From: Candidatus Nitrospira neomarina
GTDB lineage: Bacteria; Nitrospirota; Nitrospiria; Nitrospirales; UBA8639
Direction: 5' to 3'
Assembly: GCF_032051675.1 (NCBI RefSeq)
Contig: NZ_CP116968.1
Coordinates: forward strand, 4,085,001-4,149,000
DNA: 64,000 nucleotides
Part shown: positions 1 to 64,000 of the stretch, piece by piece
Layout: every line of letters begins with the position of its first letter
Position numbering within the stretch: position 1 is the first letter of the stretch
Program-made: the position numbers and the translations under genes
The notes under the pieces: generated by a model
What the model was told of the DNA's origin: nothing
The model's input: only the letters and a program-made list of their open reading frames with translations
The model's database searches: none

Positions 1-1320
1 CCCAGAAGAGATGATGCATGGGTCTGGTTGGGGAGAGTGTATTTGCGTCAGGGGAAAGGGCCAGAATTAGAGGCTCTTGTCGGAGCCCTGGCAACTGAAA
101 AAGTAACAGGTGATCAGCAATCATTGCTCCTCACCTTTTATGGCATTTGGTTGGAAGATCATGCGCGTTGGCTAGAGGCTGGGAAGGCCTATAAGCGGGC
201 AGCGGCTGTGGCTCACACGCTGACGCAGAGGTTGGATGCGCTTTGGCGAGTAGGGTGGATTCATTATCAACAGAAACAATTTCTTGAAGCCATGGAAATG
301 TTTCAGGAGATTATCCAGGCAGTTGGAACTCCCCAAACCGATTCTTCTCTGCATGCGGCTTCACAGGCCTTCTATTGGCTGGCCCGTGCCCAGGAACGTC
401 TTGGGCAGATGGAACCCGCGCGAGAACGTCTAAAAAATCTAAGCCAGGACTACCCCTTTACCTACTACGGGCAATTGGCGGATATTCGACTCGGTCCCAC
501 GGAATTTTCGACTAAACAATGGGCGGTGTTGGCATCAACAGACATAATGAATGTGGAGACGTCAGCTCATCTTCAGCAGGATATCCATTATCAAAAAACT
601 CTAGAGTTACAAACCCTTCGCCTGTATAAGGAGGCAGTCAAGGAGCTTGAGGTTGTTTTTACCCGCTTCGGAGCGGATCCCAAAGCCTTTCCTCAATTGG
701 TCTCGTTAGCAAGCGAAATTGGGGCCTACGACGTCGGGATTCGATTATCTATTCGTCATTTTGGCGGGACGTTGCGGAAAGGCCAGCTTCATTCCTCGTC
801 TGCCGCCTGGTTGGGAGCTTTTCCCATGGGCTACCAAAGTGTCATTCAATCGTTTGCCCCCAAGCATGTGGATCCGTTTTTAGTCGCGGGGCTTATACGA
901 GAAGAAAGTCTTTATAGTGCTCGTGTTGTCTCACCGGTCGGTGCGATTGGCCTGATGCAGCTCATGCCAGAGACAGCCAAAAAAGTTGGTCGTCAATTGG
1001 GATTACAGGATTCCGATTCTGATCGAAAGGGCCTGAATGAGCCAAACCGCAATATTCAATTGGGGACGTATTACCTGGGGCAATTACTGAATGAATTTCA
1101 GGGCAATATTATTTATGCAGTAGCCGCGTATAACGCTGGACCTCAGGCGGTCAAACGGTGGGTTGGGCAAAATGGTCATCGAGATCCGGATGAATTCATC
1201 GAGCTGATTGGATATCGAGAAACCCGTGGATATGTGAAACGCGTGCTTGGAAGTTATCGAATTTATCGGACATTGTTTGGGGATGCCTGCCGAGGTGTTT
1301 CTCTTGACAGGTTTTGTTGA
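1..1320 (+). CDS. Soluble lytic murein transglycosylase, 5'-truncated by window edge
   Basis: Periplasmic enzyme of the SLT family, which cleaves the MurNAc-GlcNAc bond of peptidoglycan. The frame is open to base 1, so the true start lies outside the window; the visible part is 439 residues. The N-terminal two thirds is helical and TPR/superhelix-like, as in Slt70. The C-terminal third is the SLT domain: an R-E-E-S-L-Y motif with the catalytic Glu at bases 904-906, then GAIGLMQLMPETA and an AVAAYNAGP motif. It reads in the same direction as the zapB/zapA pair. Family assignment is secure; the exact Slt/MltE subtype is not. Confidence 0.9.
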   Translation, partial: PRRDDAWVWLGRVYLRQGKGPELEALVGALATEKVTGDQQSLLLTFYGIWLEDHARWLEAGKAYKRAAAVAHTLTQRLDALWRVGWIHYQQKQFLEAMEMFQEIIQAVGTPQTDSSLHAASQAFYWLARAQERLGQMEPARERLKNLSQDYPFTYYGQLADIRLGPTEFSTKQWAVLASTDIMNVETSAHLQQDIHYQKTLELQTLRLYKEAVKELEVVFTRFGADPKAFPQLVSLASEIGAYDVGIRLSIRHFGGTLRKGQLHSSSAAWLGAFPMGYQSVIQSFAPKHVDPFLVAGLIREESLYSARVVSPVGAIGLMQLMPETAKKVGRQLGLQDSDSDRKGLNEPNRNIQLGTYYLGQLLNEFQGNIIYAVAAYNAGPQAVKRWVGQNGHRDPDEFIELIGYRETRGYVKRVLGSYRIYRTLFGDACRGVSLDRFC

Positions 1321-1369
1321 ACGAATTATAGTCCGCCTCGTTTGACCTTGCGAATAAGGAGGCGTGCAC

Positions 1370-1603
1370 GTGAGCGTAGAGAAATTAGAAACGTTGGAGG
1401 TTCGAGTTAAGAAATTACTCGATCTGGTCATTGAACTACGGCAGGATAAATCCCATCTTGAACAGGAGTTGGAATCGACTCGGGAACGGCTGGCCAAACA
1501 CGAAGAAATGTCTGAAGGATGGGAAGAGGAGCGAACCACGATTCGATCCAGAATTGAAAAAGTACTCGGCGAGCTTGAATTTTTAGACCGTTCAAACGAT
1601 TAA
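1370..1603 (+). CDS. ZapB-like small coiled-coil division protein
   Basis: A 77-residue, highly charged protein predicted to be almost wholly coiled coil (heptads through LEVRVKKLLDLVIELRQDK and on). This matches the size and character of ZapB/DUF904, which helps organise the Z ring with ZapA. GTG 1370 is preferred over GTG 1364 because the AGGAGG at 1357-1362 sits 7 nt upstream of 1370 but only 1 nt from 1364. The zapA gene begins 16 nt downstream, so the two are probably co-transcribed. Assignment rests on size, coiled coil and neighbour; sequence identity to ZapB itself was not tested. Confidence 0.65.
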   Translation: MSVEKLETLEVRVKKLLDLVIELRQDKSHLEQELESTRERLAKHEEMSEGWEEERTTIRSRIEKVLGELEFLDRSND

Positions 1604-1619
1604 TCTACAGGACTTAAAA

Positions 1620-1913
1620 ATGACGAGGACCATTGAAGTGGAAATCTTTGGTCATCGAATCTCTCTCCAGGGAGAGGGAGATGAGGCGTACTTTCATGAG
1701 TTGGCCGGGTATGTTGATGCGCAAATGCGTACCCTCGCCCAAAAAACCCGAACAAGCACTCCCACAAAGCTGGCTATTTTGGCCGCAATTAACATTACGG
1801 ATCAGCTCTTTCGACAGGAGAGACACCGGCAGTTTGGAGAGGCTGAAATTGAGCGACGGACTCAAGTCCTACTGGAAACGATAGAAAAACACCTCGCGGC
1901 CAACCCGCATTGA
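1620..1913 (+). CDS. zapA: Cell division protein ZapA
   Basis: 97 residues, the usual ZapA length. The N-terminal MTRTIEVEIFGHRISLQGE opening is the ZapA globular head, followed by a stretch of the type AAYVDxxM and an AILAAINITDQLF helix leading into a C-terminal coiled coil. ZapA bundles FtsZ protofilaments. It follows the ZapB-like gene closely, and the gap after it is the place where a 6S RNA gene is found in a number of bacteria. Confidence 0.88.
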   Translation: MTRTIEVEIFGHRISLQGEGDEAYFHELAGYVDAQMRTLAQKTRTSTPTKLAILAAINITDQLFRQERHRQFGEAEIERRTQVLLETIEKHLAANPH

Positions 1914-1957
1914 CCATTCTCTCCTGCATTTCCTCTTGTCCAGGGTTAAGGTATTAC

Positions 1958-2184
1958 CTTTGAAATCAATTGGTTGAAGTGCTTCGTTCCATTGGTTGGC
2001 GGAATGATGTCCGTCTATTCCCATTATTCAACTGGCACATTATTGAAATTCCTCATCGTCTTCTGATATTTTACTTTTCATAAGTTATTGAATTTCAAAG
2101 AAAGAAAGGAATATCCCTCTTGTGGAGGGAATTTAACTGGAGGCCCACTATGACAAGTATTTTCATAGTCATTGTGGGTTTTTT
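1958..2184 (+). ncRNA. Candidate structured small RNA (possibly 6S RNA)
   Basis: Between zapA and rny, 1958-1970 can pair with 2087-2100 (13 bp, one bulged base). Inside it 1972-1978 pairs with 2027-2033, and 1998-2003 with 2010-2015 closes a small hairpin. This gives a long rod about 140 nt across, broken by loops. It is followed by a perfect 6-bp hairpin (2114-2119/2125-2130) and then a strong intrinsic terminator ending at 2184. Position after zapA, length and rod-like fold fit 6S RNA, which sequesters housekeeping RNA polymerase, but the diagnostic central-bubble sequence was not recognised. The 5' end is unknown. Confidence 0.4.
2144..2184 (+). terminator. Rho-independent terminator
   Basis: Left arm 2144-2154 and right arm 2168-2178 form an 11-bp stem with a single T-T mismatch (cccac/gtggg plus atgac/gtcat) and a 13-nt loop, followed directly by six Ts at 2179-2184. 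It lies 230 nt beyond zapA, with a second perfect hairpin at 2114-2130 just before it. It ends either the zapA transcript or a separate small RNA. Confidence 0.8.
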
Positions 2185-2618
2185 GTATGATGGGATTGTA
2201 CGAGGTAGGGAAATTTTATTTAAGGGCAGATTGAATTCTTGGAAATCGTTGTTTACGAGACAAATTGCTCATTTCTATTCGAATGGCTCGCCTTCTGATC
2301 TAAAAATTTTAAATTTTTGGCCTGTGTTGTATCCATGTTCTTCTAATTCAAGCAGTAACTGTGAAGACTGGATTCATTGGGTGAGTCCTTTGCGTGTTGC
2401 TATGGGCCCTTTTGGCTTAAAGAGTTGCCCTATTTCTCCTCCTCCTCGTTTTCTACAAATATGGGCCTTCTGTCCTATCAGATAGGCTTTTCTCCAGTTT
2501 TTGTTTTCCTTCCTTTTCTGATTTTCCCCTGTGGTTTTGCGGGTTTGTTTCCGCCTAATAGAGGGAAGATAAATCTTTCTCGTGATTGTGACATGAGGAA
2601 ACGAATAGGAGCTAACAA
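2185..2618. other. Gap before rny with no recognised gene
   Basis: 434 nt, T-rich on the + strand. The two open frames here have no recognisable domain and overlap the terminator, so they are not called. A short hairpin followed by Ts occurs near 2474-2492. The ribosome binding site AGGAG at 2607-2611 belongs to rny. The rny promoter is presumably here, but no near-consensus hexamer pair stood out. Confidence 0.5.
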
Positions 2619-4181
2619 ATGGACACGGTAATTCCCATACTGGCAGTGGTTATCGGGCTTTTTCTTGGATTTGTGTTATCGAAGGTGTATCAGCAACAGA
2701 GAGACTTGAAGCGTCGGTCAGCAGCTGAAGAGCAAGCTCAACAGCTCACCCAACATGCTCAACGAGAGGCCGAAAATCTGGTCAAAGAAGCAAAAATCGA
2801 AGTAAAAGATCTGCTGTTTCAAGCCAAGTCTGAACTTGAAACAAAAGAAAAGGAAAAGAGGAATGAGATTCAAGCCGCGGATCGAAAAATCATCCAGCGG
2901 GAAGAGGCCCTCGAGCGTAAGATCACCCAATTTGAAAAACGTGATGAGGAGATGCGACGAAAAGAGCGTTCCCTTAAGGAGAAGGAAGAAGCTCTGGTCA
3001 ATAAAGCTGCTGCGTGCGACCAAGCCATTAAGGAGCACCGGCTTGCCCTGGAGCAGGTGGCAGGAATTACGGCCGAGGAAGCCAAGCGCCAGTTGTTGGG
3101 TGAAATTGAAAGTGAAGCACGAATGGATGCGGCGTTGTTAACTAAAAGAATTTTGGATGAAGCTAAAGAAACCGCTGAACGAGAGGCCAGAGAAATTGTA
3201 ACCCGGTCGATACAGCGGATCACAAGAGATTACGTCAACGAGGCCACGATTTCAGTGGTTCCTCTCGCAAATGATAGTATGAAGGGAAGGATTATCGGTC
3301 GCGAGGGAAGAAATATTCGGGCTTTGGAGGCGGCAACCGGCGTTGATCTTATTATTGACGAAACCCCGGAGGCAGTGATCGTGTCCGGCTTCGATCCCCT
3401 TCGGAGGGAGGTCGCGAAAATTGCACTTGAACGCCTCATGCAGGATGGGCGCATTCATCCGACTCGGATTGAGGAAGTCGTAGAAAAGGTCAAAGGCGAC
3501 TTAGATAAGTTAATGAGAGACGATGCTGAAAAAGTCATCTTTGAAGTCGGTCTTTCAGATTTTCACCCTGAGATTGTCAAATTATTGGGTCGTCTGAAAT
3601 ATCGAACCAGTTATGGCCAAAATAATTTATATCATGCCAGGGAAGCATCATACATCTGTGGGATTATGGCTTCAGAGCTGGGGTTAGATGTGAAATTGGC
3701 TAAGCGTGGAGCCCTTTTGCATGATATAGGAAAAGTGGTTAGCCATGAAGAGGAGGGTACTCATGCGATGCTCGGGGCGGAATTGGCAAAGAAGTATGGA
3801 GAGTCGGAGCTCATTGTGAATGCCATTGCTGCCCATCATGAACAAGTTGAGCCGCTTTGTCCTGAATCGGTATTAGTGGCTGCGGCGGAAGCTCTTTCGG
3901 CCGCCCGCCCGGGTGCCCGACGCGAAACTCTCGAAGCCTATGTCAAGCGATTGGAAAAGCTGGAATCGTTAGCTACTGGGTTTACAGGGGTTGATAAGGC
4001 CTATGCCATTCAGGCTGGACGTGAAATTCGGGTAATAATTCGTCAGGGAGAATTAAACGACAGTGAAAGTTTTGCCCTGTCTCGAGATTTGGCCAAAAAG
4101 ATTGAACAAGAACTGACATACCCTGGACAGATAAAGGTGACAGTCATTCGAGAAAATCGCTTTATCGAATTTGCCAAATAG
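2619..4181 (+). CDS. rny: Ribonuclease Y
   Basis: 520 residues, standard RNase Y length. Order: one N-terminal membrane helix (VIPILAVVIGLFLGFVLSKV), a coiled coil to about residue 190, a KH domain with the GRIIGREGRNIRALE loop, then an HD domain with LLHDIGK and AIAAHHEQVEP. It is a membrane-attached endoribonuclease that starts mRNA decay. Start ATG 2619 has AGGAG 7 nt upstream. The rny-ymdB pair is a widespread arrangement, and ymdB starts 20 nt downstream. Confidence 0.97.
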   Translation: MDTVIPILAVVIGLFLGFVLSKVYQQQRDLKRRSAAEEQAQQLTQHAQREAENLVKEAKIEVKDLLFQAKSELETKEKEKRNEIQAADRKIIQREEALERKITQFEKRDEEMRRKERSLKEKEEALVNKAAACDQAIKEHRLALEQVAGITAEEAKRQLLGEIESEARMDAALLTKRILDEAKETAEREAREIVTRSIQRITRDYVNEATISVVPLANDSMKGRIIGREGRNIRALEAATGVDLIIDETPEAVIVSGFDPLRREVAKIALERLMQDGRIHPTRIEEVVEKVKGDLDKLMRDDAEKVIFEVGLSDFHPEIVKLLGRLKYRTSYGQNNLYHAREASYICGIMASELGLDVKLAKRGALLHDIGKVVSHEEEGTHAMLGAELAKKYGESELIVNAIAAHHEQVEPLCPESVLVAAAEALSAARPGARRETLEAYVKRLEKLESLATGFTGVDKAYAIQAGREIRVIIRQGELNDSESFALSRDLAKKIEQELTYPGQIKVTVIRENRFIEFAK

Positions 4182-4201
4182 CTCTGAAAGTAAAGGAGAT
4201 C

Positions 4202-4981
4202 ATGAACGTACTGTTTATCGGAGATATCATGGGAGAGCCTGGCCGTCGGGTAATCTTAAAACATCTGTCAAAGGTCATTCAGGAGCATCAGATTGATCTG
4301 GTTATTGGCAATGGGGAGAATGCGGCAGGTGGGTTTGGCATCACCCAGGAAGTGGCTGAAGACTTGTTTGATTTGGGTCTTTCAGTCATTACACTGGGCA
4401 ATCATGCCTGGGATAAGCGTGAAGCGTTAGAATATCTGCAAAAAGAGCAGCGCGTGATCCGTCCCGCGAATTATCCTGATGGAGTTCCAGGAAAAGGTAC
4501 GTGTGTTGTAGAAACCATTCATGGGGAGCGTCTAGGGATTTTACAACTTATGGGGCGAGTGTTTATGCCAATGGTGGACTGCCCTTTTCGAGTTGCGGAA
4601 CGCGAATTGGCTCAATTAACGACACAGACTCACTGTATTCTCGTGGACATGCATGCCGAAACCACCTCAGAAAAAATGGCAATGGGGTATTTTTTAGACG
4701 GGAAGGTATCTGCGGTCCTTGGAACGCACACGCATGTTCAAACTGCTGATGAACAAATCTTACCTCAGGGAACGGGATATTTAACCGATGTCGGAATGAC
4801 CGGCCCTGTTCAATCCGTCATCGGGATGAAACCAAACTTGGTGATTCAGAAATTTTTGACCCAACTTCCGAAAAGATTCGAAGTGGCGACCGGACCTTCT
4901 GTTTTAAGTGCCGCAGTGTTAAATCTTAATTACTCAACCGGAAAAACCACTCACATCACGCGCCTTCGTGTGTTTGAGTAA
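4202..4981 (+). CDS. ymdB: YmdB family metallophosphoesterase
   Basis: 259 residues. Metal-ligand motifs of the family are visible: FIGDIMGEPGR near the N-terminus, GNGENAAGGFGIT, LGNHAWDKREAL, then GTHTHVQTADEQILP and GYLTDVGMTGP. Known members are calcineurin-like phosphodiesterases active on 2',3'-cyclic nucleotides and linked to RNase Y. TAAAGGAGA at 4191-4199 is a good ribosome binding site for ATG 4202. It lies between rny and xseA in one tightly spaced set. Confidence 0.93.
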   Translation: MNVLFIGDIMGEPGRRVILKHLSKVIQEHQIDLVIGNGENAAGGFGITQEVAEDLFDLGLSVITLGNHAWDKREALEYLQKEQRVIRPANYPDGVPGKGTCVVETIHGERLGILQLMGRVFMPMVDCPFRVAERELAQLTTQTHCILVDMHAETTSEKMAMGYFLDGKVSAVLGTHTHVQTADEQILPQGTGYLTDVGMTGPVQSVIGMKPNLVIQKFLTQLPKRFEVATGPSVLSAAVLNLNYSTGKTTHITRLRVFE

Positions 4982-4990
4982 ACTATCTCC

Positions 4991-6334
4991 GTGCCAGGGC
5001 TTTTTCCTTCAGTACTTACCGTTTCGGCACTCACCCGACAGATTCGTTCAACGTTTGAACAAAATTTTCCTCCACTCTGGGTTGAAGGGGAAATTTCCAA
5101 TCTTCGCTGCCCGTCGTCGGGACACCGGTATTTTACCCTGAAAGACCAATCGAGTCAGATCAGAGCTGTGCTCTTTCGCAGTCAGGTCGAACGCCTGAAA
5201 TTCGGGCTTCAGGAAGGATTGGATGTCTTTGTTTTCGGTCGGCTTTCAGTGTATGAACCACGTGGAGACTATCAATTACTCTTAGAGGTAGTTGAGCCCA
5301 AGGGCATTGGTGCGCTGCAATTAGCCTTTATTCAACTGAAAGCAAAGTTGGAAGCCGAAGGATTATTTGAAGCTTCGGGAAAAAAGGTACTTCCTCTTTA
5401 CCCGCATCGGATTGGTCTGGTGACGTCACCTTCCGGTGCTGCAATCCATGATCTGCTGACCATCATTCATCGTCGCTGGCCTTTTGCGCAGGTGCTGATT
5501 GCTCCTGTTCCCGTGCAAGGGGATGAAGCTGCCGGACACATCGCTAATGCTATCTGGGTGCTCAACCAATTAGGCAAACTGGATGTGTTAATTGTCGGGC
5601 GTGGTGGAGGATCGTTGGAGGACCTCTGGGCATTTAACGAAGAAATTGTGGTGAGGGCTATCGCCTCTTCCAGGATTCCGGTGGTGTCCGCTGTTGGCCA
5701 TGAAACTGATCTGACGCTCGCAGATTTAGCTGCTGATTATCGGGCTCCCACTCCCTCTGCTGCGGCAGAGTTGGTGGTTCCGGATTCCTCAACGGTGAGG
5801 CATCATTTGGGGCATCAACGAGTACGATTGGAACGGTCCATGAGGAGCTTATGTGTCGCGGGGAGAGGGCAAGTTCAGGAAATGACCGGACGATTGCCTG
5901 AGCCTAGACTCGTGCTTGGACAATTTGTGCAACAGGTGGATGAGTTAGAGCGGCAACTCTATGCAAAAATGAAACAATGGTGTCGAAATCTCCAGGTGCA
6001 ATTGCTGAAGCATCAGTCCTCAATTTGGGAGAGGAATCCCCTGATTGACATTCATCGGGAGCAACGGGCTTTGGGTGACCGAGGAATTCGGCTTGTACGA
6101 GGTATGTCGGGATGCGTTCTTGATAAACGCCATCAAACAGAATTGTGGATGTCTCAGCTGAATCAATTAAGTCCCCTTGCGGTTTTGGCGCGAGGGTATA
6201 GCATTGTTCACAAGCTGCAAAATGGAAAAGTTGTAAAGCAATCAACAGAAGTTTCTGTGGGAGAGTCTGTACGCGCCAGACTTCATGAAGGCGAATTGAT
6301 TTGTCTGGTAAAGCGTACCCATCCTTCAACGTAA
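4991..6334 (+). CDS. xseA: Exodeoxyribonuclease VII large subunit
   Basis: 447 residues with a GTG start, 9 nt after ymdB. The N-terminal OB-fold domain (WVEGEISNLRCPSSGHRYF) precedes the catalytic core containing GLVTSPSGAAIHD, the VGRGGGSLEDLWAFN motif, VSAVGHETD and DYRAPTPSAAAE. A long helical region follows, ending in a typical LARGYSIV tail. With XseB it forms the cytoplasmic single-strand exonuclease VII. Confidence 0.96.
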   Translation: MPGLFPSVLTVSALTRQIRSTFEQNFPPLWVEGEISNLRCPSSGHRYFTLKDQSSQIRAVLFRSQVERLKFGLQEGLDVFVFGRLSVYEPRGDYQLLLEVVEPKGIGALQLAFIQLKAKLEAEGLFEASGKKVLPLYPHRIGLVTSPSGAAIHDLLTIIHRRWPFAQVLIAPVPVQGDEAAGHIANAIWVLNQLGKLDVLIVGRGGGSLEDLWAFNEEIVVRAIASSRIPVVSAVGHETDLTLADLAADYRAPTPSAAAELVVPDSSTVRHHLGHQRVRLERSMRSLCVAGRGQVQEMTGRLPEPRLVLGQFVQQVDELERQLYAKMKQWCRNLQVQLLKHQSSIWERNPLIDIHREQRALGDRGIRLVRGMSGCVLDKRHQTELWMSQLNQLSPLAVLARGYSIVHKLQNGKVVKQSTEVSVGESVRARLHEGELICLVKRTHPST

Positions 6335-6445
6335 GAAATTTTCTTTCGCTTCATGTTCCGCCATGGCTATAATACAGGTCAGGTTCAAAGATCATAAACC
6401 CATGATACAAGAAAACTGAATCGCTGATTATCTCGGACAATATTT

Positions 6446-6691
6446 ATGGCTGTACTGAAATTTGAAAAAGCACTGTCTCGCTTGGAAACTATTGTGGCCG
6501 AGTTGGAGCGCGGGGAGCTTTCCTTGGATGAATCCTTGAGGATTTTTGAGGAAGGAGTCAAGCTCTCAAAAACCTGCCTGAAAATGCTGGATGATGCAGA
6601 ACGCAAAGTGGAGATCCTTGTGCAAGACAAGGATGGAAGAAAGCGTATACAGGCTTTTTCGATTGAGGATTCCAATTCACCAGAATCGTAA
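6446..6691 (+). CDS. xseB: Exodeoxyribonuclease VII small subunit
   Basis: 81 residues, two-helix hairpin. The diagnostic pattern is FEKALSRLETIVAELERGEL then LDESLRIFEEGVKLSKTC. It is the regulatory partner of XseA, 111 nt downstream of it. The ribosome binding site is weak, so the ATG at 6446 was chosen because family members begin a few residues before this F-E-x-A-L motif. Confidence 0.93.
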   Translation: MAVLKFEKALSRLETIVAELERGELSLDESLRIFEEGVKLSKTCLKMLDDAERKVEILVQDKDGRKRIQAFSIEDSNSPES

Positions 6692-6757
6692 ATTTTCTCC
6701 ACGACTCTCTCTTTCAATACGTGATCTTCGCATTGTCTGCTTCATGGGCATGAACAT

Positions 6758-7540
6758 ATGAAGGCTGCTCACCCATCAGCTCCTTCCCGGAGACCTTCAA
6801 AAGAAAGACTGGATTCCCTTGTCCTGAATCAGGAATTGGTCGCAAGCAGAGAACAGGCCTCCCGACTTATTCTTGCCGGTCGAGTGAAAGTCGATGGGGT
6901 CCTTATTGATAAGCCAGGAAAGCTGGTTGCGACAACTGTTTCGCTGGAATTGACGAAGCCGGAATGCGCGTATGCCAGCCGAGCCGGTGAAAAGCTGGCA
7001 CCTGCCTTGGATGCCTTTTTTATTTCCTGTTCAGGCTGTGTGGTGATGGATGTGGGTGCCTCTACCGGGGGGTTCACGGATTGTGTGTTGCAACGTGGCG
7101 CAAATCGAGTCTATGCCATTGACGTAGGGTATGGGCAGTTAGATTGGAAGCTGAGAACGGATCCTCGTGTTGTGGTCATGGATCGTTGCAATATCCGCCA
7201 TTTGTGCCCCCAAGATATCCCTGAACCGGTTGATTTGGCGGTAATCGATGTTTCATTCATTTCCCTACGTTTGGTATTGCCAGTGATTTTGCCTGTCCTG
7301 CGTGATCAGGCATATCTTGTCGCATTGGTCAAGCCGCAGTTTGAAGTCGGGAAAGGACAAGTCGGAAAGGGAGGCATTGTCCGTGATGAACGATTGCGTG
7401 AGCAGGTGAGGGACGGTTTTGTGGATTATGTCCGTAGCCTTCGTCTCGACGTCATTGGTGTCATGGATTCGACCCTACTGGGAAAAAAAGGAAATAAAGA
7501 GATGTTGGTGGGAATGAAAAAACGAAACGATGAGTACTGA
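6758..7540 (+). CDS. tlyA: TlyA family rRNA methyltransferase / hemolysin A homologue
   Basis: 260 residues. N-terminal S4 RNA-binding domain (RLDSLVLNQELVASREQA to about residue 60), then an FtsJ/RrmJ-like SAM methyltransferase with motif I VMDVGASTGGFTDC and a YAIDVGYGQLDWKLR segment. LVKPQFEVGK and GGIVRD follow. TlyA proteins 2'-O-methylate cytidines in 16S/23S rRNA. It follows xseB, a common neighbourhood though often with dxs between; dxs is absent here. Confidence 0.92.
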   Translation: MKAAHPSAPSRRPSKERLDSLVLNQELVASREQASRLILAGRVKVDGVLIDKPGKLVATTVSLELTKPECAYASRAGEKLAPALDAFFISCSGCVVMDVGASTGGFTDCVLQRGANRVYAIDVGYGQLDWKLRTDPRVVVMDRCNIRHLCPQDIPEPVDLAVIDVSFISLRLVLPVILPVLRDQAYLVALVKPQFEVGKGQVGKGGIVRDERLREQVRDGFVDYVRSLRLDVIGVMDSTLLGKKGNKEMLVGMKKRNDEY

Positions 7541-7599
7541 AGGGAAGCACGCCAATTACTAGCCCCTTAACCTAAGCATATAAAAGGAGAATGCCGGGC

Positions 7600-8529
7600 A
7601 TGTCTACAAAAATTCTGGTGACCGGGGGAGCTGGATTCATTGGATCACATCTGGTTGACCGGTTAATTCAGGAAGGCAATGAGGTCATTGTTGTTGATAA
7701 CCTTTCTACAGGGAAGCGAAAGAATGTCAATAAAAAAGCCCAATTTTATAAAATGGATATTCAGAGTAAGCGGATTGAACGGGTATTCCGAAATGAGCGT
7801 CCCCTCATTGTCGTTCATCTGGCCGCGCAAATGAGCGTACGCCATTCCACGGATGATCCGGGGTTTGACGCGCAAGTCAATATTTTAGGGACCATCAATG
7901 TTTTAGAGCATGCCGTGAAGCAGGGTGTGCGAAAGGTGACATTTGCATCGTCGGGTGGTGTGGTCTATGGGGAACAGGAAATATTTCCGGCCGCAGAATC
8001 ACACCGGACAGAACCTCTTTCTCCTTATGGAATCAGTAAGCTGGCCGGAGAAAAATATTTAGCCTATTACGCAAATGCGACCGGACTCCGGTATGTGGCG
8101 CTTCGTTTTGCAAATGTCTATGGCCCCAGGCAGGACTCTGAGGGGGAGGCAGGGGTCGTGGCTATTTTCTCAAAACAAATGTTGGATGGTGGTCAACCGA
8201 TTGTCAATGGAACTGGCAAGCAGACTAGAGACTTTATCTATGTGGATGATGCGGTGGAAGCGATCTTGGTGACCTTGGGAGAGGATGTTCGGGGAATTTT
8301 TAATGTGGGAACTGGCCAGGAGACGACTATCAACGAATGTTATGGAATTATTAAAAGTTTAACGAAGTGCCAATGCAAAGAGCTATATGGAGCGGCAAAG
8401 AAGGGCGAGCAATTCAGGAGTGTGTTGGATGTGACAAAACTCAGAGAGGTATTTGGCTGGGATCCTCAGGTTACTTTGCAGGAAGGGCTTACCCGGACAG
8501 TCGATTTTTTTCGTGGAACTGGAAAATAA
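7600..8529 (+). CDS. NAD-dependent epimerase/dehydratase (UDP-glucose 4-epimerase type)
   Basis: 309 residues, extended SDR fold. The NAD-binding motif GGAGFIGSHLVD is at the N-terminus, followed by VDNLSTGKR, HLAAQMSVRHS, an active-site ASSGGVVYG and the catalytic SPYGISKLAGEKY (Tyr-x3-Lys). It probably interconverts nucleotide sugars for surface polysaccharide; substrate is not determinable. An in-frame ATG at 7591 is possible, but AAAGGAGA at 7583-7590 abuts it, whereas ATG 7600 has normal spacing. It converges with the rhodanese gene. Confidence 0.85.
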   Translation: MSTKILVTGGAGFIGSHLVDRLIQEGNEVIVVDNLSTGKRKNVNKKAQFYKMDIQSKRIERVFRNERPLIVVHLAAQMSVRHSTDDPGFDAQVNILGTINVLEHAVKQGVRKVTFASSGGVVYGEQEIFPAAESHRTEPLSPYGISKLAGEKYLAYYANATGLRYVALRFANVYGPRQDSEGEAGVVAIFSKQMLDGGQPIVNGTGKQTRDFIYVDDAVEAILVTLGEDVRGIFNVGTGQETTINECYGIIKSLTKCQCKELYGAAKKGEQFRSVLDVTKLREVFGWDPQVTLQEGLTRTVDFFRGTGK

Positions 8530-8579
8530 CCCCTCCGTTGCGTGTGGAAGGAGAATGATTTCACCTGGTAGCTTCTCGG

Positions 8580-8900
8580 TTAATACCTCGGAACGGATTG
8601 GTCGATTTCAATGGACCAGGCTTCAATTCCTCCAATCAGATTTTTAACATTCGAGAATCCCTGTTGCAAAAGAAATCCCACGGCATCCGCACTCCGCATG
8701 CCTTTATGACAATACGCAACAATCTCAGCGCTCGGGTCCAATTGTTTCAGGGAATGGGGAACCTGGCCAAGAGGAATCAGCACTGATCCCTCTATTTTTG
8801 CCATGGAGTATTCGTGGGGTTCTCGGACATCCAACAAGAAAATTTTATCGCCTTTATCCATCCGAGCTTTTAATTCACTGACAGTGATGGTGTAACTCAT
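8580..8900 (-). CDS. Rhodanese-like domain protein
   Basis: 106 residues, single rhodanese domain. LLDVREPHEYSMAKI is the N-terminal rhodanese signature and YCHKGMRSADAV is the active-site loop with the persulfide Cys. LIGGIEAWS closes the domain, as in GlpE/PspE-type sulfurtransferases. The start at 8900 (MSYTITVSEL) follows an AAGGAGG about 9 nt upstream; the longer frame to 8945 would place that site inside the coding region. Single gene between two + strand units. Confidence 0.88.
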   Translation of the reverse strand: MSYTITVSELKARMDKGDKIFLLDVREPHEYSMAKIEGSVLIPLGQVPHSLKQLDPSAEIVAYCHKGMRSADAVGFLLQQGFSNVKNLIGGIEAWSIEIDQSVPRY

Positions 8901-9012
8901 ATTTGAAAGCCTCCTTACGTTCCTGAGGTATCTCTTTATAGACAAATGATCATAGCGGCTGAATTTTCAGGGTGTCAATTTTTTCTTTGCGAGAGCGGGA
9001 GGGAGCAGCATC

Positions 9013-10314
9013 ATGCCGGAACAGTCGGTCGTCTCGATTGAACAGATTTCACAGTTTGAAGGGCAGGACATTACCATCAAGGGATGGATCCGCAACCGAC
9101 GCTCGAGCGGAAAATTAAGCTTTTTAACGGTGCGTGATGGCACAGGAGATCTCCAGGCTATTTTAAGCAAAGGGGAGGTTGGCGACGACCAATTTTCTTT
9201 GTGTAGTCAGTTAACCCAGGAGTCTTCTGTGATTCTGACTGGAAAACCTCGAAGGGATGCTCGAGCGCCAGGTGGATTTGAACTTGATGTATCCACATTG
9301 GCAGTGATGCACATTGCAGAACCCTTTCCCATCCAACCGAAAGACCATGGAGTTGGTTTCCTGATGGAATATCGGCATCTCTGGTTGCGGTCGCGACGCC
9401 AGCACGCCATTTTACGGGTTCGCCATGAAATAATTCGGACGTGTCGGAATTTTTTTGATGATCGAGGTTTTACCTTAATTGATACGCCGATTTTTACCCC
9501 AAACGCCTGCGAGGGCACCACGACCTTATTTCAAACTCAATATTTTGACCAGGTAGCCTTTTTAGCTCAAAGCGGTCAATTATATGGAGAAGCGGCTGCA
9601 ACGGCTTTTGGGAAAATATACTGTTTTGGTCCAACCTTTCGAGCGGAAAAATCAAAAACCAGACGTCATCTGATGGAGTTTTGGATGGTTGAACCGGAAA
9701 TGGCCTTTGCCGACCTACCGGATGCCATGCAACTGGCAGAGGAATTGGTTTCAACGGTTATTCAGCAAGTCGTAGAAACTCGTCGACCCGAACTGGAAAT
9801 CTTAGAGCGGGATATTCCAAAATTAGAAGCCATGGCCAAACCCTTTCCGCGAATAACCTATGAAGAGGCCCTGACGCGTCTTCAACAAAAGGGGATCGCT
9901 ATTCAATTCGGCGATGATTTCGGAGCCGATGACGAAACATCTTTGGCACAAGAATTTGATCGTCCGGTGATTGTTCATCGATATCCGGCTGCTGCCAAAG
10001 CATTTTATATGGCGAAAGATCCAGAGAGGCCAGACTTGGCGTTATGTATGGATATGCTCGCGCCGGAGGGATATGGAGAAATTATTGGAGGGGGCCAACG
10101 AATCCATGATTTGGATGAATTGCTGACGCAAATTAAAGCTCACGACCTTCCTGAGGAGGCCTTTAAGTGGTACGTGGATTTGCGACGATACGGAACGGTT
10201 CCTCATGCTGGTTTTGGTATGGGAATTGAGCGAGTCGTCGCCTGGATTTGTGGATTGGACCATGTTCGAGAAACGATTCCATTCCCCAGGATGCTCTATA
10301 CGTTGTATCCTTGA
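9013..10314 (+). CDS. asnS: Asparaginyl-tRNA synthetase
   Basis: 433 residues. An N-terminal OB-fold anticodon-binding domain ([19 protein letters not shown]) precedes a class II catalytic core. Motif 2 [21 protein letters not shown] is typical of AsnRS, and motif 3 is [26 protein letters not shown] at 8998-9007 serves ATG 9013. It charges tRNA-Asn directly. AspRS is excluded by the length and the motif 2 sequence. Confidence 0.93.
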
Positions 10315-10416
10315 AAATATTTTTGGGGAATACTTTGAGGTTCACAAACATTATGGCCATGGCTCCTAAATTTCTTATTCCCTAGCTCCTACCTTCTTGC
10401 AACCTTTTCTGAGTGC

Positions 10417-10444
10417 TTGACATCATAGGCGAGGGTTGTATACT
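10417..10444 (+). promoter_or_regulatory. Sigma70-type promoter of the dcw cluster
   Basis: -35 TTGACA at 10417-10422 matches the consensus exactly. After a 16-nt spacer, -10 TATACT at 10439-10444 matches 5 of 6. It would start transcription near 10451, about 55 nt before rsmH. It is the best promoter seen in the window and heads the division and cell-wall operon. Confidence 0.8.
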
Positions 10445-10452
10445 TCCAGGTG

Positions 10453-10467
10453 TGGGAGAAAGTGGGA
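10453..10467 (+). promoter_or_regulatory. MraZ-box-like operator (two TGGGA repeats, 10-nt phase)
   Basis: TGGGA at 10453-10457 and again at 10463-10467 are separated by 5 nt, right at the expected transcription start of the dcw promoter. MraZ of other bacteria binds direct TGGGN repeats with 5-nt spacers in just this position. Two repeats are seen rather than the usual three or more, and no mraZ lies between the promoter and rsmH. Confidence 0.5.
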
Positions 10468-10506
10468 TGAATTCCACATATATTGCAAAAATGAAACAAG
10501 CTGTGC

Positions 10507-11421
10507 ATGAATGATGTTCATATACCGGTACTCGTAGAGGAAATCTGTTTCTGGCTTAATCCGCTTCCTGGTGGAGTTTATGTTGATTGTACTGTGGGAA
10601 TTGGTGGAACGTCGCTGAAGATACTGGAAAAAACCGGAAAAAATGCTCATATTATTGGTTTGGACCGTGATTATCAGGCCGTTGCTCTTGCGAAGAAGAC
10701 ATTAAGTGAATATGAATCGTCTGTAAAGATACTACATGGGAATTTCTCCCACATTCGAGATTTTGTTCAGGAGTCAGGCTATGAGAAGGTTGACGGGGTT
10801 GTGTTTGATTTAGGGGTGTCCTCAATGCAGTTGGACCAGGCAGAGCGTGGATTTAGTTTTTCCCTAAGTGGGCCATTGGATATGCGAATGGATCAAACCC
10901 AGAAAGTCACAGCAGCTGATCTGGTGAATCATCTTCCGGAAAAAGAGTTGGCGGATGTCATTTTTACCTACGGTGAAGAACGGTATTCCCGTCGAATTGC
11001 CCGTGCAATCGTGCAGGCCAGGGGGGCCGGTCTTATTCAGACCACGCAGACCTTGGTGTCTGTCCTTGAGGGTGCGCTTCCTTATGTCTACAAAAAGGGG
11101 CGCTTACATTTTGCGACTAGAACCTTTCAGGCGCTTCGGATACGCGTGAATCGTGAATTGGACTTGCTCGAGCCGGCTATCCGAGATGCCATCGACCTGT
11201 TGAAGGATGGCGGAAGGGTGTGTGTTATAGCCTTTCACTCGTTAGAAGATCGTATTGTAAAGCAGACGTTTCGTTCTCTGGCGCAGAGAGAGCATCCAAA
11301 AGTTGCATTGCTGGTCAAAAAGCCTGTGATTCCGAGTGTGTTGGAAATACAACAAAATCCTCGTGCCAGAAGCGCTAAGTTACGTGTGGCCGAGCGCCTT
11401 CCGGAAGGAGAGACTCTATGA
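10507..11421 (+). CDS. rsmH: 16S rRNA (cytosine(1402)-N4)-methyltransferase RsmH
   Basis: 304 residues, first gene of the dcw cluster. Family motifs: HIPVLVEEICFWL, VDCTVGIGGTSLKIL (SAM binding), GVVFDLGVSSMQLDQAERGFSF, RHFATRTFQALRIRVNREL and FHSLEDRIVK. It methylates C1402 of 16S rRNA. It overlaps ftsL by 4 nt (ATGA), which implies translational coupling. ATG 10507 follows a weak ribosome binding site but fits family N-termini. Confidence 0.96.
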   Translation: MNDVHIPVLVEEICFWLNPLPGGVYVDCTVGIGGTSLKILEKTGKNAHIIGLDRDYQAVALAKKTLSEYESSVKILHGNFSHIRDFVQESGYEKVDGVVFDLGVSSMQLDQAERGFSFSLSGPLDMRMDQTQKVTAADLVNHLPEKELADVIFTYGEERYSRRIARAIVQARGAGLIQTTQTLVSVLEGALPYVYKKGRLHFATRTFQALRIRVNRELDLLEPAIRDAIDLLKDGGRVCVIAFHSLEDRIVKQTFRSLAQREHPKVALLVKKPVIPSVLEIQQNPRARSAKLRVAERLPEGETL

Positions 11422-11765
11422 GGAAAAACGTGTTCCTTGGCGTCATGATTCTATTGGGGGTGTGGTGTCTGCTCTATGTTGGGGTCAAGATAGACATGTG
11501 GCGACTGGGGTATGCCATTGAAGAGTTAGAAACTCAGCGTGCGGTATTCAAAAAACAGCAAGAACGCTTGCAGGTTCGGCTGTCGCAGTTAACGGATCCG
11601 CAACGAGTTGCCCAACGGGCGCAAAATCAATTGGGACTCACCGTGGCTCAGGAAGGACAGATCGTCATGGTCTCGCTGGATACGTTACCCCAGTCTGAAT
11701 CGGATGGAAATTTTCCTGTTCGTTTGGTCCGTGAATATGGCAATACCGTTGTGAGCCTTCCGTGA
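11418..11765 (+). CDS. ftsL: Cell division protein FtsL
   Basis: 115 residues. One N-terminal membrane helix (LGVMILLGVWCLLYVGV) is followed by a coiled-coil periplasmic stretch (IEELETQRAVFKKQQERL) and an RVAQRAQNQLGL segment of the FtsL/DivIC kind. It is a bitopic divisome component that acts with FtsQ and FtsB. Sequence is poorly conserved in this family, so position between rsmH and ftsI is the main support. It overlaps both neighbours by 4 nt. Confidence 0.85.
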   Translation: MRKNVFLGVMILLGVWCLLYVGVKIDMWRLGYAIEELETQRAVFKKQQERLQVRLSQLTDPQRVAQRAQNQLGLTVAQEGQIVMVSLDTLPQSESDGNFPVRLVREYGNTVVSLP

Positions 11766-13531
11766 AAACGCCATCTCAGGACATTCATCCCGTCTGTCGA
11801 ATCCGAAGTGGCATTGTCTGCTTGGGCCTCCTTTGCGGGTTTGTCCTTATTGGTTGCCGGCTGTTTTACCTGCAGGTCCTTCAAGCGGACGTTGGAGCTC
11901 ACCAGGCACAACAGCAACACGAAAAGACCGTGGTCGTTCAGCCTGATCGAGGGGTCATTGTTGATCGACAAGGTCATCCACTGGCTCTCAATGTGGAAGT
12001 GTCCTCATTGTATGTGAGGCCGCCGTCCTTGAATGATCCACAACGGGTAGCCCGATCCTTAGCGCCGATCTTACAAATGCCGGTCAAGGAATTACGCGAT
12101 TTGTTCACACGCAATCAGCCATACGTTTGGGTTAAACGCAATATTCCGGAACCCGTCGTCAAGGAAGTGGAGGCGTTGAATATATCCGGATTGGGATTGA
12201 CCAAAGAACCGCATCGTTTTTATCCCAAGGGAGAATTGGTCTCCCATCTGGTGGGGTTTGCCGGAATTGATAGCCAGGGCTTAGAAGGGGTGGAACTTCA
12301 ATATGAGTCCTATCTACGGGGTGAAAAAAACCTGGTGAAATACCAAAGGGACGCTCTGGGCAGAAAGCTTGCCTCACCCCCAAGTCATGATTCTGTACCC
12401 TTGTCGACTGGGTATCATCTCACGTTGACCATAGATGAGGTTGTCCAATTCATTGCAGAGGCGGAGTTGGCCCAAGCTTTGAAGCAAAGCGGCGCGAAAT
12501 CTGGAAGCATTGTGATCATGGATCCCTTGAACGGAGCGATTCTTGCGTGGGCACTGCATCCGACCTTTGACCCTAATCATTTAGGGCAGTTCTCCACTCA
12601 GGATTGGCGAAATCGACTGGTGACGGATCCCTATGAGCCGGGGTCAACATTGAAAATTGTGGTGGCAGCGGCGGCGCTTGAAGAGCAGGTGATGTCTCCA
12701 GACACGTTAATTTATGGGGGAGACGGAAAGATGTCGGTGGCAGGGACCATTGTTCATGATCCGGCAAAAACCAGTTGGATGACGTTTTCCGAAGCGGTGG
12801 CGCAATCGAGTAATGTGGGTGCGATCAAAGTCGCCATGGAATTAGGGCAAAACCGGGTTTTTCGATATTTAAAAGCCTTTGGATTTGGAGAAAAAACTGA
12901 AATCGATCTTCCGGGAGAGTCCTCAGGGATACTCCGGGAGCCCAATAAATGGAGTGGTCGAAGCCTTTCTTCCATTGCCATGGGTCAGGAAATCGCCGTC
13001 ACCCCGATTCAAATGGTCACAGCCATGTCAGTGGTGGCCAATGGTGGTTGGCTGATGACGCCCTACGTCGTCTCTTCGATTCTGGACTCAAGCGGACAGG
13101 CCGTCTTGACCAAAGAGCCACAACCCAAACGGCGACCGATTTCACTTGAGACAACCGGCACGTTAACTCGGATTCTCGAACTGGCCGTAGAGGCAGGAAC
13201 AGGCAAGCGTGCCAGACTTGCCGGATATCGCGCTGCGGGAAAGACAGGGACGGCTCAAAAAATTGACCCGAAAACCGGGTCCTACTCTTCTTCACAAGTG
13301 ATTGCTTCGTTTGTCGGATTTGCACCAGTCGAGCGCCCCCGTCTGGCCATGTTAGTCGTCATTGATGAACCGACGATTGGGAACTGGGGTGGGGAAATTG
13401 CCGCTCCGGTCTTTCGAAAGGTCGCAGAGCGCGTCTTGCCTCATTTAGGAGTGTTGCCAGGTGGATCCGCAGTTATTCGGACGGCTGCGGCCAATTCGCC
13501 AATTCCTTCACCGCAGCCCATTGTGCAGTAA
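11762..13531 (+). CDS. ftsI: Septal peptidoglycan transpeptidase FtsI (PBP3)
   Basis: 589 residues with a GTG start overlapping ftsL. N-terminal membrane helix (GIVCLGLLCGFVLIGCRLFYL), PBP dimerisation domain with RGVIVDRQGHPLALN, then the transpeptidase. The SxxK motif (STLK) is near residue 295, SSN near 348 and KTGTAQ near 493. No PASTA domains are present. It cross-links septal peptidoglycan as the partner of FtsW, encoded in the same operon. Confidence 0.95.
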   Translation: MKTPSQDIHPVCRIRSGIVCLGLLCGFVLIGCRLFYLQVLQADVGAHQAQQQHEKTVVVQPDRGVIVDRQGHPLALNVEVSSLYVRPPSLNDPQRVARSLAPILQMPVKELRDLFTRNQPYVWVKRNIPEPVVKEVEALNISGLGLTKEPHRFYPKGELVSHLVGFAGIDSQGLEGVELQYESYLRGEKNLVKYQRDALGRKLASPPSHDSVPLSTGYHLTLTIDEVVQFIAEAELAQALKQSGAKSGSIVIMDPLNGAILAWALHPTFDPNHLGQFSTQDWRNRLVTDPYEPGSTLKIVVAAAALEEQVMSPDTLIYGGDGKMSVAGTIVHDPAKTSWMTFSEAVAQSSNVGAIKVAMELGQNRVFRYLKAFGFGEKTEIDLPGESSGILREPNKWSGRSLSSIAMGQEIAVTPIQMVTAMSVVANGGWLMTPYVVSSILDSSGQAVLTKEPQPKRRPISLETTGTLTRILELAVEAGTGKRARLAGYRAAGKTGTAQKIDPKTGSYSSSQVIASFVGFAPVERPRLAMLVVIDEPTIGNWGGEIAAPVFRKVAERVLPHLGVLPGGSAVIRTAAANSPIPSPQPIVQ

Positions 13532-13534
13532 TCT

Positions 13535-15049
13535 GTGACGCTTCAAGAGCTTCTTGCCTCACTGGATACGGTGGTACGTGAAGGGAATCTTCAGGCTGAG
13601 GTTGTATTCGTGACCGAGGACTCCCGACAAGTGAAGCCTGGTTCAGTATTTGTGGCCATCAAAGGGGAGCACTATGATGGACATCAGTTTGTGAGACTGG
13701 CTCAAAAGCACGGGGCAGTTGGTGTGGTGGTGGAGGAGGGATTTGAGATACAAAATCCACCATTAGCAGGAAACTCGTCTGCGCTCATTCGAGTGACAAA
13801 TTCCCGGAAGGCCTTGGGGTTGTTGGCGGCAAAACTTTCCGGTATGCCCTCTGCCCACTTGCGTATGGTGGGGGTCACGGGGACGAACGGCAAAACCACG
13901 GTGACGCATTTAGCCAAATCCCTGCTGGAAGCTCAAGGACATCATGTGGGACTGTTGGGGACCGTAGGCTATGTATTCGGGACAGAGCGCCGTGTGGCGT
14001 CACATACCACTCCGGCTCCTGTCGAGCTACAGAACATGTTGAGCGCCATGGTCAATGCCGGAATGGATGTCGCGGTCATGGAGGTCTCTTCCCATGCGTT
14101 GGCCTTAGACCGGATAGCCGGCTGTGAATTCGACATCGTCGTGTTTACCAATCTCACGCAAGACCATTTAGATTTTCATCACACGTTGGATGCCTATTTT
14201 CAGGCGAAACTCCGTTTATTTACCGAATACGTCGATAGCGGTCAGAAGACCCGCCCCAAACGAGCCCTCATCAATGCGGATGATGAACGGGCATCCCTGA
14301 TTCTTCAACATTGTTCCATTCCGACCTGGACCTATGGGCTTCATTCCCATGCAGACATCAAAGCGGAATCTGTTCGCCTTTCTATGGTGGGAACGGAATT
14401 TCTGGTGAACAGTCCCAAGGGCCCGTTGACAATCAACAGCCAGTTGGTGGGAGAACATAATGTGTCGAATATGCTGGCTGCAATCGGAATTGGCCTGGAA
14501 ATGGGCATGACGGTTCCAATGATTGAACAAGCCGTGCAGTCAGTGGCCAATGTACCCGGACGGTTTGAACGCATCAATGAAGGCCAACCATTTACGGTCG
14601 TCGTGGATTATGCGCATACCGAAGATGCGCTGTATCGATTGCTTCGAGCAGCGCAGGCCATTACAAAAGGAAGAATCATTACCCTATTTGGCTGTGGGGG
14701 CGACCGGGATCCAGGAAAACGGCCCAAGATGGGGCAGGTTGCGGCACGACATAGCAATGTGGTGATAGTCACGTCCGATAATCCGCGAACAGAAAATCCC
14801 GAAACAATCCTGAATCAAATCGAACAGGGCATTCAATCCCTGCTTCCGGCCGAAAGGTGTCCCTATCGGATCATTACCGATCGCGCCGAAGCCATTCATG
14901 CCGCGGTTTCAGAAGCCAGGGACGGAGATTTATTGTTGATTGCGGGGAAGGGGCATGAAGACTACCAAATTCTCGGCACTCAAAAAATTCATTTTGATGA
15001 TCGTGAAGAAGCCAGGAAGGCCATCCATCGACAGATGGGTTCCCGGTAG
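13535..15049 (+). CDS. murE: UDP-MurNAc-L-Ala-D-Glu:meso-diaminopimelate ligase MurE
   Basis: 504 residues, GTG start 3 nt after ftsI. Mur ligase with N-terminal substrate domain (EDSRQVKPGSVFVAIKG), ATP loop GVTGTNGKTTVTHL, VMEVSSHALALDR and the C-terminal SDNPRTENP motif. The DNPR sequence marks meso-diaminopimelate rather than lysine as substrate, so the wall is predicted to be the Gram-negative type. Its C-terminal end carries LIAGKGHEDYQ. Confidence 0.96.
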   Translation: MTLQELLASLDTVVREGNLQAEVVFVTEDSRQVKPGSVFVAIKGEHYDGHQFVRLAQKHGAVGVVVEEGFEIQNPPLAGNSSALIRVTNSRKALGLLAAKLSGMPSAHLRMVGVTGTNGKTTVTHLAKSLLEAQGHHVGLLGTVGYVFGTERRVASHTTPAPVELQNMLSAMVNAGMDVAVMEVSSHALALDRIAGCEFDIVVFTNLTQDHLDFHHTLDAYFQAKLRLFTEYVDSGQKTRPKRALINADDERASLILQHCSIPTWTYGLHSHADIKAESVRLSMVGTEFLVNSPKGPLTINSQLVGEHNVSNMLAAIGIGLEMGMTVPMIEQAVQSVANVPGRFERINEGQPFTVVVDYAHTEDALYRLLRAAQAITKGRIITLFGCGGDRDPGKRPKMGQVAARHSNVVIVTSDNPRTENPETILNQIEQGIQSLLPAERCPYRIITDRAEAIHAAVSEARDGDLLLIAGKGHEDYQILGTQKIHFDDREEARKAIHRQMGSR

Positions 15050-15064
15050 CGCTGACGATTCAAG

Positions 15065-16480
15065 ATGGCAGCTTTTGAGATCAACGAAGTGCTCGATGCG
15101 ACGGAGGGGAGGTTGCTCCTACAGGGACCACAGAAAGGAAGAAAGCTTCGAGTGCAAACGGATTCGCGGGAGCTTAAAGCCGGTGATTTGTTTCTGGCCT
15201 TGAAAGGGGAGAAATTCGATGGCCATGAATTTGTGAAAACGGCCTGCAAGCTGGGAGCCCGAGGTGTGGTGGTTGAGGAGGCGCAGGCCCGGGAGATGTT
15301 GACGCAAGTACGTCAGGCTGGCCAGGGTCCTGTCATGGTGGTGGCGGTAACCAATACCCTGCGAGCTTACCAGGACTTAGCCAGATTCCATCGATTACGC
15401 TTTTCAATTCCGGTGGTGGCCATTACCGGCAGCAATGGAAAAACGACGACAAAGGAAATGGTGTATCAGGTGCTGGCGACCCGCTGGCGCGTCCATAAAA
15501 CGCAAGGGAATTTTAACAATGCCATAGGGGTACCCAGGACGCTCCTGGGTCTGCACTCCAAACACCAGGCTGCCGTCATTGAAATGGGGGTGGATCAAGT
15601 GGGGCAGACGACTCAATTGTGTGACATGACCAGGCCTACGGCAGGGGTGATCACCAATGTCGGTCCCGACCATTTGGAATTTTACGGCACAATGGCCAGG
15701 TCGGCCACATCGAAGGCTGAACTATTGGATTGGCTTCCTCGAACTGATGGTGCGGCAATCCTGAATGCAGACGACCGATATTTTGAAATGTTTTCCCGGA
15801 AAGCGAAATGCCCGGTGATCTCATTCGGGATGTCGGCTCAGGCGGATGTTCGGGCGGTTGACTTGGAGTGGAACGGACGGAGAACGGAATTTCGCCTGTT
15901 CTTACCTCATCGAAAATTGGCCAAACGAGCCAGTGTGCGAATCATGGGCCCGCACAATATTGCCAACGCCCTGGCTGGCGCGTCAGTGGGTTGTGCCATG
16001 GGATTGTCGGGCGATGACATCGTTTCAGGATTACAAAAGTTTCGCCCCGCTCCCATGCGGTCGGAGATTCGCAGATGGGGTGGAGTGCTGTATCTCTATG
16101 ATTGTTATAACGCCAACCCTGCTTCAGTCAAAGCTGCGTTGGAATCGCTTGTTGGACTGAATATGGCCAAAAGGACGATCGCCGTATTGGGTGACATGCT
16201 TGAGTTGGGCCCTAAAGAGGCGCAGTTTCATCAGGAAATAGGACGCGATGCGGCCAAGCACCATGTTACGCATTTAATTGCCTGTGGTGCGTTTGGACAC
16301 AACATGTCCGAAGGTGCTCAAAAAGTACACGGACCCACCCACGTGTCCGTAGTGAAAGATGCCACGGAAGCCGGTGCCTTACTGAAAACCATTGTGAAGC
16401 GTGGGGATGCTGTGCTCATTAAGGCTTCCCGTGGAGCAAAAATGGAACGAGTGCTCGACGCCGTTCGCCCCGGGTCCTAG
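15065..16480 (+). CDS. murF: UDP-MurNAc-tripeptide:D-Ala-D-Ala ligase MurF
   Basis: 471 residues. N-terminal MurF domain (VQTDSRELKAGDLFLALKG) resembles that of MurE, followed by the ATP loop AITGSNGKTTTKEM, VIEMGVDQVGQ and YNANPASVKAAL, which is typical of MurF. It adds D-Ala-D-Ala to complete the UDP-MurNAc-pentapeptide. It follows murE with 15 nt between. Confidence 0.95.
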   Translation: MAAFEINEVLDATEGRLLLQGPQKGRKLRVQTDSRELKAGDLFLALKGEKFDGHEFVKTACKLGARGVVVEEAQAREMLTQVRQAGQGPVMVVAVTNTLRAYQDLARFHRLRFSIPVVAITGSNGKTTTKEMVYQVLATRWRVHKTQGNFNNAIGVPRTLLGLHSKHQAAVIEMGVDQVGQTTQLCDMTRPTAGVITNVGPDHLEFYGTMARSATSKAELLDWLPRTDGAAILNADDRYFEMFSRKAKCPVISFGMSAQADVRAVDLEWNGRRTEFRLFLPHRKLAKRASVRIMGPHNIANALAGASVGCAMGLSGDDIVSGLQKFRPAPMRSEIRRWGGVLYLYDCYNANPASVKAALESLVGLNMAKRTIAVLGDMLELGPKEAQFHQEIGRDAAKHHVTHLIACGAFGHNMSEGAQKVHGPTHVSVVKDATEAGALLKTIVKRGDAVLIKASRGAKMERVLDAVRPGS

Positions 16481-16610
16481 GCGGCATGAATCGGGCTGGG
16501 TACCAGGGCCATAAGGAGTCCTCGAGAGTGAAACGTCTAACCGTGATGATGAATGAGCAACAAGATCTGGGCGAGGCTTCTTTCCCTCTACCCGAAGAAA
16601 GTACATCCTA

Positions 16611-17687
16611 ATGCTGTATCTCTGGCTTTATCCCCTTCATACCGAATTTGCCATCTTCAATGTCTTTCGGTATCTCAGTTTTCGCATTATTTATGCGGCA
16701 GTGACCGCTTTTCTGATTGTGTTTTTCCTGGCCCCTCCCATGATCAAAAAATTGCAGACCTTGAAACTCGGGCAAAAAATACGAACTGATGGCCCGCAAT
16801 CGCATTTGGGAAAATCCGGTACCCCTACGATGGGAGGATTGCTCATCATCTTTTCGGTCTTGCTCTCAACCGTGTTGTGGGCGGATATCTCCAATTTCTA
16901 TGTCTGGTTGGTCCTCCTATCGCTTGTGGGTTTCGGGATGATCGGATTTGTGGATGATTACATTAAAATTTTACGTGGCCAATCCAAGGGATTGACGGCT
17001 ACGCAAAAAATCGTTGGACAGTTAGGAGTGGCGTTGGGCATTGGGCTCTTTTTTTATCTTTCTCCCGGCTATTCCACGGAACTCAGTGTGCCGTTCTTTA
17101 AAAACTTTACTCCCGATTTAGGAGTCTTCTACATCCCATTTGCCGTTCTGGTCATTGTGGGGTGTTCCAATGCGGTGAATCTCACTGACGGGCTGGATGG
17201 GTTGGCCGTCGGACCGGTCATTATTTCAGCGATGGCCTATTCGGTGGTAGCCTGGGCCGTCGGAAATAAATTGGTCTCCGGGTACCTGCTCGTTCCTCAT
17301 ATTGAAGGAGCCGGGGAATTGGCCATCCTGACGGCCTCCATTGTTGGGGCGGGATTGGGTTTTCTCTGGTTTAACACATATCCCGCGTCGGTCTTCATGG
17401 GTGATGTAGGATCCTTACCCCTGGGTGCGGCCTTAGGGACGGTGGCAGTGGTGTGCAAACATGAATTGTTATTGATCCTGGTTGGTGGAGTTTTTGTAAT
17501 GGAAGCGGTGTCCGTGATTTTTCAAGTGGCATCGTTTAAGTCCAGGGGAAAACGAATTTTCCTTATGGCGCCATTGCATCATCATTTCGAACTGAAGGGC
17601 TGGGAAGAGCCCAAAGTGGTAGTGCGGTTATGGATTATTGCGATCATTTTGGGCCTCTTAAGTATTAGCACATTGAAGTTACGCTAA
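16611..17687 (+). CDS. mraY: Phospho-MurNAc-pentapeptide transferase MraY
   Basis: 358 residues with about ten membrane helices. Signature segments: [16 protein letters not shown] (catalytic Asp pair), [31 protein letters not shown] and the [15 protein letters not shown] motif. It makes lipid I on the inner face of the membrane. 130 nt separate it from murF; a short untranslated gap with no gene seen. Confidence 0.96.
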
Positions 17688-17700
17688 GCAGAGGATCTTT

Positions 17701-19122
17701 GTGGAACCCTGTGGAGCCATGGAAGCCGTGAATGTCACTCCCGTGTTTCCCATGACGAGTTGGCCAAATAAGCGTGTCACGGTGTTTGGCCTTGGACGAA
17801 GCGGCAGGGCAGCTGTCGATCTCCTTCTGGATCTTGGCGCGGTGGTGACGATCGTCGAAGAACATACAAGTCAGGAGGTTGAGTCCACGTCCGCAGAATA
17901 TCGTCTTCGAGGGGTACGAGTGTTCGGAGGGGATGACGTTGCCGACGGGTTGAGGGATCTCGACCTCCTGGTCGTCAGTCCAGGGGTCTCCAAGGACCAT
18001 CGTCTTCTCCAGGAGATTGTCCAACGGGGCATTCCGGTTATTGGGGAAATTGAGTTAGCCGGATGGTTTCTTCGGGCTCCCATTATTGCGGTGACCGGAA
18101 CCAACGGGAAAAGTACCACGGTACGCCTCATTGGATCGATCCTGCAACATTGTGGAAAGCGGGCATTTGTGGGCGGCAATCTGGGCATTCCATTATGTGA
18201 GGCGGTGCGTAAACAAACGGACCCGTCTCCTGGGCCTGACTATGAGTATATTGTCGCAGAAGTCTCGAGCTTCCAATTAGAAACGATCCACCTGTTTAAA
18301 CCCTGGGTTGCCGCATTGTTAAATGTGACGCCGGATCATTTGGATCGACATCCCACTCCAGAAGATTATCGGGCTGCCAAGCAGCGTATCTTTGAAAATC
18401 AGACGATTCAGGATTGGGCGCTGATTAATGTGGACGATCCTGTGGTGAGAACCCTGGCAATGTCGGCACGGGCAGGCATCTGTGAATTCAGTCTTACCAA
18501 AAAAGTGAATCAGGGGGTGTATCTCGAAGCAGGCGAGATGAGAGCGCGGATGCACGGGAAGGATTTTTTCATCGCTTCACGTGATGCCCTCCCCATGCGC
18601 GGAGACCATAACGTGGCAAATGCGATGGCGGCGATGTGTGTCGGATTGCTCTGTGGATGTTCAGCAGAGGATATGGTTCGTGCTCTTCAGGCCACGCCGA
18701 CCTTTGAACATGCCTTAGAGGTGGTTCGGGAGTGGAAGGGCATCACCTTTGTCAATGATTCGAAAGGCACAAATGTGGATGCCACCCTCAAAGCCCTACA
18801 AAGCTTTCATGAACCCGTGGTCTTGATTCTTGGTGGAAAAGACAAAGGCGGTGATTTTTCGCAGTTGGCGGACAGTATCAAACGACAGGTCAAGGGCGTC
18901 GTGGTGATCGGAGAAGCGACTCAGAAAATTCTCCAGGCCTTGGATCAGATCAAGCCGGTGACCCTCGCAACCAGCTTAACGGATGCGGTGTCCCAGGCCG
19001 TGACTTTCGCGTCCAGTGGGGATGTGGTGTTGTTTTCCCCTGCGTGCGCCAGTTTCGATATGTTTCGGAATTATCATCATCGCGGACTTGAATTTAAGCG
19101 GGTTGTCGGAGAACTTCAATAA
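17701..19122 (+). CDS. murD: UDP-MurNAc-L-alanine:D-glutamate ligase MurD
   Basis: 473 residues from GTG 17701. Visible motifs: VFGLGRSGRAAVDLL (nucleotide-like N domain), AVTGTNGKSTTVRLIG (ATP loop), VAEVSSFQLE, LNVTPDHLDRH, NDSKGTNVDAT and LILGGKDKGGDF. It adds D-Glu to UDP-MurNAc-L-Ala. The start is uncertain: in-frame ATGs at 17719 and 17752 would give N-termini closer to the usual MurD length. Confidence 0.94.
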   Translation: MEPCGAMEAVNVTPVFPMTSWPNKRVTVFGLGRSGRAAVDLLLDLGAVVTIVEEHTSQEVESTSAEYRLRGVRVFGGDDVADGLRDLDLLVVSPGVSKDHRLLQEIVQRGIPVIGEIELAGWFLRAPIIAVTGTNGKSTTVRLIGSILQHCGKRAFVGGNLGIPLCEAVRKQTDPSPGPDYEYIVAEVSSFQLETIHLFKPWVAALLNVTPDHLDRHPTPEDYRAAKQRIFENQTIQDWALINVDDPVVRTLAMSARAGICEFSLTKKVNQGVYLEAGEMRARMHGKDFFIASRDALPMRGDHNVANAMAAMCVGLLCGCSAEDMVRALQATPTFEHALEVVREWKGITFVNDSKGTNVDATLKALQSFHEPVVLILGGKDKGGDFSQLADSIKRQVKGVVVIGEATQKILQALDQIKPVTLATSLTDAVSQAVTFASSGDVVLFSPACASFDMFRNYHHRGLEFKRVVGELQ

Positions 19123-20301
19123 ATGGGTATTCCAGCTATCTTGCGTCGTAAAAACTCCCATGTGGAATCGCGGGCATGGACGGATCTGTTCCCTGGGAAT
19201 CAGGGCATCGGTTCCAAGCGGATCGATCCTCTGATCGTGGGAATCACACTGGCACTGTCCCTGGGAGGATTGGTCATGGTGTTTAGTGCCAGTGGGGTTA
19301 TGGCGGAAAATAAATTTACCAATGCCACCTATTACCTCCAACGACAGATCGTGTGGATGCTGCTGGGGTTTGGCGTCCTGGTGGTCGGGTCTCTCATCGA
19401 CTATCGCCAATGGAAGCAATGGATTCCCGTGGTTGTCGGAGGCTGTATCGTTGGATTACTGCTGGTACTGGCTGTGGGCCCTCAAATCAATGGTGCTCGA
19501 CGATGGCTCGCACTTGGATTTTTTTCCATTCAACCCACGGAAATGGCCAAGCTGGCTGTTGTGCTGTACCTCGCGGCATTTCTCTCCAATCCCCAACGGC
19601 GAGTCACTGATTGGCAACGAGGGTTTCTTCCCCCTGTGGCGATGGTGGGCATCATGTGTGGGCTCATTGTCGTGGAGCCGGATTTAGGAAGTACCGTCGT
19701 CATCAGCCTGGTGTTCGTCGGCATGATGTATCTTGCCGGAGCGAGAGTGCGGCACTTGACCTATTTAGGTGGGCCGCTGATTGTGGGTGTGGGTGCTCTC
19801 ATCTGGATGAGTCCTGAACGATGGGAACGGATGACGACATTTATGAATCCGTTCGCGGACCGACAAGGCGCAGGCTATCAACTTGTCCAGTCCATCCTGG
19901 CCTTGGAAAATGGCGGATTATTTGGTGTCGGTCTTGGGCAGGGCAAGCAAAAGCTGATGTTTCTTCCGGAAGGCCATACCGATTTCGTGTTGGCCTTGGT
20001 GGGAGAAGAGCTGGGCCTCATTGGAACCTGCGGGTTGTTAGCTCTATTTGCCATTTTGGTGTGTAAAGGATTTCGAGTTGCGGCCCTGGCACCTGATTTA
20101 TTTGGGCGATATCTCGCTTTGGGCATTACCATGCTCCTGGGTATTCAGGCCCTAATTAATGCAGGCGTCGTGAGTGGGCTGTTGCCGACAAAAGGGTTAA
20201 CGCTTCCCTTGGTCAGTTACGGAGGGTCGTCGCTGCTGGTCACCATGTTAGCTCTTGGAATTTTGCTGAGTGTGGCTCGACAGGGACGAGCCGGCCCTTA
20301 A
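19123..20301 (+). CDS. ftsW: Peptidoglycan glycosyltransferase FtsW
   Basis: 392 residues, SEDS family, about ten membrane helices. Motifs: VMVFSASGVMA, an FFSIQPTEMAKLAVVLYLA helix, EPDLGSTVVIS, YQLVQSILALENGGLFGVGLG and LPLVSYGGSSLLV. It polymerises lipid II at the septum with FtsI. ATG directly follows the murD stop codon. Confidence 0.95.
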   Translation: MGIPAILRRKNSHVESRAWTDLFPGNQGIGSKRIDPLIVGITLALSLGGLVMVFSASGVMAENKFTNATYYLQRQIVWMLLGFGVLVVGSLIDYRQWKQWIPVVVGGCIVGLLLVLAVGPQINGARRWLALGFFSIQPTEMAKLAVVLYLAAFLSNPQRRVTDWQRGFLPPVAMVGIMCGLIVVEPDLGSTVVISLVFVGMMYLAGARVRHLTYLGGPLIVGVGALIWMSPERWERMTTFMNPFADRQGAGYQLVQSILALENGGLFGVGLGQGKQKLMFLPEGHTDFVLALVGEELGLIGTCGLLALFAILVCKGFRVAALAPDLFGRYLALGITMLLGIQALINAGVVSGLLPTKGLTLPLVSYGGSSLLVTMLALGILLSVARQGRAGP

Positions 20302-20318
20302 GTGAAGAGAATAGTCTG

Positions 20319-21407
20319 ATGCGGGTCGTCATTGCTGCGGGTGGGACGGGAGGTCATATGTTTCCGGCTATCGCGTATGCCAAAGAATTTCAACAGCATG
20401 ACCCTGGGGGGAGCATTGTGTTTGTCGGGACGGGGAAGTCGTTAGAGGGAGAAATTCTGGGGAAAGAAGGGTTTGGGTTTGAACCGATCACGGTTGAAGG
20501 TTTTGTGGGTCGAGGGCTGGTTGGCATGGTGCGTTCCCTCATGCTGCTCCCGAAGTCGTTATGGCGTGCGATTCAGATTCTCCGCGGTCATCGAGCCGAT
20601 CTGGTTATTGGGACGGGCGGGTATTTTAGTCCTCCCGTAGTGGTGGCGGCCTGGTTGTTGAATATTCCTAGAGTCTTGTTGGAACCGAATGCCATGCCGG
20701 GATTGGCCAATCGGGTGTTGGGTCCATTTGCCGACAAAGTCTTTCTCGCCTTTGACAGTGCAAAACCTTTCTTTTCCTCATCGAAAGTCAAGGTGATTGG
20801 CACACCCATTCGAAAGGCTTTTGCCTTGGAATGTCCTCCGGTTCCTCCGCAGAAGATCTCACATCTGTTGATCTTTGGCGGGAGCCAAGGGGCTCGGGCG
20901 ATTAATTCGGCCATGTTGAAGGCTGTGGAGATTTCATCGAGGCTGCGGGAGCAGGTGACCATCACCCATCAAACCGGAGCGGACGATTGCGAACGGGTCA
21001 AGGCCGGCTATGCCCAATTGGGCGTTCAAGTAGATGTCCGCCCCTTTCTCTTTGATATGCCTCATGAGCTTGCCAAGGCGGATCTCATCGTCTGTCGGGC
21101 AGGGGCCAGCACATTGGCTGAGTTATCAGCATATGGAAAAGTCGGAATCCTCATCCCGTTCCCTCAGGCGACACACAATCATCAGGAGATGAATGCCAGG
21201 TCCATGGAAGCGGCCGGAGCGGCTCGAGTGCTCTTGCAATCCGACCTCACCGGGCAGCGGCTGGCAGAAGAAATTGAACGATTGATGTTGGATATTCTCC
21301 ACCTGCAGAAAATGGCAGGACAGAGCTGGATCCTCAGGAAAGTCAACGCCACGGAGCAGATGGTGAATGAATGCCTCTCGCTGGTGGGGCATCCGGTCGC
21401 GTCGTGA
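20319..21407 (+). CDS. murG: UDP-GlcNAc:lipid I N-acetylglucosaminyltransferase MurG
   Basis: 362 residues, GT28 family. N-terminal glycine-rich loop AAGGTGGHMFPAIAYA, then TGGYFSPPVVVAAW, EPNAMPGLANR, FGGSQGARAIN and CRAGASTLAEL with PFPQATHNHQ at the UDP-GlcNAc site. It converts lipid I to lipid II on the cytoplasmic face. It is 17 nt after ftsW. Confidence 0.96.
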   Translation: MRVVIAAGGTGGHMFPAIAYAKEFQQHDPGGSIVFVGTGKSLEGEILGKEGFGFEPITVEGFVGRGLVGMVRSLMLLPKSLWRAIQILRGHRADLVIGTGGYFSPPVVVAAWLLNIPRVLLEPNAMPGLANRVLGPFADKVFLAFDSAKPFFSSSKVKVIGTPIRKAFALECPPVPPQKISHLLIFGGSQGARAINSAMLKAVEISSRLREQVTITHQTGADDCERVKAGYAQLGVQVDVRPFLFDMPHELAKADLIVCRAGASTLAELSAYGKVGILIPFPQATHNHQEMNARSMEAAGAARVLLQSDLTGQRLAEEIERLMLDILHLQKMAGQSWILRKVNATEQMVNECLSLVGHPVAS

Positions 21408-21719
21408 GACACAGAGAAATATGGCACGGATGAACAAACAATAGAGTCAAAGTGGAAACCATTGTCTGAAGCTATTCAATCTTTAATGAGGAGGGACTCT
21501 TACAGGGAATGAAGAGCAAGTCCTGTCAGGGCCACGTCTGGAAGATCCACAATAGTCGTCGTGTCATACGAGAGGCTTATGGTGAAGTCGCCAACCCGGT
21601 AGGCCGACTCGGTATTGAGACGATCCCTCCAGATCTACAGGCCATGCGTTCCCAGCAGTGGACGCATCAACTGACCGTCTTCGGTAATCCTCCCTTCAAC
21701 CCTGGAAGTCTAAAACATT
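21408..21719. other. 312-nt gap between murG and murC
   Basis: The longest untranslated stretch inside the dcw cluster. An open frame (21509-21811) runs into murC in another frame and shows no domain or good start, so it is not called. No strong promoter or terminator was recognised here. Confidence 0.4.
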
Positions 21720-23099
21720 ATGTTTCGAAAAATTCAGCACATTCATTTGGTCGGTATTGGAGGAAGCGGGATGAGTGGCATCGCAGAGGTGCTCCTCACG
21801 TTAGGGTATAAAGTGACCGGCTCCGATGTAGGGGTGTCTGACACGATCCGCCGGTTAGAGGAATTAGGGGGCACCGTGTTTATCGGGCATCAGGAATCGA
21901 ATGTGGAAGGGGCGCAAGTGGTGGTGGTGTCCTCAGCCATTGCCGGGTCAAATCCGGAAATTCGTGCGGCCCGCGCCAAGGTGATCCCGGTCATTCCGCG
22001 CGCGGAAATGCTGGCAGAGCTGATGCGATTGAAGTACGGCATTGCCATTGCCGGCGCTCATGGAAAAACCACCACGACGTCGATGGTCGCATCGATTCTT
22101 GCGCAAGCCGGCCTCGATCCCACATTCGTGATTGGAGGCAAGGTGAATGCCATGGGGACCCATGCGCGTTTGGGCCGGAGTGATCTGCTGATTGCGGAAG
22201 CCGATGAGAGTGACGGGTCGTTTTTGCGGTTGTCACCCTCCATCGTGGTCGTGACGAATATCGACCGTGAGCACCTCGATCATTATGGAAGCATGGAAGG
22301 TCTTCAGGAGGCATTTTTAGAATTTATCAATAAGATTCCATTCTACGGCGTGGCGATTGTGTGTGCCGATGATCCCTGGATTCGCAAGCTCCTGCCTCGG
22401 GTGGTGAAGCGATATCATACGTACGGCATGAGTGATTTTTCGGGTGTGCTGACCTCTGATTTGTTTGCGACGGACATTGAAACCAAAGCGATGGGTGTGG
22501 AATTTCGGGCGCATTACCGGGATCAAAAGCTCGGGCCCTTCCGCATTCGTATCCCGGGTGTGCATAACGTGGCCAATGCGTTAGCGGCCATCGGGGTGGC
22601 ATTGGAATTGGATGTGCCCGTGGATTTGATCAGAGCAGGGCTGGCGGCTTTTGCCGGAGTCGAGCGGCGGTTCCAGATTCGTGGAGAAAAAAACGGCATT
22701 GTGGTCGTGGACGACTATGGGCACCATCCGACCGAGATTCGTGCCACTTTGGCGGCTGCGCGAGCCGCGTGGCAGCGCCCGTTGATCGTGGTGTTTCAGC
22801 CGCATCGGTTTTCAAGAACCAGGGATCTTGCCGACGAGTTTGCCAAGGCGTTCGAACAGGCGGATCGCGTGTATGTCATGGATATCTATCCCGCCGGTGA
22901 GGCGCCGATCCCCGGGATCACCGGACAGATGATGGCCGACACCATTCGGGGGTCTGGTCATCCCTCTGTCCAATGGCTCACTCGTGACTCCGGTTTGATC
23001 GCCAAATTGCGTGAGGAGCTTCGTGAGGGCGATGTCCTATTGACCCTTGGGGCGGGGGATGTCTGGAAAGTCGGAACGGAATTGTTGGAATCGTTGTAA
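21720..23099 (+). CDS. murC: UDP-N-acetylmuramate:L-alanine ligase MurC
   Basis: 459 residues. IHLVGIGGSGMSGIAEVL opens the protein, the ATP loop is AGAHGKTTTTSM, then EADESDGSFL and the family-typical DDYGHHPTEIRATL and FQPHRFSRT. It adds the first L-Ala to UDP-MurNAc. It is followed by murB, the gene for the preceding enzyme in the pathway. Confidence 0.96.
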   Translation: MFRKIQHIHLVGIGGSGMSGIAEVLLTLGYKVTGSDVGVSDTIRRLEELGGTVFIGHQESNVEGAQVVVVSSAIAGSNPEIRAARAKVIPVIPRAEMLAELMRLKYGIAIAGAHGKTTTTSMVASILAQAGLDPTFVIGGKVNAMGTHARLGRSDLLIAEADESDGSFLRLSPSIVVVTNIDREHLDHYGSMEGLQEAFLEFINKIPFYGVAIVCADDPWIRKLLPRVVKRYHTYGMSDFSGVLTSDLFATDIETKAMGVEFRAHYRDQKLGPFRIRIPGVHNVANALAAIGVALELDVPVDLIRAGLAAFAGVERRFQIRGEKNGIVVVDDYGHHPTEIRATLAAARAAWQRPLIVVFQPHRFSRTRDLADEFAKAFEQADRVYVMDIYPAGEAPIPGITGQMMADTIRGSGHPSVQWLTRDSGLIAKLREELREGDVLLTLGAGDVWKVGTELLESL

Positions 23100-23137
23100 C
23101 CGAATGTGGTGAGTCATGGAAGTCGAGGATTGTACAG

Positions 23138-24061
23138 GTGAAGACCGGCCGGCCGACACTGACAGCGAAACGGCTTCAACGAGCCGTGCAGCATGTGAAA
23201 GGAGAAGTCCACTGGAACGAATCCCTGGCGCCTCTTCTGTCGTTGCAGGTGGGAGGCCCTGCGGATGTCCTGATTTTTCCACTGGATGTGGAAGACGTCA
23301 TTCGCGTGCTGGTAGGGGCCCGAACAGAAGGGATTCCCTTCGTGGTGTTAGGCGGGACCAATGTGGTCGTTCGCGATAAAGGAATTCGAGGCATTGTCAT
23401 GCAATTGAAACACTTAACCGGGATACATGAGGAAACCGGTCACGTGGTATATGCCCAGGCGGGCGTGCGGTTGCCCAGATTGATGCAATTTGCGGTGGGG
23501 CATCATCTGTCCGGAATGGAGTGGGCGGCGGGAATTCCGGGAACCGTCGGTGGAGGGGTGGTGATGAATGCCGGTACGCGATTGGGAGAAATGCAGGAGG
23601 TCTTGCATGCCGTCGATTTGGTGAATCTTCGTGGACATCGCGTACGAGTGGAAGCTTCCAACATGTCATTTGCTTACCGGAAGGCGACGCTCCCCAAAGG
23701 CGTCGTCGTTGGCGCGTGGGTCCAGTTGGCTCTCTCGAATAAAGCGCAGGTGGAGGCGAAAACCAAAACCTATCTGCAGTACCGTCGGGAGACCCAACCG
23801 TTAACCCTTCCGAATGCCGGGTCCGTGTTTAAAAATCCGCCGGGAGATTCTGCCGGACGGTTAGTTGAAGCAGCAGGATTAAAGGGTGTGCGGATTGGTG
23901 ATGCGGAAGTCTCGACCAAACATGCCAACTTTATTGTGAATAGAGGAGCGGCCACCGCCGACCAGGTCTTGGCTTTGATTCGAAAAGTCCGGCAAACCGT
24001 GGCGAAAAAGTTTGGGGTCCGTCTTCAGCTTGAATGGAAAATTATTGGAGAATCGGAGTGA
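23138..24061 (+). CDS. murB: UDP-N-acetylenolpyruvoylglucosamine reductase MurB
   Basis: 307 residues with a GTG start. FAD-binding PCMH-type fold: LQVGGPADVLIFP and LGGTNVVVRDKGIRG, then the GIPGTVGGGVVMNAGT substrate segment, AYRKATLP and the catalytic region NAGSVFKNPPGDSAGRLVE. It reduces UDP-GlcNAc-enolpyruvate to UDP-MurNAc. The ribosome binding site is weak, so the start may shift by a few codons. Confidence 0.94.
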   Translation: MKTGRPTLTAKRLQRAVQHVKGEVHWNESLAPLLSLQVGGPADVLIFPLDVEDVIRVLVGARTEGIPFVVLGGTNVVVRDKGIRGIVMQLKHLTGIHEETGHVVYAQAGVRLPRLMQFAVGHHLSGMEWAAGIPGTVGGGVVMNAGTRLGEMQEVLHAVDLVNLRGHRVRVEASNMSFAYRKATLPKGVVVGAWVQLALSNKAQVEAKTKTYLQYRRETQPLTLPNAGSVFKNPPGDSAGRLVEAAGLKGVRIGDAEVSTKHANFIVNRGAATADQVLALIRKVRQTVAKKFGVRLQLEWKIIGESE

Positions 24062-24119
24062 TACCGGGTTTGATGGTGGTGACGAAGAGATGCGGTCAGA
24101 GTGAAAGGCTTATCATAAG

Positions 24120-25103
24120 GTGATGACACAGAGAATGATGACACAAAAATCTTTGCGAATCGGTGTGCTAATGGGCGGATCCTCAGCTGAAAGAGAGATT
24201 TCGCTCAAGACGGGGCGTTCAATCTGTGATGCGTTGAAACGACGTGGATATACGGTCATTCCCATTGAAGTCGATGCCACATTGTCGCATCAGATCCGGG
24301 CAAAAAAAATTTCGGTGGCCTTTCTCGCCTTGCATGGGCCCGGAGGGGAAGACGGCACGGTTCAGGGGATGTTGGAAGTCATGAAGATGCCGTACACGGG
24401 ATCGGGCGTGACGGCGAGTGCCGTCTGCATGAACAAGGGATTGACGCGCGTGGTCCTTCAGGCTGCCAAGGTACCCGTCCCGCCAGGTATGACCGTATCC
24501 GGCAAAATGATCCCGGTTCGTCCACCTCCCAGCTTAGGCTTGCCTGTGGTGGTGAAGCCTTGTGCGGAGGGGTCTACGTTTGGTGTCTCGATCGTGCGCA
24601 AGCCATCTCAATGGACGGAGGCCTTAAAAGAAGCTTATCGATATGGGGAGCAGGCAGTGGTGGAAAAATATATTCCCGGCCGGGAAATAGCGGTGGGGGT
24701 TTTTGGCAACAAGGTCTTACCAGGCGTAGAAATCATCGTTCCCGGGGGCTTCTACGATTTCACGGCCAAATATGGAAAGGCGGCAACTCGTTATGAGTGT
24801 CCGGCTTCACTTTCTTCAAAACTGGAAACCGCTCTCCGTGATTACAGCCTTCGTGCCTATCAGGCGTTAGGGTGTCGGGGTGCCGCGCGAGTCGATTTTC
24901 GCATTCATACCAACGGACGTCCGTATATTCTTGAATTGAACACCATTCCCGGCATGACTGAACGGAGTTTGCTTCCCATGGCAGCGGCACAGATCGGGTG
25001 GGACTATGATGATCTGGTTGAACGGATTTTGCGTGAGGCTCTACCGAAAAGGATGGTACCGTCCTTCGGGAAAATAAGGAGCACCAGGAGTTCTGCGTCA
25101 TGA
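24120..25103 (+). CDS. ddl: D-alanine:D-alanine ligase
   Basis: 327 residues, ATP-grasp fold. GVLMGGSSAEREISLKTG is the N-terminal signature, followed by ALHGPGGEDGTVQGML, the YTGSGVTASAVCMNK segment, VVKPCAEGSTFGV and DFRIHTNGRPYILELNT with the metal ligands. Three start codons lie close together (GTG 24120, ATG 24123, ATG 24135) and cannot be separated by eye. It overlaps ftsQ by 4 nt. Confidence 0.94.
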   Translation: MMTQRMMTQKSLRIGVLMGGSSAEREISLKTGRSICDALKRRGYTVIPIEVDATLSHQIRAKKISVAFLALHGPGGEDGTVQGMLEVMKMPYTGSGVTASAVCMNKGLTRVVLQAAKVPVPPGMTVSGKMIPVRPPPSLGLPVVVKPCAEGSTFGVSIVRKPSQWTEALKEAYRYGEQAVVEKYIPGREIAVGVFGNKVLPGVEIIVPGGFYDFTAKYGKAATRYECPASLSSKLETALRDYSLRAYQALGCRGAARVDFRIHTNGRPYILELNTIPGMTERSLLPMAAAQIGWDYDDLVERILREALPKRMVPSFGKIRSTRSSAS

Positions 25104-25921
25104 TATCGGAAGAATCCCTTAACACGAAACGGCCTCGAAAAAACCGGCCCCTTAAAAAAACCGGAGGACCGGGGAAAGCGAAGTCGTCATCGACAGCCTT
25201 GCGGGTCCGGCGTGTCGTGATTGGAGGTGCCCTGGCCTGTCTTATTGTGGTGGTGGTAGTGGGAGGACGTCAGGTGATGCGGTGGGCGGATGAGTGGACG
25301 GAAATCCAACAGATCACGGTTGTGGGTTTGGATCGAGTCACACGCGATGAAATTCTGACGAAGCTGGACTTGGCGCCACAGACCAGTTTGTTCTCTGTGG
25401 ATTCAGAGCTGCTTGCGACCCGCTTGGAATCGCATCCGTGGATTGGGTCGGTCGACTTTGAGCGCGTGTTGCCCCATTCACTGGTGATCCAGGTGACTGA
25501 GCGTCAGCCTGCAGCGGTGTTTGCATCACCAACAGAACCCTATTATCTGGATGCAGAAGGGTATCTGTTGCCGAAAGGGAAGGTTCAGACAGGGACGACA
25601 TTGCCCATTGTTGATGGGGTGACCTCCACATTTATGACACAGCACCAAGCCGAAGGCCATCGACGCGCCAAGCAGGGTATTTACATTGCTGAGTTGCTGT
25701 CCCGGCAGTTTTCGGGCAGACCACGGATTGATGTGTCGCAACCTCATACAACGATCGTGGATCTTCCCAATGTCCGGTTTCAATTCGGGCGTGAGGTGGA
25801 AGATCAGTGGCAACGATTTTTGGTGTTGTATCCCACCGTGAAGGATAAAATTGAAGGTCGGTCGCAAGAAGTGGATTTGCGATTTGCTCAAAAAGTCATT
25901 TTTCGCAAGAGGACACTATAG
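25100..25921 (+). CDS. ftsQ: Cell division protein FtsQ
   Basis: 273 residues. A basic cytoplasmic tail of about 35 residues is followed by one membrane helix (GGALACLIVVVVVGGRQV), a POTRA domain (IQQITVVGLDRVTRDEI) and the FtsQ/DivIB domain with VERQP-like VTERQPAAVF. It links early and late divisome parts. ATGA overlap with ddl, 3 nt before ftsA. Confidence 0.93.
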   Translation: MISEESLNTKRPRKNRPLKKTGGPGKAKSSSTALRVRRVVIGGALACLIVVVVVGGRQVMRWADEWTEIQQITVVGLDRVTRDEILTKLDLAPQTSLFSVDSELLATRLESHPWIGSVDFERVLPHSLVIQVTERQPAAVFASPTEPYYLDAEGYLLPKGKVQTGTTLPIVDGVTSTFMTQHQAEGHRRAKQGIYIAELLSRQFSGRPRIDVSQPHTTIVDLPNVRFQFGREVEDQWQRFLVLYPTVKDKIEGRSQEVDLRFAQKVIFRKRTL

Positions 25922-25924
25922 GAC

Positions 25925-27178
25925 ATGACCAAAAAAGAACACATTGTCGTGGGACTGGACATCGGGACAACAAAAATTTGTGCGGTGGTGGGAGAAATCC
26001 AGGATGATCGCTCCATTCATGTGATCGGAGTGGGCTCACATCGTTCGAACGGATTGAGAAAAGGCATGGTCGTCAACATGGACAGTACCGTGGAGTCCAT
26101 CAAGCGGGCCGTGGAGGAAGCAGAATTGATGTCGGCGGTCCAAATCAATTCGGTGTATACGGGGATTGCGGGAAGCCATATCGGAAGTGAAAGTGCCCAA
26201 GGCGTGGTGGCCTTAAAAAAACGGGAAGTGACCAAGGCGGATGTCCGTCGGGCTGTCGATACCGCGCGAGCCTGCGCCGTGCCGGCTCCAGACCGCCAAA
26301 TTCTCCATGTGCTTCCCCGGGAATTTATTGTGGATGATCAGGAAGGGATTCGCGATCCATTAGGCATTGCGGGATCACGGTTGGAAGTCGACGTGCATAT
26401 TGTGACCGGAGCGGTCACCTCGGCACAAAACCTGATCCGGTGTGTCAGCCGGGCGGGATTGGATGTCGTCGATATTGTTTTGCAACCGTTAGCCTCCAGC
26501 GCGGCCGTGCTGACCCATGAGGAAAAAGACCTGGGGGTCGTGATGGTGGATATCGGGGGAGGAACCACTGATATCGCGATTTTTGTCGAGGGATGTATCC
26601 GGCACTCGGCGGTTCTTCCTATCGGAGGGAGCCATCTCACCGGGGATCTGGCAATGGGATTGAAAACCGCGCCGGAGGAGGCGGAAAAAATTAAATTGAA
26701 ATATGGGGTGGCCAGTAGTCTCTTTGTGAATGAGGACGAATGCATTGAAGTGCCGAGTGTGGGAGGGCGGCCGCCCCGGGTGATGCCTCGAGCCTTGGTC
26801 GCGCAAATTTTATCTCCACGGGTGGAAGAAATGTTCGAGCTCGTGCTTCGTGAAATCCGTCGAGCCGGGTATGACGGGATGCTGGTGGCTGGAGGCGTAT
26901 TGACGGGCGGAACCTCCCTACTTCCGGGCATGGCCGAAGTGGCGGAACACGTGCTTAATCTGTCGGTGCGGTTAGGGAAGCCAATCGGAGTGGAAGGTTT
27001 ACGGGAAATAGTCAGTAATCCAAGCTACTCGACGGCTGTCGGGCTTATCGTCCATTCGGTGAGTCACGAAAATGAGTTTGAACTGGTGGGCCCGGGAGCC
27101 GGCAAAGGCAAAAAATCCGGGCGTTGGGCCGGTGGTCTCGTCGGGAAAATGAAGGGATGGATCATGAACTTTTTTTAA
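25925..27178 (+). CDS. ftsA: Cell division protein FtsA
   Basis: 417 residues, actin-like ATPase. VVGLDIGTTKICAVVGE is phosphate loop 1, with MVDIGGGTTDIAIF as phosphate 2 and GTSLLPGM toward the C-terminus. The last residues (GGLVGKMKGWIMNFF) form the amphipathic membrane-targeting helix. It tethers FtsZ filaments to the membrane. Confidence 0.96.
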   Translation: MTKKEHIVVGLDIGTTKICAVVGEIQDDRSIHVIGVGSHRSNGLRKGMVVNMDSTVESIKRAVEEAELMSAVQINSVYTGIAGSHIGSESAQGVVALKKREVTKADVRRAVDTARACAVPAPDRQILHVLPREFIVDDQEGIRDPLGIAGSRLEVDVHIVTGAVTSAQNLIRCVSRAGLDVVDIVLQPLASSAAVLTHEEKDLGVVMVDIGGGTTDIAIFVEGCIRHSAVLPIGGSHLTGDLAMGLKTAPEEAEKIKLKYGVASSLFVNEDECIEVPSVGGRPPRVMPRALVAQILSPRVEEMFELVLREIRRAGYDGMLVAGGVLTGGTSLLPGMAEVAEHVLNLSVRLGKPIGVEGLREIVSNPSYSTAVGLIVHSVSHENEFELVGPGAGKGKKSGRWAGGLVGKMKGWIMNFF

Positions 27179-27290
27179 ATCATGACAAGAAAGGAGGATC
27201 ATGGATCCGTGCCTGCTTCGCGAGCCAAGGTGAGTCATCAATCAAATGTCCCCACGGGTGACCAGGGGAGTGGTAGAAAGGAGGAGTCGT

Positions 27291-28487
27291 ATGTTTTCAC
27301 TGTCTGATGAGGAGCAATCGGTTATTAACATCAAAGTGGTCGGTGTCGGAGGTGCGGGGTGCAACGCGGTGAATACGATGATTGAAGCCGGCCTCAGCCG
27401 GGTAGAATTTGTCGTGGCCAATACCGATTTGCAGGCCCTGGGCCGCTCCCTTGCGTCGTACAAAATCCAATTGGGTCCGGAGCGGACGCGGGGCCTGGGG
27501 GCAGGAGCCAAGCCGGAGGTGGGGAAAGAATCGGCAATGGAAAGTGAACACCAAATCCGTGAGGCCCTGGAAGGGGCGGATATGGTCTTTGTCACGGCAG
27601 GTATGGGTGGAGGAACGGGCACGGGCGGTGCTCCCGTTGCCGCAAAGATTGCCAAAGAGTTGGGCATTCTCACGGTGGGGGTGGTGACCAAACCCTTCCA
27701 ATATGAAGGAAACCGGCGGACCAGCTTTGCCGAAGAAGGAATCCGTGAATTAAAAAAATACGTGGATTCCCTCTTGATCATTCCCAACCAGAAACTCCTG
27801 GGAATGGTCGATAAAAGTACGCCGCTTGTGGAGGCATTTAAGATTGCGGATGATGTGCTGCGTCAGGCCATTCAAGGTATTTCTGATGTCATTACCACTC
27901 CGGGATTGGTCAATGTGGATTTTGCCGATGTGCGAACCGTCATGGGCTATTCCGGGCGTGCGGTGATGGGCATGGGTACGGGTCGAGGTCCGACGCGAGC
28001 CAGCGATGCCGCCAGACTAGCCATTGCCAGCCCCTTGCTGGAAGATGGAAGTGTGGAAGGGGCAAGAGGGTTGTTGTTGAATATTACGGGGGGGCCCAAT
28101 CTCACGTTACATGAAGTCAACGAAGCGTCCAATATTGCGCGGGAAGCGGCAGATCCTCAAGCCAATATCATCGTGGGGCAGGTCATTAATCCCGAGCTAG
28201 GGGATGAATTGACCGTGACAGTCATTGCCACAGGATTCGAACAGACCGAGTCGGTCATGCGGTTTTCCAATGCGCATCAACCGACCCTTGTGGTGGAGCC
28301 TGTCAAAAAACCTGCCTTGGTGGCGGTGCCTGCGGAAAATGGGGCTAGCAACGGTTCTGAGGATCTCGACCGGCCCACCTATATGCGACGACAGGCGACT
28401 GCCAGGCCGGCTCCTGAAAAGACCAGCCTGTTGGTGGATGATGATTGGGATGTGCCGACTTTTTTACGGAGGAAAGCGGAGAATTAA
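27291..28487 (+). CDS. ftsZ: Cell division protein FtsZ
   Basis: 398 residues. [13 protein letters not shown], the tubulin signature [16 protein letters not shown] and [11 protein letters not shown] are present. After a variable linker the conserved tail [12 protein letters not shown] binds FtsA and other partners. ATG 27291 follows AAAGGAGG at 27277-27284. The upstream in-frame start at 27246 would put that site inside the gene and add 15 residues not typical of FtsZ. Confidence 0.97.
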
Positions 28488-28491
28488 TCCC

Positions 28492-29247
28492 ATGAATGTG
28501 GAGAAACCTTCCTTCCCAAAGGGGTCAGGAGTGTCTGATGACGGATTGACGAGTGATCTGATCCCCGTGCGGCATTTCTTCGGGACCCGGAGTACGCCGG
28601 TAGGGTTAGCCACCCATATACAACTTGGGCACATTGCGAGCGGGCCGCGGGATTTTCCTGCTGTCGTCGCGCTCAAGCAAATCCATAGTACCCGGGTGGT
28701 CGTCATCCACACCCATAGGGGGCTAGGGACATTAGAGCAGACCGAGGGGGACGCGTTGGTCACCAATCAACCTGAGACCCTGGTGGTCGTGCGTACGGCG
28801 GATTGTGTCCCGGTGCTGCTCATCGAGAAGGCCAGGGGAGTGATTGGTGCCATTCATGCCGGATGGCGCGGCGCCGTGGGCGGCATCGTGGCAGAAACCA
28901 TCCGGTCGTGCGTGAATGAATTCGGGGCAAAGCCGGAGCACATGCATCTGGCAATCGGTCCCTCTATCGGACCGTGTTGTTACGAAGTCGATGAACAGGT
29001 CATCAACCCGTTGAGAAGCCGGTATCCAGTATGGCCCGGGGTGCTTCAAGAAACCAACGAAGGCAAAGGGGTGTTAGACCTCAAACAACTGATCTACCAC
29101 CAGATCCGCGCCGGTGGCGTTCCTGACTCTCAGATTGGACGGGTGGACCATTGCACACATTGTCGGGACGATCTCTTTTATTCCTACAGGCGGGAGGGAA
29201 AGGTCAATGGGACCATGTATAGTGGAATTATCCTGCCTGCTGCCTAA
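28492..29247 (+). CDS. pgeF: PgeF/YfiH family peptidoglycan editing factor (laccase-domain protein)
   Basis: 251 residues. The DUF152 motifs VALKQIHSTRV, RTADCVPVLLIE, IHAGWRGAVGGI and IGPCCYEVDEQV carry the Cys and His metal ligands. Members remove mis-incorporated serine-type precursors or act as purine nucleoside enzymes. ATG 28492 is chosen because the longer frame from 28225 lies entirely within ftsZ. It follows ftsZ by 4 nt and is last before a terminator. Confidence 0.9.
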   Translation: MNVEKPSFPKGSGVSDDGLTSDLIPVRHFFGTRSTPVGLATHIQLGHIASGPRDFPAVVALKQIHSTRVVVIHTHRGLGTLEQTEGDALVTNQPETLVVVRTADCVPVLLIEKARGVIGAIHAGWRGAVGGIVAETIRSCVNEFGAKPEHMHLAIGPSIGPCCYEVDEQVINPLRSRYPVWPGVLQETNEGKGVLDLKQLIYHQIRAGGVPDSQIGRVDHCTHCRDDLFYSYRREGKVNGTMYSGIILPAA

Positions 29248-29259
29248 GGATTGATCTCG

Positions 29260-29282
29260 CTTGCCGGGAGTGGCAAGGTTTT
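29260..29282 (+). terminator. Terminator of the dcw-pgeF operon
   Basis: Arms 29260-29265 (cttgcc) and 29272-29277 (ggcaag) form a perfect 6-bp stem with a 6-nt loop, followed by G and four Ts. It begins 13 nt after the pgeF stop codon. Confidence 0.65.
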
Positions 29283-29408
29283 ATGCGATGTAGGGACGCA
29301 TCGCTGACCCATCTTAAGCGATTCGCCCCATCTTGCGGTTCCAAGAAAAGGTGCTGGTAGAAGAAGGTATGGCATTGGTGCCCCCAATTCTTGTGTCAAC
29401 GTGATGTT

Positions 29409-29632
29409 CTTTGTTGCCGGGTTTCGCCCCGGCAGGCGAGAACTTGCATGGCCCGTCCCAAAGGAGACGCAACCTTTGTGTGGACGACAATCCCTAAAAG
29501 CCAGTGATGCCCCGTCTGGCCCCATGTGAGAAGAAAGATGCTCGCCTGCAAGATGGGCTAATTCACTCCGCTTAGACAAGGCCCGCCAGGAAATGAGAAC
29601 GGCCATCCTTTGAGCCGGACGGCAGGCCTCGG
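29409..29632 (+). repeat. Dispersed nested-palindrome repeat, copy A (diverged)
   Basis: Same orientation as copies B and C. It begins with the hairpin GCCGGGTTTCGCCCCGGC at 29416-29433 and shares the later block with CGTCTGGCC, GGGCTAA, GCCCGCCAGG and GAATGAGA-like segments. The second hairpin of the family is replaced by unrelated sequence. No gene was recognised inside it. Confidence 0.7.
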
Positions 29633-29728
29633 ACTATGGCGACGAACCTTCAAGGGAGTGTTGAATAATAAAGATTTTTCAAGGGAAAATTTGCCCAGGA
29701 TTAGATTACTCATGAACGGCTCCGGGTC

Positions 29729-29862
29729 GGTTCAAAAAAGTCGGTCCAGTCCTGTCCTGAGCTCGAAGGAAAGGCCGCAGCCGTTTTTACGCGCGGAGCG
29801 TACGCTTAGTACGTGAGCACGGAAAAATGGCCAGAACGGCGCCGCTTGCGGCTTTTTTCAGC
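29729..29862. repeat. Large imperfect palindrome (second repeat type)
   Basis: About 134 nt with inverted ends: ttcaaaaaag near 29731 pairs with cttttttca near 29852. An inner ggccgcagccgttttt pairs loosely with ggaaaaatggcc, and cgtac/gtacg closes the centre around 29800-29812. The right end (gccgcttgcggc plus six Ts) could also act as a terminator. It resembles stem-loop repeats recalled from Nitrospira genomes. Confidence 0.55.
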
Positions 29863-29989
29863 AGACCCATCTAGAGACTCACAGGAAAGTGCGAGGAGCC
29901 AGATATTCGGTTTGATGCGTGTACATACTCCCTGCCCGTGACTCAAGCGGCAATCCCGTTTACAATAGAATTCATATGAAAAGTCTTCG

Positions 29990-30739
29990 GTGTTCTTGTT
30001 GAAGGATGACCACGTTTCCAACTCCATTACCCATAGGATTCAAATCATCCAGGAGAACATCCGGGAGGCCGCCATTCGTGTCGGGCGGGATCCTTCCGGT
30101 ATTCGGTTGCTGGCAGCGACCAAAACCGTCCCTGCCGTCGATTTAGAAGAAGCCTATAGGGCGGGCGTGCGAATATTTGGAGAAAACCGGCTTCAGGAGG
30201 CTCAGGAAAAGCGACAGGTTCTGGGGCCACGAGAAGCCTTAGTCTGGCATTTCATTGGTCGGATGCAACGTCGGAAACTCAAAGATCTTGTCGGGAATTT
30301 TTCGTTGCTGCATTCCGTGGAAAGTCTGGAGCAGGCCGAAAATATTAATGCCGTGGCCGGGAAAATTGGGATTCAACAAGCCGTGTTACTCGAAGTAAAT
30401 GTCGGGGGGGAAGCCAGCAAGGGAGGATTTACCTCACAGGAGGTGGAAGCCAGGATAGAGGAGCTAGACCGGCTCCCTCACCTCGAGATCCAGGGGCTCA
30501 TGACGCTTCCGCCGTGGAAGGAAAATCCTGAAGACGTTCGTCCCTATTTTACGCAAGTCAGTCGATTGCGAAATGGGCTGGCTCGACAGACATGGCGTCG
30601 TGTGCGGATGACCGACTTATCCATGGGCATGTCTCATGACTATGAGATCGCGATAGAAGAAGGGGCGACGATGGTTCGGATCGGCACAGCTATTTTTGGA
30701 AGTCGAGGAACAGCCGTCAGTCCTGGCACCGTGGGATAA
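29990..30739 (+). CDS. yggS: YggS family pyridoxal phosphate homeostasis protein
   Basis: 249 residues from GTG 29990; TTG 29996 or 29999 are alternatives, since none has a clear ribosome binding site. LLAATKTVPAVDLEEAY holds the PLP-binding Lys, then GENRLQEAQEK, WHFIGRMQRRK, GLMTLPPW and DLSMGMSHDYEIAIEEG with GTAIFG at the end. It is a cytoplasmic PLP-binding protein that keeps vitamin B6 and amino acid pools balanced. proC, often its neighbour, is absent here. Confidence 0.92.
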   Translation: MFLLKDDHVSNSITHRIQIIQENIREAAIRVGRDPSGIRLLAATKTVPAVDLEEAYRAGVRIFGENRLQEAQEKRQVLGPREALVWHFIGRMQRRKLKDLVGNFSLLHSVESLEQAENINAVAGKIGIQQAVLLEVNVGGEASKGGFTSQEVEARIEELDRLPHLEIQGLMTLPPWKENPEDVRPYFTQVSRLRNGLARQTWRRVRMTDLSMGMSHDYEIAIEEGATMVRIGTAIFGSRGTAVSPGTVG

Positions 30740-30827
30740 CCCGCCCGATATCGATCACGCTGTTGAATATGTGAAAAAAATTTCAGTTTGTCAGCATGAA
30801 GGTAATCGGGAGCATACGAAAAAAGAG

Positions 30828-30975
30828 TGTTCAAGAAGGCACGGCCAGCAAAGCCCGGACATTGGACGGGCACGGATCGTATGAGGGAGTACGTGAGTCC
30901 GGCCAAGTGACGACCTGCCTGCGCGAAGCCGATCCGGCGAAGGCAGGGAACGCCGCTGGCGATACCTTCGGCCAG
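30828..30975. repeat. Degenerate copy of the second palindromic repeat
   Basis: Between yggS and yggT. Segments ttcaagaaggc, ggccagcaa, gagtacgtgagtccgg and aacgccgctggcgat appear in the order seen in the 29729-29862 element, but the ends no longer pair well. A separate local stem (cctgcct/aggcagg) lies near 30918-30948. The short open frames here are not believed to be genes. Confidence 0.35.
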
Positions 30976-31020
30976 ATTCAGGCCATGATTTTTCATCACT
31001 CTTATCTGTAAAGGAGGATC

Positions 31021-31320
31021 ATGTTTATTGCGGGTAACGTTCTACAGGCGATTGCGACCATCCTGGATACGATTTTATGGATCTATATGTGGGTTATCAT
31101 TATTCGAGCCTTGATATCCTGGGTGAACCCTGATCCCTGGAATCCTATTGTTCAATTTTTAGAAAGAATGACGGAGCCGGTCCTTTCTCAAATCCGGCGT
31201 CGGGTTGGCATGCTTGGACTGGGAATTGATTTATCTCCGATCATTGCTATCCTTATTATTATGTTTTTCCAGATTGCCGTGGTAGCATCCTTGAAGGATC
31301 TCGCGCTCAGAATGCACTAG
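31021..31320 (+). CDS. YggT family integral membrane protein
   Basis: 99 residues with two hydrophobic stretches separated by the RALISWVNPDPWNPIVQFL loop and TEPVLSQIRR, both characteristic of YggT. Function is unclear; in Gram-positive division clusters the YlmG form supports septation. AAAGGAGG at 31011-31018 precedes ATG 31021. It sits between yggS and divIVA, as in many dcw-linked clusters. Confidence 0.9.
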   Translation: MFIAGNVLQAIATILDTILWIYMWVIIIRALISWVNPDPWNPIVQFLERMTEPVLSQIRRRVGMLGLGIDLSPIIAILIIMFFQIAVVASLKDLALRMH

Positions 31321-31343
31321 CCGGTGAGGGGAAAGGAGTCGTC

Positions 31344-31862
31344 ATGAAAATTACACCGTTGGACATTCAGCATAAAGTCTTTGATACCCAATGGCGAGGG
31401 TATCACAAGACGCAGGTGGACCAATTTTTGGAAGAAATCGCCGAGTCGGTTGAGGAGCTTACCAAGGACAACCTGGTGCTCAAAGAGAAATTGTCCGGGA
31501 AAGATGATGAAGTGGGGCAACTCAAACGAGCGGAAACCACGTTGACCAGTACGCTCATTTCAACCCAATCTTTTGTCGACCAACTCAAGCATGGGGCCCA
31601 ACGGGATGCGGATCTTTTAGTGAAAGAGGCAGAGTTGAAAGCCGAAGAAATTCTGGCGCAAAGTCGGGCCGAACTCGCCGAAATGCGCCGAATGATCTCG
31701 ACACTCAAACAGCAACGGGCGCTGGTGTTGGATCGCTTACGGTTGACGTTGAGTTCCTTCCATCGGTTAGTAGAAATTGAAGAGCGACCGGACGATGCGT
31801 TTGAAGGGGAAGGCGAGCCGGAAATGAGTGCTGAGCGAGCCTCCCATCGGGAAGCCGGCTAG
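31344..31862 (+). CDS. divIVA: DivIVA-domain protein
   Basis: 172 residues. The N-terminal lipid-binding motif is ITPLDIQHKVFDTQWRGY followed by VDQFLEEIAESVEEL. Two coiled-coil segments follow, to about residue 145, then an acidic tail. DivIVA-like proteins bind curved membranes at poles or septa. GGAAAGGAG just upstream of ATG 31344 is a good ribosome binding site. The yggS-yggT-divIVA order is more familiar from Gram-positive and deep-branching bacteria. Confidence 0.9.
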   Translation: MKITPLDIQHKVFDTQWRGYHKTQVDQFLEEIAESVEELTKDNLVLKEKLSGKDDEVGQLKRAETTLTSTLISTQSFVDQLKHGAQRDADLLVKEAELKAEEILAQSRAELAEMRRMISTLKQQRALVLDRLRLTLSSFHRLVEIEERPDDAFEGEGEPEMSAERASHREAG

Positions 31863-31886
31863 ACGTTTCGACCTCCTCAGTACATT

Positions 31887-32990
31887 GTGGATCAGACCGA
31901 TCCTATGGTGCGTCTCCTCCTTGAAGGAATTCATGCGCAGGTGTTTCCTGGTGCGGTCTTGTTCGTTCGGCACCAGGGCTATCTCCGGATGCATCATGCT
32001 GTGGGTCTTACCTCCGGACTTCCGGATGCCTATCCTGTCCAGCTTCAGACCATCTACGACCTCGCTTCCCTCACTAAGCCTCTGGCAACCGCATCGGCTA
32101 TTCTGCTCCTGGTGCAGGATGGGCATCTGGATCTATCAACGCCTATCGGGACGTGGCTCCCTGAGACTAAAAATTTTCCATTAGGCCGGGCGCGTCTCAA
32201 GGACGTGCTCTCTCATCAAAGCGGCCTTCCAGCCTGGCGTCCGTTTTACCGGTCTTTCCCTCCTGCTCTCCTCTCAGATGTCCCATCCCGTCAGGAACGA
32301 GCCACGGCATTTCTGGAGTTAATCCTCAAGGAACCGATTGAAGCAGGGACACACCCTAAAAGCCTCTACAGTGATTTGGGCTATATGGTGCTTGGGTTTA
32401 TCGTGGAGCGGATCACGAATCAATCATTGTCTGATTTTTGTCAGAGTCGGATCTTTGGTCCCTTACATGCGTGCCCTCTTGGCTATCGAAGGACGAACGT
32501 GGCGGCAATATTGGACTCATCGATTGGTGGATGCGCACCCACTGAACAGGATCCATGGCGTGGGCGACTTTTGCAGGGGGAGGTGCATGATGAAAACGCG
32601 TTCGCGCTGGGAGGCATTGCCGGGCACGCCGGACTGTTTGGAACTGCCGAAGCCGTAGGACAGATTACCCAAGCCTGGCTGAAAAGTTATAAAGGACACT
32701 CCGGTGTATTTGATTCTCACCTGGTGAAAGAGTTTGTGGCGGCACAGTCCGGAACCAGTTGGGCCTTAGGCTGGGATACGCCCTCCCAACCCTCCTCCTC
32801 GGGTCAGTGGTTTTCGCCTGAATCGTTCGGCCACTTGGGATTTACCGGCACGAGTATCTGGATCGACCCGACTCGTGACCTGGAAGTTATTTTTCTTTCC
32901 AACCGAGTCCATCCAACCCGGGATAATCAAGCCATCAAAACCTTTCGCCCCAAATTGCATGATGCGATTATTCAGGAATTGGGGGCATGA
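31887..32990 (+). CDS. Serine hydrolase, class C beta-lactamase-related
   Basis: 367 residues, beta-lactamase/transpeptidase-like fold. The nucleophile motif is ASLTKPL (SxxK) near residue 60, a Tyr motif YSDLGYMVLG lies mid-protein, and GHLGFTGTS near residue 315 replaces the KTG triad. No clear signal peptide, so it may be cytoplasmic or start elsewhere. Such enzymes act as esterases or D-Ala peptidases; true beta-lactamase activity is not implied. It follows divIVA by 24 nt. Confidence 0.85.
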   Translation: MDQTDPMVRLLLEGIHAQVFPGAVLFVRHQGYLRMHHAVGLTSGLPDAYPVQLQTIYDLASLTKPLATASAILLLVQDGHLDLSTPIGTWLPETKNFPLGRARLKDVLSHQSGLPAWRPFYRSFPPALLSDVPSRQERATAFLELILKEPIEAGTHPKSLYSDLGYMVLGFIVERITNQSLSDFCQSRIFGPLHACPLGYRRTNVAAILDSSIGGCAPTEQDPWRGRLLQGEVHDENAFALGGIAGHAGLFGTAEAVGQITQAWLKSYKGHSGVFDSHLVKEFVAAQSGTSWALGWDTPSQPSSSGQWFSPESFGHLGFTGTSIWIDPTRDLEVIFLSNRVHPTRDNQAIKTFRPKLHDAIIQELGA

Positions 32991-33099
32991 TCTCGCCTGG
33001 TATTGATGCTCGATGTTGTTCAGGCTACAGCAATTCCAGTAAATAAATTTCGATGTATTCGGGCACAACATTCTACTATCTGGAATGATTGGCAGTTTT

Positions 33100-33310
33100 G
33101 AGCATTGCCGGGTTTCGTCCCGGCAGCCGAGCCACTTTTGTTTCGGCAAAAGTAGCCAAAACCAGTGACGCCCTGCCTGGTCAGATCGGATAGGGCGGAC
33201 GCGGGTCTTCGGAGGGCGGGCTAACTCGCTCTGCTCAAACAAAGCCCGCCGGGGAATGAGAGCGTCCGCCCCAGGGCCAGTCAGCAGGCGTCAGGGAAAA
33301 GGAAGTGGAG
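33100..33310 (+). repeat. Dispersed nested-palindrome repeat, copy B
   Basis: Hairpin 1 is at 33107-33124 (gccggg/cccggc) and hairpin 2 at 33134-33153 (acttttg/caaaagt). Then come three nested stems: 33166-33176 with 33284-33293 (one bulge), 33193-33202 with 33262-33271 (10 bp, perfect) and 33215-33222 with 33243-33250 (8 bp, perfect). It is close to copy C through a gaaaaggaagtgga tail. Confidence 0.85.
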
Positions 33311-33385
33311 AGTCCCAGGGAATGAAGAGTTCTCGCTGGTCTTTCAGAGAGATGGCTGCCGATGGCGATCCCATTGGTACCCCTT

Positions 33386-33973
33386 TTATTCGAACGTGAT
33401 TGTCATGAGTAAATCGCCGGGTAGCTCCTCACCTCGAAAAGCCTTTTCATTGATTGCTTGAATTTCAAGTGGAGGTACCTTACACGAACCATCCTGCCAC
33501 AAGCGCTTCGCAATGGGTGACCCAACCGCGGCGACCACACTGTCAAAAACAAAATAGTTACGAACTTCGATATTGGCTTCCATGACGGCCTTCAGGCCTT
33601 CGGCAATGACAGCCACGGAATCGCCGAAGGTGTGCCGGTTGTCAGGCTCATATCCGCAGTGGTGCGCCTCAAAGAGCCAGTCATGGACAATATATGCAGG
33701 TGCATAACCCCAAGGGGAATAGCCTTCAATGCCCCACAAGAATCTGGGGATCGAGCCGCCGTCTGTGTACATCGGGCCCGGTCGGATTGACTGACCGTTT
33801 GCCCGGATCAGCATAAAGGGATTGTCTTTGCTAGGGAGAAATAAAAAGTAGTCGTTCTTGACCCATCGGACATCGAGCGCACCAGCAAACTTACTCTCTT
33901 GAGTCTCGCGGTATGTTTGACTGGCACAGCCGGAGATCACGATGGTGATGAGAAAGAGGATTCCTAAACGCAT
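33386..33973 (-). CDS. DUF1353-like lipoprotein
   Basis: 195 residues. Signal peptide MRLGILFLITIVISGCAS with a lipobox Cys at about residue 16, so an envelope lipoprotein. The central TDGGSIPRFLWGIEGYSPWGYAPAYIVHDWLFEAH segment (given here only in outline: positions about 90-125) matches the DGGSIPR and HDWLY pattern of DUF1353. Function unknown; the family is common near phage and mobile DNA. It lies between repeat copies B and C. Confidence 0.6.
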   Translation of the reverse strand: MRLGILFLITIVISGCASQTYRETQESKFAGALDVRWVKNDYFLFLPSKDNPFMLIRANGQSIRPGPMYTDGGSIPRFLWGIEGYSPWGYAPAYIVHDWLFEAHHCGYEPDNRHTFGDSVAVIAEGLKAVMEANIEVRNYFVFDSVVAAVGSPIAKRLWQDGSCKVPPLEIQAINEKAFRGEELPGDLLMTITFE

Positions 33974-34074
33974 GCGAATCTCCTTGGCAAACCGTTGTGC
34001 GGCCTACCTAATGAATAGGAGGATCAGAATAAGCTGAGGATCTTTGATTTTCTGTTCGTATGAAACTTTTTTTC

Positions 34075-34283
34075 GAGCGTTGCCGGGTTTCGGCCCGACA
34101 GCCGAGCCACTTTTGTTTCGGCAAAAGTAGCCAAAACCCATGACGCCCTGCCTGGCCGCATCGGATAGGGCGGACGCGAGCTTTTGGAGGGCGGGCTAAC
34201 TCGCTCCGCTCAAACAAAGCCCGCCAGGGGATAAGAGCGTCCGTCCTTGGCCAGTCAGCACGCGTCAGTGAAAAGGAAGTGGA
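34075..34283 (+). repeat. Dispersed nested-palindrome repeat, copy C
   Basis: Same order and orientation as copy B. The first hairpin (from 34082) has one changed base, the second hairpin cttttg/caaaag is identical to that of copy B, then tgacgccctgcc, agggcggacgc, gggcgggct, agcccgcc, gcgtccgtcc and a final cgtcagtgaaaaggaagtgga tail. The minus-strand frame through it is open and near-identical to that in copy B, which explains why such repeats are often called genes. Confidence 0.85.
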
Positions 34284-34349
34284 TACTTTGGGCAAGGTGT
34301 CCTTAGTCCTTTTATTCTCCCGAGATAACCAAGCGATTGAAACCCACTG

Positions 34350-34511
34350 TCACAACTCCACAATGAGATCTTCCAGGAAATTCTTAAATACAGTTCGGTT
34401 GGCGTCTTTAGGTAATTTAAATTCCTCATCCAATTCTGAAGTTGCCTGAATTGTCACCTGCTTGGGTATGCGGTGAGCTTGGAGGGTCCTTGGTACTTGT
34501 AGGTCAAACTC
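34350..34511 (-). pseudogene. Possible C-terminal gene fragment
   Basis: An open minus-strand frame of 53 codons between an in-frame TAG and a TGA, without a good start codon. It has protein-like composition (VTIQATSELDEEFKLPKDA then NFLEDLIVEL). It may be the 3' remnant of a gene cut off by rearrangement downstream of the HEPN-motif gene. A start at the internal GTG would give only about 36 residues. Weak evidence. Confidence 0.3.
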
Positions 34512-34566
34512 CTAAGAAAAGAAAAATTTCACTATGCCTTTTGTCCTTCCATGGAGTAAACGCCTC

Positions 34567-35490
34567 CTAACCTCTGAGGCGGGTCAGTAGTTGTGCTTGT
34601 GAGGCAAGAACATCAGCCAAAGAGAGCCCGAGAATCTGCGCGACGATTATCGTCGTGACCCGCACAAAAAGTTCAGCATCATGAATTGAAGCTTCATCAA
34701 CAATACGACCTGCATGGACCAAATCATTTCGTATTTTCACGAAATTTTTGATACCCTTTCTATCCTTCATGTTAACCCGATCCATTATTTGATATTGGGT
34801 GAGAATGAACGAGATCTTTTCAAATGCAGGCAGCTTGATTATTTGCCCATCCGACAACCAAGATTGATTATGAAGTGTGAAAAGGATTTCCCATATGGTC
34901 CAGCATGTAATGAACGAGGTTTCAATGATTTGCCTCTTGCAGGCAGAATTAAATAGAAGCAAGAAACGCCCCTGTCCATATTCCTTTTGCCATGACTCAG
35001 TAAGCATCTTGTTATATACGTGCTCGATATTTTTTTGGAATCCAACGTTGCATTGGTTGCCGTGTTCATCTTCACCCTTTTCATATCTAATAGCGCTTGC
35101 AAGCCCGAAGGGACGTTGACGAGAATCAGCTGTTATAACTCCCTTACCTTTTTCTATCGGCTGGGGCTCAGCAAAAACATCCCGGTGTGTGAAAATTGAT
35201 AAAAGGAGCAATATGTCATTTAATGCCGTTGCCTTTTTGTTTCCCCACTCAATAACTGGCTTCATTTCTTTTGACGGCAAATCGAGGTGCGCTGTAATAG
35301 CATGTGTCCCTGTGTTTATGGGCTGGCTAAATTCCCTATTGAAGGTAAGGAGGTGTTGTAAGGCCTGAACTCTTTCCTTATATTCATCAACCCTACTGAA
35401 AACATATCCATAAATCGTTAGCTGCTGGCACCTTTGTGGAAAAACCAAATTATAGACCCATCTTGCACCTTTATTAGTTCCTTTTTTCAT
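34567..35490 (-). CDS. HEPN-motif protein of unknown function
   Basis: 307 residues, visibly more A+T-rich than the surroundings. No full-length family was recognised. The C-terminal helical region contains KIRNDLVHAG, with Arg254 and His259 spaced as in the R-x4-H active site of HEPN ribonucleases. A long N-terminal part (about 1-200) has no obvious motif. Isolated, flanked by repeats and gene remnants, with signs of acquisition. An Abi/ApeA-like defence nuclease is one possibility; a plain hypothetical is the alternative. Confidence 0.6.
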   Translation of the reverse strand: MKKGTNKGARWVYNLVFPQRCQQLTIYGYVFSRVDEYKERVQALQHLLTFNREFSQPINTGTHAITAHLDLPSKEMKPVIEWGNKKATALNDILLLLSIFTHRDVFAEPQPIEKGKGVITADSRQRPFGLASAIRYEKGEDEHGNQCNVGFQKNIEHVYNKMLTESWQKEYGQGRFLLLFNSACKRQIIETSFITCWTIWEILFTLHNQSWLSDGQIIKLPAFEKISFILTQYQIMDRVNMKDRKGIKNFVKIRNDLVHAGRIVDEASIHDAELFVRVTTIIVAQILGLSLADVLASQAQLLTRLRG

Positions 35491-35582
35491 AATATAAATC
35501 GTCGTACCTCAAAAATTGCCAGATGTAAAAAGCAGAGCGAGGAACAGAAAGTCATTTTTGCTATCCGGTTGCATTTGCTTTG

Positions 35583-35965
35583 TTAGCTATTTGCAGACTT
35601 TGTATTGTAAATGATATTCTCATCGGTGATAGCATTCGAATTAATTTCATTAAGGGTAAGGTACCCATAAAAACCCCCATTTTCATCAACTATAACAGGA
35701 GGATTTGAACCAATAGCATTGCATGGACTGTCAGATGAGAAATCCGACCCATACTTTCCTATGTCATTAAAAATGCTAGTTGATGAAATATAAGAACCAT
35801 ATTTCCCGATGTCATTATGAACTGAATCAGATACTACATCAGAACAATTGAGACATCCCAATAAACATCATGATTGTTCCCGCCAAAAATCAACAGCTTC
35901 TTCTCAGCTAATGCCATAGTTGGCAATGCCAGTATTAACCAAACAAGAAATTTGATCGTTCCCAT
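35583..35965 (-). pseudogene. Secreted S-x3-N-x2-G repeat protein, frameshifted
   Basis: Starting at ATG 35965 (after an AGAGGGGGA site), the frame encodes a signal peptide and KLLIFGGNNHDVY. The continuation GCLNCSDVVSDS is in another frame, which reaches the stop at 35583. Adding one T at about 35860-35862 joins them into about 127 residues (L-G-C-L-N-C). The second part carries repeats of the form NDIGKYGS and ends PPVIVDENGGFYG. The family is recalled from several bacteria as a small secreted protein of unknown role. Either a real mutation or an assembly error. Confidence 0.6.
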
Positions 35966-36240
35966 TATTCCCCCTCTTACTACCAAACAGGGAGTCATAA
36001 GCGGCTGCGACACGGGATTGGGGCCCACCAAACTATTCAAGATTATTCTCAAACGTATTTTCCATCCGCATCGTTGATTCTTAGTCAACTGCAGAAATAT
36101 GTCAACTTACTGGATGTCTTTGGCTGGTCTTTTTGTCCAGACCTCTGGGTCATGAAGAATTGAGGTATCCGTGAAAGGGAGATCGGCGTCTCTTTTATTA
36201 GAGACCCTGAAAGGTTCGTCTTCCATCATGGTCGACGCCT

Positions 36241-36412
36241 GCCGGCTGGCTGGCCTTGTTTGAGCCTTGCGAGTCGTGCCACCCTCCGAAAGCTCGCGTC
36301 CGCCCTATTCAATTTGGCCAGACGGGGCGTCAATGGTTTTGGGGCCTTTTGCCGAAACAAAAGGCCCTCGTCTGCCGGGGCGAAACCCGGCACCACAGAC
36401 AATCACGTTAAT
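36241..36412 (-). repeat. Dispersed nested-palindrome repeat, copy D (inverted)
   Basis: Read on the minus strand it gives GCCGGGTTTCGCCCCGGC (36374-36391), then gccttttgtttcggcaaaag-type sequence, ttgacgccccgtctggcc, tagggcggacgcgag and gctcaaacaaggcc. It is closer to copy A in the CGTCTGGCC block. The 3' part of the palindrome (beyond 36241) is missing. The short frames across it are rejected as genes. Confidence 0.75.
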
Positions 36413-36566
36413 ACGAAAGTTGGGAAAATTAGTGCAATGCGTTTCTCCCCTCAAGGTGTTTTTTACTGGAAACCCCCAAGGTAGATTGCCGAGACACATC
36501 GTAAAGCTATAGGGCCAGAACCATATACTCTGTATGATCCCCAAAGTAATTCGTCTCACGTTTTCC

Positions 36567-36712
36567 AGAGTGGTTTTGTTACGCGGGTGCGGATTTTTTC
36601 AGGTGGTAGATGATAAGATTGCCTTCCAACGCGGGTATTGGGACAAGCTGTCATTTCTGCGATTACATAGCTTGCCCATTCCTGACCAGCAATACATGGC
36701 AGATATATGTCA
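36567..36712 (+). pseudogene. Truncated duplicate of the SnoaL-like gene
   Basis: Bases here match the last 120-140 nt of the gene at 38381-38743 almost codon for codon (GCGFFQVVDDKIAFQRGYWD against GCGFFQVLDDKIVFQRGYWD, then KLSFLRLH). The 5' two thirds of the gene is absent, and the frame runs past the copied stop to 36785. It lies just before the methyltransferase gene. Confidence 0.7.
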
Positions 36713-36763
36713 GGCTCACGGCGGGGCAAACGAGTCGCCAAACGACATGAACGGAGGTGCTGA

Positions 36764-37570
36764 ATGCCAGACTTCAGTGAGCTAAAGAAGAAACATCGAG
36801 CCACCTGGGCAGCCGGTGACTACAATCAGATCGCCCAAGGGATCCAAGCAGTGGCTGACCATGTCGTGCGCAGCGGGCGCATCCGAGCCGGCGAACTCGT
36901 GCTCGACGTGGCCTGCGGAACCGGAAATACGGCACTCATGGCACGCGCGCGAAACGCGGCGGTCACGGGACTGGATCTTACTCCGGAACTCCTCGATTTT
37001 GCGAAGAAGCGTGCCGCGGAAGAGGGATACGTCGACATCACCTGGAAGGCAGGAGACGCGGAAGATCTGCCATTTCCTGACGGTATCTTTGATGTCGTCG
37101 TCTCGTCCTGCGGGCTGATGTTCGCGCCTGATCAACAGAAGGTGGCCAGCGAGGTCGCACGGGTGACAAAGCGTGGTGGACGTATCGCGATTCAGGCCTG
37201 GACGCGGGAGAGCGGAGTCGGGCGCATGTTCACCGTCACAGGGAAGTATGTCCCTCCACCGGCTGACGTTCCGAGTCCGTTCCTGTGGGGCGACGAAGAG
37301 CAGGTGAGGAAGTGGTTCGGTTCGTCGTTCCGGGACTACCGCTTCGAACGGTACGACTGCCCGGAATATGCGGACACTCCCGAACAAATCGCCGATCTGT
37401 TCATCGACCGGTACGGACCCACTCACCGGGCCTATCATGCACTGCCTGCCGAAAAAGCGGCTCTCTTCCGCAAAGAACTGATCGATCTTTACCGTGGTTA
37501 CGTGACGCCTGCCGACGGCAAGGTGCGTTGGGGCCGTGAGTACCTCCTGACCCTTGGGACGCGTGCATGA
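36764..37570 (+). CDS. Class I SAM-dependent methyltransferase
   Basis: 268 residues. Motif I is VLDVACGTGNTALMA, followed by GLDLTPELLDFAKK and an acidic GDAEDLPFPDGIFDVVVSS region typical of UbiE/Methyltransf_11 enzymes. The substrate cannot be told. Base composition is G+C-rich compared with the HEPN gene nearby. It is framed by the SnoaL fragment upstream and the glycosylase downstream. Confidence 0.82.
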   Translation: MPDFSELKKKHRATWAAGDYNQIAQGIQAVADHVVRSGRIRAGELVLDVACGTGNTALMARARNAAVTGLDLTPELLDFAKKRAAEEGYVDITWKAGDAEDLPFPDGIFDVVVSSCGLMFAPDQQKVASEVARVTKRGGRIAIQAWTRESGVGRMFTVTGKYVPPPADVPSPFLWGDEEQVRKWFGSSFRDYRFERYDCPEYADTPEQIADLFIDRYGPTHRAYHALPAEKAALFRKELIDLYRGYVTPADGKVRWGREYLLTLGTRA

Positions 37571-37627
37571 GTGAAAAGAGATCATCCTCGGTGTCTTCTG
37601 CGACACGCACTGAAACAAGAGTCATAG

Positions 37628-38314
37628 ATGCCAATGCCATTGCCTGCCAGGGCACGCCGAAGCCTGACCCCCGCCTCACTTCGCCAAGGGGCACGGGCAC
37701 TGGCGGATGTGGATTCTGATCTGGGTGCTGTCCTGGATCGCTTGGGGGAGCCTCCGATGTGGGGGCGGGAACCAGGATTCCCTGCTCTCATTCAGATTAT
37801 CCTCGAGCAGCAGGTGTCGCTGGCGGCCGCCCGCACGATGTACCGGCGGCTTTCCAGCCATCTGGGTGGGATGACTCCGGAAGCGGTCTATGCCATTGAA
37901 TTGAACGGGTTGAGGGATGTCGGACTGACGAGGCAGAAGGCCGGCTATTGTTTTGGTCTGGCGGAGCGCATACTCGACGGTAGTCTTGATCTTAGTTCGG
38001 TGGCCAACGGTCCGGATGATCGGGGGCGTCAGATCTTATTGGCGGTTCCCGGGCTCGGGGCCTGGAGCGTGGACATCTATTACCTTATGGCACTTGGACG
38101 TCCCGATGTCTGGCCTCAAGGGGATTTGGCCCTGGCCGTCGCGCTCCGTGAAGTGAAACGCCTTACTGACCTCCCGACGAAAAATGAGCAGAAACTCTTG
38201 GCCAGACATTGGGTGCCGTGGCGATCGGTTGCAGCGCGAATCTTGTGGGCGCATTACCTTGCTGCGCGAGGTCAGTACCTGCCGGAAAACAATGGGATGC
38301 GTATGTTGGGCTAG
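37628..38314 (+). CDS. DNA-3-methyladenine glycosylase II (AlkA-like, HhH-GPD)
   Basis: 228 residues. Helix-hairpin-helix with the Gly/Pro-rich loop VPGLGAWSVDIYYLMALG, then catalytic Asp166 within WPQGDLALAVAL. The N-terminal part holds EQQVSLAAARTMYRRL. It removes alkylated purines in base excision repair. No AraC-type or Ada domain. It follows the methyltransferase by 57 nt. Confidence 0.85.
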   Translation: MPMPLPARARRSLTPASLRQGARALADVDSDLGAVLDRLGEPPMWGREPGFPALIQIILEQQVSLAAARTMYRRLSSHLGGMTPEAVYAIELNGLRDVGLTRQKAGYCFGLAERILDGSLDLSSVANGPDDRGRQILLAVPGLGAWSVDIYYLMALGRPDVWPQGDLALAVALREVKRLTDLPTKNEQKLLARHWVPWRSVAARILWAHYLAARGQYLPENNGMRMLG

Positions 38315-38380
38315 TGCATAACCATTCCTTCACGCCGACGCCGTAGCACGGATCGGCTTTATCCAGGAGTGCGAGCGAAA

Positions 38381-38743
38381 ATGAAACCAGGGGGATTAGT
38401 TCGATCATGGGTGGAGGCATTTAATCGTGCCGATGCGGAGGCGCTTGCCGGCTTGTACGCGGATGACGCGGTGAATCATCAGGTGGCGAATGAGCCCGTC
38501 GTGGGTCGAGCGGCCATTCACAGGATGTTCGAGGAGGAATTTGCCAAGGCAGAGATGTGCTGCATCGTTGAACGCATATTTGAAATCGACGACTGGGCCA
38601 TTCTTGAGTGGCGGGACCCGCTTGGGTTGCGGGGGTGCGGATTTTTTCAGGTGCTGGATGATAAGATTGTCTTCCAACGAGGATATTGGGACAAGCTGTC
38701 ATTTCTGCGACTACATGGTTTGCCCATTCCTGACAGGCTATGA
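38381..38743 (+). CDS. SnoaL-like (NTF2-fold) protein
   Basis: 120 residues. WVEAFNRADAEALAGLYADD is the classic SnoaL/NTF2-like opening, followed by NHQVANEPVVGRAAI and a final RGYWDKLSFLRLHGLP. Such small alpha+beta barrels may be enzymes or binding proteins; role here unknown. GTG 38369 is also in frame, but the AGGAG at 38364-38368 gives sensible spacing only to ATG 38381. A truncated second copy lies at 36567-36712. Confidence 0.75.
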   Translation: MKPGGLVRSWVEAFNRADAEALAGLYADDAVNHQVANEPVVGRAAIHRMFEEEFAKAEMCCIVERIFEIDDWAILEWRDPLGLRGCGFFQVLDDKIVFQRGYWDKLSFLRLHGLPIPDRL

Positions 38744-39026
38744 ACAGCAGAATCCTGCCCTTTCGCATATCGTTGTATGGAACGTCTTGCCGTGCACTAT
38801 ACCCGTGATACCGGTGTTATGCGTCCCGCTTTGCAGAAGCTATCCTCTCTCAATTATGCCAGAGCATGCGAAGGGAAATTGATGTTCGTAGGTCCTGAGG
38901 TGTGGATTCCGATGCCACAGAGACATTTGCTGCTGGTGGACCGGACAGATAGACTCATAAGGAACCCAATAATCAATAGGTAGGCAGCTGGATATTCCTT
39001 CAGCTTAAAATCAGGAGGCACACTGC

Positions 39027-39497
39027 ATGCGCAAGAGAGTGATCGGCCAGGTTCAGGAGGGAAGCGAACCGCCAGGGGAGTGGCTGAATGTTGAGGAGCT
39101 TGCTGAGGTGGAAATAACTTCGGAGGACGCCGCTTTTCCAATTGAGGCAGCGTTGGTGCCCGGTGGGACTTCGGGGTGGCGTGCCGCAGGGCCGGGCAAG
39201 CAGACGATCCGGCTTCTCTTTGCCACTCCGCAACCGCTCCGGAGGATCTGGCTGAATTTTCTGGAAACCCGCACCGGGCGGACGCAAGAGTATGTGTTGC
39301 GGTGGTCGTCTGATGGCGGGCAGTCGTTCCGGGAAATCGTGCGCCAGCAGTGGAATTTCAGTCCCGACGGCGCAACAAGCCAGACGGAAGACCATCACGT
39401 CGACCTTTCTGCGGTCACTGTGCTCGAGTTGAGCATCATACCGGACATCAGTGGGGGAAATGCGCTCGCTTCCTTGGCGCAGTTGCGGTTGGCCTAA
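39027..39497 (+). CDS. Small F5/8-type (discoidin-like) domain protein
   Basis: 156 residues without a signal peptide. The arrangement RIWLNFLETRTGRTQEYVLRW, SDGGQSFREIVRQQWNF and a closing ELSIIPDISGG resembles the beta-sandwich of discoidin/F5/8 type C domains that bind sugars or membranes. AGGAGG at 39013-39018 supports ATG 39027. No partner gene suggests its job. Confidence 0.55.
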   Translation: MRKRVIGQVQEGSEPPGEWLNVEELAEVEITSEDAAFPIEAALVPGGTSGWRAAGPGKQTIRLLFATPQPLRRIWLNFLETRTGRTQEYVLRWSSDGGQSFREIVRQQWNFSPDGATSQTEDHHVDLSAVTVLELSIIPDISGGNALASLAQLRLA

Positions 39498-39561
39498 CCC
39501 TTATACGTGCCATGACCTTCGTGAGTGTATGCGCGTATCCGAAGGACGGGATCCATAAATG

Positions 39562-40719
39562 TTAAAATAGAAAGGTGGCGGCAATGGCAATGAGATCGTA
39601 GCTGGTTTGTACATTGTCGTTGTCATCGAGGGAAAAATTATTTTTAAATGTCCCTCGTAAATATTCAAAAGATAGGCTCAGGTTATCAAGGGGCCGTAAG
39701 CTTGTCCCGATGCCATAGATCTCTTGAGGTTCGTCTTCCAATTCGGTGCTATGTTCGTACCGGAGTGCAAACTGTATCCATGGGAATTGTGAGGGATAGT
39801 ACGCGAGTTCAAGGTTGTAGGTCAGGGGTTTGTCGGCATTCTGGTCAAATTCCTTAATCGCCTCCGTGGCATGCACGATCTCTCCCGTAAACTCAAAAGG
39901 AGGCAAGGCTATGAGGCCATGGGCCGTCCATCCCGGGACATGTTGTTGAAAGGTATTGTTGAAGTCAAGAAAGAAGTCTGCATCGCCTTCTCCAAGATCC
40001 GAAATATATCCGCCACCAATTCGAATCGATTCGTCTTCATTCACAAACTCGGCGGCCAGCCCCCAATCAAATTGGTGCCTGCCAGAGTGCCCCTTTTTAT
40101 CCACCTTGCCATAAAAGGTATAGGCGGATAGTTCCAACGCGTCCCACAGGGTATAGTCCACGATCAGGCCGGGTCCTCGTGTTTGAGCGAATTCCACTAA
40201 TGGTCCCGTGACAAAGTGAGAATAAAATTCTCCGAACGGCAAGTATAACAAGCCCACTTTTGCCCCAAAGTCATCAAGGTCCACTCCGATGAGTCCTTCA
40301 TCAACTTCCTGATAGTGCTCGCTACCATTGTCCTCTATTGCGAACAGCAGTTCAGCTTCCAGCCACTCAATTGACGTGATTTCGAACCCGAGTTCGATGG
40401 CCAACTCGGTATCCGGATTGTCGACCGTCTTGATCCCATTTTTGAAATTATTGGTCTGCCATTCCTTTTCAATGTCCACCACCGCACCAAATTTAAGCCA
40501 GGGCGTGAGTTGTGTTCCAGCGGCCGCCTCTCTTCGCTCTTCCGGGCTTCGGTAAATTCTCACTGTGGATGGGGGTCTTTTTAATTTGTCCTTGGAAGAG
40601 TCTTCCCCGTTTGACGATTTTTCCGGGATTGAAGGTTCTTCCTGAGCAGTGGCAAGGTTGGGGAGCACAAGACACATGAGCAGGGCCCAGCCTAAGAAAC
40701 CGACTCTCAGAATTGTCAT
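39562..40719 (-). CDS. LbtU-family porin (siderophore-type outer membrane protein)
   Basis: About 385 residues from ATG 40719, chosen because MTILRVGFLGWALLMCLVLP then NLATAQ is a proper signal peptide; TTG 40770 and ATG 40734 lie upstream in frame. The mature part is rich in alternating beta-strands with WLEAELLFAIED, RHQFDWGLAAEFV, YSHFVTGPLVEFAQTRGPG and a C-terminal Phe (IAATFLF), as in outer membrane barrels. LbtU of Legionella is a legiobactin importer; substrate here unknown. Divergent from the two-component pair. Confidence 0.72.
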   Translation of the reverse strand: MTILRVGFLGWALLMCLVLPNLATAQEEPSIPEKSSNGEDSSKDKLKRPPSTVRIYRSPEERREAAAGTQLTPWLKFGAVVDIEKEWQTNNFKNGIKTVDNPDTELAIELGFEITSIEWLEAELLFAIEDNGSEHYQEVDEGLIGVDLDDFGAKVGLLYLPFGEFYSHFVTGPLVEFAQTRGPGLIVDYTLWDALELSAYTFYGKVDKKGHSGRHQFDWGLAAEFVNEDESIRIGGGYISDLGEGDADFFLDFNNTFQQHVPGWTAHGLIALPPFEFTGEIVHATEAIKEFDQNADKPLTYNLELAYYPSQFPWIQFALRYEHSTELEDEPQEIYGIGTSLRPLDNLSLSFEYLRGTFKNNFSLDDNDNVQTSYDLIAIAATFLF

Positions 40720-40977
40720 GTGAGATGGTCCCATAAGCGGCGGTTGGCGGGAGTACATCAAATTTTTCAAATGGACTATGGCAAGACACCGGGAAACTAT
40801 TCAACGGCCTGAGTGCGAATTCACCATATGGTAATGTGGCAACCTGGACCTTTTTGGATACAATGAGTTCTTCTGTAGGAGCGAATGAGGGTCGCTGCAG
40901 GTTTTGAGAGGTTGGATGAATCTTGACTTGTTCCAATCCGGTTCAGGCAAGATACATTCGAAAAGATTGTGTATTGT

Positions 40978-40991
40978 CCGGAGGTCTCCGG
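40978..40991 (+). promoter_or_regulatory. Palindrome over the response regulator ribosome binding site
   Basis: ccggag (40978-40983), 2-nt loop, ctccgg (40986-40991), one base before ATG 40993. GGAGG at 40980-40984 is the only ribosome binding site seen, so it would sit inside the stem or a dyad operator. Confidence 0.35.
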
Positions 40992-40992
40992 T

Positions 40993-41673
40993 ATGAGAAT
41001 TCTTCTCATTGAAGATGATCAGATTATTGCGGACTTTATTCAGAAGGGTCTGAGGGAGGCGGGCTTTGCCATTGACCATTTTGCTGATGGGTTGATTGGA
41101 CTTCATGCCGCCCTGACGCAGGAATACGATGTGGGAATCCTTGATCTCATGTTACCCGGATTGGATGGCCTGTCCATTCTTGATCGCTTACGCCAGGAGC
41201 GGAAGAATCTCCCCATCATTATCTTGAGTGCTAAGCGAACGGTTGATGACCGTATTACTGGGCTGAGGCATGGGGGAGATGATTATCTCGTCAAACCCTT
41301 TTCATTTAGCGAATTGCAGGCACGAGTGGAGTCTTTGCTTCGAAGATCGCAGCATGTCATTGAACCCACAAGTCTTTCTTTTCATGATCTCACGTTGGAC
41401 CTGTTAGCGCGAACCGTCGTTCGTTCGGGAAAGAAAATTGATCTCCAACCCAAGGAATTCGCCTTACTGGAATATATGATTCGTAACGCAGGCCATGTGG
41501 TGTCCAAAACCATGATTATGGAGCGTGTGTGGGATTACAACTTTGATCCCGGTACCAATGTTGTGGAAGCCCGTATCAGCAAGCTTCGTGAAAAAGTGGA
41601 CAGGGATTTTGAGTTTCCCCTTATTCACACCGTTCGGGGTCTGGGATATGTCGTAAAGAAAAACAATGATTAA
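40993..41673 (+). CDS. OmpR/CusR-type response regulator
   Basis: 226 residues. Receiver domain with acidic pocket EDD at 7-9, phosphoacceptor Asp51 in LDLMLPGLDG and a Lys near 105, then a winged helix with PKEFALLEYMIRNAGHVVS and HTVRGLGYVVKK. Closest in style to heavy-metal regulators (CusR/CzcR). ATG 40993 has GGAGG 8 nt upstream; the in-frame start at 40969 has none. It overlaps the kinase gene by 8 nt. Confidence 0.93.
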   Translation: MRILLIEDDQIIADFIQKGLREAGFAIDHFADGLIGLHAALTQEYDVGILDLMLPGLDGLSILDRLRQERKNLPIIILSAKRTVDDRITGLRHGGDDYLVKPFSFSELQARVESLLRRSQHVIEPTSLSFHDLTLDLLARTVVRSGKKIDLQPKEFALLEYMIRNAGHVVSKTMIMERVWDYNFDPGTNVVEARISKLREKVDRDFEFPLIHTVRGLGYVVKKNND

Positions 41674-43069
41674 GCTTCCCAATACCCTGAGTTTTCGTCT
41701 GACCTTCTGGTACGCCTCGACCTTCCTGGTCTGTCTGGTGGGGGCTGTTTTGGCTTTATACGTCTACCTAGACACTATTTTTAATCATCGCATGGATGAA
41801 GACTTAAAGGAAGATATCGCGGAATTTGCGGAGTTTTTGGATGAAGGGGGATTGGAAAAAGTTATCGCGGAAATAATACGGGAAATCAATTCAAGTGATG
41901 AAACCGAGGTTTTTTTACGGGTATTGGACCAGAAGGGAAAGGTCGTGTTTAGTACCGATGTTTCGGAGTGGGAAGACCTCGACGCCAAAACGGCCTCAAC
42001 TTTCCAAAACAATATGACCCCAACCACTCCGGTGTTGAAAACCGTAGAATTCCCTCACCATGATTATCCCGTCAGGATGGTGTTGAGCCAAATTGGTCAG
42101 GATATGGTGTTGCTGATCGGTGAAACGCTAGAGAAAAAAGAAGAAATTATGGAGCTGTTGTTTAAGGTCTTTGCCGGGATGGTTTTTCTGGGCATTCCCT
42201 TATCGTGCGGGGTGGGGTGGATGATTGCCAGGAAAGCGGTCAGTGGAATAGAGGAGGTGAGCCGCGCGGCCAAGGATATCGAGCGAGGCAATCTGGATCG
42301 CCAGGTGACCGTCAGGGCGGGGGAGGAGGAAATTCAAACGCTGATGGATACCTTTAACGCCATGGCGGCACGCATTCGAGGCCTCATCCGTGAAATGCGG
42401 GAAATGACAGACAATATTGCCCATGATTTGCGTAGTCCTCTGGCACGCATTCGAGCCATGTCCGAGGGGGCGCTCGCCGAAACCAATTCGGCTATGAACG
42501 ATAGGGGGCTGGCCACCGAAACCATGAGAGAATGCGATCGTCTCATGCATCTCATTAACACCACTCTGGATATGGCTGAAGTCGACGCCGGAGTTATCAA
42601 TGGGTCGAAAGAACCGGTTGACCTTTCGAAACTGTTGACCGATCTCTGTGAACTATTCGAGGCCGTGGCCGAAGAAAAACACATCACCTTTAAGGTATCT
42701 ATCGATCCGAATTGCCGAATTTACGGGATCAAGCACCATCTTCAGCGGATGGTGGCCAATCTGTTGGATAATGCCATGAAATATACCCAATCCGGCGGGC
42801 AGGTCAGTATTGAGTTAAGCCGATCTCCACATAACTGTCGTCTCACGATTACGGATACGGGTGTTGGCATTCCGCTATCCGATCAACCCCGCGTATTTGA
42901 CCGGTTCTTCCGATGTGAGCACAGCCGCTCGCAAGAGGGTTGTGGCTTGGGATTAAGTTTTGCCCGTTCCGTGGCACGAGCGCATGGTGGCGATATCACC
43001 GTCACAAGTGAATCCTCCCAAGGCAGTAGCTTTACCAGTATCTTCTCCATTGTCACTTCTGCATCCTGA
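41666..43069 (+). CDS. Sensor histidine kinase
   Basis: 467 residues. TM1 (FWYASTFLVCLVGAVLALYV) near residue 12, a periplasmic sensor of about 130 residues, TM2 (MVFLGIPLSCGVGWMIA), a HAMP segment, a HisKA box with His253 in DNIAHDLRSPLAR, and HATPase with N box VANLLDNAMKYT, DTGVGIP and GCGLGLSFARSVARAHGG. It pairs with the preceding regulator, and the layout is of the CusS/CzcS class. A decayed copy of its 3' end is found at 44250-44502. Confidence 0.93.
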   Translation: MIKLPNTLSFRLTFWYASTFLVCLVGAVLALYVYLDTIFNHRMDEDLKEDIAEFAEFLDEGGLEKVIAEIIREINSSDETEVFLRVLDQKGKVVFSTDVSEWEDLDAKTASTFQNNMTPTTPVLKTVEFPHHDYPVRMVLSQIGQDMVLLIGETLEKKEEIMELLFKVFAGMVFLGIPLSCGVGWMIARKAVSGIEEVSRAAKDIERGNLDRQVTVRAGEEEIQTLMDTFNAMAARIRGLIREMREMTDNIAHDLRSPLARIRAMSEGALAETNSAMNDRGLATETMRECDRLMHLINTTLDMAEVDAGVINGSKEPVDLSKLLTDLCELFEAVAEEKHITFKVSIDPNCRIYGIKHHLQRMVANLLDNAMKYTQSGGQVSIELSRSPHNCRLTITDTGVGIPLSDQPRVFDRFFRCEHSRSQEGCGLGLSFARSVARAHGGDITVTSESSQGSSFTSIFSIVTSAS

Positions 43070-43343
43070 GTTCTTGTCTTTCGCCTGTCTTACCAGTTGG
43101 TAATCCTGCGGCCAGGTTCTCGTGAACCTCTCCAAGTACGGTCCTGAGTATATCGGGACGTATGGCATACACAATCATGCGCAAGAAAGGAGCACTGCTG
43201 CCAAACGGTTCATCGAACACTTCGTCCGTCGTGGTCAATGCTATGTACGGAAAGGGTTGACGCGTGTAGAAACTGGTCGCCAAGACCCCATGATGCTGAA
43301 CGTGTCAGAGCGTTACCACAGTTTTTTAGCAAGGAAGAATTTC

Positions 43344-43892
43344 CATGAAGACCGCACCCCTACTCTGGCTTACGGTATTTGTTGCGTTGTTCGGATCAGG
43401 GTCTTGCCAGAATTCAGAGGCTTTCCGTTGAGTATGAAAGGGAGATGGTGGATGTCACTACACGCGTGATTGAGGAATATTAAACCGCTGACGGAGAATG
43501 TAAAAAGCTATCCCGGAATTTGGGAATGTGAAGGGACACAAGATGTGTATTAATTTGGTGAAGATGTAACGATAGCCGATGGTACTCATCCCGGACAATG
43601 GCGTGTCGGGGAAGACGATGCCTTACCGGGAATTATTTTTCCCGGAGGTGCCTGCCTGCTAGGAGCCAAATACTATAAGGAGCTCGCTCCCAACGCCGAA
43701 GCTCTTGATCGGGCCGATCATGTGGAAATGGGGTCTGAAATTACTGTCCCCGCCGGGACGTTCGAGAACTGCGTGAAAATCGATGAAACCACACCTTTGG
43801 ATAAAAATGAACTTTCGGAGAAATGGTATTGCCAGGGTGTGGGACTCGTGTTGGACGGCGACCTGGCCCTCCGAAGAATTGATGGACCCTAA
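43344..43892 (+). pseudogene. Decayed secreted (lipo)protein gene
   Basis: After AAGGAAG, ATG 43344 encodes a signal peptide (MKTAPLLWLTVFVALFGSGS, then Cys) that stops at TGA about 43431. Further coherent sequence follows in shifted frame: KPLTENVKSYPGIWECEGTQ, then a TAA at 43551, then a long clean frame (FGEDVTIADGTHPGQWRV through WYCQGVGLVLDGDLALRRID) ending at TAA 43890-43892. At least one early stop, one frameshift near 43475 and one more stop are needed to explain it. The last part has the GTFENCVKI pattern of an unnamed secreted-protein family. Confidence 0.6.
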
Positions 43893-44704
43893 TTTTAACT
43901 CAGGCCAAAGAGTTCCAATGTGAAGTGCTTTAAAACAGACGAGTGGGAATTAAACGGCCATTGAGAATTGCTGTGTGTGGAAAACCGTGCCTTCTGAGTC
44001 GGTGGCCATGTGGTTCTGGGGCTCCATTGTCAAAGCAACGGGAGCCTCATCTAGCGGGGGACTCAAGGGGGGAACGAGGGTCGATTGAAAAAATTGACCT
44101 TTAGCGGGGATCCTCTACTCCTGGGGGATCCCTGCTTCCCGCTGGCTGGTTGTGTACCTCATGATTCGCAATCAGTTGAATTTCACACCTAATCATTCGG
44201 CCGGATCCATTTAAGGAAAATGATTCCTTTAAAACTAAAATGAACCATTGTGACAACTGCCCCTCACGAGAGGGGTCGTGCTTGCGATGCAGTTTTGCCC
44301 GATCAGTGGCATGGACGCATAGCTGGTATGTTAACAGGATGAGTAAATCTTCCAAGACACAACATCTTCACTCGTGTCTTTCCCGTCGGATCTCCGCACC
44401 CTAACTCCTTTTTCTCTTCCCCTTCCTTACCAGTTGGTAATTCTGCGGCCATGTTCTTGCGAGCTTATCGTTGTAACTTCCTGAGGAGAACGGGACACAT
44501 GGTGCATGGGCTTTTCACCGGATGAGCACAATTAAGTATGACCAAGAAAGGAGGCATGTTGTGAAACAGGTCACCTGCTCAGCACGGTTCAGCGAACAAT
44601 GCCATGAATGGCATGGCATAGGTAAGACATGCACTATGGGAAGTTCTGTTAAGCAGTTGGGTAAAGAATTTTTATCACCACATATTTCAAAAGGAGAAAT
44701 TTCA
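43893..44704. other. Gap with decayed kinase 3' end and leader; no intact gene
   Basis: 812 nt. Its second half (from about 44250) is a remnant of a duplicated histidine kinase end plus the leader that precedes the next gene. A hairpin gggatcc/ggatccc lies near 44107-44130. Minus-strand frame 44101-44355 is antisense to the remnant and not called. Confidence 0.55.
44250..44502 (+). pseudogene. Remnant copy of the histidine kinase 3' end and following leader
   Basis: Collinear with 42915-43165 at a constant offset of 1335-1337 nt. Shared blocks: gttttgcccg (42957 against 44292), tggca..gcgca, cttaccagttggtaat (43089 against 44426), ctgcggcca and cctgag (43143 against 44480). The reading frame is destroyed. 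It indicates a tandem duplication of kinase end plus downstream gene. Confidence 0.55.
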
Positions 44705-45523
44705 ATGAAAAGTGTATTCCAAAAAATTACTGTTATGTCGTTGGCGGCCTTTGGCCTCACATTGCTGAGTTCTGTCCCTGATGTGTGGGCGGATGATGAT
44801 GAGATTCCTTTTTCGGAAGCGCACATCTTCTTCGAACTTAATAACACCGACGGAGATTTGGGTATTCATGCGCTTATCGACGGCGACGCCTGGAAAAAGC
44901 TCGAAATCGAAGATCCGAATGAACGAAAAATGCTAAACGTCAGAGTCAGCGGGCGCCTGGGTCGCCAGGGATTGACAGAGTTTTTCTTTGAAAGTGCCGA
45001 ACCAACGTTTGATGAGCTTTCGCCTCAACGGTTTTTTCGCCGGTTTCCTGCGGGAACGTATGAGATAGAGGGGGAAGCGCTTGACGGAAATGAGTTGGAG
45101 AGTGAAGTTCAGCTCTCCCATGTCATGCCGGCTCCACCTCAACCGTATGTGAATGGGCTGCCGATGGCCCAGCAATGTGACGAGGAGGATCCGGGGTACG
45201 ACGTGACGGTAACCAGCGTCCCGGTCACCATCTCCTGGGATCCCGTCATGACATCACACCCAGACGCCAATGGGGGCGGAGCCGGCGTCCAGCCTCCCGT
45301 GGCTGTCGCCATTCACAATTATGAGGTCGTCCTAGAGATAGATGTGGACGTGATGGGAGAGGAATTCACCTCTAAGACGAGCATTATCCTCCCCCCTGGG
45401 ATAACAGAAGTGACGGTTCCCGCGGAGTTTCTGGCGCAGGGCGAAGAGTTCAAGTATGAAGTGCTCGCCAGAGAGGCCAATTATAATCAGACGGCCGTAG
45501 AGAGCTGCTTTGTTCTGGAATAG
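44705..45523 (+). CDS. Secreted protein of unknown function
   Basis: 272 residues. Signal peptide with basic start MKSVFQKITVMSLAAFGLTL and cleavage after VWA, then an acidic mature protein (about one Asp/Glu in six). FPAGTYEIEGEALDGNELES and late VPVTISWDPV with YEVVLEIDVDV look like beta-sandwich strands of fibronectin or Ig-type folds. ATG 44705 has AAAGGAGA before it; the longer frame to 44522 adds non-signal sequence. Downstream of the kinase cluster; may respond to the same signal. Confidence 0.75.
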   Translation: MKSVFQKITVMSLAAFGLTLLSSVPDVWADDDEIPFSEAHIFFELNNTDGDLGIHALIDGDAWKKLEIEDPNERKMLNVRVSGRLGRQGLTEFFFESAEPTFDELSPQRFFRRFPAGTYEIEGEALDGNELESEVQLSHVMPAPPQPYVNGLPMAQQCDEEDPGYDVTVTSVPVTISWDPVMTSHPDANGGGAGVQPPVAVAIHNYEVVLEIDVDVMGEEFTSKTSIILPPGITEVTVPAEFLAQGEEFKYEVLAREANYNQTAVESCFVLE

Positions 45524-45556
45524 CAGTCATTGCTGAACTGACGCAAGCGGGATTTC

Positions 45557-45587
45557 TGGACTCCACGCCCGAGTGGCGTGGAGTCCA
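45557..45587. terminator. Bidirectional-type hairpin between convergent genes
   Basis: A 13-bp perfect stem (45557-45569 with 45575-45587, loop cgagt), 34 nt after the 44705 gene's stop codon. No T tract on either strand, so it is a strong hairpin that may end or protect transcripts rather than a textbook terminator. Confidence 0.5.
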
Positions 45588-45879
45588 ATTCCGCCGGCCT
45601 CAGCATGCTACCGGATGATTGTTCGGGGTTCCCCATTCTTTTTATGCTCTTCAATTCTATCCGCTTTCCTAAGGTGATCTCACAACTTCCCCTCATGGCC
45701 AATGAGTTAGCTGGCGTCATTAGCCATACCGGTAAGGGAAGAAATTTTTCGATACGTAAAAATTTACCGGCAGTTCCTGGAAGTTTTTTCATAGAGTCCC
45801 CTTTAGAAAAGGGGAGTCCCAAATTTTTCGGAAAGTTTGTCAAATCGAGTAGGGGTTGGAAAACAGGCTGTGCGAAGTG
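45588..45879. other. Gap between convergent genes
   Basis: With the hairpin above this completes a 356-nt stretch lacking a believable gene. A second stem (tcccctt/aagggga) lies near 45798-45815. A minus-strand frame (45487-45843) overlaps the end of the secreted protein gene and has no recognised domain. Confidence 0.4.
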
Positions 45880-48800
45880 TTACGGATGCTCACGGCTAGG
45901 TGTAGTGATCTGGTTGATAAGTTCCTGTTCTTCGGAATCGGGTTGAGGTCGGGATCGCTTCGTTGAGTACTGACTGCTCATTTGGTACAGGATGGGAACA
46001 ACGAATAAAATGAGGAAGGTGGCGGTTAACATGCCCCCCACAACCACGCGGGCCAAGGGTTTTTGAGCCTCGGAACCGATACCACTTGCGAGCGCGGCGG
46101 GAACTAGTCCCAGCGCGGCACCCAGAGTGGCCATTAACACCGGTCGCATCTGCAACTCCGCTCCTGAAAGGATGGCCTCCTTGAGAGGGATGCCGTTTTG
46201 TTCCAACTCCCGGATACTGGAGACGATTAGGACGCCTCCAAGAATGGCGATCCCCAATGTGGAAATGAATCCTACGGCCGCGGAAATGCTAAAGGGGGTA
46301 TGGGTCAGGACCAGAGAGAGTACCCCTCCGATCATGGCAAAGGGAACCGTGGCGAGCACGATAAAGGCGTACCGGAAGGAACCAAACGTGAGGTACAGCA
46401 AAAAGAGAATCAGGATCATGGTAAGGGGTACGACAATCATCAGGCGTTGTTGTTCTTTGACCAATTGGTCATATTGCCCCGCCCATTCGAGATGATACCC
46501 TTCTGGGAGTGTGATCCGGTCTTCGAGGTGTCCTTGGGCTTCTTGAATCGTACTCACCAGATCCCGGTCACGGATGCTGAACATAATAGGGATATATCGC
46601 TCGTGATTTTCTCGATAAATCATAAAGGCACCGGTTTGCCGAACAATCGTGGCTAATTGTTTAAGGGGAATGCCGACTCCTTCGGGAGAACTGACCTGGA
46701 TCTGCCCAATCGTGGTTTCGTCTTGTCGATATTGGGGAAGGAACCGAACTACTAATTCAAATCGCCGGTCCCCTTCGATCACTTCCGTGACGGCTTCCCC
46801 CCCGATGGCGGCCTGAACCATCGCATTCACATCGCCGACTTGTATGCCGTAACGGGCGCAGGCTTGCCGGTCAACTTGAATCAGGAGGTTGGGTTGTCCC
46901 ATGGTCCGGTTGATGCTGAGTTCCTTCACTCCGCGGATGTTTTTGAGTTCACCCTCTACTTTTTCCGCAAGGGATTGAAGTTCTGTGAGGTTGTGCCCGT
47001 AGAGTTTAATGGAATTTTCGCTCTTCACGCCCGACATGGCTTCTTCCACACTGTCTTGGATGAGTTGTGAGAAGTTGACCTTGAGGCCGGGGATCGTTTC
47101 AAGGCGTCCCTCAATTTCTTCGATCAGACCTTCTTTAGTCAGCTCTGGGCGCCATTCAGCCCGGGGTTTGAGATTGACGTAATATTCCACATTAAAAAAA
47201 CTTTCGGGGTCTGTTCCATCATCCGGGCGTCCGAGCTGTGAGACTGCAGTGGCTACTTCGGGGGATTCCATAAACATTTTCCGCATGCGGCTGGCCAAGG
47301 CTGCGGCATCGTCAAACCGGATATCGATCGGCATGCGAATCCGCACCCAGAGATTCCCTTCCTCTAACGCCGGCATGAATTCTCCACCCATGAAGTTGAG
47401 TGCTAATACGGTCACGGCCAATAGCATTCCCACCGCGCTTAGCACCTGTTTCTGATGATAAAGTCCCCAGCGAAGAGCCCCCATATAGGTTTGCCTGAGC
47501 ATGGAAACCAGTTGGGGTTCCTGTTCCCGCATGGGTCCATTGAGCAGGAAGGAACACATGGCCGGGGCAAGGGTGCAGGCCAGCAGCAGGGAGCCGGCCA
47601 GGGCCAGGCCATAGGTAATGGACATGGGCGCAAAAATTTTCCCCGGGACCCCTGTCATGGTGAAAAGGGGAATGAACGCCACCACGATAATCACCGTCGA
47701 AAATAAGATCGGTCGTCCTACATGTCGGGCGGCCCTCGCAATGAGCTGAGGAGGGGTGACCCCGGGTTTGGCATGGTGGCATAGATAAAAGAAAATGCTT
47801 TCGACCATGACCAGGGGGGCATCGACGATAATCCCGAAATCAATCGCACCCAGAGAAATGAGATTAGCGGATTGTCCCATGATGACCATGGCGGAAAAGG
47901 TGAACAGCAGAGCAAGTGGAATGGTACAGGCGACGATCAGGGCGGTCCGGAAATGTCCCAGGAAAAACAGGAGAACGATGAGCACCAGTACCATGCCGTT
48001 GATTAATATGTGCACGACCGTCTCAATGACGGTGTTGATCATGGTGGTCCGGTCATAAATGGTTTTAATTTGGACCCCTGCGGGGAGTTTTTTTTGGTTT
48101 AAGTCCTGTACCTTTTGATTGACGCGTGCCAGGGTGGGCAGAGCCTGTGTGTCCCGTTGCAGAAGAATCACCCCTTCCAGAGTGTCCTCCACCTCGTTAA
48201 TGCCGACTTGTCCCAAACGGATCGCAGTACCAATGGATACTTTCCCGAGATTTTCAATAAAGATGGGAGTGCCATCTTTGACCGCCACGACGACCTTGGC
48301 TATGTCGTCCAAGCTGTCGATAAATCCCACTCCCCTGACATTGTAACTTTGGGGTCCTAAGGCCAAATAACTGCCGCCGACATTGGCATTGCTATTGGCG
48401 AGGGCGGCTTTGATCTGAGCAAGAGTGACTCCATAGGTGAGCAGGGCGCCGGGATCCAGGTCCACGTGATATTCTTTTGTGGTCCCTCCAAACGCTGTCA
48501 CATCAATGATGCCCGGTACTTGTTTAAATTCACGCCGGACCTGCCAGTCCTGGATGGTTTTGAGGTCGGTGAGAGAATAGCCGTCTCCCACTAATTCGTA
48601 TCGATAAATTTCTGCGATGGCCCACCAGGGAGAGAGTTCCGGTTTGACGCCATCGGGCAAATCAACGGTGTGGAGCCGATTCAGCACTTCCTGGCGGACG
48701 GCATACCAATTGGTGCCAAATTCAAAATAGACCTTGAGTTCACTTAATCCAAAAAGAGACAAGGAACGTACATTGGTAAGGCCGGGAATGCCCTGGAGAG

Positions 48801-49014
48801 CGGTTTCAATGGGAATGGTGATGATTCGCTCCATTTCTTCGGCGGACCATCCCGATTTCTGAGAAATGACTTCGACAAAGGGCGGCGAGGGATCCGGGTA
48901 GGCGACCACGTCAAGAATATGAAAGGCATAGAGGCCTCCAAAAAGCAGGAAGACCCCGAATGTGCAGACCAGAGCACGTTGGACGAGTGACAGCTCGACA
49001 AGTCTGCCGATCAT
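45880..49014 (-). CDS. CusA/CzcA-type RND efflux transporter (heavy metal)
   Basis: 1044 residues with twelve membrane helices and two large periplasmic loops. Family segments: VVAYPDPSPPFVEVISQKSG, FEFGTNWYAVRQEVLNRL, an intramembrane GAIDFGIIVDAPLVMVES that holds proton-relay acids of the HME-RND class, and SISAAVGFISTLGIAILGGV. It exports metal cations (Cu/Ag or Co/Zn/Cd) using the proton gradient. Last gene of the three; ATGA-type overlap with the adaptor gene. The metal cannot be decided by eye. Confidence 0.93.
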   Translation of the reverse strand: MIGRLVELSLVQRALVCTFGVFLLFGGLYAFHILDVVAYPDPSPPFVEVISQKSGWSAEEMERIITIPIETALQGIPGLTNVRSLSLFGLSELKVYFEFGTNWYAVRQEVLNRLHTVDLPDGVKPELSPWWAIAEIYRYELVGDGYSLTDLKTIQDWQVRREFKQVPGIIDVTAFGGTTKEYHVDLDPGALLTYGVTLAQIKAALANSNANVGGSYLALGPQSYNVRGVGFIDSLDDIAKVVVAVKDGTPIFIENLGKVSIGTAIRLGQVGINEVEDTLEGVILLQRDTQALPTLARVNQKVQDLNQKKLPAGVQIKTIYDRTTMINTVIETVVHILINGMVLVLIVLLFFLGHFRTALIVACTIPLALLFTFSAMVIMGQSANLISLGAIDFGIIVDAPLVMVESIFFYLCHHAKPGVTPPQLIARAARHVGRPILFSTVIIVVAFIPLFTMTGVPGKIFAPMSITYGLALAGSLLLACTLAPAMCSFLLNGPMREQEPQLVSMLRQTYMGALRWGLYHQKQVLSAVGMLLAVTVLALNFMGGEFMPALEEGNLWVRIRMPIDIRFDDAAALASRMRKMFMESPEVATAVSQLGRPDDGTDPESFFNVEYYVNLKPRAEWRPELTKEGLIEEIEGRLETIPGLKVNFSQLIQDSVEEAMSGVKSENSIKLYGHNLTELQSLAEKVEGELKNIRGVKELSINRTMGQPNLLIQVDRQACARYGIQVGDVNAMVQAAIGGEAVTEVIEGDRRFELVVRFLPQYRQDETTIGQIQVSSPEGVGIPLKQLATIVRQTGAFMIYRENHERYIPIMFSIRDRDLVSTIQEAQGHLEDRITLPEGYHLEWAGQYDQLVKEQQRLMIVVPLTMILILFLLYLTFGSFRYAFIVLATVPFAMIGGVLSLVLTHTPFSISAAVGFISTLGIAILGGVLIVSSIRELEQNGIPLKEAILSGAELQMRPVLMATLGAALGLVPAALASGIGSEAQKPLARVVVGGMLTATFLILFVVPILYQMSSQYSTKRSRPQPDSEEQELINQITTPSREHP

Positions 49015-50228
49015 GATTTCGGGGGAGAAGTGGGGGCAAGATGTTCCGAGGACAATCCCTCGTCCTCGACATTCATGTCCTGGCCTTTGAGGAGCACGAC
49101 CCCTTTTACGACGATTGTTTCGCCTGCCTCGAGACCGTGGAGGACGGGCATGTGGCCGGAGGAGGGGAGTCCGGTTTTGACCGGACGTTTCATATAATGA
49201 TTTTCGCCATCCGCGACATAGACATACATCTTGCCGTCAATTTCCACTACGGCTTCTTGAGGAATAAGAGGGTAGGGGAGGCTCTCGCTCAGTTTGACAT
49301 TCAAACGGGAAAACATCCCCGGCTTGAGTTTGCGACCGCTATTGTCCACGACCGCGCGGAGTTTAATGGTCCGGGTTGTTTGATCCACGACATCCCCGAT
49401 GGCTGAGATGGTGGCTGGAAATGCTGTTTCGGGATAGGCTTCGACGGTTACCGTCGCTCGTTGTTTGATTTGCACAAGTCCCAGATCTCGTTCGTAGACG
49501 TCTGCAATGACTTGCACGGTGCTTAAGTCCGCTACCGTAAAGAGTACTTGATTGGGATCCCCGCTGACCGATTGGCCCGGCGTCACGGCCCGATCCACAA
49601 TGGTGCCGGAAAGGGGACTTCGTATTTGATAGGTTGACGTAATCGTTTGGTCGGCTATGGGTTTATCGAGTTCCTCCTTGGAAACTTGAAAGGCCAGGAG
49701 CTTTTCCCGGGCTCTCCGGAATTCCGCTTTGGCTTTCACGAAATCGTTTTCGGCCTGCTTTAAATCTTTTTGAGGGAGCGCTTTGATCTCATACAGGTCT
49801 TTGGCCAGACTGTAAGACCGTTGGGCGTAAGATAGGTCAGAATGTTCTTTGATGAATTCCGAATACGCCGAAGCAATCTCTGGACTTTCAATGGTGACCA
49901 GGAGATCTCCCGCTTTCACGAAATCTCCCAATTGTCCATGTATTTTTTGTACCCGACCGACCAGGGCTGAAGAGACTTTTGAATATCGATCCTCCCCATA
50001 GGACACTTTTCCTGCTAAGGATAAGACGGGGTGGGAGGGCCCAACGGTCACTTTGGCTGTGACAATTTGTGTCCCCGCTGATGTAAGGGAGCGGTGTGCC
50101 TTGTCGCTTCTCGCAGGGGCCAGGTCCGTCGTCGCTGAGGTTTCTGATGGGCTTTCCTGGGTGCAGGCGAACCCGCTGAGAATCATCATAAAAAGAACGC
50201 ACGGGTATAAACGAGGTCCGGGTGTCAT
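49011..50228 (-). CDS. CusB/CzcB-type periplasmic adaptor (membrane fusion protein)
   Basis: 405 residues, N-terminal signal MTPGPRLYPCVLFMMILSG ending at a Cys (FAC), so probably a lipoprotein. Barrel-sandwich (VGRVQKIHGQLGDFVKAGDL), long alpha hairpin (about 155-235), then TYQIRSPLSGTIVDRAVTPG and a beta-barrel with RATVTVEAYPETAF. It connects the RND pump to the outer membrane channel. Overlaps its neighbours on both sides. Confidence 0.92.
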   Translation of the reverse strand: MTPGPRLYPCVLFMMILSGFACTQESPSETSATTDLAPARSDKAHRSLTSAGTQIVTAKVTVGPSHPVLSLAGKVSYGEDRYSKVSSALVGRVQKIHGQLGDFVKAGDLLVTIESPEIASAYSEFIKEHSDLSYAQRSYSLAKDLYEIKALPQKDLKQAENDFVKAKAEFRRAREKLLAFQVSKEELDKPIADQTITSTYQIRSPLSGTIVDRAVTPGQSVSGDPNQVLFTVADLSTVQVIADVYERDLGLVQIKQRATVTVEAYPETAFPATISAIGDVVDQTTRTIKLRAVVDNSGRKLKPGMFSRLNVKLSESLPYPLIPQEAVVEIDGKMYVYVADGENHYMKRPVKTGLPSSGHMPVLHGLEAGETIVVKGVVLLKGQDMNVEDEGLSSEHLAPTSPPKS

Positions 50229-51538
50229 AAAATATCCTGGCCGGCCGCTCGTTCTAAGAGGAATAGGTTGCGTTGGTAATCAAAGAGGGCTTCCAAATAG
50301 TTTTGAAGAATGGTCTGTGAGGTGCGGGCGGCATCGAGCAAATCTATGAGCGTGACCCCACCCTTTTGATAGGCTTTCTCAAGAATGGAGAATGTGGTTT
50401 GGGCATCGTCCAGCACTCCTGCTTGATAGGCCTCCACCAAACGTTGAGATTGGATTAAATTCCGGTAATTCACTTCAATCTCATTTTGTACTTCCAAGGT
50501 TGTCTTGTGAAGATCGACTTGCGCGACTTGAATGGCGATTTCGGCCTGAGCAATGCCTCCCTGATTGCGGTCAAAGACCGGGAGCGGCACTTCCAGGTTG
50601 AGGCTATACAATTGTTGGTTGCTCCCGCCTTGCGGCCCCTGCATGGTGAATGCGCCTCCGACAATGGGATCGGGAATCCTGAGTGATTTGGCTAATTTTA
50701 AATTGGTTTGTTGCTGGGAGAGGACGAACCGTCTGGCTTGAAGGTCCGGACGTTTGTTCAACGCTTCCGTCCGAAGTCTTTCCATGTCAGGTGCGACCCG
50801 TTTATAAATGAGGTCGGAGGTTAACACCAGATCCATTGTGGGCGGGAAGGCCAGGAGTAGTCGGAGGTCGGCGAGTGCGGTTTGGACTTCCTGCGTAAAT
50901 TTGATGACCTGTGCTCCGAAATCTACTGCCTGGAGGCGCAGACGAATGAGATCTACTTCGGCAATGAAGCCTTTTTTAAAGCGTAATTCCCCTATGGCTA
51001 GGATCCGCTGAAACCGCTCCTGATTATCTTTCGCAAGATCAAGACGCCGGGAGGCCAATTGGACCTGGTAATAGGTGTCTTTCAGGGTGAGCGTCAGTTG
51101 ACGAATGGCATCCGTGAATGTCGCCTCAGAAGCCTGAATGCCATAGCCCGCGCTTTCCATCCGATAGCCCCGTTTCCCGGCAAGTAAAAACATCTGTTCG
51201 AGCTGTGGAGTGATATAGCGAGTGCCTGCAAAGGTTTGCTTACTGGTAAATGCGGCTCCTCCATAAAGTAAAAAAGTCGGGTTGGGAAAAAGTTTCGCCG
51301 TGATGGCGATTCCCTTGGCATTATCGATCCCATATTTCGTCATTAATAGATCAAGATTTTTTTCCAAGAACAAGGATAAAGAATCGTTCAAGCTCAAGGT
51401 CACCGTGGTGGATGCTGTGCCTGGTGGCTGCTTTAAAGCTTTGGTTGAATCCGGTTGCGCCCATGCGGTTTCGAGTAGACCCCCCCCCATGACCACCGTA
51501 AGAAACAGGCAGTGGATGAAACGTATGAGGAATGTCAT
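50225..51538 (-). CDS. CusC/CzcC-type outer membrane efflux protein (TolC family)
   Basis: 437 residues from ATG 51538, giving the signal peptide MTFLIRFIHCLFLTVVMGGG then LLETAWA. Two OEP repeats follow, each with long helices (KDTYYQVQLASRRLDLAKDN and TLEVQNEIEVNYRNLIQSQR), and GGVTLIDLLDAARTSQTIL near the end. A longer frame to 51772 has no signal peptide at its start and is rejected. First gene of the minus-strand efflux operon. Confidence 0.9.
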   Translation of the reverse strand: MTFLIRFIHCLFLTVVMGGGLLETAWAQPDSTKALKQPPGTASTTVTLSLNDSLSLFLEKNLDLLMTKYGIDNAKGIAITAKLFPNPTFLLYGGAAFTSKQTFAGTRYITPQLEQMFLLAGKRGYRMESAGYGIQASEATFTDAIRQLTLTLKDTYYQVQLASRRLDLAKDNQERFQRILAIGELRFKKGFIAEVDLIRLRLQAVDFGAQVIKFTQEVQTALADLRLLLAFPPTMDLVLTSDLIYKRVAPDMERLRTEALNKRPDLQARRFVLSQQQTNLKLAKSLRIPDPIVGGAFTMQGPQGGSNQQLYSLNLEVPLPVFDRNQGGIAQAEIAIQVAQVDLHKTTLEVQNEIEVNYRNLIQSQRLVEAYQAGVLDDAQTTFSILEKAYQKGGVTLIDLLDAARTSQTILQNYLEALFDYQRNLFLLERAAGQDIL

Positions 51539-52203
51539 GTTGGTGGCTAGAAATGATAATCCGTTGACGCGTGGATCACCATGAAGGGGAGGAGAGTGGA
51601 GAACAAAAGCTAACCAATGGCAACCTTCCTTTTCCGTATATCGAGACCTGGGAATCGGAGGTAAAAGAAAAAATCCCTGGTTAAAAGGGAGTGTACCATA
51701 TCGCCCTAGAAACCCTGAGAGCAAGTTGATAATTTTACCACCCTCGGGAAATCTGGGGAAGATAAGTCGCACACGTTCCCTCTCCTATTTTTGGAAATAG
51801 CTTCGGTGAAGAAGATCCTCACATGGACTTCGTGAATTCCACTCTGCAAGAGGCATTCCATGGGTTAGTAACATTTGCAAAGATGAGGGCAAAAGAAAAC
51901 CTCTATAATATACAACCAGTTTTTACAGTCTAACTTTGAAAGTAAGGGTTTCAGGAAGGAGTGGGAGGGAACTCCAGGGAAAGTTTGTTCCGGGAAAGGA
52001 CAGCCTGTCGTCACCTTGTTAGGGTCGATGATTGGTAGGGTGGCTATGGGTGGGTAATCCGCCTTCATACTCTTTGGGATGGGCGACCCTGAAGGCGGAG
52101 ATGATGAAGTTAAACCTCAAGTGTCTCACCCCAATGTTCTTGGAGGGAGAGGTAACGACATTTTACTCCCGTAAGCGGATTGGATCGTTTATGCGCATAA
52201 TTT
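51539..52203. other. Gap upstream of the efflux operon
   Basis: 665 nt without a credible gene. It should hold the promoter of the cusC-like gene (minus strand), but no near-consensus pair was settled on. One clear feature is the inverted repeat at 52059-52098. Confidence 0.5.
52059..52098. repeat. 9-bp perfect inverted repeat with 22-nt loop
   Basis: ccgccttca (52059-52067) and tgaaggcgg (52090-52098). Position 106 nt beyond the end of the minus-strand lipoprotein gene, so it could stabilise or end that transcript. No T run follows on either strand. Confidence 0.45.
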
Positions 52204-53406
52204 TCATTTCGCAATGGTGATACTGGGGACATTCCCTCGTGGGGCATCGGTGACCGTCATTTGAAATAGTTGATATAGCAGGCGAAATGCTTCCTGATTC
52301 CATGATCGCTTCTCCTCATCGGCAATGGAATAATAATGTCCCTCATGGGTGACGGAAAGTTTGGTATTAGGGCGTTCAATAGTGGATTCGATAATGTCCA
52401 AGACCCGGACCGGATTTTCGGAGACGATTCCCGTTCCTGGATCCGGATCCACATGATACTCCGGCTCACTCGCGATGGATCGACCCAGAAAATTGAGAAT
52501 GCCGTGAAAACTCCGGAGCCGAAATGCCCCTTGTATCGGATATTCGCCTCCCGGGTTGTCGGGCCGGATATCGACCAGGATATCGTTCGGCGGCCAACGA
52601 TCCGCCTTGGCCTGCAGAGCCAACCGCTCTCTATTGGAGATGGTGGTGGGGTCGTAGTTCGTAATCACGGTATGTCCGATCGACCGTTTTTGAATGGTAA
52701 AGATCTGCTTCTCCGCATCCACAATGACGCGATAGTTATTTTCCAGAGTTTGAAAGTCTCCGGCAGAAAAGGAGGATAATGGCAGGATCCATTCCCGGTC
52801 GTATACCAAGGGTTCTATATAGAGCTGATTGTTGTCCTGTAAACGGGAAAGATGAAGAACAATTTGTCGAAATTTGGGATATCCGATCTGATCCGCAGGT
52901 CGATTATAGTAGGCGGTTTCTTGATTATTCGTGGTCGTACGGATTTCCCCTGCCATGAGCCGGAGAAGTAAATCAATGTCGACCCCTTGTCTCAGCAGGA
53001 GGGTCAATTTTCCTTCCCGGAGAGGGGTTAGGAGACGTTGGGTAAAATCTTCTCCTTCAATGGGACTAATTGTAAACGTGGGGTTTTCAGCAATGCTGCC
53101 CCCAAAGACGGGCGCCAATGCAAATCCGCCATCTAACCCACCGAGCGGCGGAGTTGCCCCGGCCGAAAATTGATAATTAAAGGTGGCGGCAATGCTGGAA
53201 ATGGCTGTGAAATGCACGGGTTGATGATGATGGGATCTGGCAATATTGAGGAGCAATTGTTCGACCAGGGATCTGGTGACCGAATGGTCATACGCAATGA
53301 CCACATGTTCCAGTGCTTTCGGGGAAAAGCAGCCGGAGAGCATTAAAGGTAGGCTCCAGAGCATGATGCAGGCCAAAAAAGAGCTTCGGGTTTGTTCTTT
53401 TTGCAC
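52204..53406 (-). CDS. Lipoprotein of unknown function
   Basis: 400 residues with a GTG start after AAAGGACA. Signal peptide with lipobox (PLMLSGC, Cys at about 26), so an envelope lipoprotein. The mature part is soluble. SIGHTVITNYDPTTISNRER, VLHLSRLQDNNQLYIEPLVY and the end SWNQEAFRLLYQLFQMTVTD are recognisable blocks but match no family I know. It lies upstream of the efflux operon on the same strand with a long gap, so linkage is not established. Confidence 0.78.
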   Translation of the reverse strand: MQKEQTRSSFLACIMLWSLPLMLSGCFSPKALEHVVIAYDHSVTRSLVEQLLLNIARSHHHQPVHFTAISSIAATFNYQFSAGATPPLGGLDGGFALAPVFGGSIAENPTFTISPIEGEDFTQRLLTPLREGKLTLLLRQGVDIDLLLRLMAGEIRTTTNNQETAYYNRPADQIGYPKFRQIVLHLSRLQDNNQLYIEPLVYDREWILPLSSFSAGDFQTLENNYRVIVDAEKQIFTIQKRSIGHTVITNYDPTTISNRERLALQAKADRWPPNDILVDIRPDNPGGEYPIQGAFRLRSFHGILNFLGRSIASEPEYHVDPDPGTGIVSENPVRVLDIIESTIERPNTKLSVTHEGHYYSIADEEKRSWNQEAFRLLYQLFQMTVTDAPRGNVPSITIAK

Positions 53407-53746
53407 GGTGTCCTTTTTCCTATGAAGTGGGGGTTTTTCTCCCTATGTTGATCCATACAACACACAAAGTATTATTCTGTCGATGGTGTGCTTGGAAAAC
53501 GGAATCTCGTGGAGCGATTTCTTTGTCCGTTCACGAGCGGTGAGACATTTTGACGTAACCAGAATTCCTGTAATGCGAGAGTATCAAAGCCGCGGTTTCT
53601 GTCAAGGGAAGAGGGCGTGCCGATCCTGAATTCACGTGACCTAGACGGCCTTTCCTTTAAGGGTGGTGTCTTCATCCCGGATAGTTTTTGCCGGAGATCC
53701 TGCTGTCAGACCGTGACCGTATTTCTCATAATTCCCTGAGCATCAA
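53407..53746. other. Gap between lipoprotein and mgtE; no gene seen
   Basis: 340 nt. One short minus-strand frame (53472-53675) has no start context or domain. No terminator with a T run was noticed. Confidence 0.4.
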
Positions 53747-55051
53747 TTAACCCAAAAAGCTGGAAAAAAGCGTGGCAAGTCCTAAAAAACTAAAAAATCC
53801 TGCCACATCGGTTACGGTGGTTAAGATGATTGATGATGATTGAGCCGGATCTTGTTTCAGGGATCGAAGGATGATGGGAATGATTGCCCCGGAAAATCCG
53901 GCCATGACCATGGAGATAATCATGGAGACGCCGATGACCATGGTTAATCCCCAGGATTGGCTCCAGACAAATACGGCGGTACAGGTCGTCGCGGCCACTG
54001 CCACGCCATTGGCCAAGGCGACATAGGATTCTTTCAAGGTCACGCGGAGCCATTGGGAAGGACGGATATCCCGCAACGCTAATCCACGCATGACTACCGC
54101 AAGCGCTTGAGCGCCTGTGTTCCCCGATTGCCCGGCCACGACAGGGAGCAAAACGGCCAAAGCCGTAAATCTGGCAATGGTGTCCTCAAATAACCCCACC
54201 ACAAATGCTGCCAAAAAGGCTGTGAGGAGATTGATTTGCAGCCAGGGGAGACGTTTTCGAATGGCGAATCCGGGCGGCGACAGGGCTCGTTCGTCCTTAC
54301 TGGCACCCACCATGGTTTGCATGCTAATGGTGGCCTCTTCTTTTTCGACCTGAATGATGTCTTGACTGCTAATGACCCCGAGGAGGCGGCCGTCCAAATC
54401 GGTGACCGGAATAGTCAGGACCTTCCATTCGTTGCAAATTTCTACGACTTGTTCCTGATTTTCCAAGGGATGAATGGTCGGTAATTCTCGTTTCATCAAG
54501 ACCGCAAGACTCTTTTTTGGAGGGGCTAAAAACAAATTCCTGAGGGATAGGACGCCCACAAGGATCTGGCGCCGATCAATAATGTAGATTTCATTGAGAT
54601 GCTGGGTGTCATGGGTGCGAACCTGTCGGATGGCTTCCTCGACGGTGAGGTCTTCCGGGAGCGCAAAGAATTTGACGTCCATGAGCATGCCGACCGAATC
54701 CTCCGAATACTCCATGAATGGTCCAATGTCGGCTGAGACGTGCAGGGGTAGGGCAGCCAAAATGGCTACACGAGTCTCATCGGGCATTCGTTGGAGGAGA
54801 GAGGCGGCCACTGCGGGTTGGAGGTGAGGAAGCGCACTCAGGAGTAACGGTTGCGGAATGATTCCGAGCAGGTCGGCGGCCAATGAGGGTGACATGACCG
54901 AGAGGACCTTTGCGATCATGGTGGGCGGGAGCTCGGCAAGTATGGGGATCACCTCCTGAGGATCGTAGGATTCAAACACATGGGCGGCTTCATCCGGAAA
55001 TTTGGCAATAAAAGCCTGATGCATCTGTTCAGTCGTTGCAGGTGGCGTCAT
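53747..55051 (-). CDS. mgtE: MgtE family magnesium transporter
   Basis: 434 residues from ATG 55051 (a longer frame reaches 55156). MgtE N-terminal superhelix (about 10-130), a CBS pair (VGMLMDVKFFALPEDLTVEE to about 265), then five membrane helices with NTGAQALAVVMRGLALRDIR in the pore region. Mg2+-gated Mg2+ channel. It overlaps the upstream paralogue gene by 4 nt (ATGA), so the two are translationally coupled. Confidence 0.93.
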   Translation of the reverse strand: MTPPATTEQMHQAFIAKFPDEAAHVFESYDPQEVIPILAELPPTMIAKVLSVMSPSLAADLLGIIPQPLLLSALPHLQPAVAASLLQRMPDETRVAILAALPLHVSADIGPFMEYSEDSVGMLMDVKFFALPEDLTVEEAIRQVRTHDTQHLNEIYIIDRRQILVGVLSLRNLFLAPPKKSLAVLMKRELPTIHPLENQEQVVEICNEWKVLTIPVTDLDGRLLGVISSQDIIQVEKEEATISMQTMVGASKDERALSPPGFAIRKRLPWLQINLLTAFLAAFVVGLFEDTIARFTALAVLLPVVAGQSGNTGAQALAVVMRGLALRDIRPSQWLRVTLKESYVALANGVAVAATTCTAVFVWSQSWGLTMVIGVSMIISMVMAGFSGAIIPIILRSLKQDPAQSSSIILTTVTDVAGFFSFLGLATLFSSFLG

Positions 55052-55911
55052 GGTGTTTCCTGTTCTTTCCGGGGAGAGGTGGGCGGTGTTGAGGTGCTCA
55101 GGGATTCTCCCAGTGCGGTCATCAGGCCAATTCCTGAGAGGGAATACGCTTCCCACAGTTGTAAGAGGGCATCGGAGAGAAATGCCGGTTGATACTCGCC
55201 GGTACGTGACTGGAGAAATTGCCTCAGTGTTCGATGTCGAAGCGCGCCAATAAACGTACGGTCTTGATCAATGACCGGAAGGCTGTCGTATTGAGCCCAT
55301 GCGGGGTGGGCGACAATGTCGAGGGCATTGGCCGAAGCCGGGATCGCTTTAACGTCCTGCTGCATGATGGAGGACACGGTGATCGTCGATTCGGCTCCAA
55401 ACAGCTCTTTCATGAGGATGACTCCGCGCAGGATGGTCTGATGATCAATGATGTATAAATAATAGATGGCTTGCCCGACGGTTTGGGTCACCCGCTGTAA
55501 GGCCTTGGCGACGGTGATGTCCGGGGGAAGTGTCAGGACATGCGGATCGGCGAGGCTGCCGGCGGTATGATCCGGCAAATTGATTGATCGCCGAAGATGT
55601 GCCCCGATGGCCGGGTCAACCTGATCCAGGAGAGAAGTTTGTGTGGAGGAATCATACTGACGGAGGATAGCCCGTGCCGAACGGGAGGATAACCGGCTGA
55701 GGATGACCGCGCTGGTTGCTGGTGGATACTGTTTAAGAATTTCGGCCGCTGGGCCGGGAAGACAATACTCCAGAAAGGCGGCGATATCTTGAGGGTCCAG
55801 GGTCTGCAACATTTCTCCCGCCGACTGGGCCGGAAGTTCCTCCACGTAGCGTGCGGCCTCTAATGGATGTTCCTGGATAAAGGTTTGCCGGAGCTGTTGG
55901 GTCAAATTCAT
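55048..55911 (-). CDS. Soluble MgtE-like protein (MgtE_N + CBS, no membrane domain)
   Basis: 287 residues. The N-terminal helical repeats (EHPLEAARYVEELPAQSAGE, FLEYCLPGPAAEIL) and CBS pair (ITVAKALQRVTQTVGQAIYY, VSSIMQQDVKAIPA) correspond to the cytosolic half of MgtE. The protein ends shortly after the CBS pair, without hydrophobic segments. Directly coupled to mgtE, it may act as a regulatory subunit. No sign of truncation by a mutation: the stop overlaps the mgtE start. Confidence 0.85.
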   Translation of the reverse strand: MNLTQQLRQTFIQEHPLEAARYVEELPAQSAGEMLQTLDPQDIAAFLEYCLPGPAAEILKQYPPATSAVILSRLSSRSARAILRQYDSSTQTSLLDQVDPAIGAHLRRSINLPDHTAGSLADPHVLTLPPDITVAKALQRVTQTVGQAIYYLYIIDHQTILRGVILMKELFGAESTITVSSIMQQDVKAIPASANALDIVAHPAWAQYDSLPVIDQDRTFIGALRHRTLRQFLQSRTGEYQPAFLSDALLQLWEAYSLSGIGLMTALGESLSTSTPPTSPRKEQETP

Positions 55912-55915
55912 TGGC

Positions 55916-56749
55916 CTATCCTTCCGTTGGAGAAAGAATGCTGGTGACTTCAGTAAATTGCGCGGCAGGAATCACGACCCTTCCTTTTGCCGTATCCAGG
56001 ACGACGACCATGGGAGTGATGGCTGTGACGGTGCCATTGTAGGCGCCAACCTGAATTTTTTCCCCGATTCGGACAATGGGCTGAATGTAGTGGGCAGCAA
56101 TCAGGTTCCTCACGGCTGAACGAGAACCGATTCCGAATGATAAGGCGGCTCCGGCAATGAGTCCGGCAATGAGAATGACAATGATTTGATTCAGCAGCGA
56201 CGTGTCAATTCCCAACTCATTGATGGCCGTCACCAGAACAAGCAGAGTAGCGGCTATATAAACCGTTTGCGCAATGATGGTGCCTTGCCGGATTCCGGAA
56301 GAATCACACGCAACAGAGATCAGGTCGCGTACAAAGTTCGTGGCTAGGAGGCCCAGAACGAGAATAAGGATAGCCATGCCGATTTTGGGCAGATAGTGGA
56401 CCAGTCCGGTTAACGTTTCGGACAACAGGGCGAGACTTAAGGCTTCGGTGGCGGATATCAGAAAGAGGAGAAAGACCAGCCAAAATCCTAGAAGGCCGAC
56501 AATTTGTGAAATTGTTTTATGGCTACCGATTTTTTTGAGCAGCGTGAGAACACCGGTGCCGCCCAGCAAACGATCGACCCCAATCATATGCAACACACGG
56601 CTCGTTCCCGCTTCAACGATTTTTCCCAAGAGGATTCCCATGCCTAACAACATCAAGGCCCCGAGGCCTTTGGGAAGATAGGCCATAAACAGTTTGAAAC
56701 TGTACTCAACCGATTCCTCAAGAGTTGCGGTCCAAAGGGTGATATCCAT
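55916..56749 (-). CDS. MscS-like TM-helix protein
   Basis: 277 residues with about five membrane helices (LGALMLLGMGILLGKIVEAG, FWLVFLLFLISATEALSLAL, KIGMAILILVLGLLATNFV and others). SFGIGSRSAVRNLIAAHYIQ followed by RIGEKIQVGAYNGTVTAI is the MscS beta-domain hinge. The membrane repeat resembles PF05552. Likely a small conductance mechanosensitive-type channel. It is 4 nt before the soluble MgtE-like gene. Confidence 0.78.
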   Translation of the reverse strand: MDITLWTATLEESVEYSFKLFMAYLPKGLGALMLLGMGILLGKIVEAGTSRVLHMIGVDRLLGGTGVLTLLKKIGSHKTISQIVGLLGFWLVFLLFLISATEALSLALLSETLTGLVHYLPKIGMAILILVLGLLATNFVRDLISVACDSSGIRQGTIIAQTVYIAATLLVLVTAINELGIDTSLLNQIIVILIAGLIAGAALSFGIGSRSAVRNLIAAHYIQPIVRIGEKIQVGAYNGTVTAITPMVVVLDTAKGRVVIPAAQFTEVTSILSPTEG

Positions 56750-56969
56750 GGAATGACCTCCTTAGAAATTAAAAAGCAGAAATACGATAAACACTCCGAC
56801 AACGAGCTGGTCGATCAGAGAGACCAATTTGCTCCTGCGTCGGCTGGACCGATAAGTTTCACGTGGCGTTCGATCATCCTGAGAGAGAATGTCCTTACCG
56901 GACTGGTACGTGACGTTGCTGAGCCCACATCTTCCCGTGGGGTTTTCTCTTCCCCTGGGCCCTCAGCCA

Positions 56970-57446
56970 TTAATTGAGAGGGAGATGCGAAGGTTCTGTG
57001 TCCTCAGATGGCTCTCCCGATGCGGGGACCTGATTCAACGGAGAGTCCGGCAGAGGTTCGGATTCGATCGAAGATGGTGAGGGTTGAGCCGGTTCAGGGA
57101 CCTGCCGTGTGAGTTTGTTGACTTTAATGACCGGTGGGTCAGTCACAAAGGGTTCATATTGCTTGACGTCCAACGTGACAGAGTCCTGTTCTTCCACAAG
57201 CAGGTCAATCTCCGGAACCTGTTTCCGAAAGGTCGCCAGGATGGTGCCATTCGGCGTGGTGACGGTCATTAACAACCGGTCCTGCTGGCGTTCCTTATGT
57301 GTGACGGTCCCCGTCAGGGGATGAACGGTTTCCTGAAGGAATTGGGGCAAATAGGGTTGGGCATATCGGGCGGCGAGATATGGTGCCCCTAAACCCAATC
57401 CTACTCCTAAAACAAACACCACAATGTAGACCATCAAGGATTTCAT
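56970..57446 (-). CDS. Membrane-anchored protein of unknown function
   Basis: 158 residues. One N-terminal helix (MVYIVVFVLGVGLGLGAPYL) anchors a short periplasmic domain with ILATFRKQVPEIDLLVEEQD, then a Pro/Ser/Glu-rich tail from about residue 115. No family recognised. Its position between two MscS-like genes suggests an envelope role. Confidence 0.6.
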   Translation of the reverse strand: MKSLMVYIVVFVLGVGLGLGAPYLAARYAQPYLPQFLQETVHPLTGTVTHKERQQDRLLMTVTTPNGTILATFRKQVPEIDLLVEEQDSVTLDVKQYEPFVTDPPVIKVNKLTRQVPEPAQPSPSSIESEPLPDSPLNQVPASGEPSEDTEPSHLPLN

Positions 57447-57892
57447 TCACGTTTTCTCCGCGGTTACAGTAGGACGTTTGGGCACTTTCCTTTTTTATAC
57501 AAAGACTCTGACGAAGATGAATTTTCCTGCGTGACAATGAACGACCTCAGTCACACTGGGTGTTTCCGGGCATGCAGTACTTTCGTTCACTTGAAAGTGA
57601 AGTGGTTCAATTGTTGGGGATCTCGTGGATGGCGTTTAGATCGTGATCATTTATTTAAATGTTAGGCAACATTTAGAAAAAATGGCTGCAACATGTCGAA
57701 CCGGGCAAGTAGATCTCAAGTGATGTCTACAGCTTTTGGAGACATCTCACCTGGCTATTATTCTAGCAATGCTGTGAGAGCTTCTCAAATACCATGGGGA
57801 TAATGTGGAAGCGGCATGCAAAAGGAGTAACGGCCAGTATTTCTTAAAGCCATCGGAACCTTCCTGCTCCGATTGAGGTTTGGGCCCAATGT
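57447..57892. other. Gap with small hairpins; no gene seen
   Basis: 446 nt. aaatgtt/aacattt (about 57656-57673) makes a 7-bp stem with a 4-nt loop, but followed by As on the + strand and preceded by Ts on the minus strand, so it is not a clear terminator for either neighbour. Confidence 0.4.
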
Positions 57893-58774
57893 TCAGGTCG
57901 AGGAGGATGAGAGGGACAAAGGTACGGAGGTTCGGACATGAAGATCTCTTTGAGGGAAGGGAATTTCCACACCATTTCTCCGAAATTTCTTGACGATGGC
58001 GCAATTAATATCGGATTGAATCTGCCTTCTGCCTTGTGGATCTTCCACCCAGGCTAATAAACGCATATTCCAGGCAGAATCTCCGAAACTCATCAGCCAG
58101 GCTTTCGGTTCCGGGTGGGGTAACACCATAGGGTTTTCTTTTGCCGCTTCCAAAAGTGACTGTATCACCTTGTCTAAATCTGAATTGTAAGAGACTCCAA
58201 CTTCAATCTCCAATCGGGTTTTGGGGTCACCGTGAGACCAGTTGACCACCGTGGAAGAGATAAATTCGGAATTGGGAACGACGATAGCCACGTTGTTCAG
58301 AGAACGAATGGTGGTGGATCGAATGTTGATTTCTGCCACATCTCCCTCGGTGTCTCCCACGGTGATGCGGTCCCCAATCTGGATGTGTTGTTCGAACAGC
58401 AACATGAGTCCCGCGATGAAATTGGACGTCAGATTTTGCAGGCCGAATCCGATTCCGACGGAGAGAAATCCAAAAATGACCACGAGGCCGCTCAGGTCGA
58501 CGCCGATGACTTGAAAGGCAATCACGGTCCCGATAAGAATCAGGAAGTATTGAATGAGGCGGGTTAAGGTGTATTGTGTCGCCTTGGGCATCCTGGAGCG
58601 TTTGAGTAATTGGTTGATCAGAAAACGTCGTATCAGGGTGTTGATGATCATAAAGCCACCCAGAATGAAGACAAAAAATGCCAGAGACGAGAGGGTAATC
58701 GGGGTCTGGTTGATGGTAAATAAGGGGTAGGTAAAAAAGTGATCCAAGGCGTTCAGGACCGTTGAAAGATCCAT
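57893..58774 (-). CDS. MscS family mechanosensitive channel
   Basis: 293 residues. Three membrane helices, then the pore helix region GFLSVGIGFGLQNLTSNFIA and the beta-domain GLMLLFEQHIQIGDRITVGD, VAEINIRSTTIRSLNN and VPNSEFISSTVVNWS, all standard for MscS. It relieves turgor on osmotic downshift. The basic end KKFRRNGVEIPFPQRDLHVR is typical for the C-terminal domain. Confidence 0.92.
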   Translation of the reverse strand: MDLSTVLNALDHFFTYPLFTINQTPITLSSLAFFVFILGGFMIINTLIRRFLINQLLKRSRMPKATQYTLTRLIQYFLILIGTVIAFQVIGVDLSGLVVIFGFLSVGIGFGLQNLTSNFIAGLMLLFEQHIQIGDRITVGDTEGDVAEINIRSTTIRSLNNVAIVVPNSEFISSTVVNWSHGDPKTRLEIEVGVSYNSDLDKVIQSLLEAAKENPMVLPHPEPKAWLMSFGDSAWNMRLLAWVEDPQGRRQIQSDINCAIVKKFRRNGVEIPFPQRDLHVRTSVPLSLSSSST

Positions 58775-59491
58775 GGTGATGCTCCTTTGAGGTGGTGTTA
58801 ATTTATTGCCTCGTCGTAATTGAAGAAAAGACTTTTTTGGAGGGTTGCCATCTTTTTCCGTGGCGGATGAGATGAATTAACCAGAAAAATGTCAGAAAAG
58901 ATAGAGGAGAACCAAGCTGAGGGAAGAACATATGAGAGATGAATCTTGCCACTTGAGATTAAAAGGTAACGTTTTTCCCCCAACTTTAGGTGAGAAGCTG
59001 TGCAACTCGTAAAAAAGAAGACCGATTTCGTACGTACGCCTATCGGGGGCTCGATATCGTGAATACCGCCATCCCGGAATAGTAGGAGAACCGACTCAAG
59101 GGGGTACAAGAGCGGAGCCGCCCTTTGTAGTGATTAAGCGGTTGAACGATCAGGGAGCGAGGGGGCAACGTCATCTGAGCGGGATCATGGGGCAACCCGT
59201 GTGCGGAGACGCATGATTCGTCGAAAGTCTTTGACCTAGCGAAGGCGCTGGTAGGGGAGGCTTCAGGCAGCCCGGTATTCCGACTTATTTGCAGATTGGA
59301 TGGCTAGGGGGTGGAGGAGCGGTATCTGGAGCGCTTGGGGGAGCCAGCGTTCCATGAAGATTCCTATGGGATTCGTCAGGACGTGTGGTTCTGGTTGCGG
59401 TGGCGGCAACTCCTCAAAGAATGAGGAAACAGGTAGCTATTGTCGGTGATAGAGAAGAGGTTCTGAAATAGAAAGGTCCTCATAATGTGGT
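58775..59491. other. Gap with a possible intron RT remnant
   Basis: 717 nt upstream of the MscS gene. A minus-strand frame (58798-59109) carries no domain and is not called. The segment 59311-59424 is listed separately. Confidence 0.45.
59311..59424 (+). pseudogene. Possible group II intron reverse transcriptase fragment
   Basis: A 37-codon open stretch reads EERYLERLGEPAFHEDSYG before stopping at TGA 59422-59424. E-P-x-F-H-x-D-S-Y-G is the pattern of LtrA-type reverse transcriptases (LEPxFxPDSYGYRP). The rest of the gene, including YxDD, was not found. Short match, so weak. Confidence 0.3.
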
Positions 59492-59827
59492 TTAGTTTGA
59501 GCCCAAAACTTTGGCTTCCGGATAATCAACCCAGGTTTCTTTTTCCGCCAGGTATTGTTGGCCTTTAAAATTGAGGCGGGTGCGCATGGTGGTAAAACCT
59601 AATTCCCGAAGTTGATCGATGAGGTCCTTCAGGCTTTCCTGCACGGTTCGGTAGACCTGGGACTGGAGATTTAGTGCTTCGTACATGACCGTTCCCGAGT
59701 ATCCGCGTTCCACCCGTTTAATAGGGATCATTCGATTGAAATATCGGTCACTAGGGTCCATGCCCTCTAATTGATGCTTTTCCACGACGGCATTTCTGAC
59801 TCGAAAGGATAAGGGAAGCGATGTCAT
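59492..59827 (-). CDS. Conserved protein of unknown function
   Basis: 111 residues from ATG 59827. A basic, soluble protein with no signal peptide or known motif (SDRYFNRMIPIKRVERGYSG, then LNFKGQQYLAEKETW near the end). A longer frame begins at TTG 59878, but that codon coincides with the expected transcription start of the promoter at 59883-59911, so ATG 59827 is preferred. Confidence 0.6.
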   Translation of the reverse strand: MTSLPLSFRVRNAVVEKHQLEGMDPSDRYFNRMIPIKRVERGYSGTVMYEALNLQSQVYRTVQESLKDLIDQLRELGFTTMRTRLNFKGQQYLAEKETWVDYPEAKVLGSN

Positions 59828-59882
59828 GTGCTCTGGCTCCGGCTTAACGATGGGTAGCGGTTTTTTTCTTATTGTCAAAATC

Positions 59883-59911
59883 GATTATAGGCCGCCTCGA
59901 TGGGGGTCGCA
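59883..59911 (-). promoter_or_regulatory. Promoter of the 59492 gene
   Basis: On the minus strand: -35 TTGCGA (59906-59911, 4 of 6), 17-nt spacer, -10 TATAAT (59883-59888, perfect). It faces away from pgsA. Confidence 0.6.
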
Positions 59912-59996
59912 AGCGTGGTTGACTTCCCTCAGAATCCCAACGTAACCTTCCCTACGCTTAGGAAAAATACGTTTGTGGGAAAGGGGTTGTGGCGAA

Positions 59997-60569
59997 ATGG
60001 TCCGCAAGTTATCGGGTGCCGACATTCCAATCAACCTTCCCAACAGCCTCACAGTCCTCCGAATTCTCCTTGTTCCGGTCTTCGTTGGGTTTTTGCTCTA
60101 CGAATACTATGATTATGCCCTCGTGACATTATTAGTCGCGGCGGTGACCGATGGCCTGGATGGGGCCATTGCCCGTATCACCGATCAGCGCACTCGCCTT
60201 GGCGAGTATCTCGATCCTCTGGCTGACAAATTACTCCTCATGTCGGCCATCGTGACCTTATCGGTTCTCCATTTTATTCCGATCTGGGCAGTGATTCTTG
60301 TGGTGAGTCGTGACGCCATTCTCCTCACAGGGACCATTTTGGCTAATTTGACGGAAATCGATATTGATATTACTCCCACCTGGTTGGGAAAGGGTACCAC
60401 TTTTGCCCAAATTTGCTATGTCATCATAGTGATACTCTTTGCAACCGGGCGTGTTCCTTCCGAAAGCATCATTCCCTTTCTCTCGGTAATGGTTATTCTG
60501 ACAACCGGTTCTGGAGTGCATTATCTATTCCGGGGAATTCAACGGCTCAATTCGTCAGGCAAGAAATAA
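59997..60569 (+). CDS. pgsA: CDP-diacylglycerol:glycerol-3-phosphate 3-phosphatidyltransferase
   Basis: 190 residues from ATG 59997 (GTG 59973 is an alternative). The CDP-alcohol phosphotransferase signature DGLDGAIARITDQRTRLGEY continues into LDPLADK with all Asp and Gly positions present. About five membrane helices. It makes phosphatidylglycerophosphate, the first step to PG and cardiolipin. PgsA rather than PssA is inferred from NLPNSLTVLRILLVPVF at the start. Confidence 0.88.
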   Translation: MVRKLSGADIPINLPNSLTVLRILLVPVFVGFLLYEYYDYALVTLLVAAVTDGLDGAIARITDQRTRLGEYLDPLADKLLLMSAIVTLSVLHFIPIWAVILVVSRDAILLTGTILANLTEIDIDITPTWLGKGTTFAQICYVIIVILFATGRVPSESIIPFLSVMVILTTGSGVHYLFRGIQRLNSSGKK

Positions 60570-60583
60570 GGGTAAACAGGAGG

Positions 60584-62401
60584 ATGCAGTTGAATCGAGA
60601 GCGGGTGGGCCTACAATTAGTGGATGCGAAAGTGATCTCTTCAGATGATTTGTCTCAAGCGCTTGATATTCAACAGGGAGAAGGAGGGCGCCTCGGGAGC
60701 ATTCTGGTTCGGATGGGGGTTCTTTCTGAATCCACCTTATTGGAGTTTCTCAGCCAGCACTATGGAGTTGCCACCGTAGAATTGTCTACGTGCTCAATTG
60801 ACGGAAGTCTTCGGGGGTTAGTTCCTTATGACGTTGTTAGTCGGCACCTCGTTTTGCCGGTGCGGAAAACCACTTCACGACTGAGTCTGGCTATGGCCGA
60901 CCCCACGAATCTGTCATTGTTAGATGATTTGCGATTCCGGACAGGGTTGCACATCATCCCCATGGTAGCTACCGAATCGGATTTACGGACGGCGATCTCC
61001 CACCTGTATGGCCAGGGCCCAGATGGATCTTCTTCAACTACAGAATCTATGAAAAACGATGAGGAGGGTACTTTCAAAAACTGGGGAAATGGCGACCGGA
61101 TTTTACCCGATTCGGTGGGTAAGCCTGTTGGCTGTTCTTCTGCTAACGGTTTGCATAATCAAGAAAGATCTATAATGCTTCATGACAAAGCAGAAATGTC
61201 TCGACTGAAACATCATGTGAAAATTGATAAAGATTCTTCAGCTGTGGAGGTTGTGAATGGGCTCGTGCAGCAGGCCATTGAAATGGAGGCGAGTGATATT
61301 CATATTGAGCCGATGGAGACCATGATCCGGGTTCGCTTTCGGTTGGATGGCGTCTTGTGCCCGATTCAAAATCTACCTAAAGACCTTCATCAGGCATTAC
61401 TCGCCAGGGTGAAAATTCTTTCCGATCTAGATATTGCGGAGCGTCGGTTACCTCAAGATGGACGGATGAAGATAGAGGGCTTTCCCCACGTCGATATTCG
61501 AGTGGCCATCCTGCCCTGCTTGTTTGGCGAAAAAGCGGTTCTGCGTCTCTTGAATCAGTCAGGGCTTGCGTTACATTTAACCAATATCGGGCTTAACCAG
61601 CCTGATTTGGACCGGTTGACGACGGCTCTGGAAAATCCCTATGGGATGATCCTTGTGACGGGGCCTACGGGGAGTGGAAAGACGACAACCCTCTATAGCG
61701 CGTTACAATTTCTGAATACTCCTCAGATGAATATTGTCACTGTCGAAGATCCCGTGGAATACCAAATCCAGGGCATCAATCAGATGCAAATTCATGAAGA
61801 GATTGGATTGAATTTTGCCGCCGGGTTGCGTGCTTTTTTGCGGCAGGATCCTGACGTCATGATGGTGGGGGAAATTCGTGATCGGGATACCGCGCAAATC
61901 GCGATTCAGGCTTCCCTGACTGGCCATCGAGTTCTTTCGACCCTGCATACCATGAATGCCCCAGGGGCGATTACCCGGCTTATCGATATGAGCATTGAGC
62001 CATTTTTGGTGTCTTCCGCCGTCTCGCTCATTGTGGGCCAACGCTTGGTACGGAAAATTTGTGATCATTGTCGGGAACTGGAGCCGGTATCTCAATGTCA
62101 GCTGCGGGAGCTGGGTTTTGATGATGATGCGCTCGGGGCGGTTCATGCGATGAAAGGGCGTGGGTGTGGGTCCTGCCATCAGACCGGATTTAAAGGACGC
62201 ATGGCCTTATTTGAGATCCTGCCTATTTTTGAAGGACTACATGAAAAAATTTTGGCACGGGCATCGACGAATGATTTGATAACCTGTGCGATAGGCGAAG
62301 GATTTCGCACGCTTAGACAAGCGGGGATGGCGGCGGTTCAAGGTGGATTGACGACTGTTGGTGAGGTGTTTGCCGAAACGAGATCTGATGCTTTTGTGTA
62401 G
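60584..62401 (+). CDS. pilB: Type IV pilus / type II secretion assembly ATPase PilB (GspE family)
   Basis: 605 residues. MshEN/GspE N-terminal domain (to about 150), a linker of about 60 residues poor in conservation, then the ATPase with Walker A GPTGSGKTTT, an Asp box IVTVEDPVEYQI, Walker B DPDVMMVGEIRD and the zinc motif CDHC...GCGSC. AGGAGG at 60578-60583 abuts the ATG; TTG 60590, in frame, has better spacing and may be the true start. It powers pilus extension and is followed by pilT and a pilC-like gene. Confidence 0.9.
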   Translation: MQLNRERVGLQLVDAKVISSDDLSQALDIQQGEGGRLGSILVRMGVLSESTLLEFLSQHYGVATVELSTCSIDGSLRGLVPYDVVSRHLVLPVRKTTSRLSLAMADPTNLSLLDDLRFRTGLHIIPMVATESDLRTAISHLYGQGPDGSSSTTESMKNDEEGTFKNWGNGDRILPDSVGKPVGCSSANGLHNQERSIMLHDKAEMSRLKHHVKIDKDSSAVEVVNGLVQQAIEMEASDIHIEPMETMIRVRFRLDGVLCPIQNLPKDLHQALLARVKILSDLDIAERRLPQDGRMKIEGFPHVDIRVAILPCLFGEKAVLRLLNQSGLALHLTNIGLNQPDLDRLTTALENPYGMILVTGPTGSGKTTTLYSALQFLNTPQMNIVTVEDPVEYQIQGINQMQIHEEIGLNFAAGLRAFLRQDPDVMMVGEIRDRDTAQIAIQASLTGHRVLSTLHTMNAPGAITRLIDMSIEPFLVSSAVSLIVGQRLVRKICDHCRELEPVSQCQLRELGFDDDALGAVHAMKGRGCGSCHQTGFKGRMALFEILPIFEGLHEKILARASTNDLITCAIGEGFRTLRQAGMAAVQGGLTTVGEVFAETRSDAFV

Positions 62402-62425
62402 GGACGTCAGAAGACCGGATACCCA

Positions 62426-63538
62426 ATGGAATTGACTGCACTCCTAGGTGAATTGTGCCGGCAGGGCGGATCGGATTTGCACCTGGTTTCCGGCAGTGTG
62501 CCTCGCCTCCGTGTGGACGGGCATTTACGCCCGATGGAGTCTCCGATATTGACCAACCAGGACATGTCTCAGTTAACCGCGAGTCTATTGACGGAAGCAC
62601 AGCATCATCAGGTTCTGCAGACCGGAGCCTGGGATGGAGCCTACAGCGTGCCTGCTATCGGGCGGTTTCGGGTCCATATCTATACCCAACAGGGATCCTT
62701 GGCCATGGCCATTCGAACAGTGTCCGGGAAGATCCCGACGTTTGAAGAATTAGGGCTACCGCCCATTATTGCGGAATTGATGAGGAAGCCCCAAGGGCTG
62801 ATTTTGGTAACCGGGCCGACCGGTAGCGGGAAAAGTACGACATTGGCCTCGATGTTGGATCATATAAATGAAGCGCGGTCTGCCCATATTATTTCATTAG
62901 AAGACCCCATTGAGATTCTGCACTCGCACAAAAAAAGTTTGGTATCTCAAATGGAAGTGGGATCCGATGTCCGCGAATTCCAGTCCGCCCTGAAAGGTAT
63001 TTTACGGCAGGATCCCGATGTGGTGTTTTTGGGCGAATTGCGAGATCTCGAGACCATTCAGGCGGCTCTCACCATGGCTGAAACCGGACATCTTACGGTG
63101 GCTACTCTGCACACGAATTCTGCGATTCACACGCTGACACGATTGGTCTCGGTGTTTCCTTCCCACCAGCAACAAGAAATTCGTATCCAGTTGTCGATGG
63201 TGCTGGAAGGCATTCTGGCACAGAGACTTTTGCCACGTTCAGAGGGAAGGGGCCGGGTTCTGGCTTTGGAAATTCTGATTACCTCTCCGGCAATTCGAAA
63301 TCTGATTCGCGAAGACAAGATCCATCAAATGTATTCCATGATGCAAACGGGACAAGCTCAATATGGCATGCAGACCATGAATCAAGCGTTGGCCGACTTG
63401 GCTGGACAAGGAGTGATATCCTCTGAACTCGCTATGGGACTCACAACTCTTCCTGATGAGTTATCCAAGCTATTGGAGCGCACGGGTCGGGAGCGATCCG
63501 GAGCAATGTCCCTGGCCAGGTTGCGGCCTCGGATGTAA
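62426..63538 (+). CDS. pilT: Twitching motility retraction ATPase PilT
   Basis: 370 residues. N-terminal PAS-like domain, Walker A GPTGSGKSTT, Asp box IISLEDPIEILH, Walker B DPDVVFLGELRD, His box TGHLTVATLHTNSAIHT and the PilT-specific AIRNLIREDKIHQM with MQTGQAQYGMQTMNQAL. It drives pilus retraction. Between pilB and pilC, the classic order. Confidence 0.95.
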   Translation: MELTALLGELCRQGGSDLHLVSGSVPRLRVDGHLRPMESPILTNQDMSQLTASLLTEAQHHQVLQTGAWDGAYSVPAIGRFRVHIYTQQGSLAMAIRTVSGKIPTFEELGLPPIIAELMRKPQGLILVTGPTGSGKSTTLASMLDHINEARSAHIISLEDPIEILHSHKKSLVSQMEVGSDVREFQSALKGILRQDPDVVFLGELRDLETIQAALTMAETGHLTVATLHTNSAIHTLTRLVSVFPSHQQQEIRIQLSMVLEGILAQRLLPRSEGRGRVLALEILITSPAIRNLIREDKIHQMYSMMQTGQAQYGMQTMNQALADLAGQGVISSELAMGLTTLPDELSKLLERTGRERSGAMSLARLRPRM

Positions 63539-63592
63539 ATGTCATTAAGAGCCTTCTTGATATCCCACAGAGAAAGCGGGCAATAATTCGAA

Positions 63593-64000
63593 ATGCCCAG
63601 ATTTGAATATCGTGCGAAAAATTTGGATGGACAGACGGTTCACGGGGAAGTCTTGGCTGCTACGTCCAGTGAGGCCTTGCAACTTCTTCGTAGGCAGGAT
63701 GTCTTGGTAACCGGTCTGCAAGAAAAAGTTGAAAGGGTATTCAATTTCAGTGGCCAGCTGACCGGCTGGAGCCGCGGGTGGAGCTGGAGAGGCGTGAGCA
63801 GTAAAGAATTGGTGGTCTTTACCCATCAGCTGGCAACGTTGATTCGTGCGGGTGTGCCTCTTTTGGAATGCCTGGACATTCTCTCCAGCGAAGCTGAAAA
63901 CCCCACCTTGCAACAAGTGGTTAAGCATATTCAAGAGGATGTAGAGGGCGGAACCTTGCTCGCTCATGCTTTAAAACGCAACCCGACTGTCTTTAGTGAA
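63593..64000 (+). CDS. pilC: Type IV pilus inner membrane platform protein PilC (GspF family), 3'-truncated by window edge
   Basis: The open frame from ATG 63593 runs to the window end (136 codons seen). MPRFEYRAKNLDGQTVHGEV is the typical opening, and the first GspF domain is present (ELVVFTHQLATLIRAGVPLL, then a Glu-rich helix). Members have about 400 residues, so two thirds lie outside. It anchors the PilB/PilT motors. Confidence 0.9.
   Translation, partial: MPRFEYRAKNLDGQTVHGEVLAATSSEALQLLRRQDVLVTGLQEKVERVFNFSGQLTGWSRGWSWRGVSSKELVVFTHQLATLIRAGVPLLECLDILSSEAENPTLQQVVKHIQEDVEGGTLLAHALKRNPTVFSE

Follow-up and report, generated by a model that had tools for sequence, protein, structure and literature searches.

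The genome of Candidatus Nitrospira neomarina contains, within the window analysed here (the whole stretch of 64,000 nucleotides at positions 4,085,001 to 4,149,000 of contig NZ_CP116968.1, part of a 4.80 Mb genome in a single contig), a gene of 307 codons whose product has a C-terminal HEPN-like region and which lies in a chromosomal interval that holds recognised defence systems in related genomes. The explanation that we somewhat favour is that this gene codes for a single-protein HEPN ribonuclease, an anti-phage effector that would work like Tha or ApeA and that would reside in a core defence hotspot. The C-terminal half of the protein would be the ribonuclease, with R254-N255-x3-H259 as its active site, and the N-terminal half would keep the effector silent and sense infection. 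Upon sensing of a phage component, the protein, acting as a dimer, would cleave RNA of the cell or of the phage and so halt the infection, in the manner of Tha and ApeA. The gene itself would have come as cargo into a chromosomal defence hotspot in which one cargo repeatedly replaces another and whose edges are two inverted copies of a dispersed repeat. A defence role is probable, because the gene occupies a slot that holds known virus-defence systems in related bacteria, and its operation as a single-gene abortive RNase is marginally favoured; the positional evidence for defence is stronger than the motif evidence. If this is right, an environmental bacterium that is not among the usual model organisms would have a compact phage defence made of one protein, half of which is a sensor that no library recognises.

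The HEPN-type gene and its domain assignment

The open reading frame starts with ATG and runs intact through 307 codons, and its G+C content at the three codon positions (0.50/0.34/0.42) is coding-like. Its overall G+C is 0.419 versus 0.510 for the whole window, a value as low being found in 24 of 1262 windows of equal length. An earlier sequence-only reading had pointed to this frame, to the motif R254-N-D-L-V-H259 and to a base composition unlike that of the neighbours, all of which were borne out (Table 1). By itself the motif proves little, because shuffling the protein 10,000 times yields R-x4-H in 43.1% of cases and R-N-x3-H in 2.8%, and R-x4-H alone was rejected as proof of a HEPN domain.

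Table 1. Features of the HEPN interval and its surroundings (positions in the window)
Feature	Positions	Strand	Basis
Left anchor gene of the hotspot, presumably serine-hydrolase-like	31887..32990	+	present in 16/20 genus genomes
Dispersed repeat, copy 1	33106..33309	+	core CTTTTGTTTCGGCAAAAG
DUF1353 gene, situated between the first two repeat copies	33386..33973	-	PF07087, 22.7 bits, cut-off 22.5
Dispersed repeat, copy 2, at the left edge of the HEPN interval	34081..34283	+	90% identical to copy 1
3' fragment (53 codons) of a further gene, lacking an in-frame start codon	34350..34511	-	ORF reading
HEPN-type ORF, 307 aa	34567..35490	-	ORF call, codon-position G+C, Pfam
C-terminal HEPN-like region, residues 179-282	34645..34956	-	two sub-threshold Pfam HEPN matches, union
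R254-N-D-L-V-H259, predicted RNase active site	34714..34731	-	sequence; family definition in PMC3710099 (excerpt)
N-terminal half, residues 1-178, unrecognised, possible sensor	34957..35490	-	no family match
Small secreted-type protein gene, frameshifted remnant with short repeats, just upstream of the HEPN-type ORF	35583..36088	-	ORF pair
Conserved right flank of the hotspot, where homology to four other genomes begins	36076..36430	+	DNA comparison
Dispersed repeat, copy 3 (inverted), at the right edge of the HEPN interval	36246..36392	-	81% identical
SAM methyltransferase gene right of copy 3, further local cargo	36764..37570	+	PF08241, E 3.5e-25
Right anchor gene, presumably DNA-glycosylase-like	37628..38314	+	present in 4/20 genus genomes

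Members of the HEPN superfamily carry an R-x4-6-H motif, typically with a polar residue after the arginine (PMC3710099, here and below in excerpt), and R254, N255 and H259 agree with this description. Many HEPN families have in addition a second acidic residue, often within E-x3-[KR]. As read from the sequence, the predicted first helix contains E201, with T at position +4 from it, and an E-x3-K is present at residues 165-169, outside the profile match.

The best Pfam match is PF18735 (HEPN_RiboL-PSP), over residues 179-277 with an E-value of 0.0021, followed by PF18739 (HEPN_Apea) over residues 229-282 (E 0.14). Neither reaches its gathering score (18.4 versus 28.4 bits and 13 versus 24.4 bits, respectively), and beyond these two no Pfam model matches the protein at E<=10; no PADLOC model does so at E<=10, and nothing was found in NCBIfam or PHROGs. 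Within the phylum, PF18735 is matched above its cut-off in 11 of 198 genomes, the present one not being among them. A HEPN profile made independently from HEPN proteins found within the phylum (11 of 21 loci, picked by eye) ranked the protein first of 501 when set against 500 shuffles, and hhalign with this profile gave a score of 22.0, over the motif region only, versus a maximum of 18.2 in 100 shuffles. AlphaFold2, run without relatives, gave a pLDDT of 34 for the whole protein; the C-terminal 138 residues were modelled as entirely helical at low confidence (pLDDT 54.6), and a Foldseek search of PDB and viral structures with these low-confidence models returned no match at E<=0.001.

The matches of PF18735, PF18739 and the independent profile all fall on the motif and its helices, and on this comparison of sequences the ORF very probably carries a HEPN domain. 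The earlier HEPN call is thus moderately supported: two Pfam HEPN models lie at the right place and the profile score exceeds that of 500 shuffles, but both Pfam scores are below cut-off. It is quite unlikely that the protein is an unrelated orphan with R-N-x3-H there by chance (in which case it would still probably be hotspot cargo), since two related HEPN models and a separately built profile converge on the same segment, even if the 2.8% of shuffles with this pattern, the Pfam scores, the lack of structural support at E<=0.001 from the low-confidence models, and a local alignment with Tha-1 whose score is reached by 34 of 300 shuffles would all be compatible with it. From the unrecognised N-terminal part it had also been suggested that this may be an undescribed HEPN architecture; residues 1-178 are indeed matched by no family in Pfam, PADLOC, NCBIfam or PHROGs, but the overall anatomy is that of Tha.

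Searches for homologues returned the protein itself alone, both from two overlapping phylum sets, of 245 and 395 genomes, and from a class set of 269 genomes that overlaps with them. Among 20 genomes of the genus nothing but the gene itself was found below E 0.06, and two weak matches (E 0.06 and 0.2) within long frames of 1119 and 747 aa were taken as unrelated. In plasmids and phages tblastn detected no relative at E<=0.01, and the one plasmid record and six phage records that appear at E<=10 were judged to be chance matches. One of these, a region of a crAss-like phage, gave a phmmer E-value of 0.005 among 6795 ORFs, but it had been chosen via an earlier search and overlaps a very long annotated phage protein. 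Pattern searches of viral and genome contigs led to a single short match by tblastn, out of frame with the long ORF at that place, and one further pattern match judged to be due to chance, and otherwise no relative; these scans require near-exact short matches, and distant relatives in other phyla may therefore well exist.

A chromosomal interval with changing defence cargo

The gene had been described as lying between two repeat copies and gene remnants. The flanking repeats are real, but there are three copies in all, and both remnants, the frameshifted ORF pair and the fragment without start codon, were confirmed. The repeat was rejected as a known RNA family (no Rfam match at E<=1).

Four related genomes, those among 59 searched whose best listed DNA matches include the right flank from 36075-36076, were compared over the same interval from repeat to inverted repeat. 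Instead of the HEPN-type gene, one contains Gabija (G191; GajA E 1.7e-195, GajB 3.9e-119), another bSEFIR (2.9e-122) with an unrecognised 319-aa ORF (G260), a third a SNF2 helicase with HerA (3.8e-228) and SIR2 (1.7e-113) (G259), and the last an unrecognised 264-aa gene (G258), so that three of the four contain a PADLOC-recognised defence system at this place. Homology of each of the four to the window starts at the right junction, around 36076, which is identical in the five sequences compared, whereas on the left side it ends just past the repeat in most copies. The junction sequence contains two GTCAACT blocks and has, among the loci searched, a close match at the hotspot site only, for which reason it was rejected as a general repeat end.

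The site was followed further through its left anchor gene, in a small survey (15 other genomes with this anchor, many with broken contigs; the contig of G256 stops at the anchor and in G247 the anchor is at a contig edge). PDC-S06 (1.5e-168) lies beside the left anchor in G260, on a separate contig whose order is inferred; G248 contains SoFic (4.2e-50) and a PIN gene; G246 has a type I REase fragment (2.5e-32) and ParE; G249 has a DUF433/DUF5615 pair and a DUF5677 gene, and G261 an FG-GAP protein, the last two genomes with no PADLOC match. At E<=1e-30, the PADLOC scan of the cargo gave no match in G258, G249 and G261. Five further genomes were read by eye only: the site is almost empty in G253, contains a Sel1-like gene in G252 and a PIN/antitoxin-like pair in G257, and shows no clear cargo in G254 and G245. 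The two features by which a hotspot is recognised are both present, namely a shared core flank (the left anchor in 16 of 20 genomes of the genus, the right anchor in 4 of 20, and the junction on the right identical in all five sequences compared) and defence systems that differ between genomes, with PADLOC matches at E<=1e-30 in five of the eight other genomes scanned (G191, G260, G259, G248 and G246). The location within the same interval as these systems supports the defence role that had been suggested from the sequence.

Non-defence genes are also found at the hotspot, among them DUF1353 (present at the same site in G259, and in part in G260), methyltransferase and FG-GAP genes. Large FG-GAP repeat proteins of 862 and 889 aa in G261 (L067 2249-4837) and G259 (L043 1521-4190) are related to each other and are not defence-like. 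In G260 an ORF beside bSEFIR (L041 2432-3391, minus strand, start codon uncertain) contains R-N-F-M-E-H and may be another R-x4-H protein, and a TIR-like protein, identified by eye, directly adjoins the right anchor gene (L079 856-1632, plus strand). The unrecognised cargo gene of G258 (L042 3679-4473, plus strand) and the marginal DUF5677 gene of G249 (L074 3255-4022, plus strand; 27.2 bits, cut-off 27.1) are candidate unreported defence genes. The hotspot could serve as a route to discovery, in which unrecognised genes between the same repeats in relatives, for example those of 264 aa in G258 and of 319 aa beside bSEFIR in G260, are candidates.

HEPN toxins are common in toxin-antitoxin pairs (PMC3710099), and relatives have TA-like genes at the hotspot (DUF433/DUF5615 in G249, ParE in G246 and PIN in G248). 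The gene could accordingly code for an addiction or stress toxin, not a phage sensor, whose antitoxin has been lost, is located elsewhere or is unrecognised. We consider this improbable: as noted from the sequence at the outset, no antitoxin partner is obvious, there being no other intact ORF of at least 80 aa between the repeats; an unrestrained toxin should be lost or broken, yet the frame is intact; and the protein has 307 aa, with an N-terminal half of about 178 residues. Minimal HEPN toxins are smaller than a protein with an N-terminal half of this size. That the gene is instead a hotspot passenger whose product has a HEPN fold but acts neither as an RNase nor in defence, such as a regulator or an RNA-binding protein, is improbable, given that R, N and H are all kept and that the exact interval mostly holds defence systems in relatives (3/4), although non-catalytic HEPN proteins exist (PMC3710099) and non-defence genes share the site.

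The dispersed repeat across the genome

With one mismatch allowed, the repeat core CTTTTGTTTCGGCAAAAG is present in 50 copies in the genome, while the reversed control sequence gives 0. The copies are clustered, 41 of the 50 having another within 5 kb, versus a mean of 4.7 and a maximum of 16 in 1000 random placements. Two of the 15 clusters surround islands of type I restriction-modification and Septu (PtuA 6.2e-170 and 3.4e-202; PtuB 6.3e-82 and 2.7e-99), with McrBC in one island and an Mrr-type gene in the other. In these islands (L114, C1:1418001-1436000; L116-L117, 1607000-1636000) the repeats are on the minus strand at the left and on the plus strand at the right, opposite to the arrangement in the window. 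One cluster adjoins Lamassu (LmuA 2.5e-139, LmuB 1.2e-239); this pair (L120 92-2980, C1:4262091-4264979), in which LmuA has a Cap4-type nuclease, lies about 1.4 kb from a repeat pair. That the repeats always mark defence genes was rejected, as several clusters, among them those at 1.90 and 4.45 Mb, lie next to ordinary genes (read by eye).

At E<=1e-60, PADLOC models match at least 13 of 120 repeat-region proteins versus at most 4 of 120 control proteins (counts taken from family tables without member names), a difference with a Fisher p of 0.04 (0.03 without RtcR-type regulators), in which genes of one operon are not independent. The repeat-region set comprised 129 ORFs of at least 200 aa and the control set 154 ORFs from 20 random regions, 120 being scanned from each, and one control region contains the repeat core with two mismatches. 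This excess in the repeat regions gives modest support to a link with defence. One set of repeat-region proteins (A5) includes one PADLOC match to CARF1--CARF_HEPN at 5.6e-160 and one to PDC-S02 at 1e-92, for which the guessed members are L150 9243-10502 and L122 100-3549.

A broader proposal, which for the present appears rather unlikely, is that the dispersed repeat, clustered here and found across the genus, is an exchange device for defence genes, with the HEPN-type gene as one cassette bearing a new sensor domain. Repeat copies (here an inverted pair) would border modular cargo, and Gabija, bSEFIR, SIR2-HerA, Lamassu, type I RM with Septu and the HEPN-type gene would be swapped in and out there, either through recombination or with the help of a mobile element of undescribed type. 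Were this true, the other unrecognised genes that such repeats enclose would be defence systems still to be reported.

Relation to known systems

Single-gene defence by HEPN proteins and core defence hotspots are both already known (PMC11087260 and PMC10250203, both in excerpt). The HEPN-type gene would add a member whose N-terminal half is recognised by no library, and the literature searched on Nitrospira defence, islands and repeats gave no description of a defence hotspot with repeat borders in this group.

In HEPN RNases, which are usually dimeric, R and H serve to cleave RNA independently of metal ions (PMC3710099, PMC11087260). The closest anatomical match to the HEPN-type protein is Tha, the tail-activated HEPN anti-phage system of the Staphylococcus phage 80alpha (gp03). 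Tha-1 has 301 aa (versus 307 aa here), an unrecognised N-terminus on which AlphaFold2 also failed, and a C-terminal HEPN domain at residues 184-296 (versus about 179-282) with the motif R265NSIMH270, which shares R-N-x3-H with RNDLVH, and it acts as one effector gene; it is triggered by a phage tail protein and is a non-specific RNase that requires H270 (PMC11087260). The sequences have no significant similarity (BLASTP E 0.18, single comparison); the alignment pairs both motifs with an overlap confined to the motif region, and membership of Tha by sequence was rejected because it is no better than alignments with shuffles. Tha is, moreover, a prophage gene with the Ith inhibitor, whereas the present ORF belongs to a chromosomal hotspot, and no partner of this kind was seen for it. 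We propose, therefore, that the HEPN-type protein is an RNase activated by infection, with a putative sensor half, by analogy with Tha and not by membership.

The protein also resembles ApeA in having a C-terminal HEPN region, with a weak match to PF18739 there, and a larger N-terminal domain, but ApeA-NTD1 has about 300 aa and consists mostly of beta strands (PMC3710099), as compared with about 178 aa in the present case, and membership of ApeA by sequence was rejected on the Pfam score. HEPN_RiboL-PSP is the best profile match, yet its score, too, is below the cut-off (18.4 versus 28.4 bits). As for the locus, it is similar to the hotspots cDHS1 and cDHS2 of Pseudomonas aeruginosa, which have fixed core-chromosome flanks, defence systems that differ between genomes, cargo of lower G+C and many unknown genes (PMC10250203). 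It differs from them in belonging to another phylum and in that its cargo intervals are bordered by dispersed repeat copies, as an inverted pair at the HEPN interval, and this repeat-bordered arrangement is the part most worth following.
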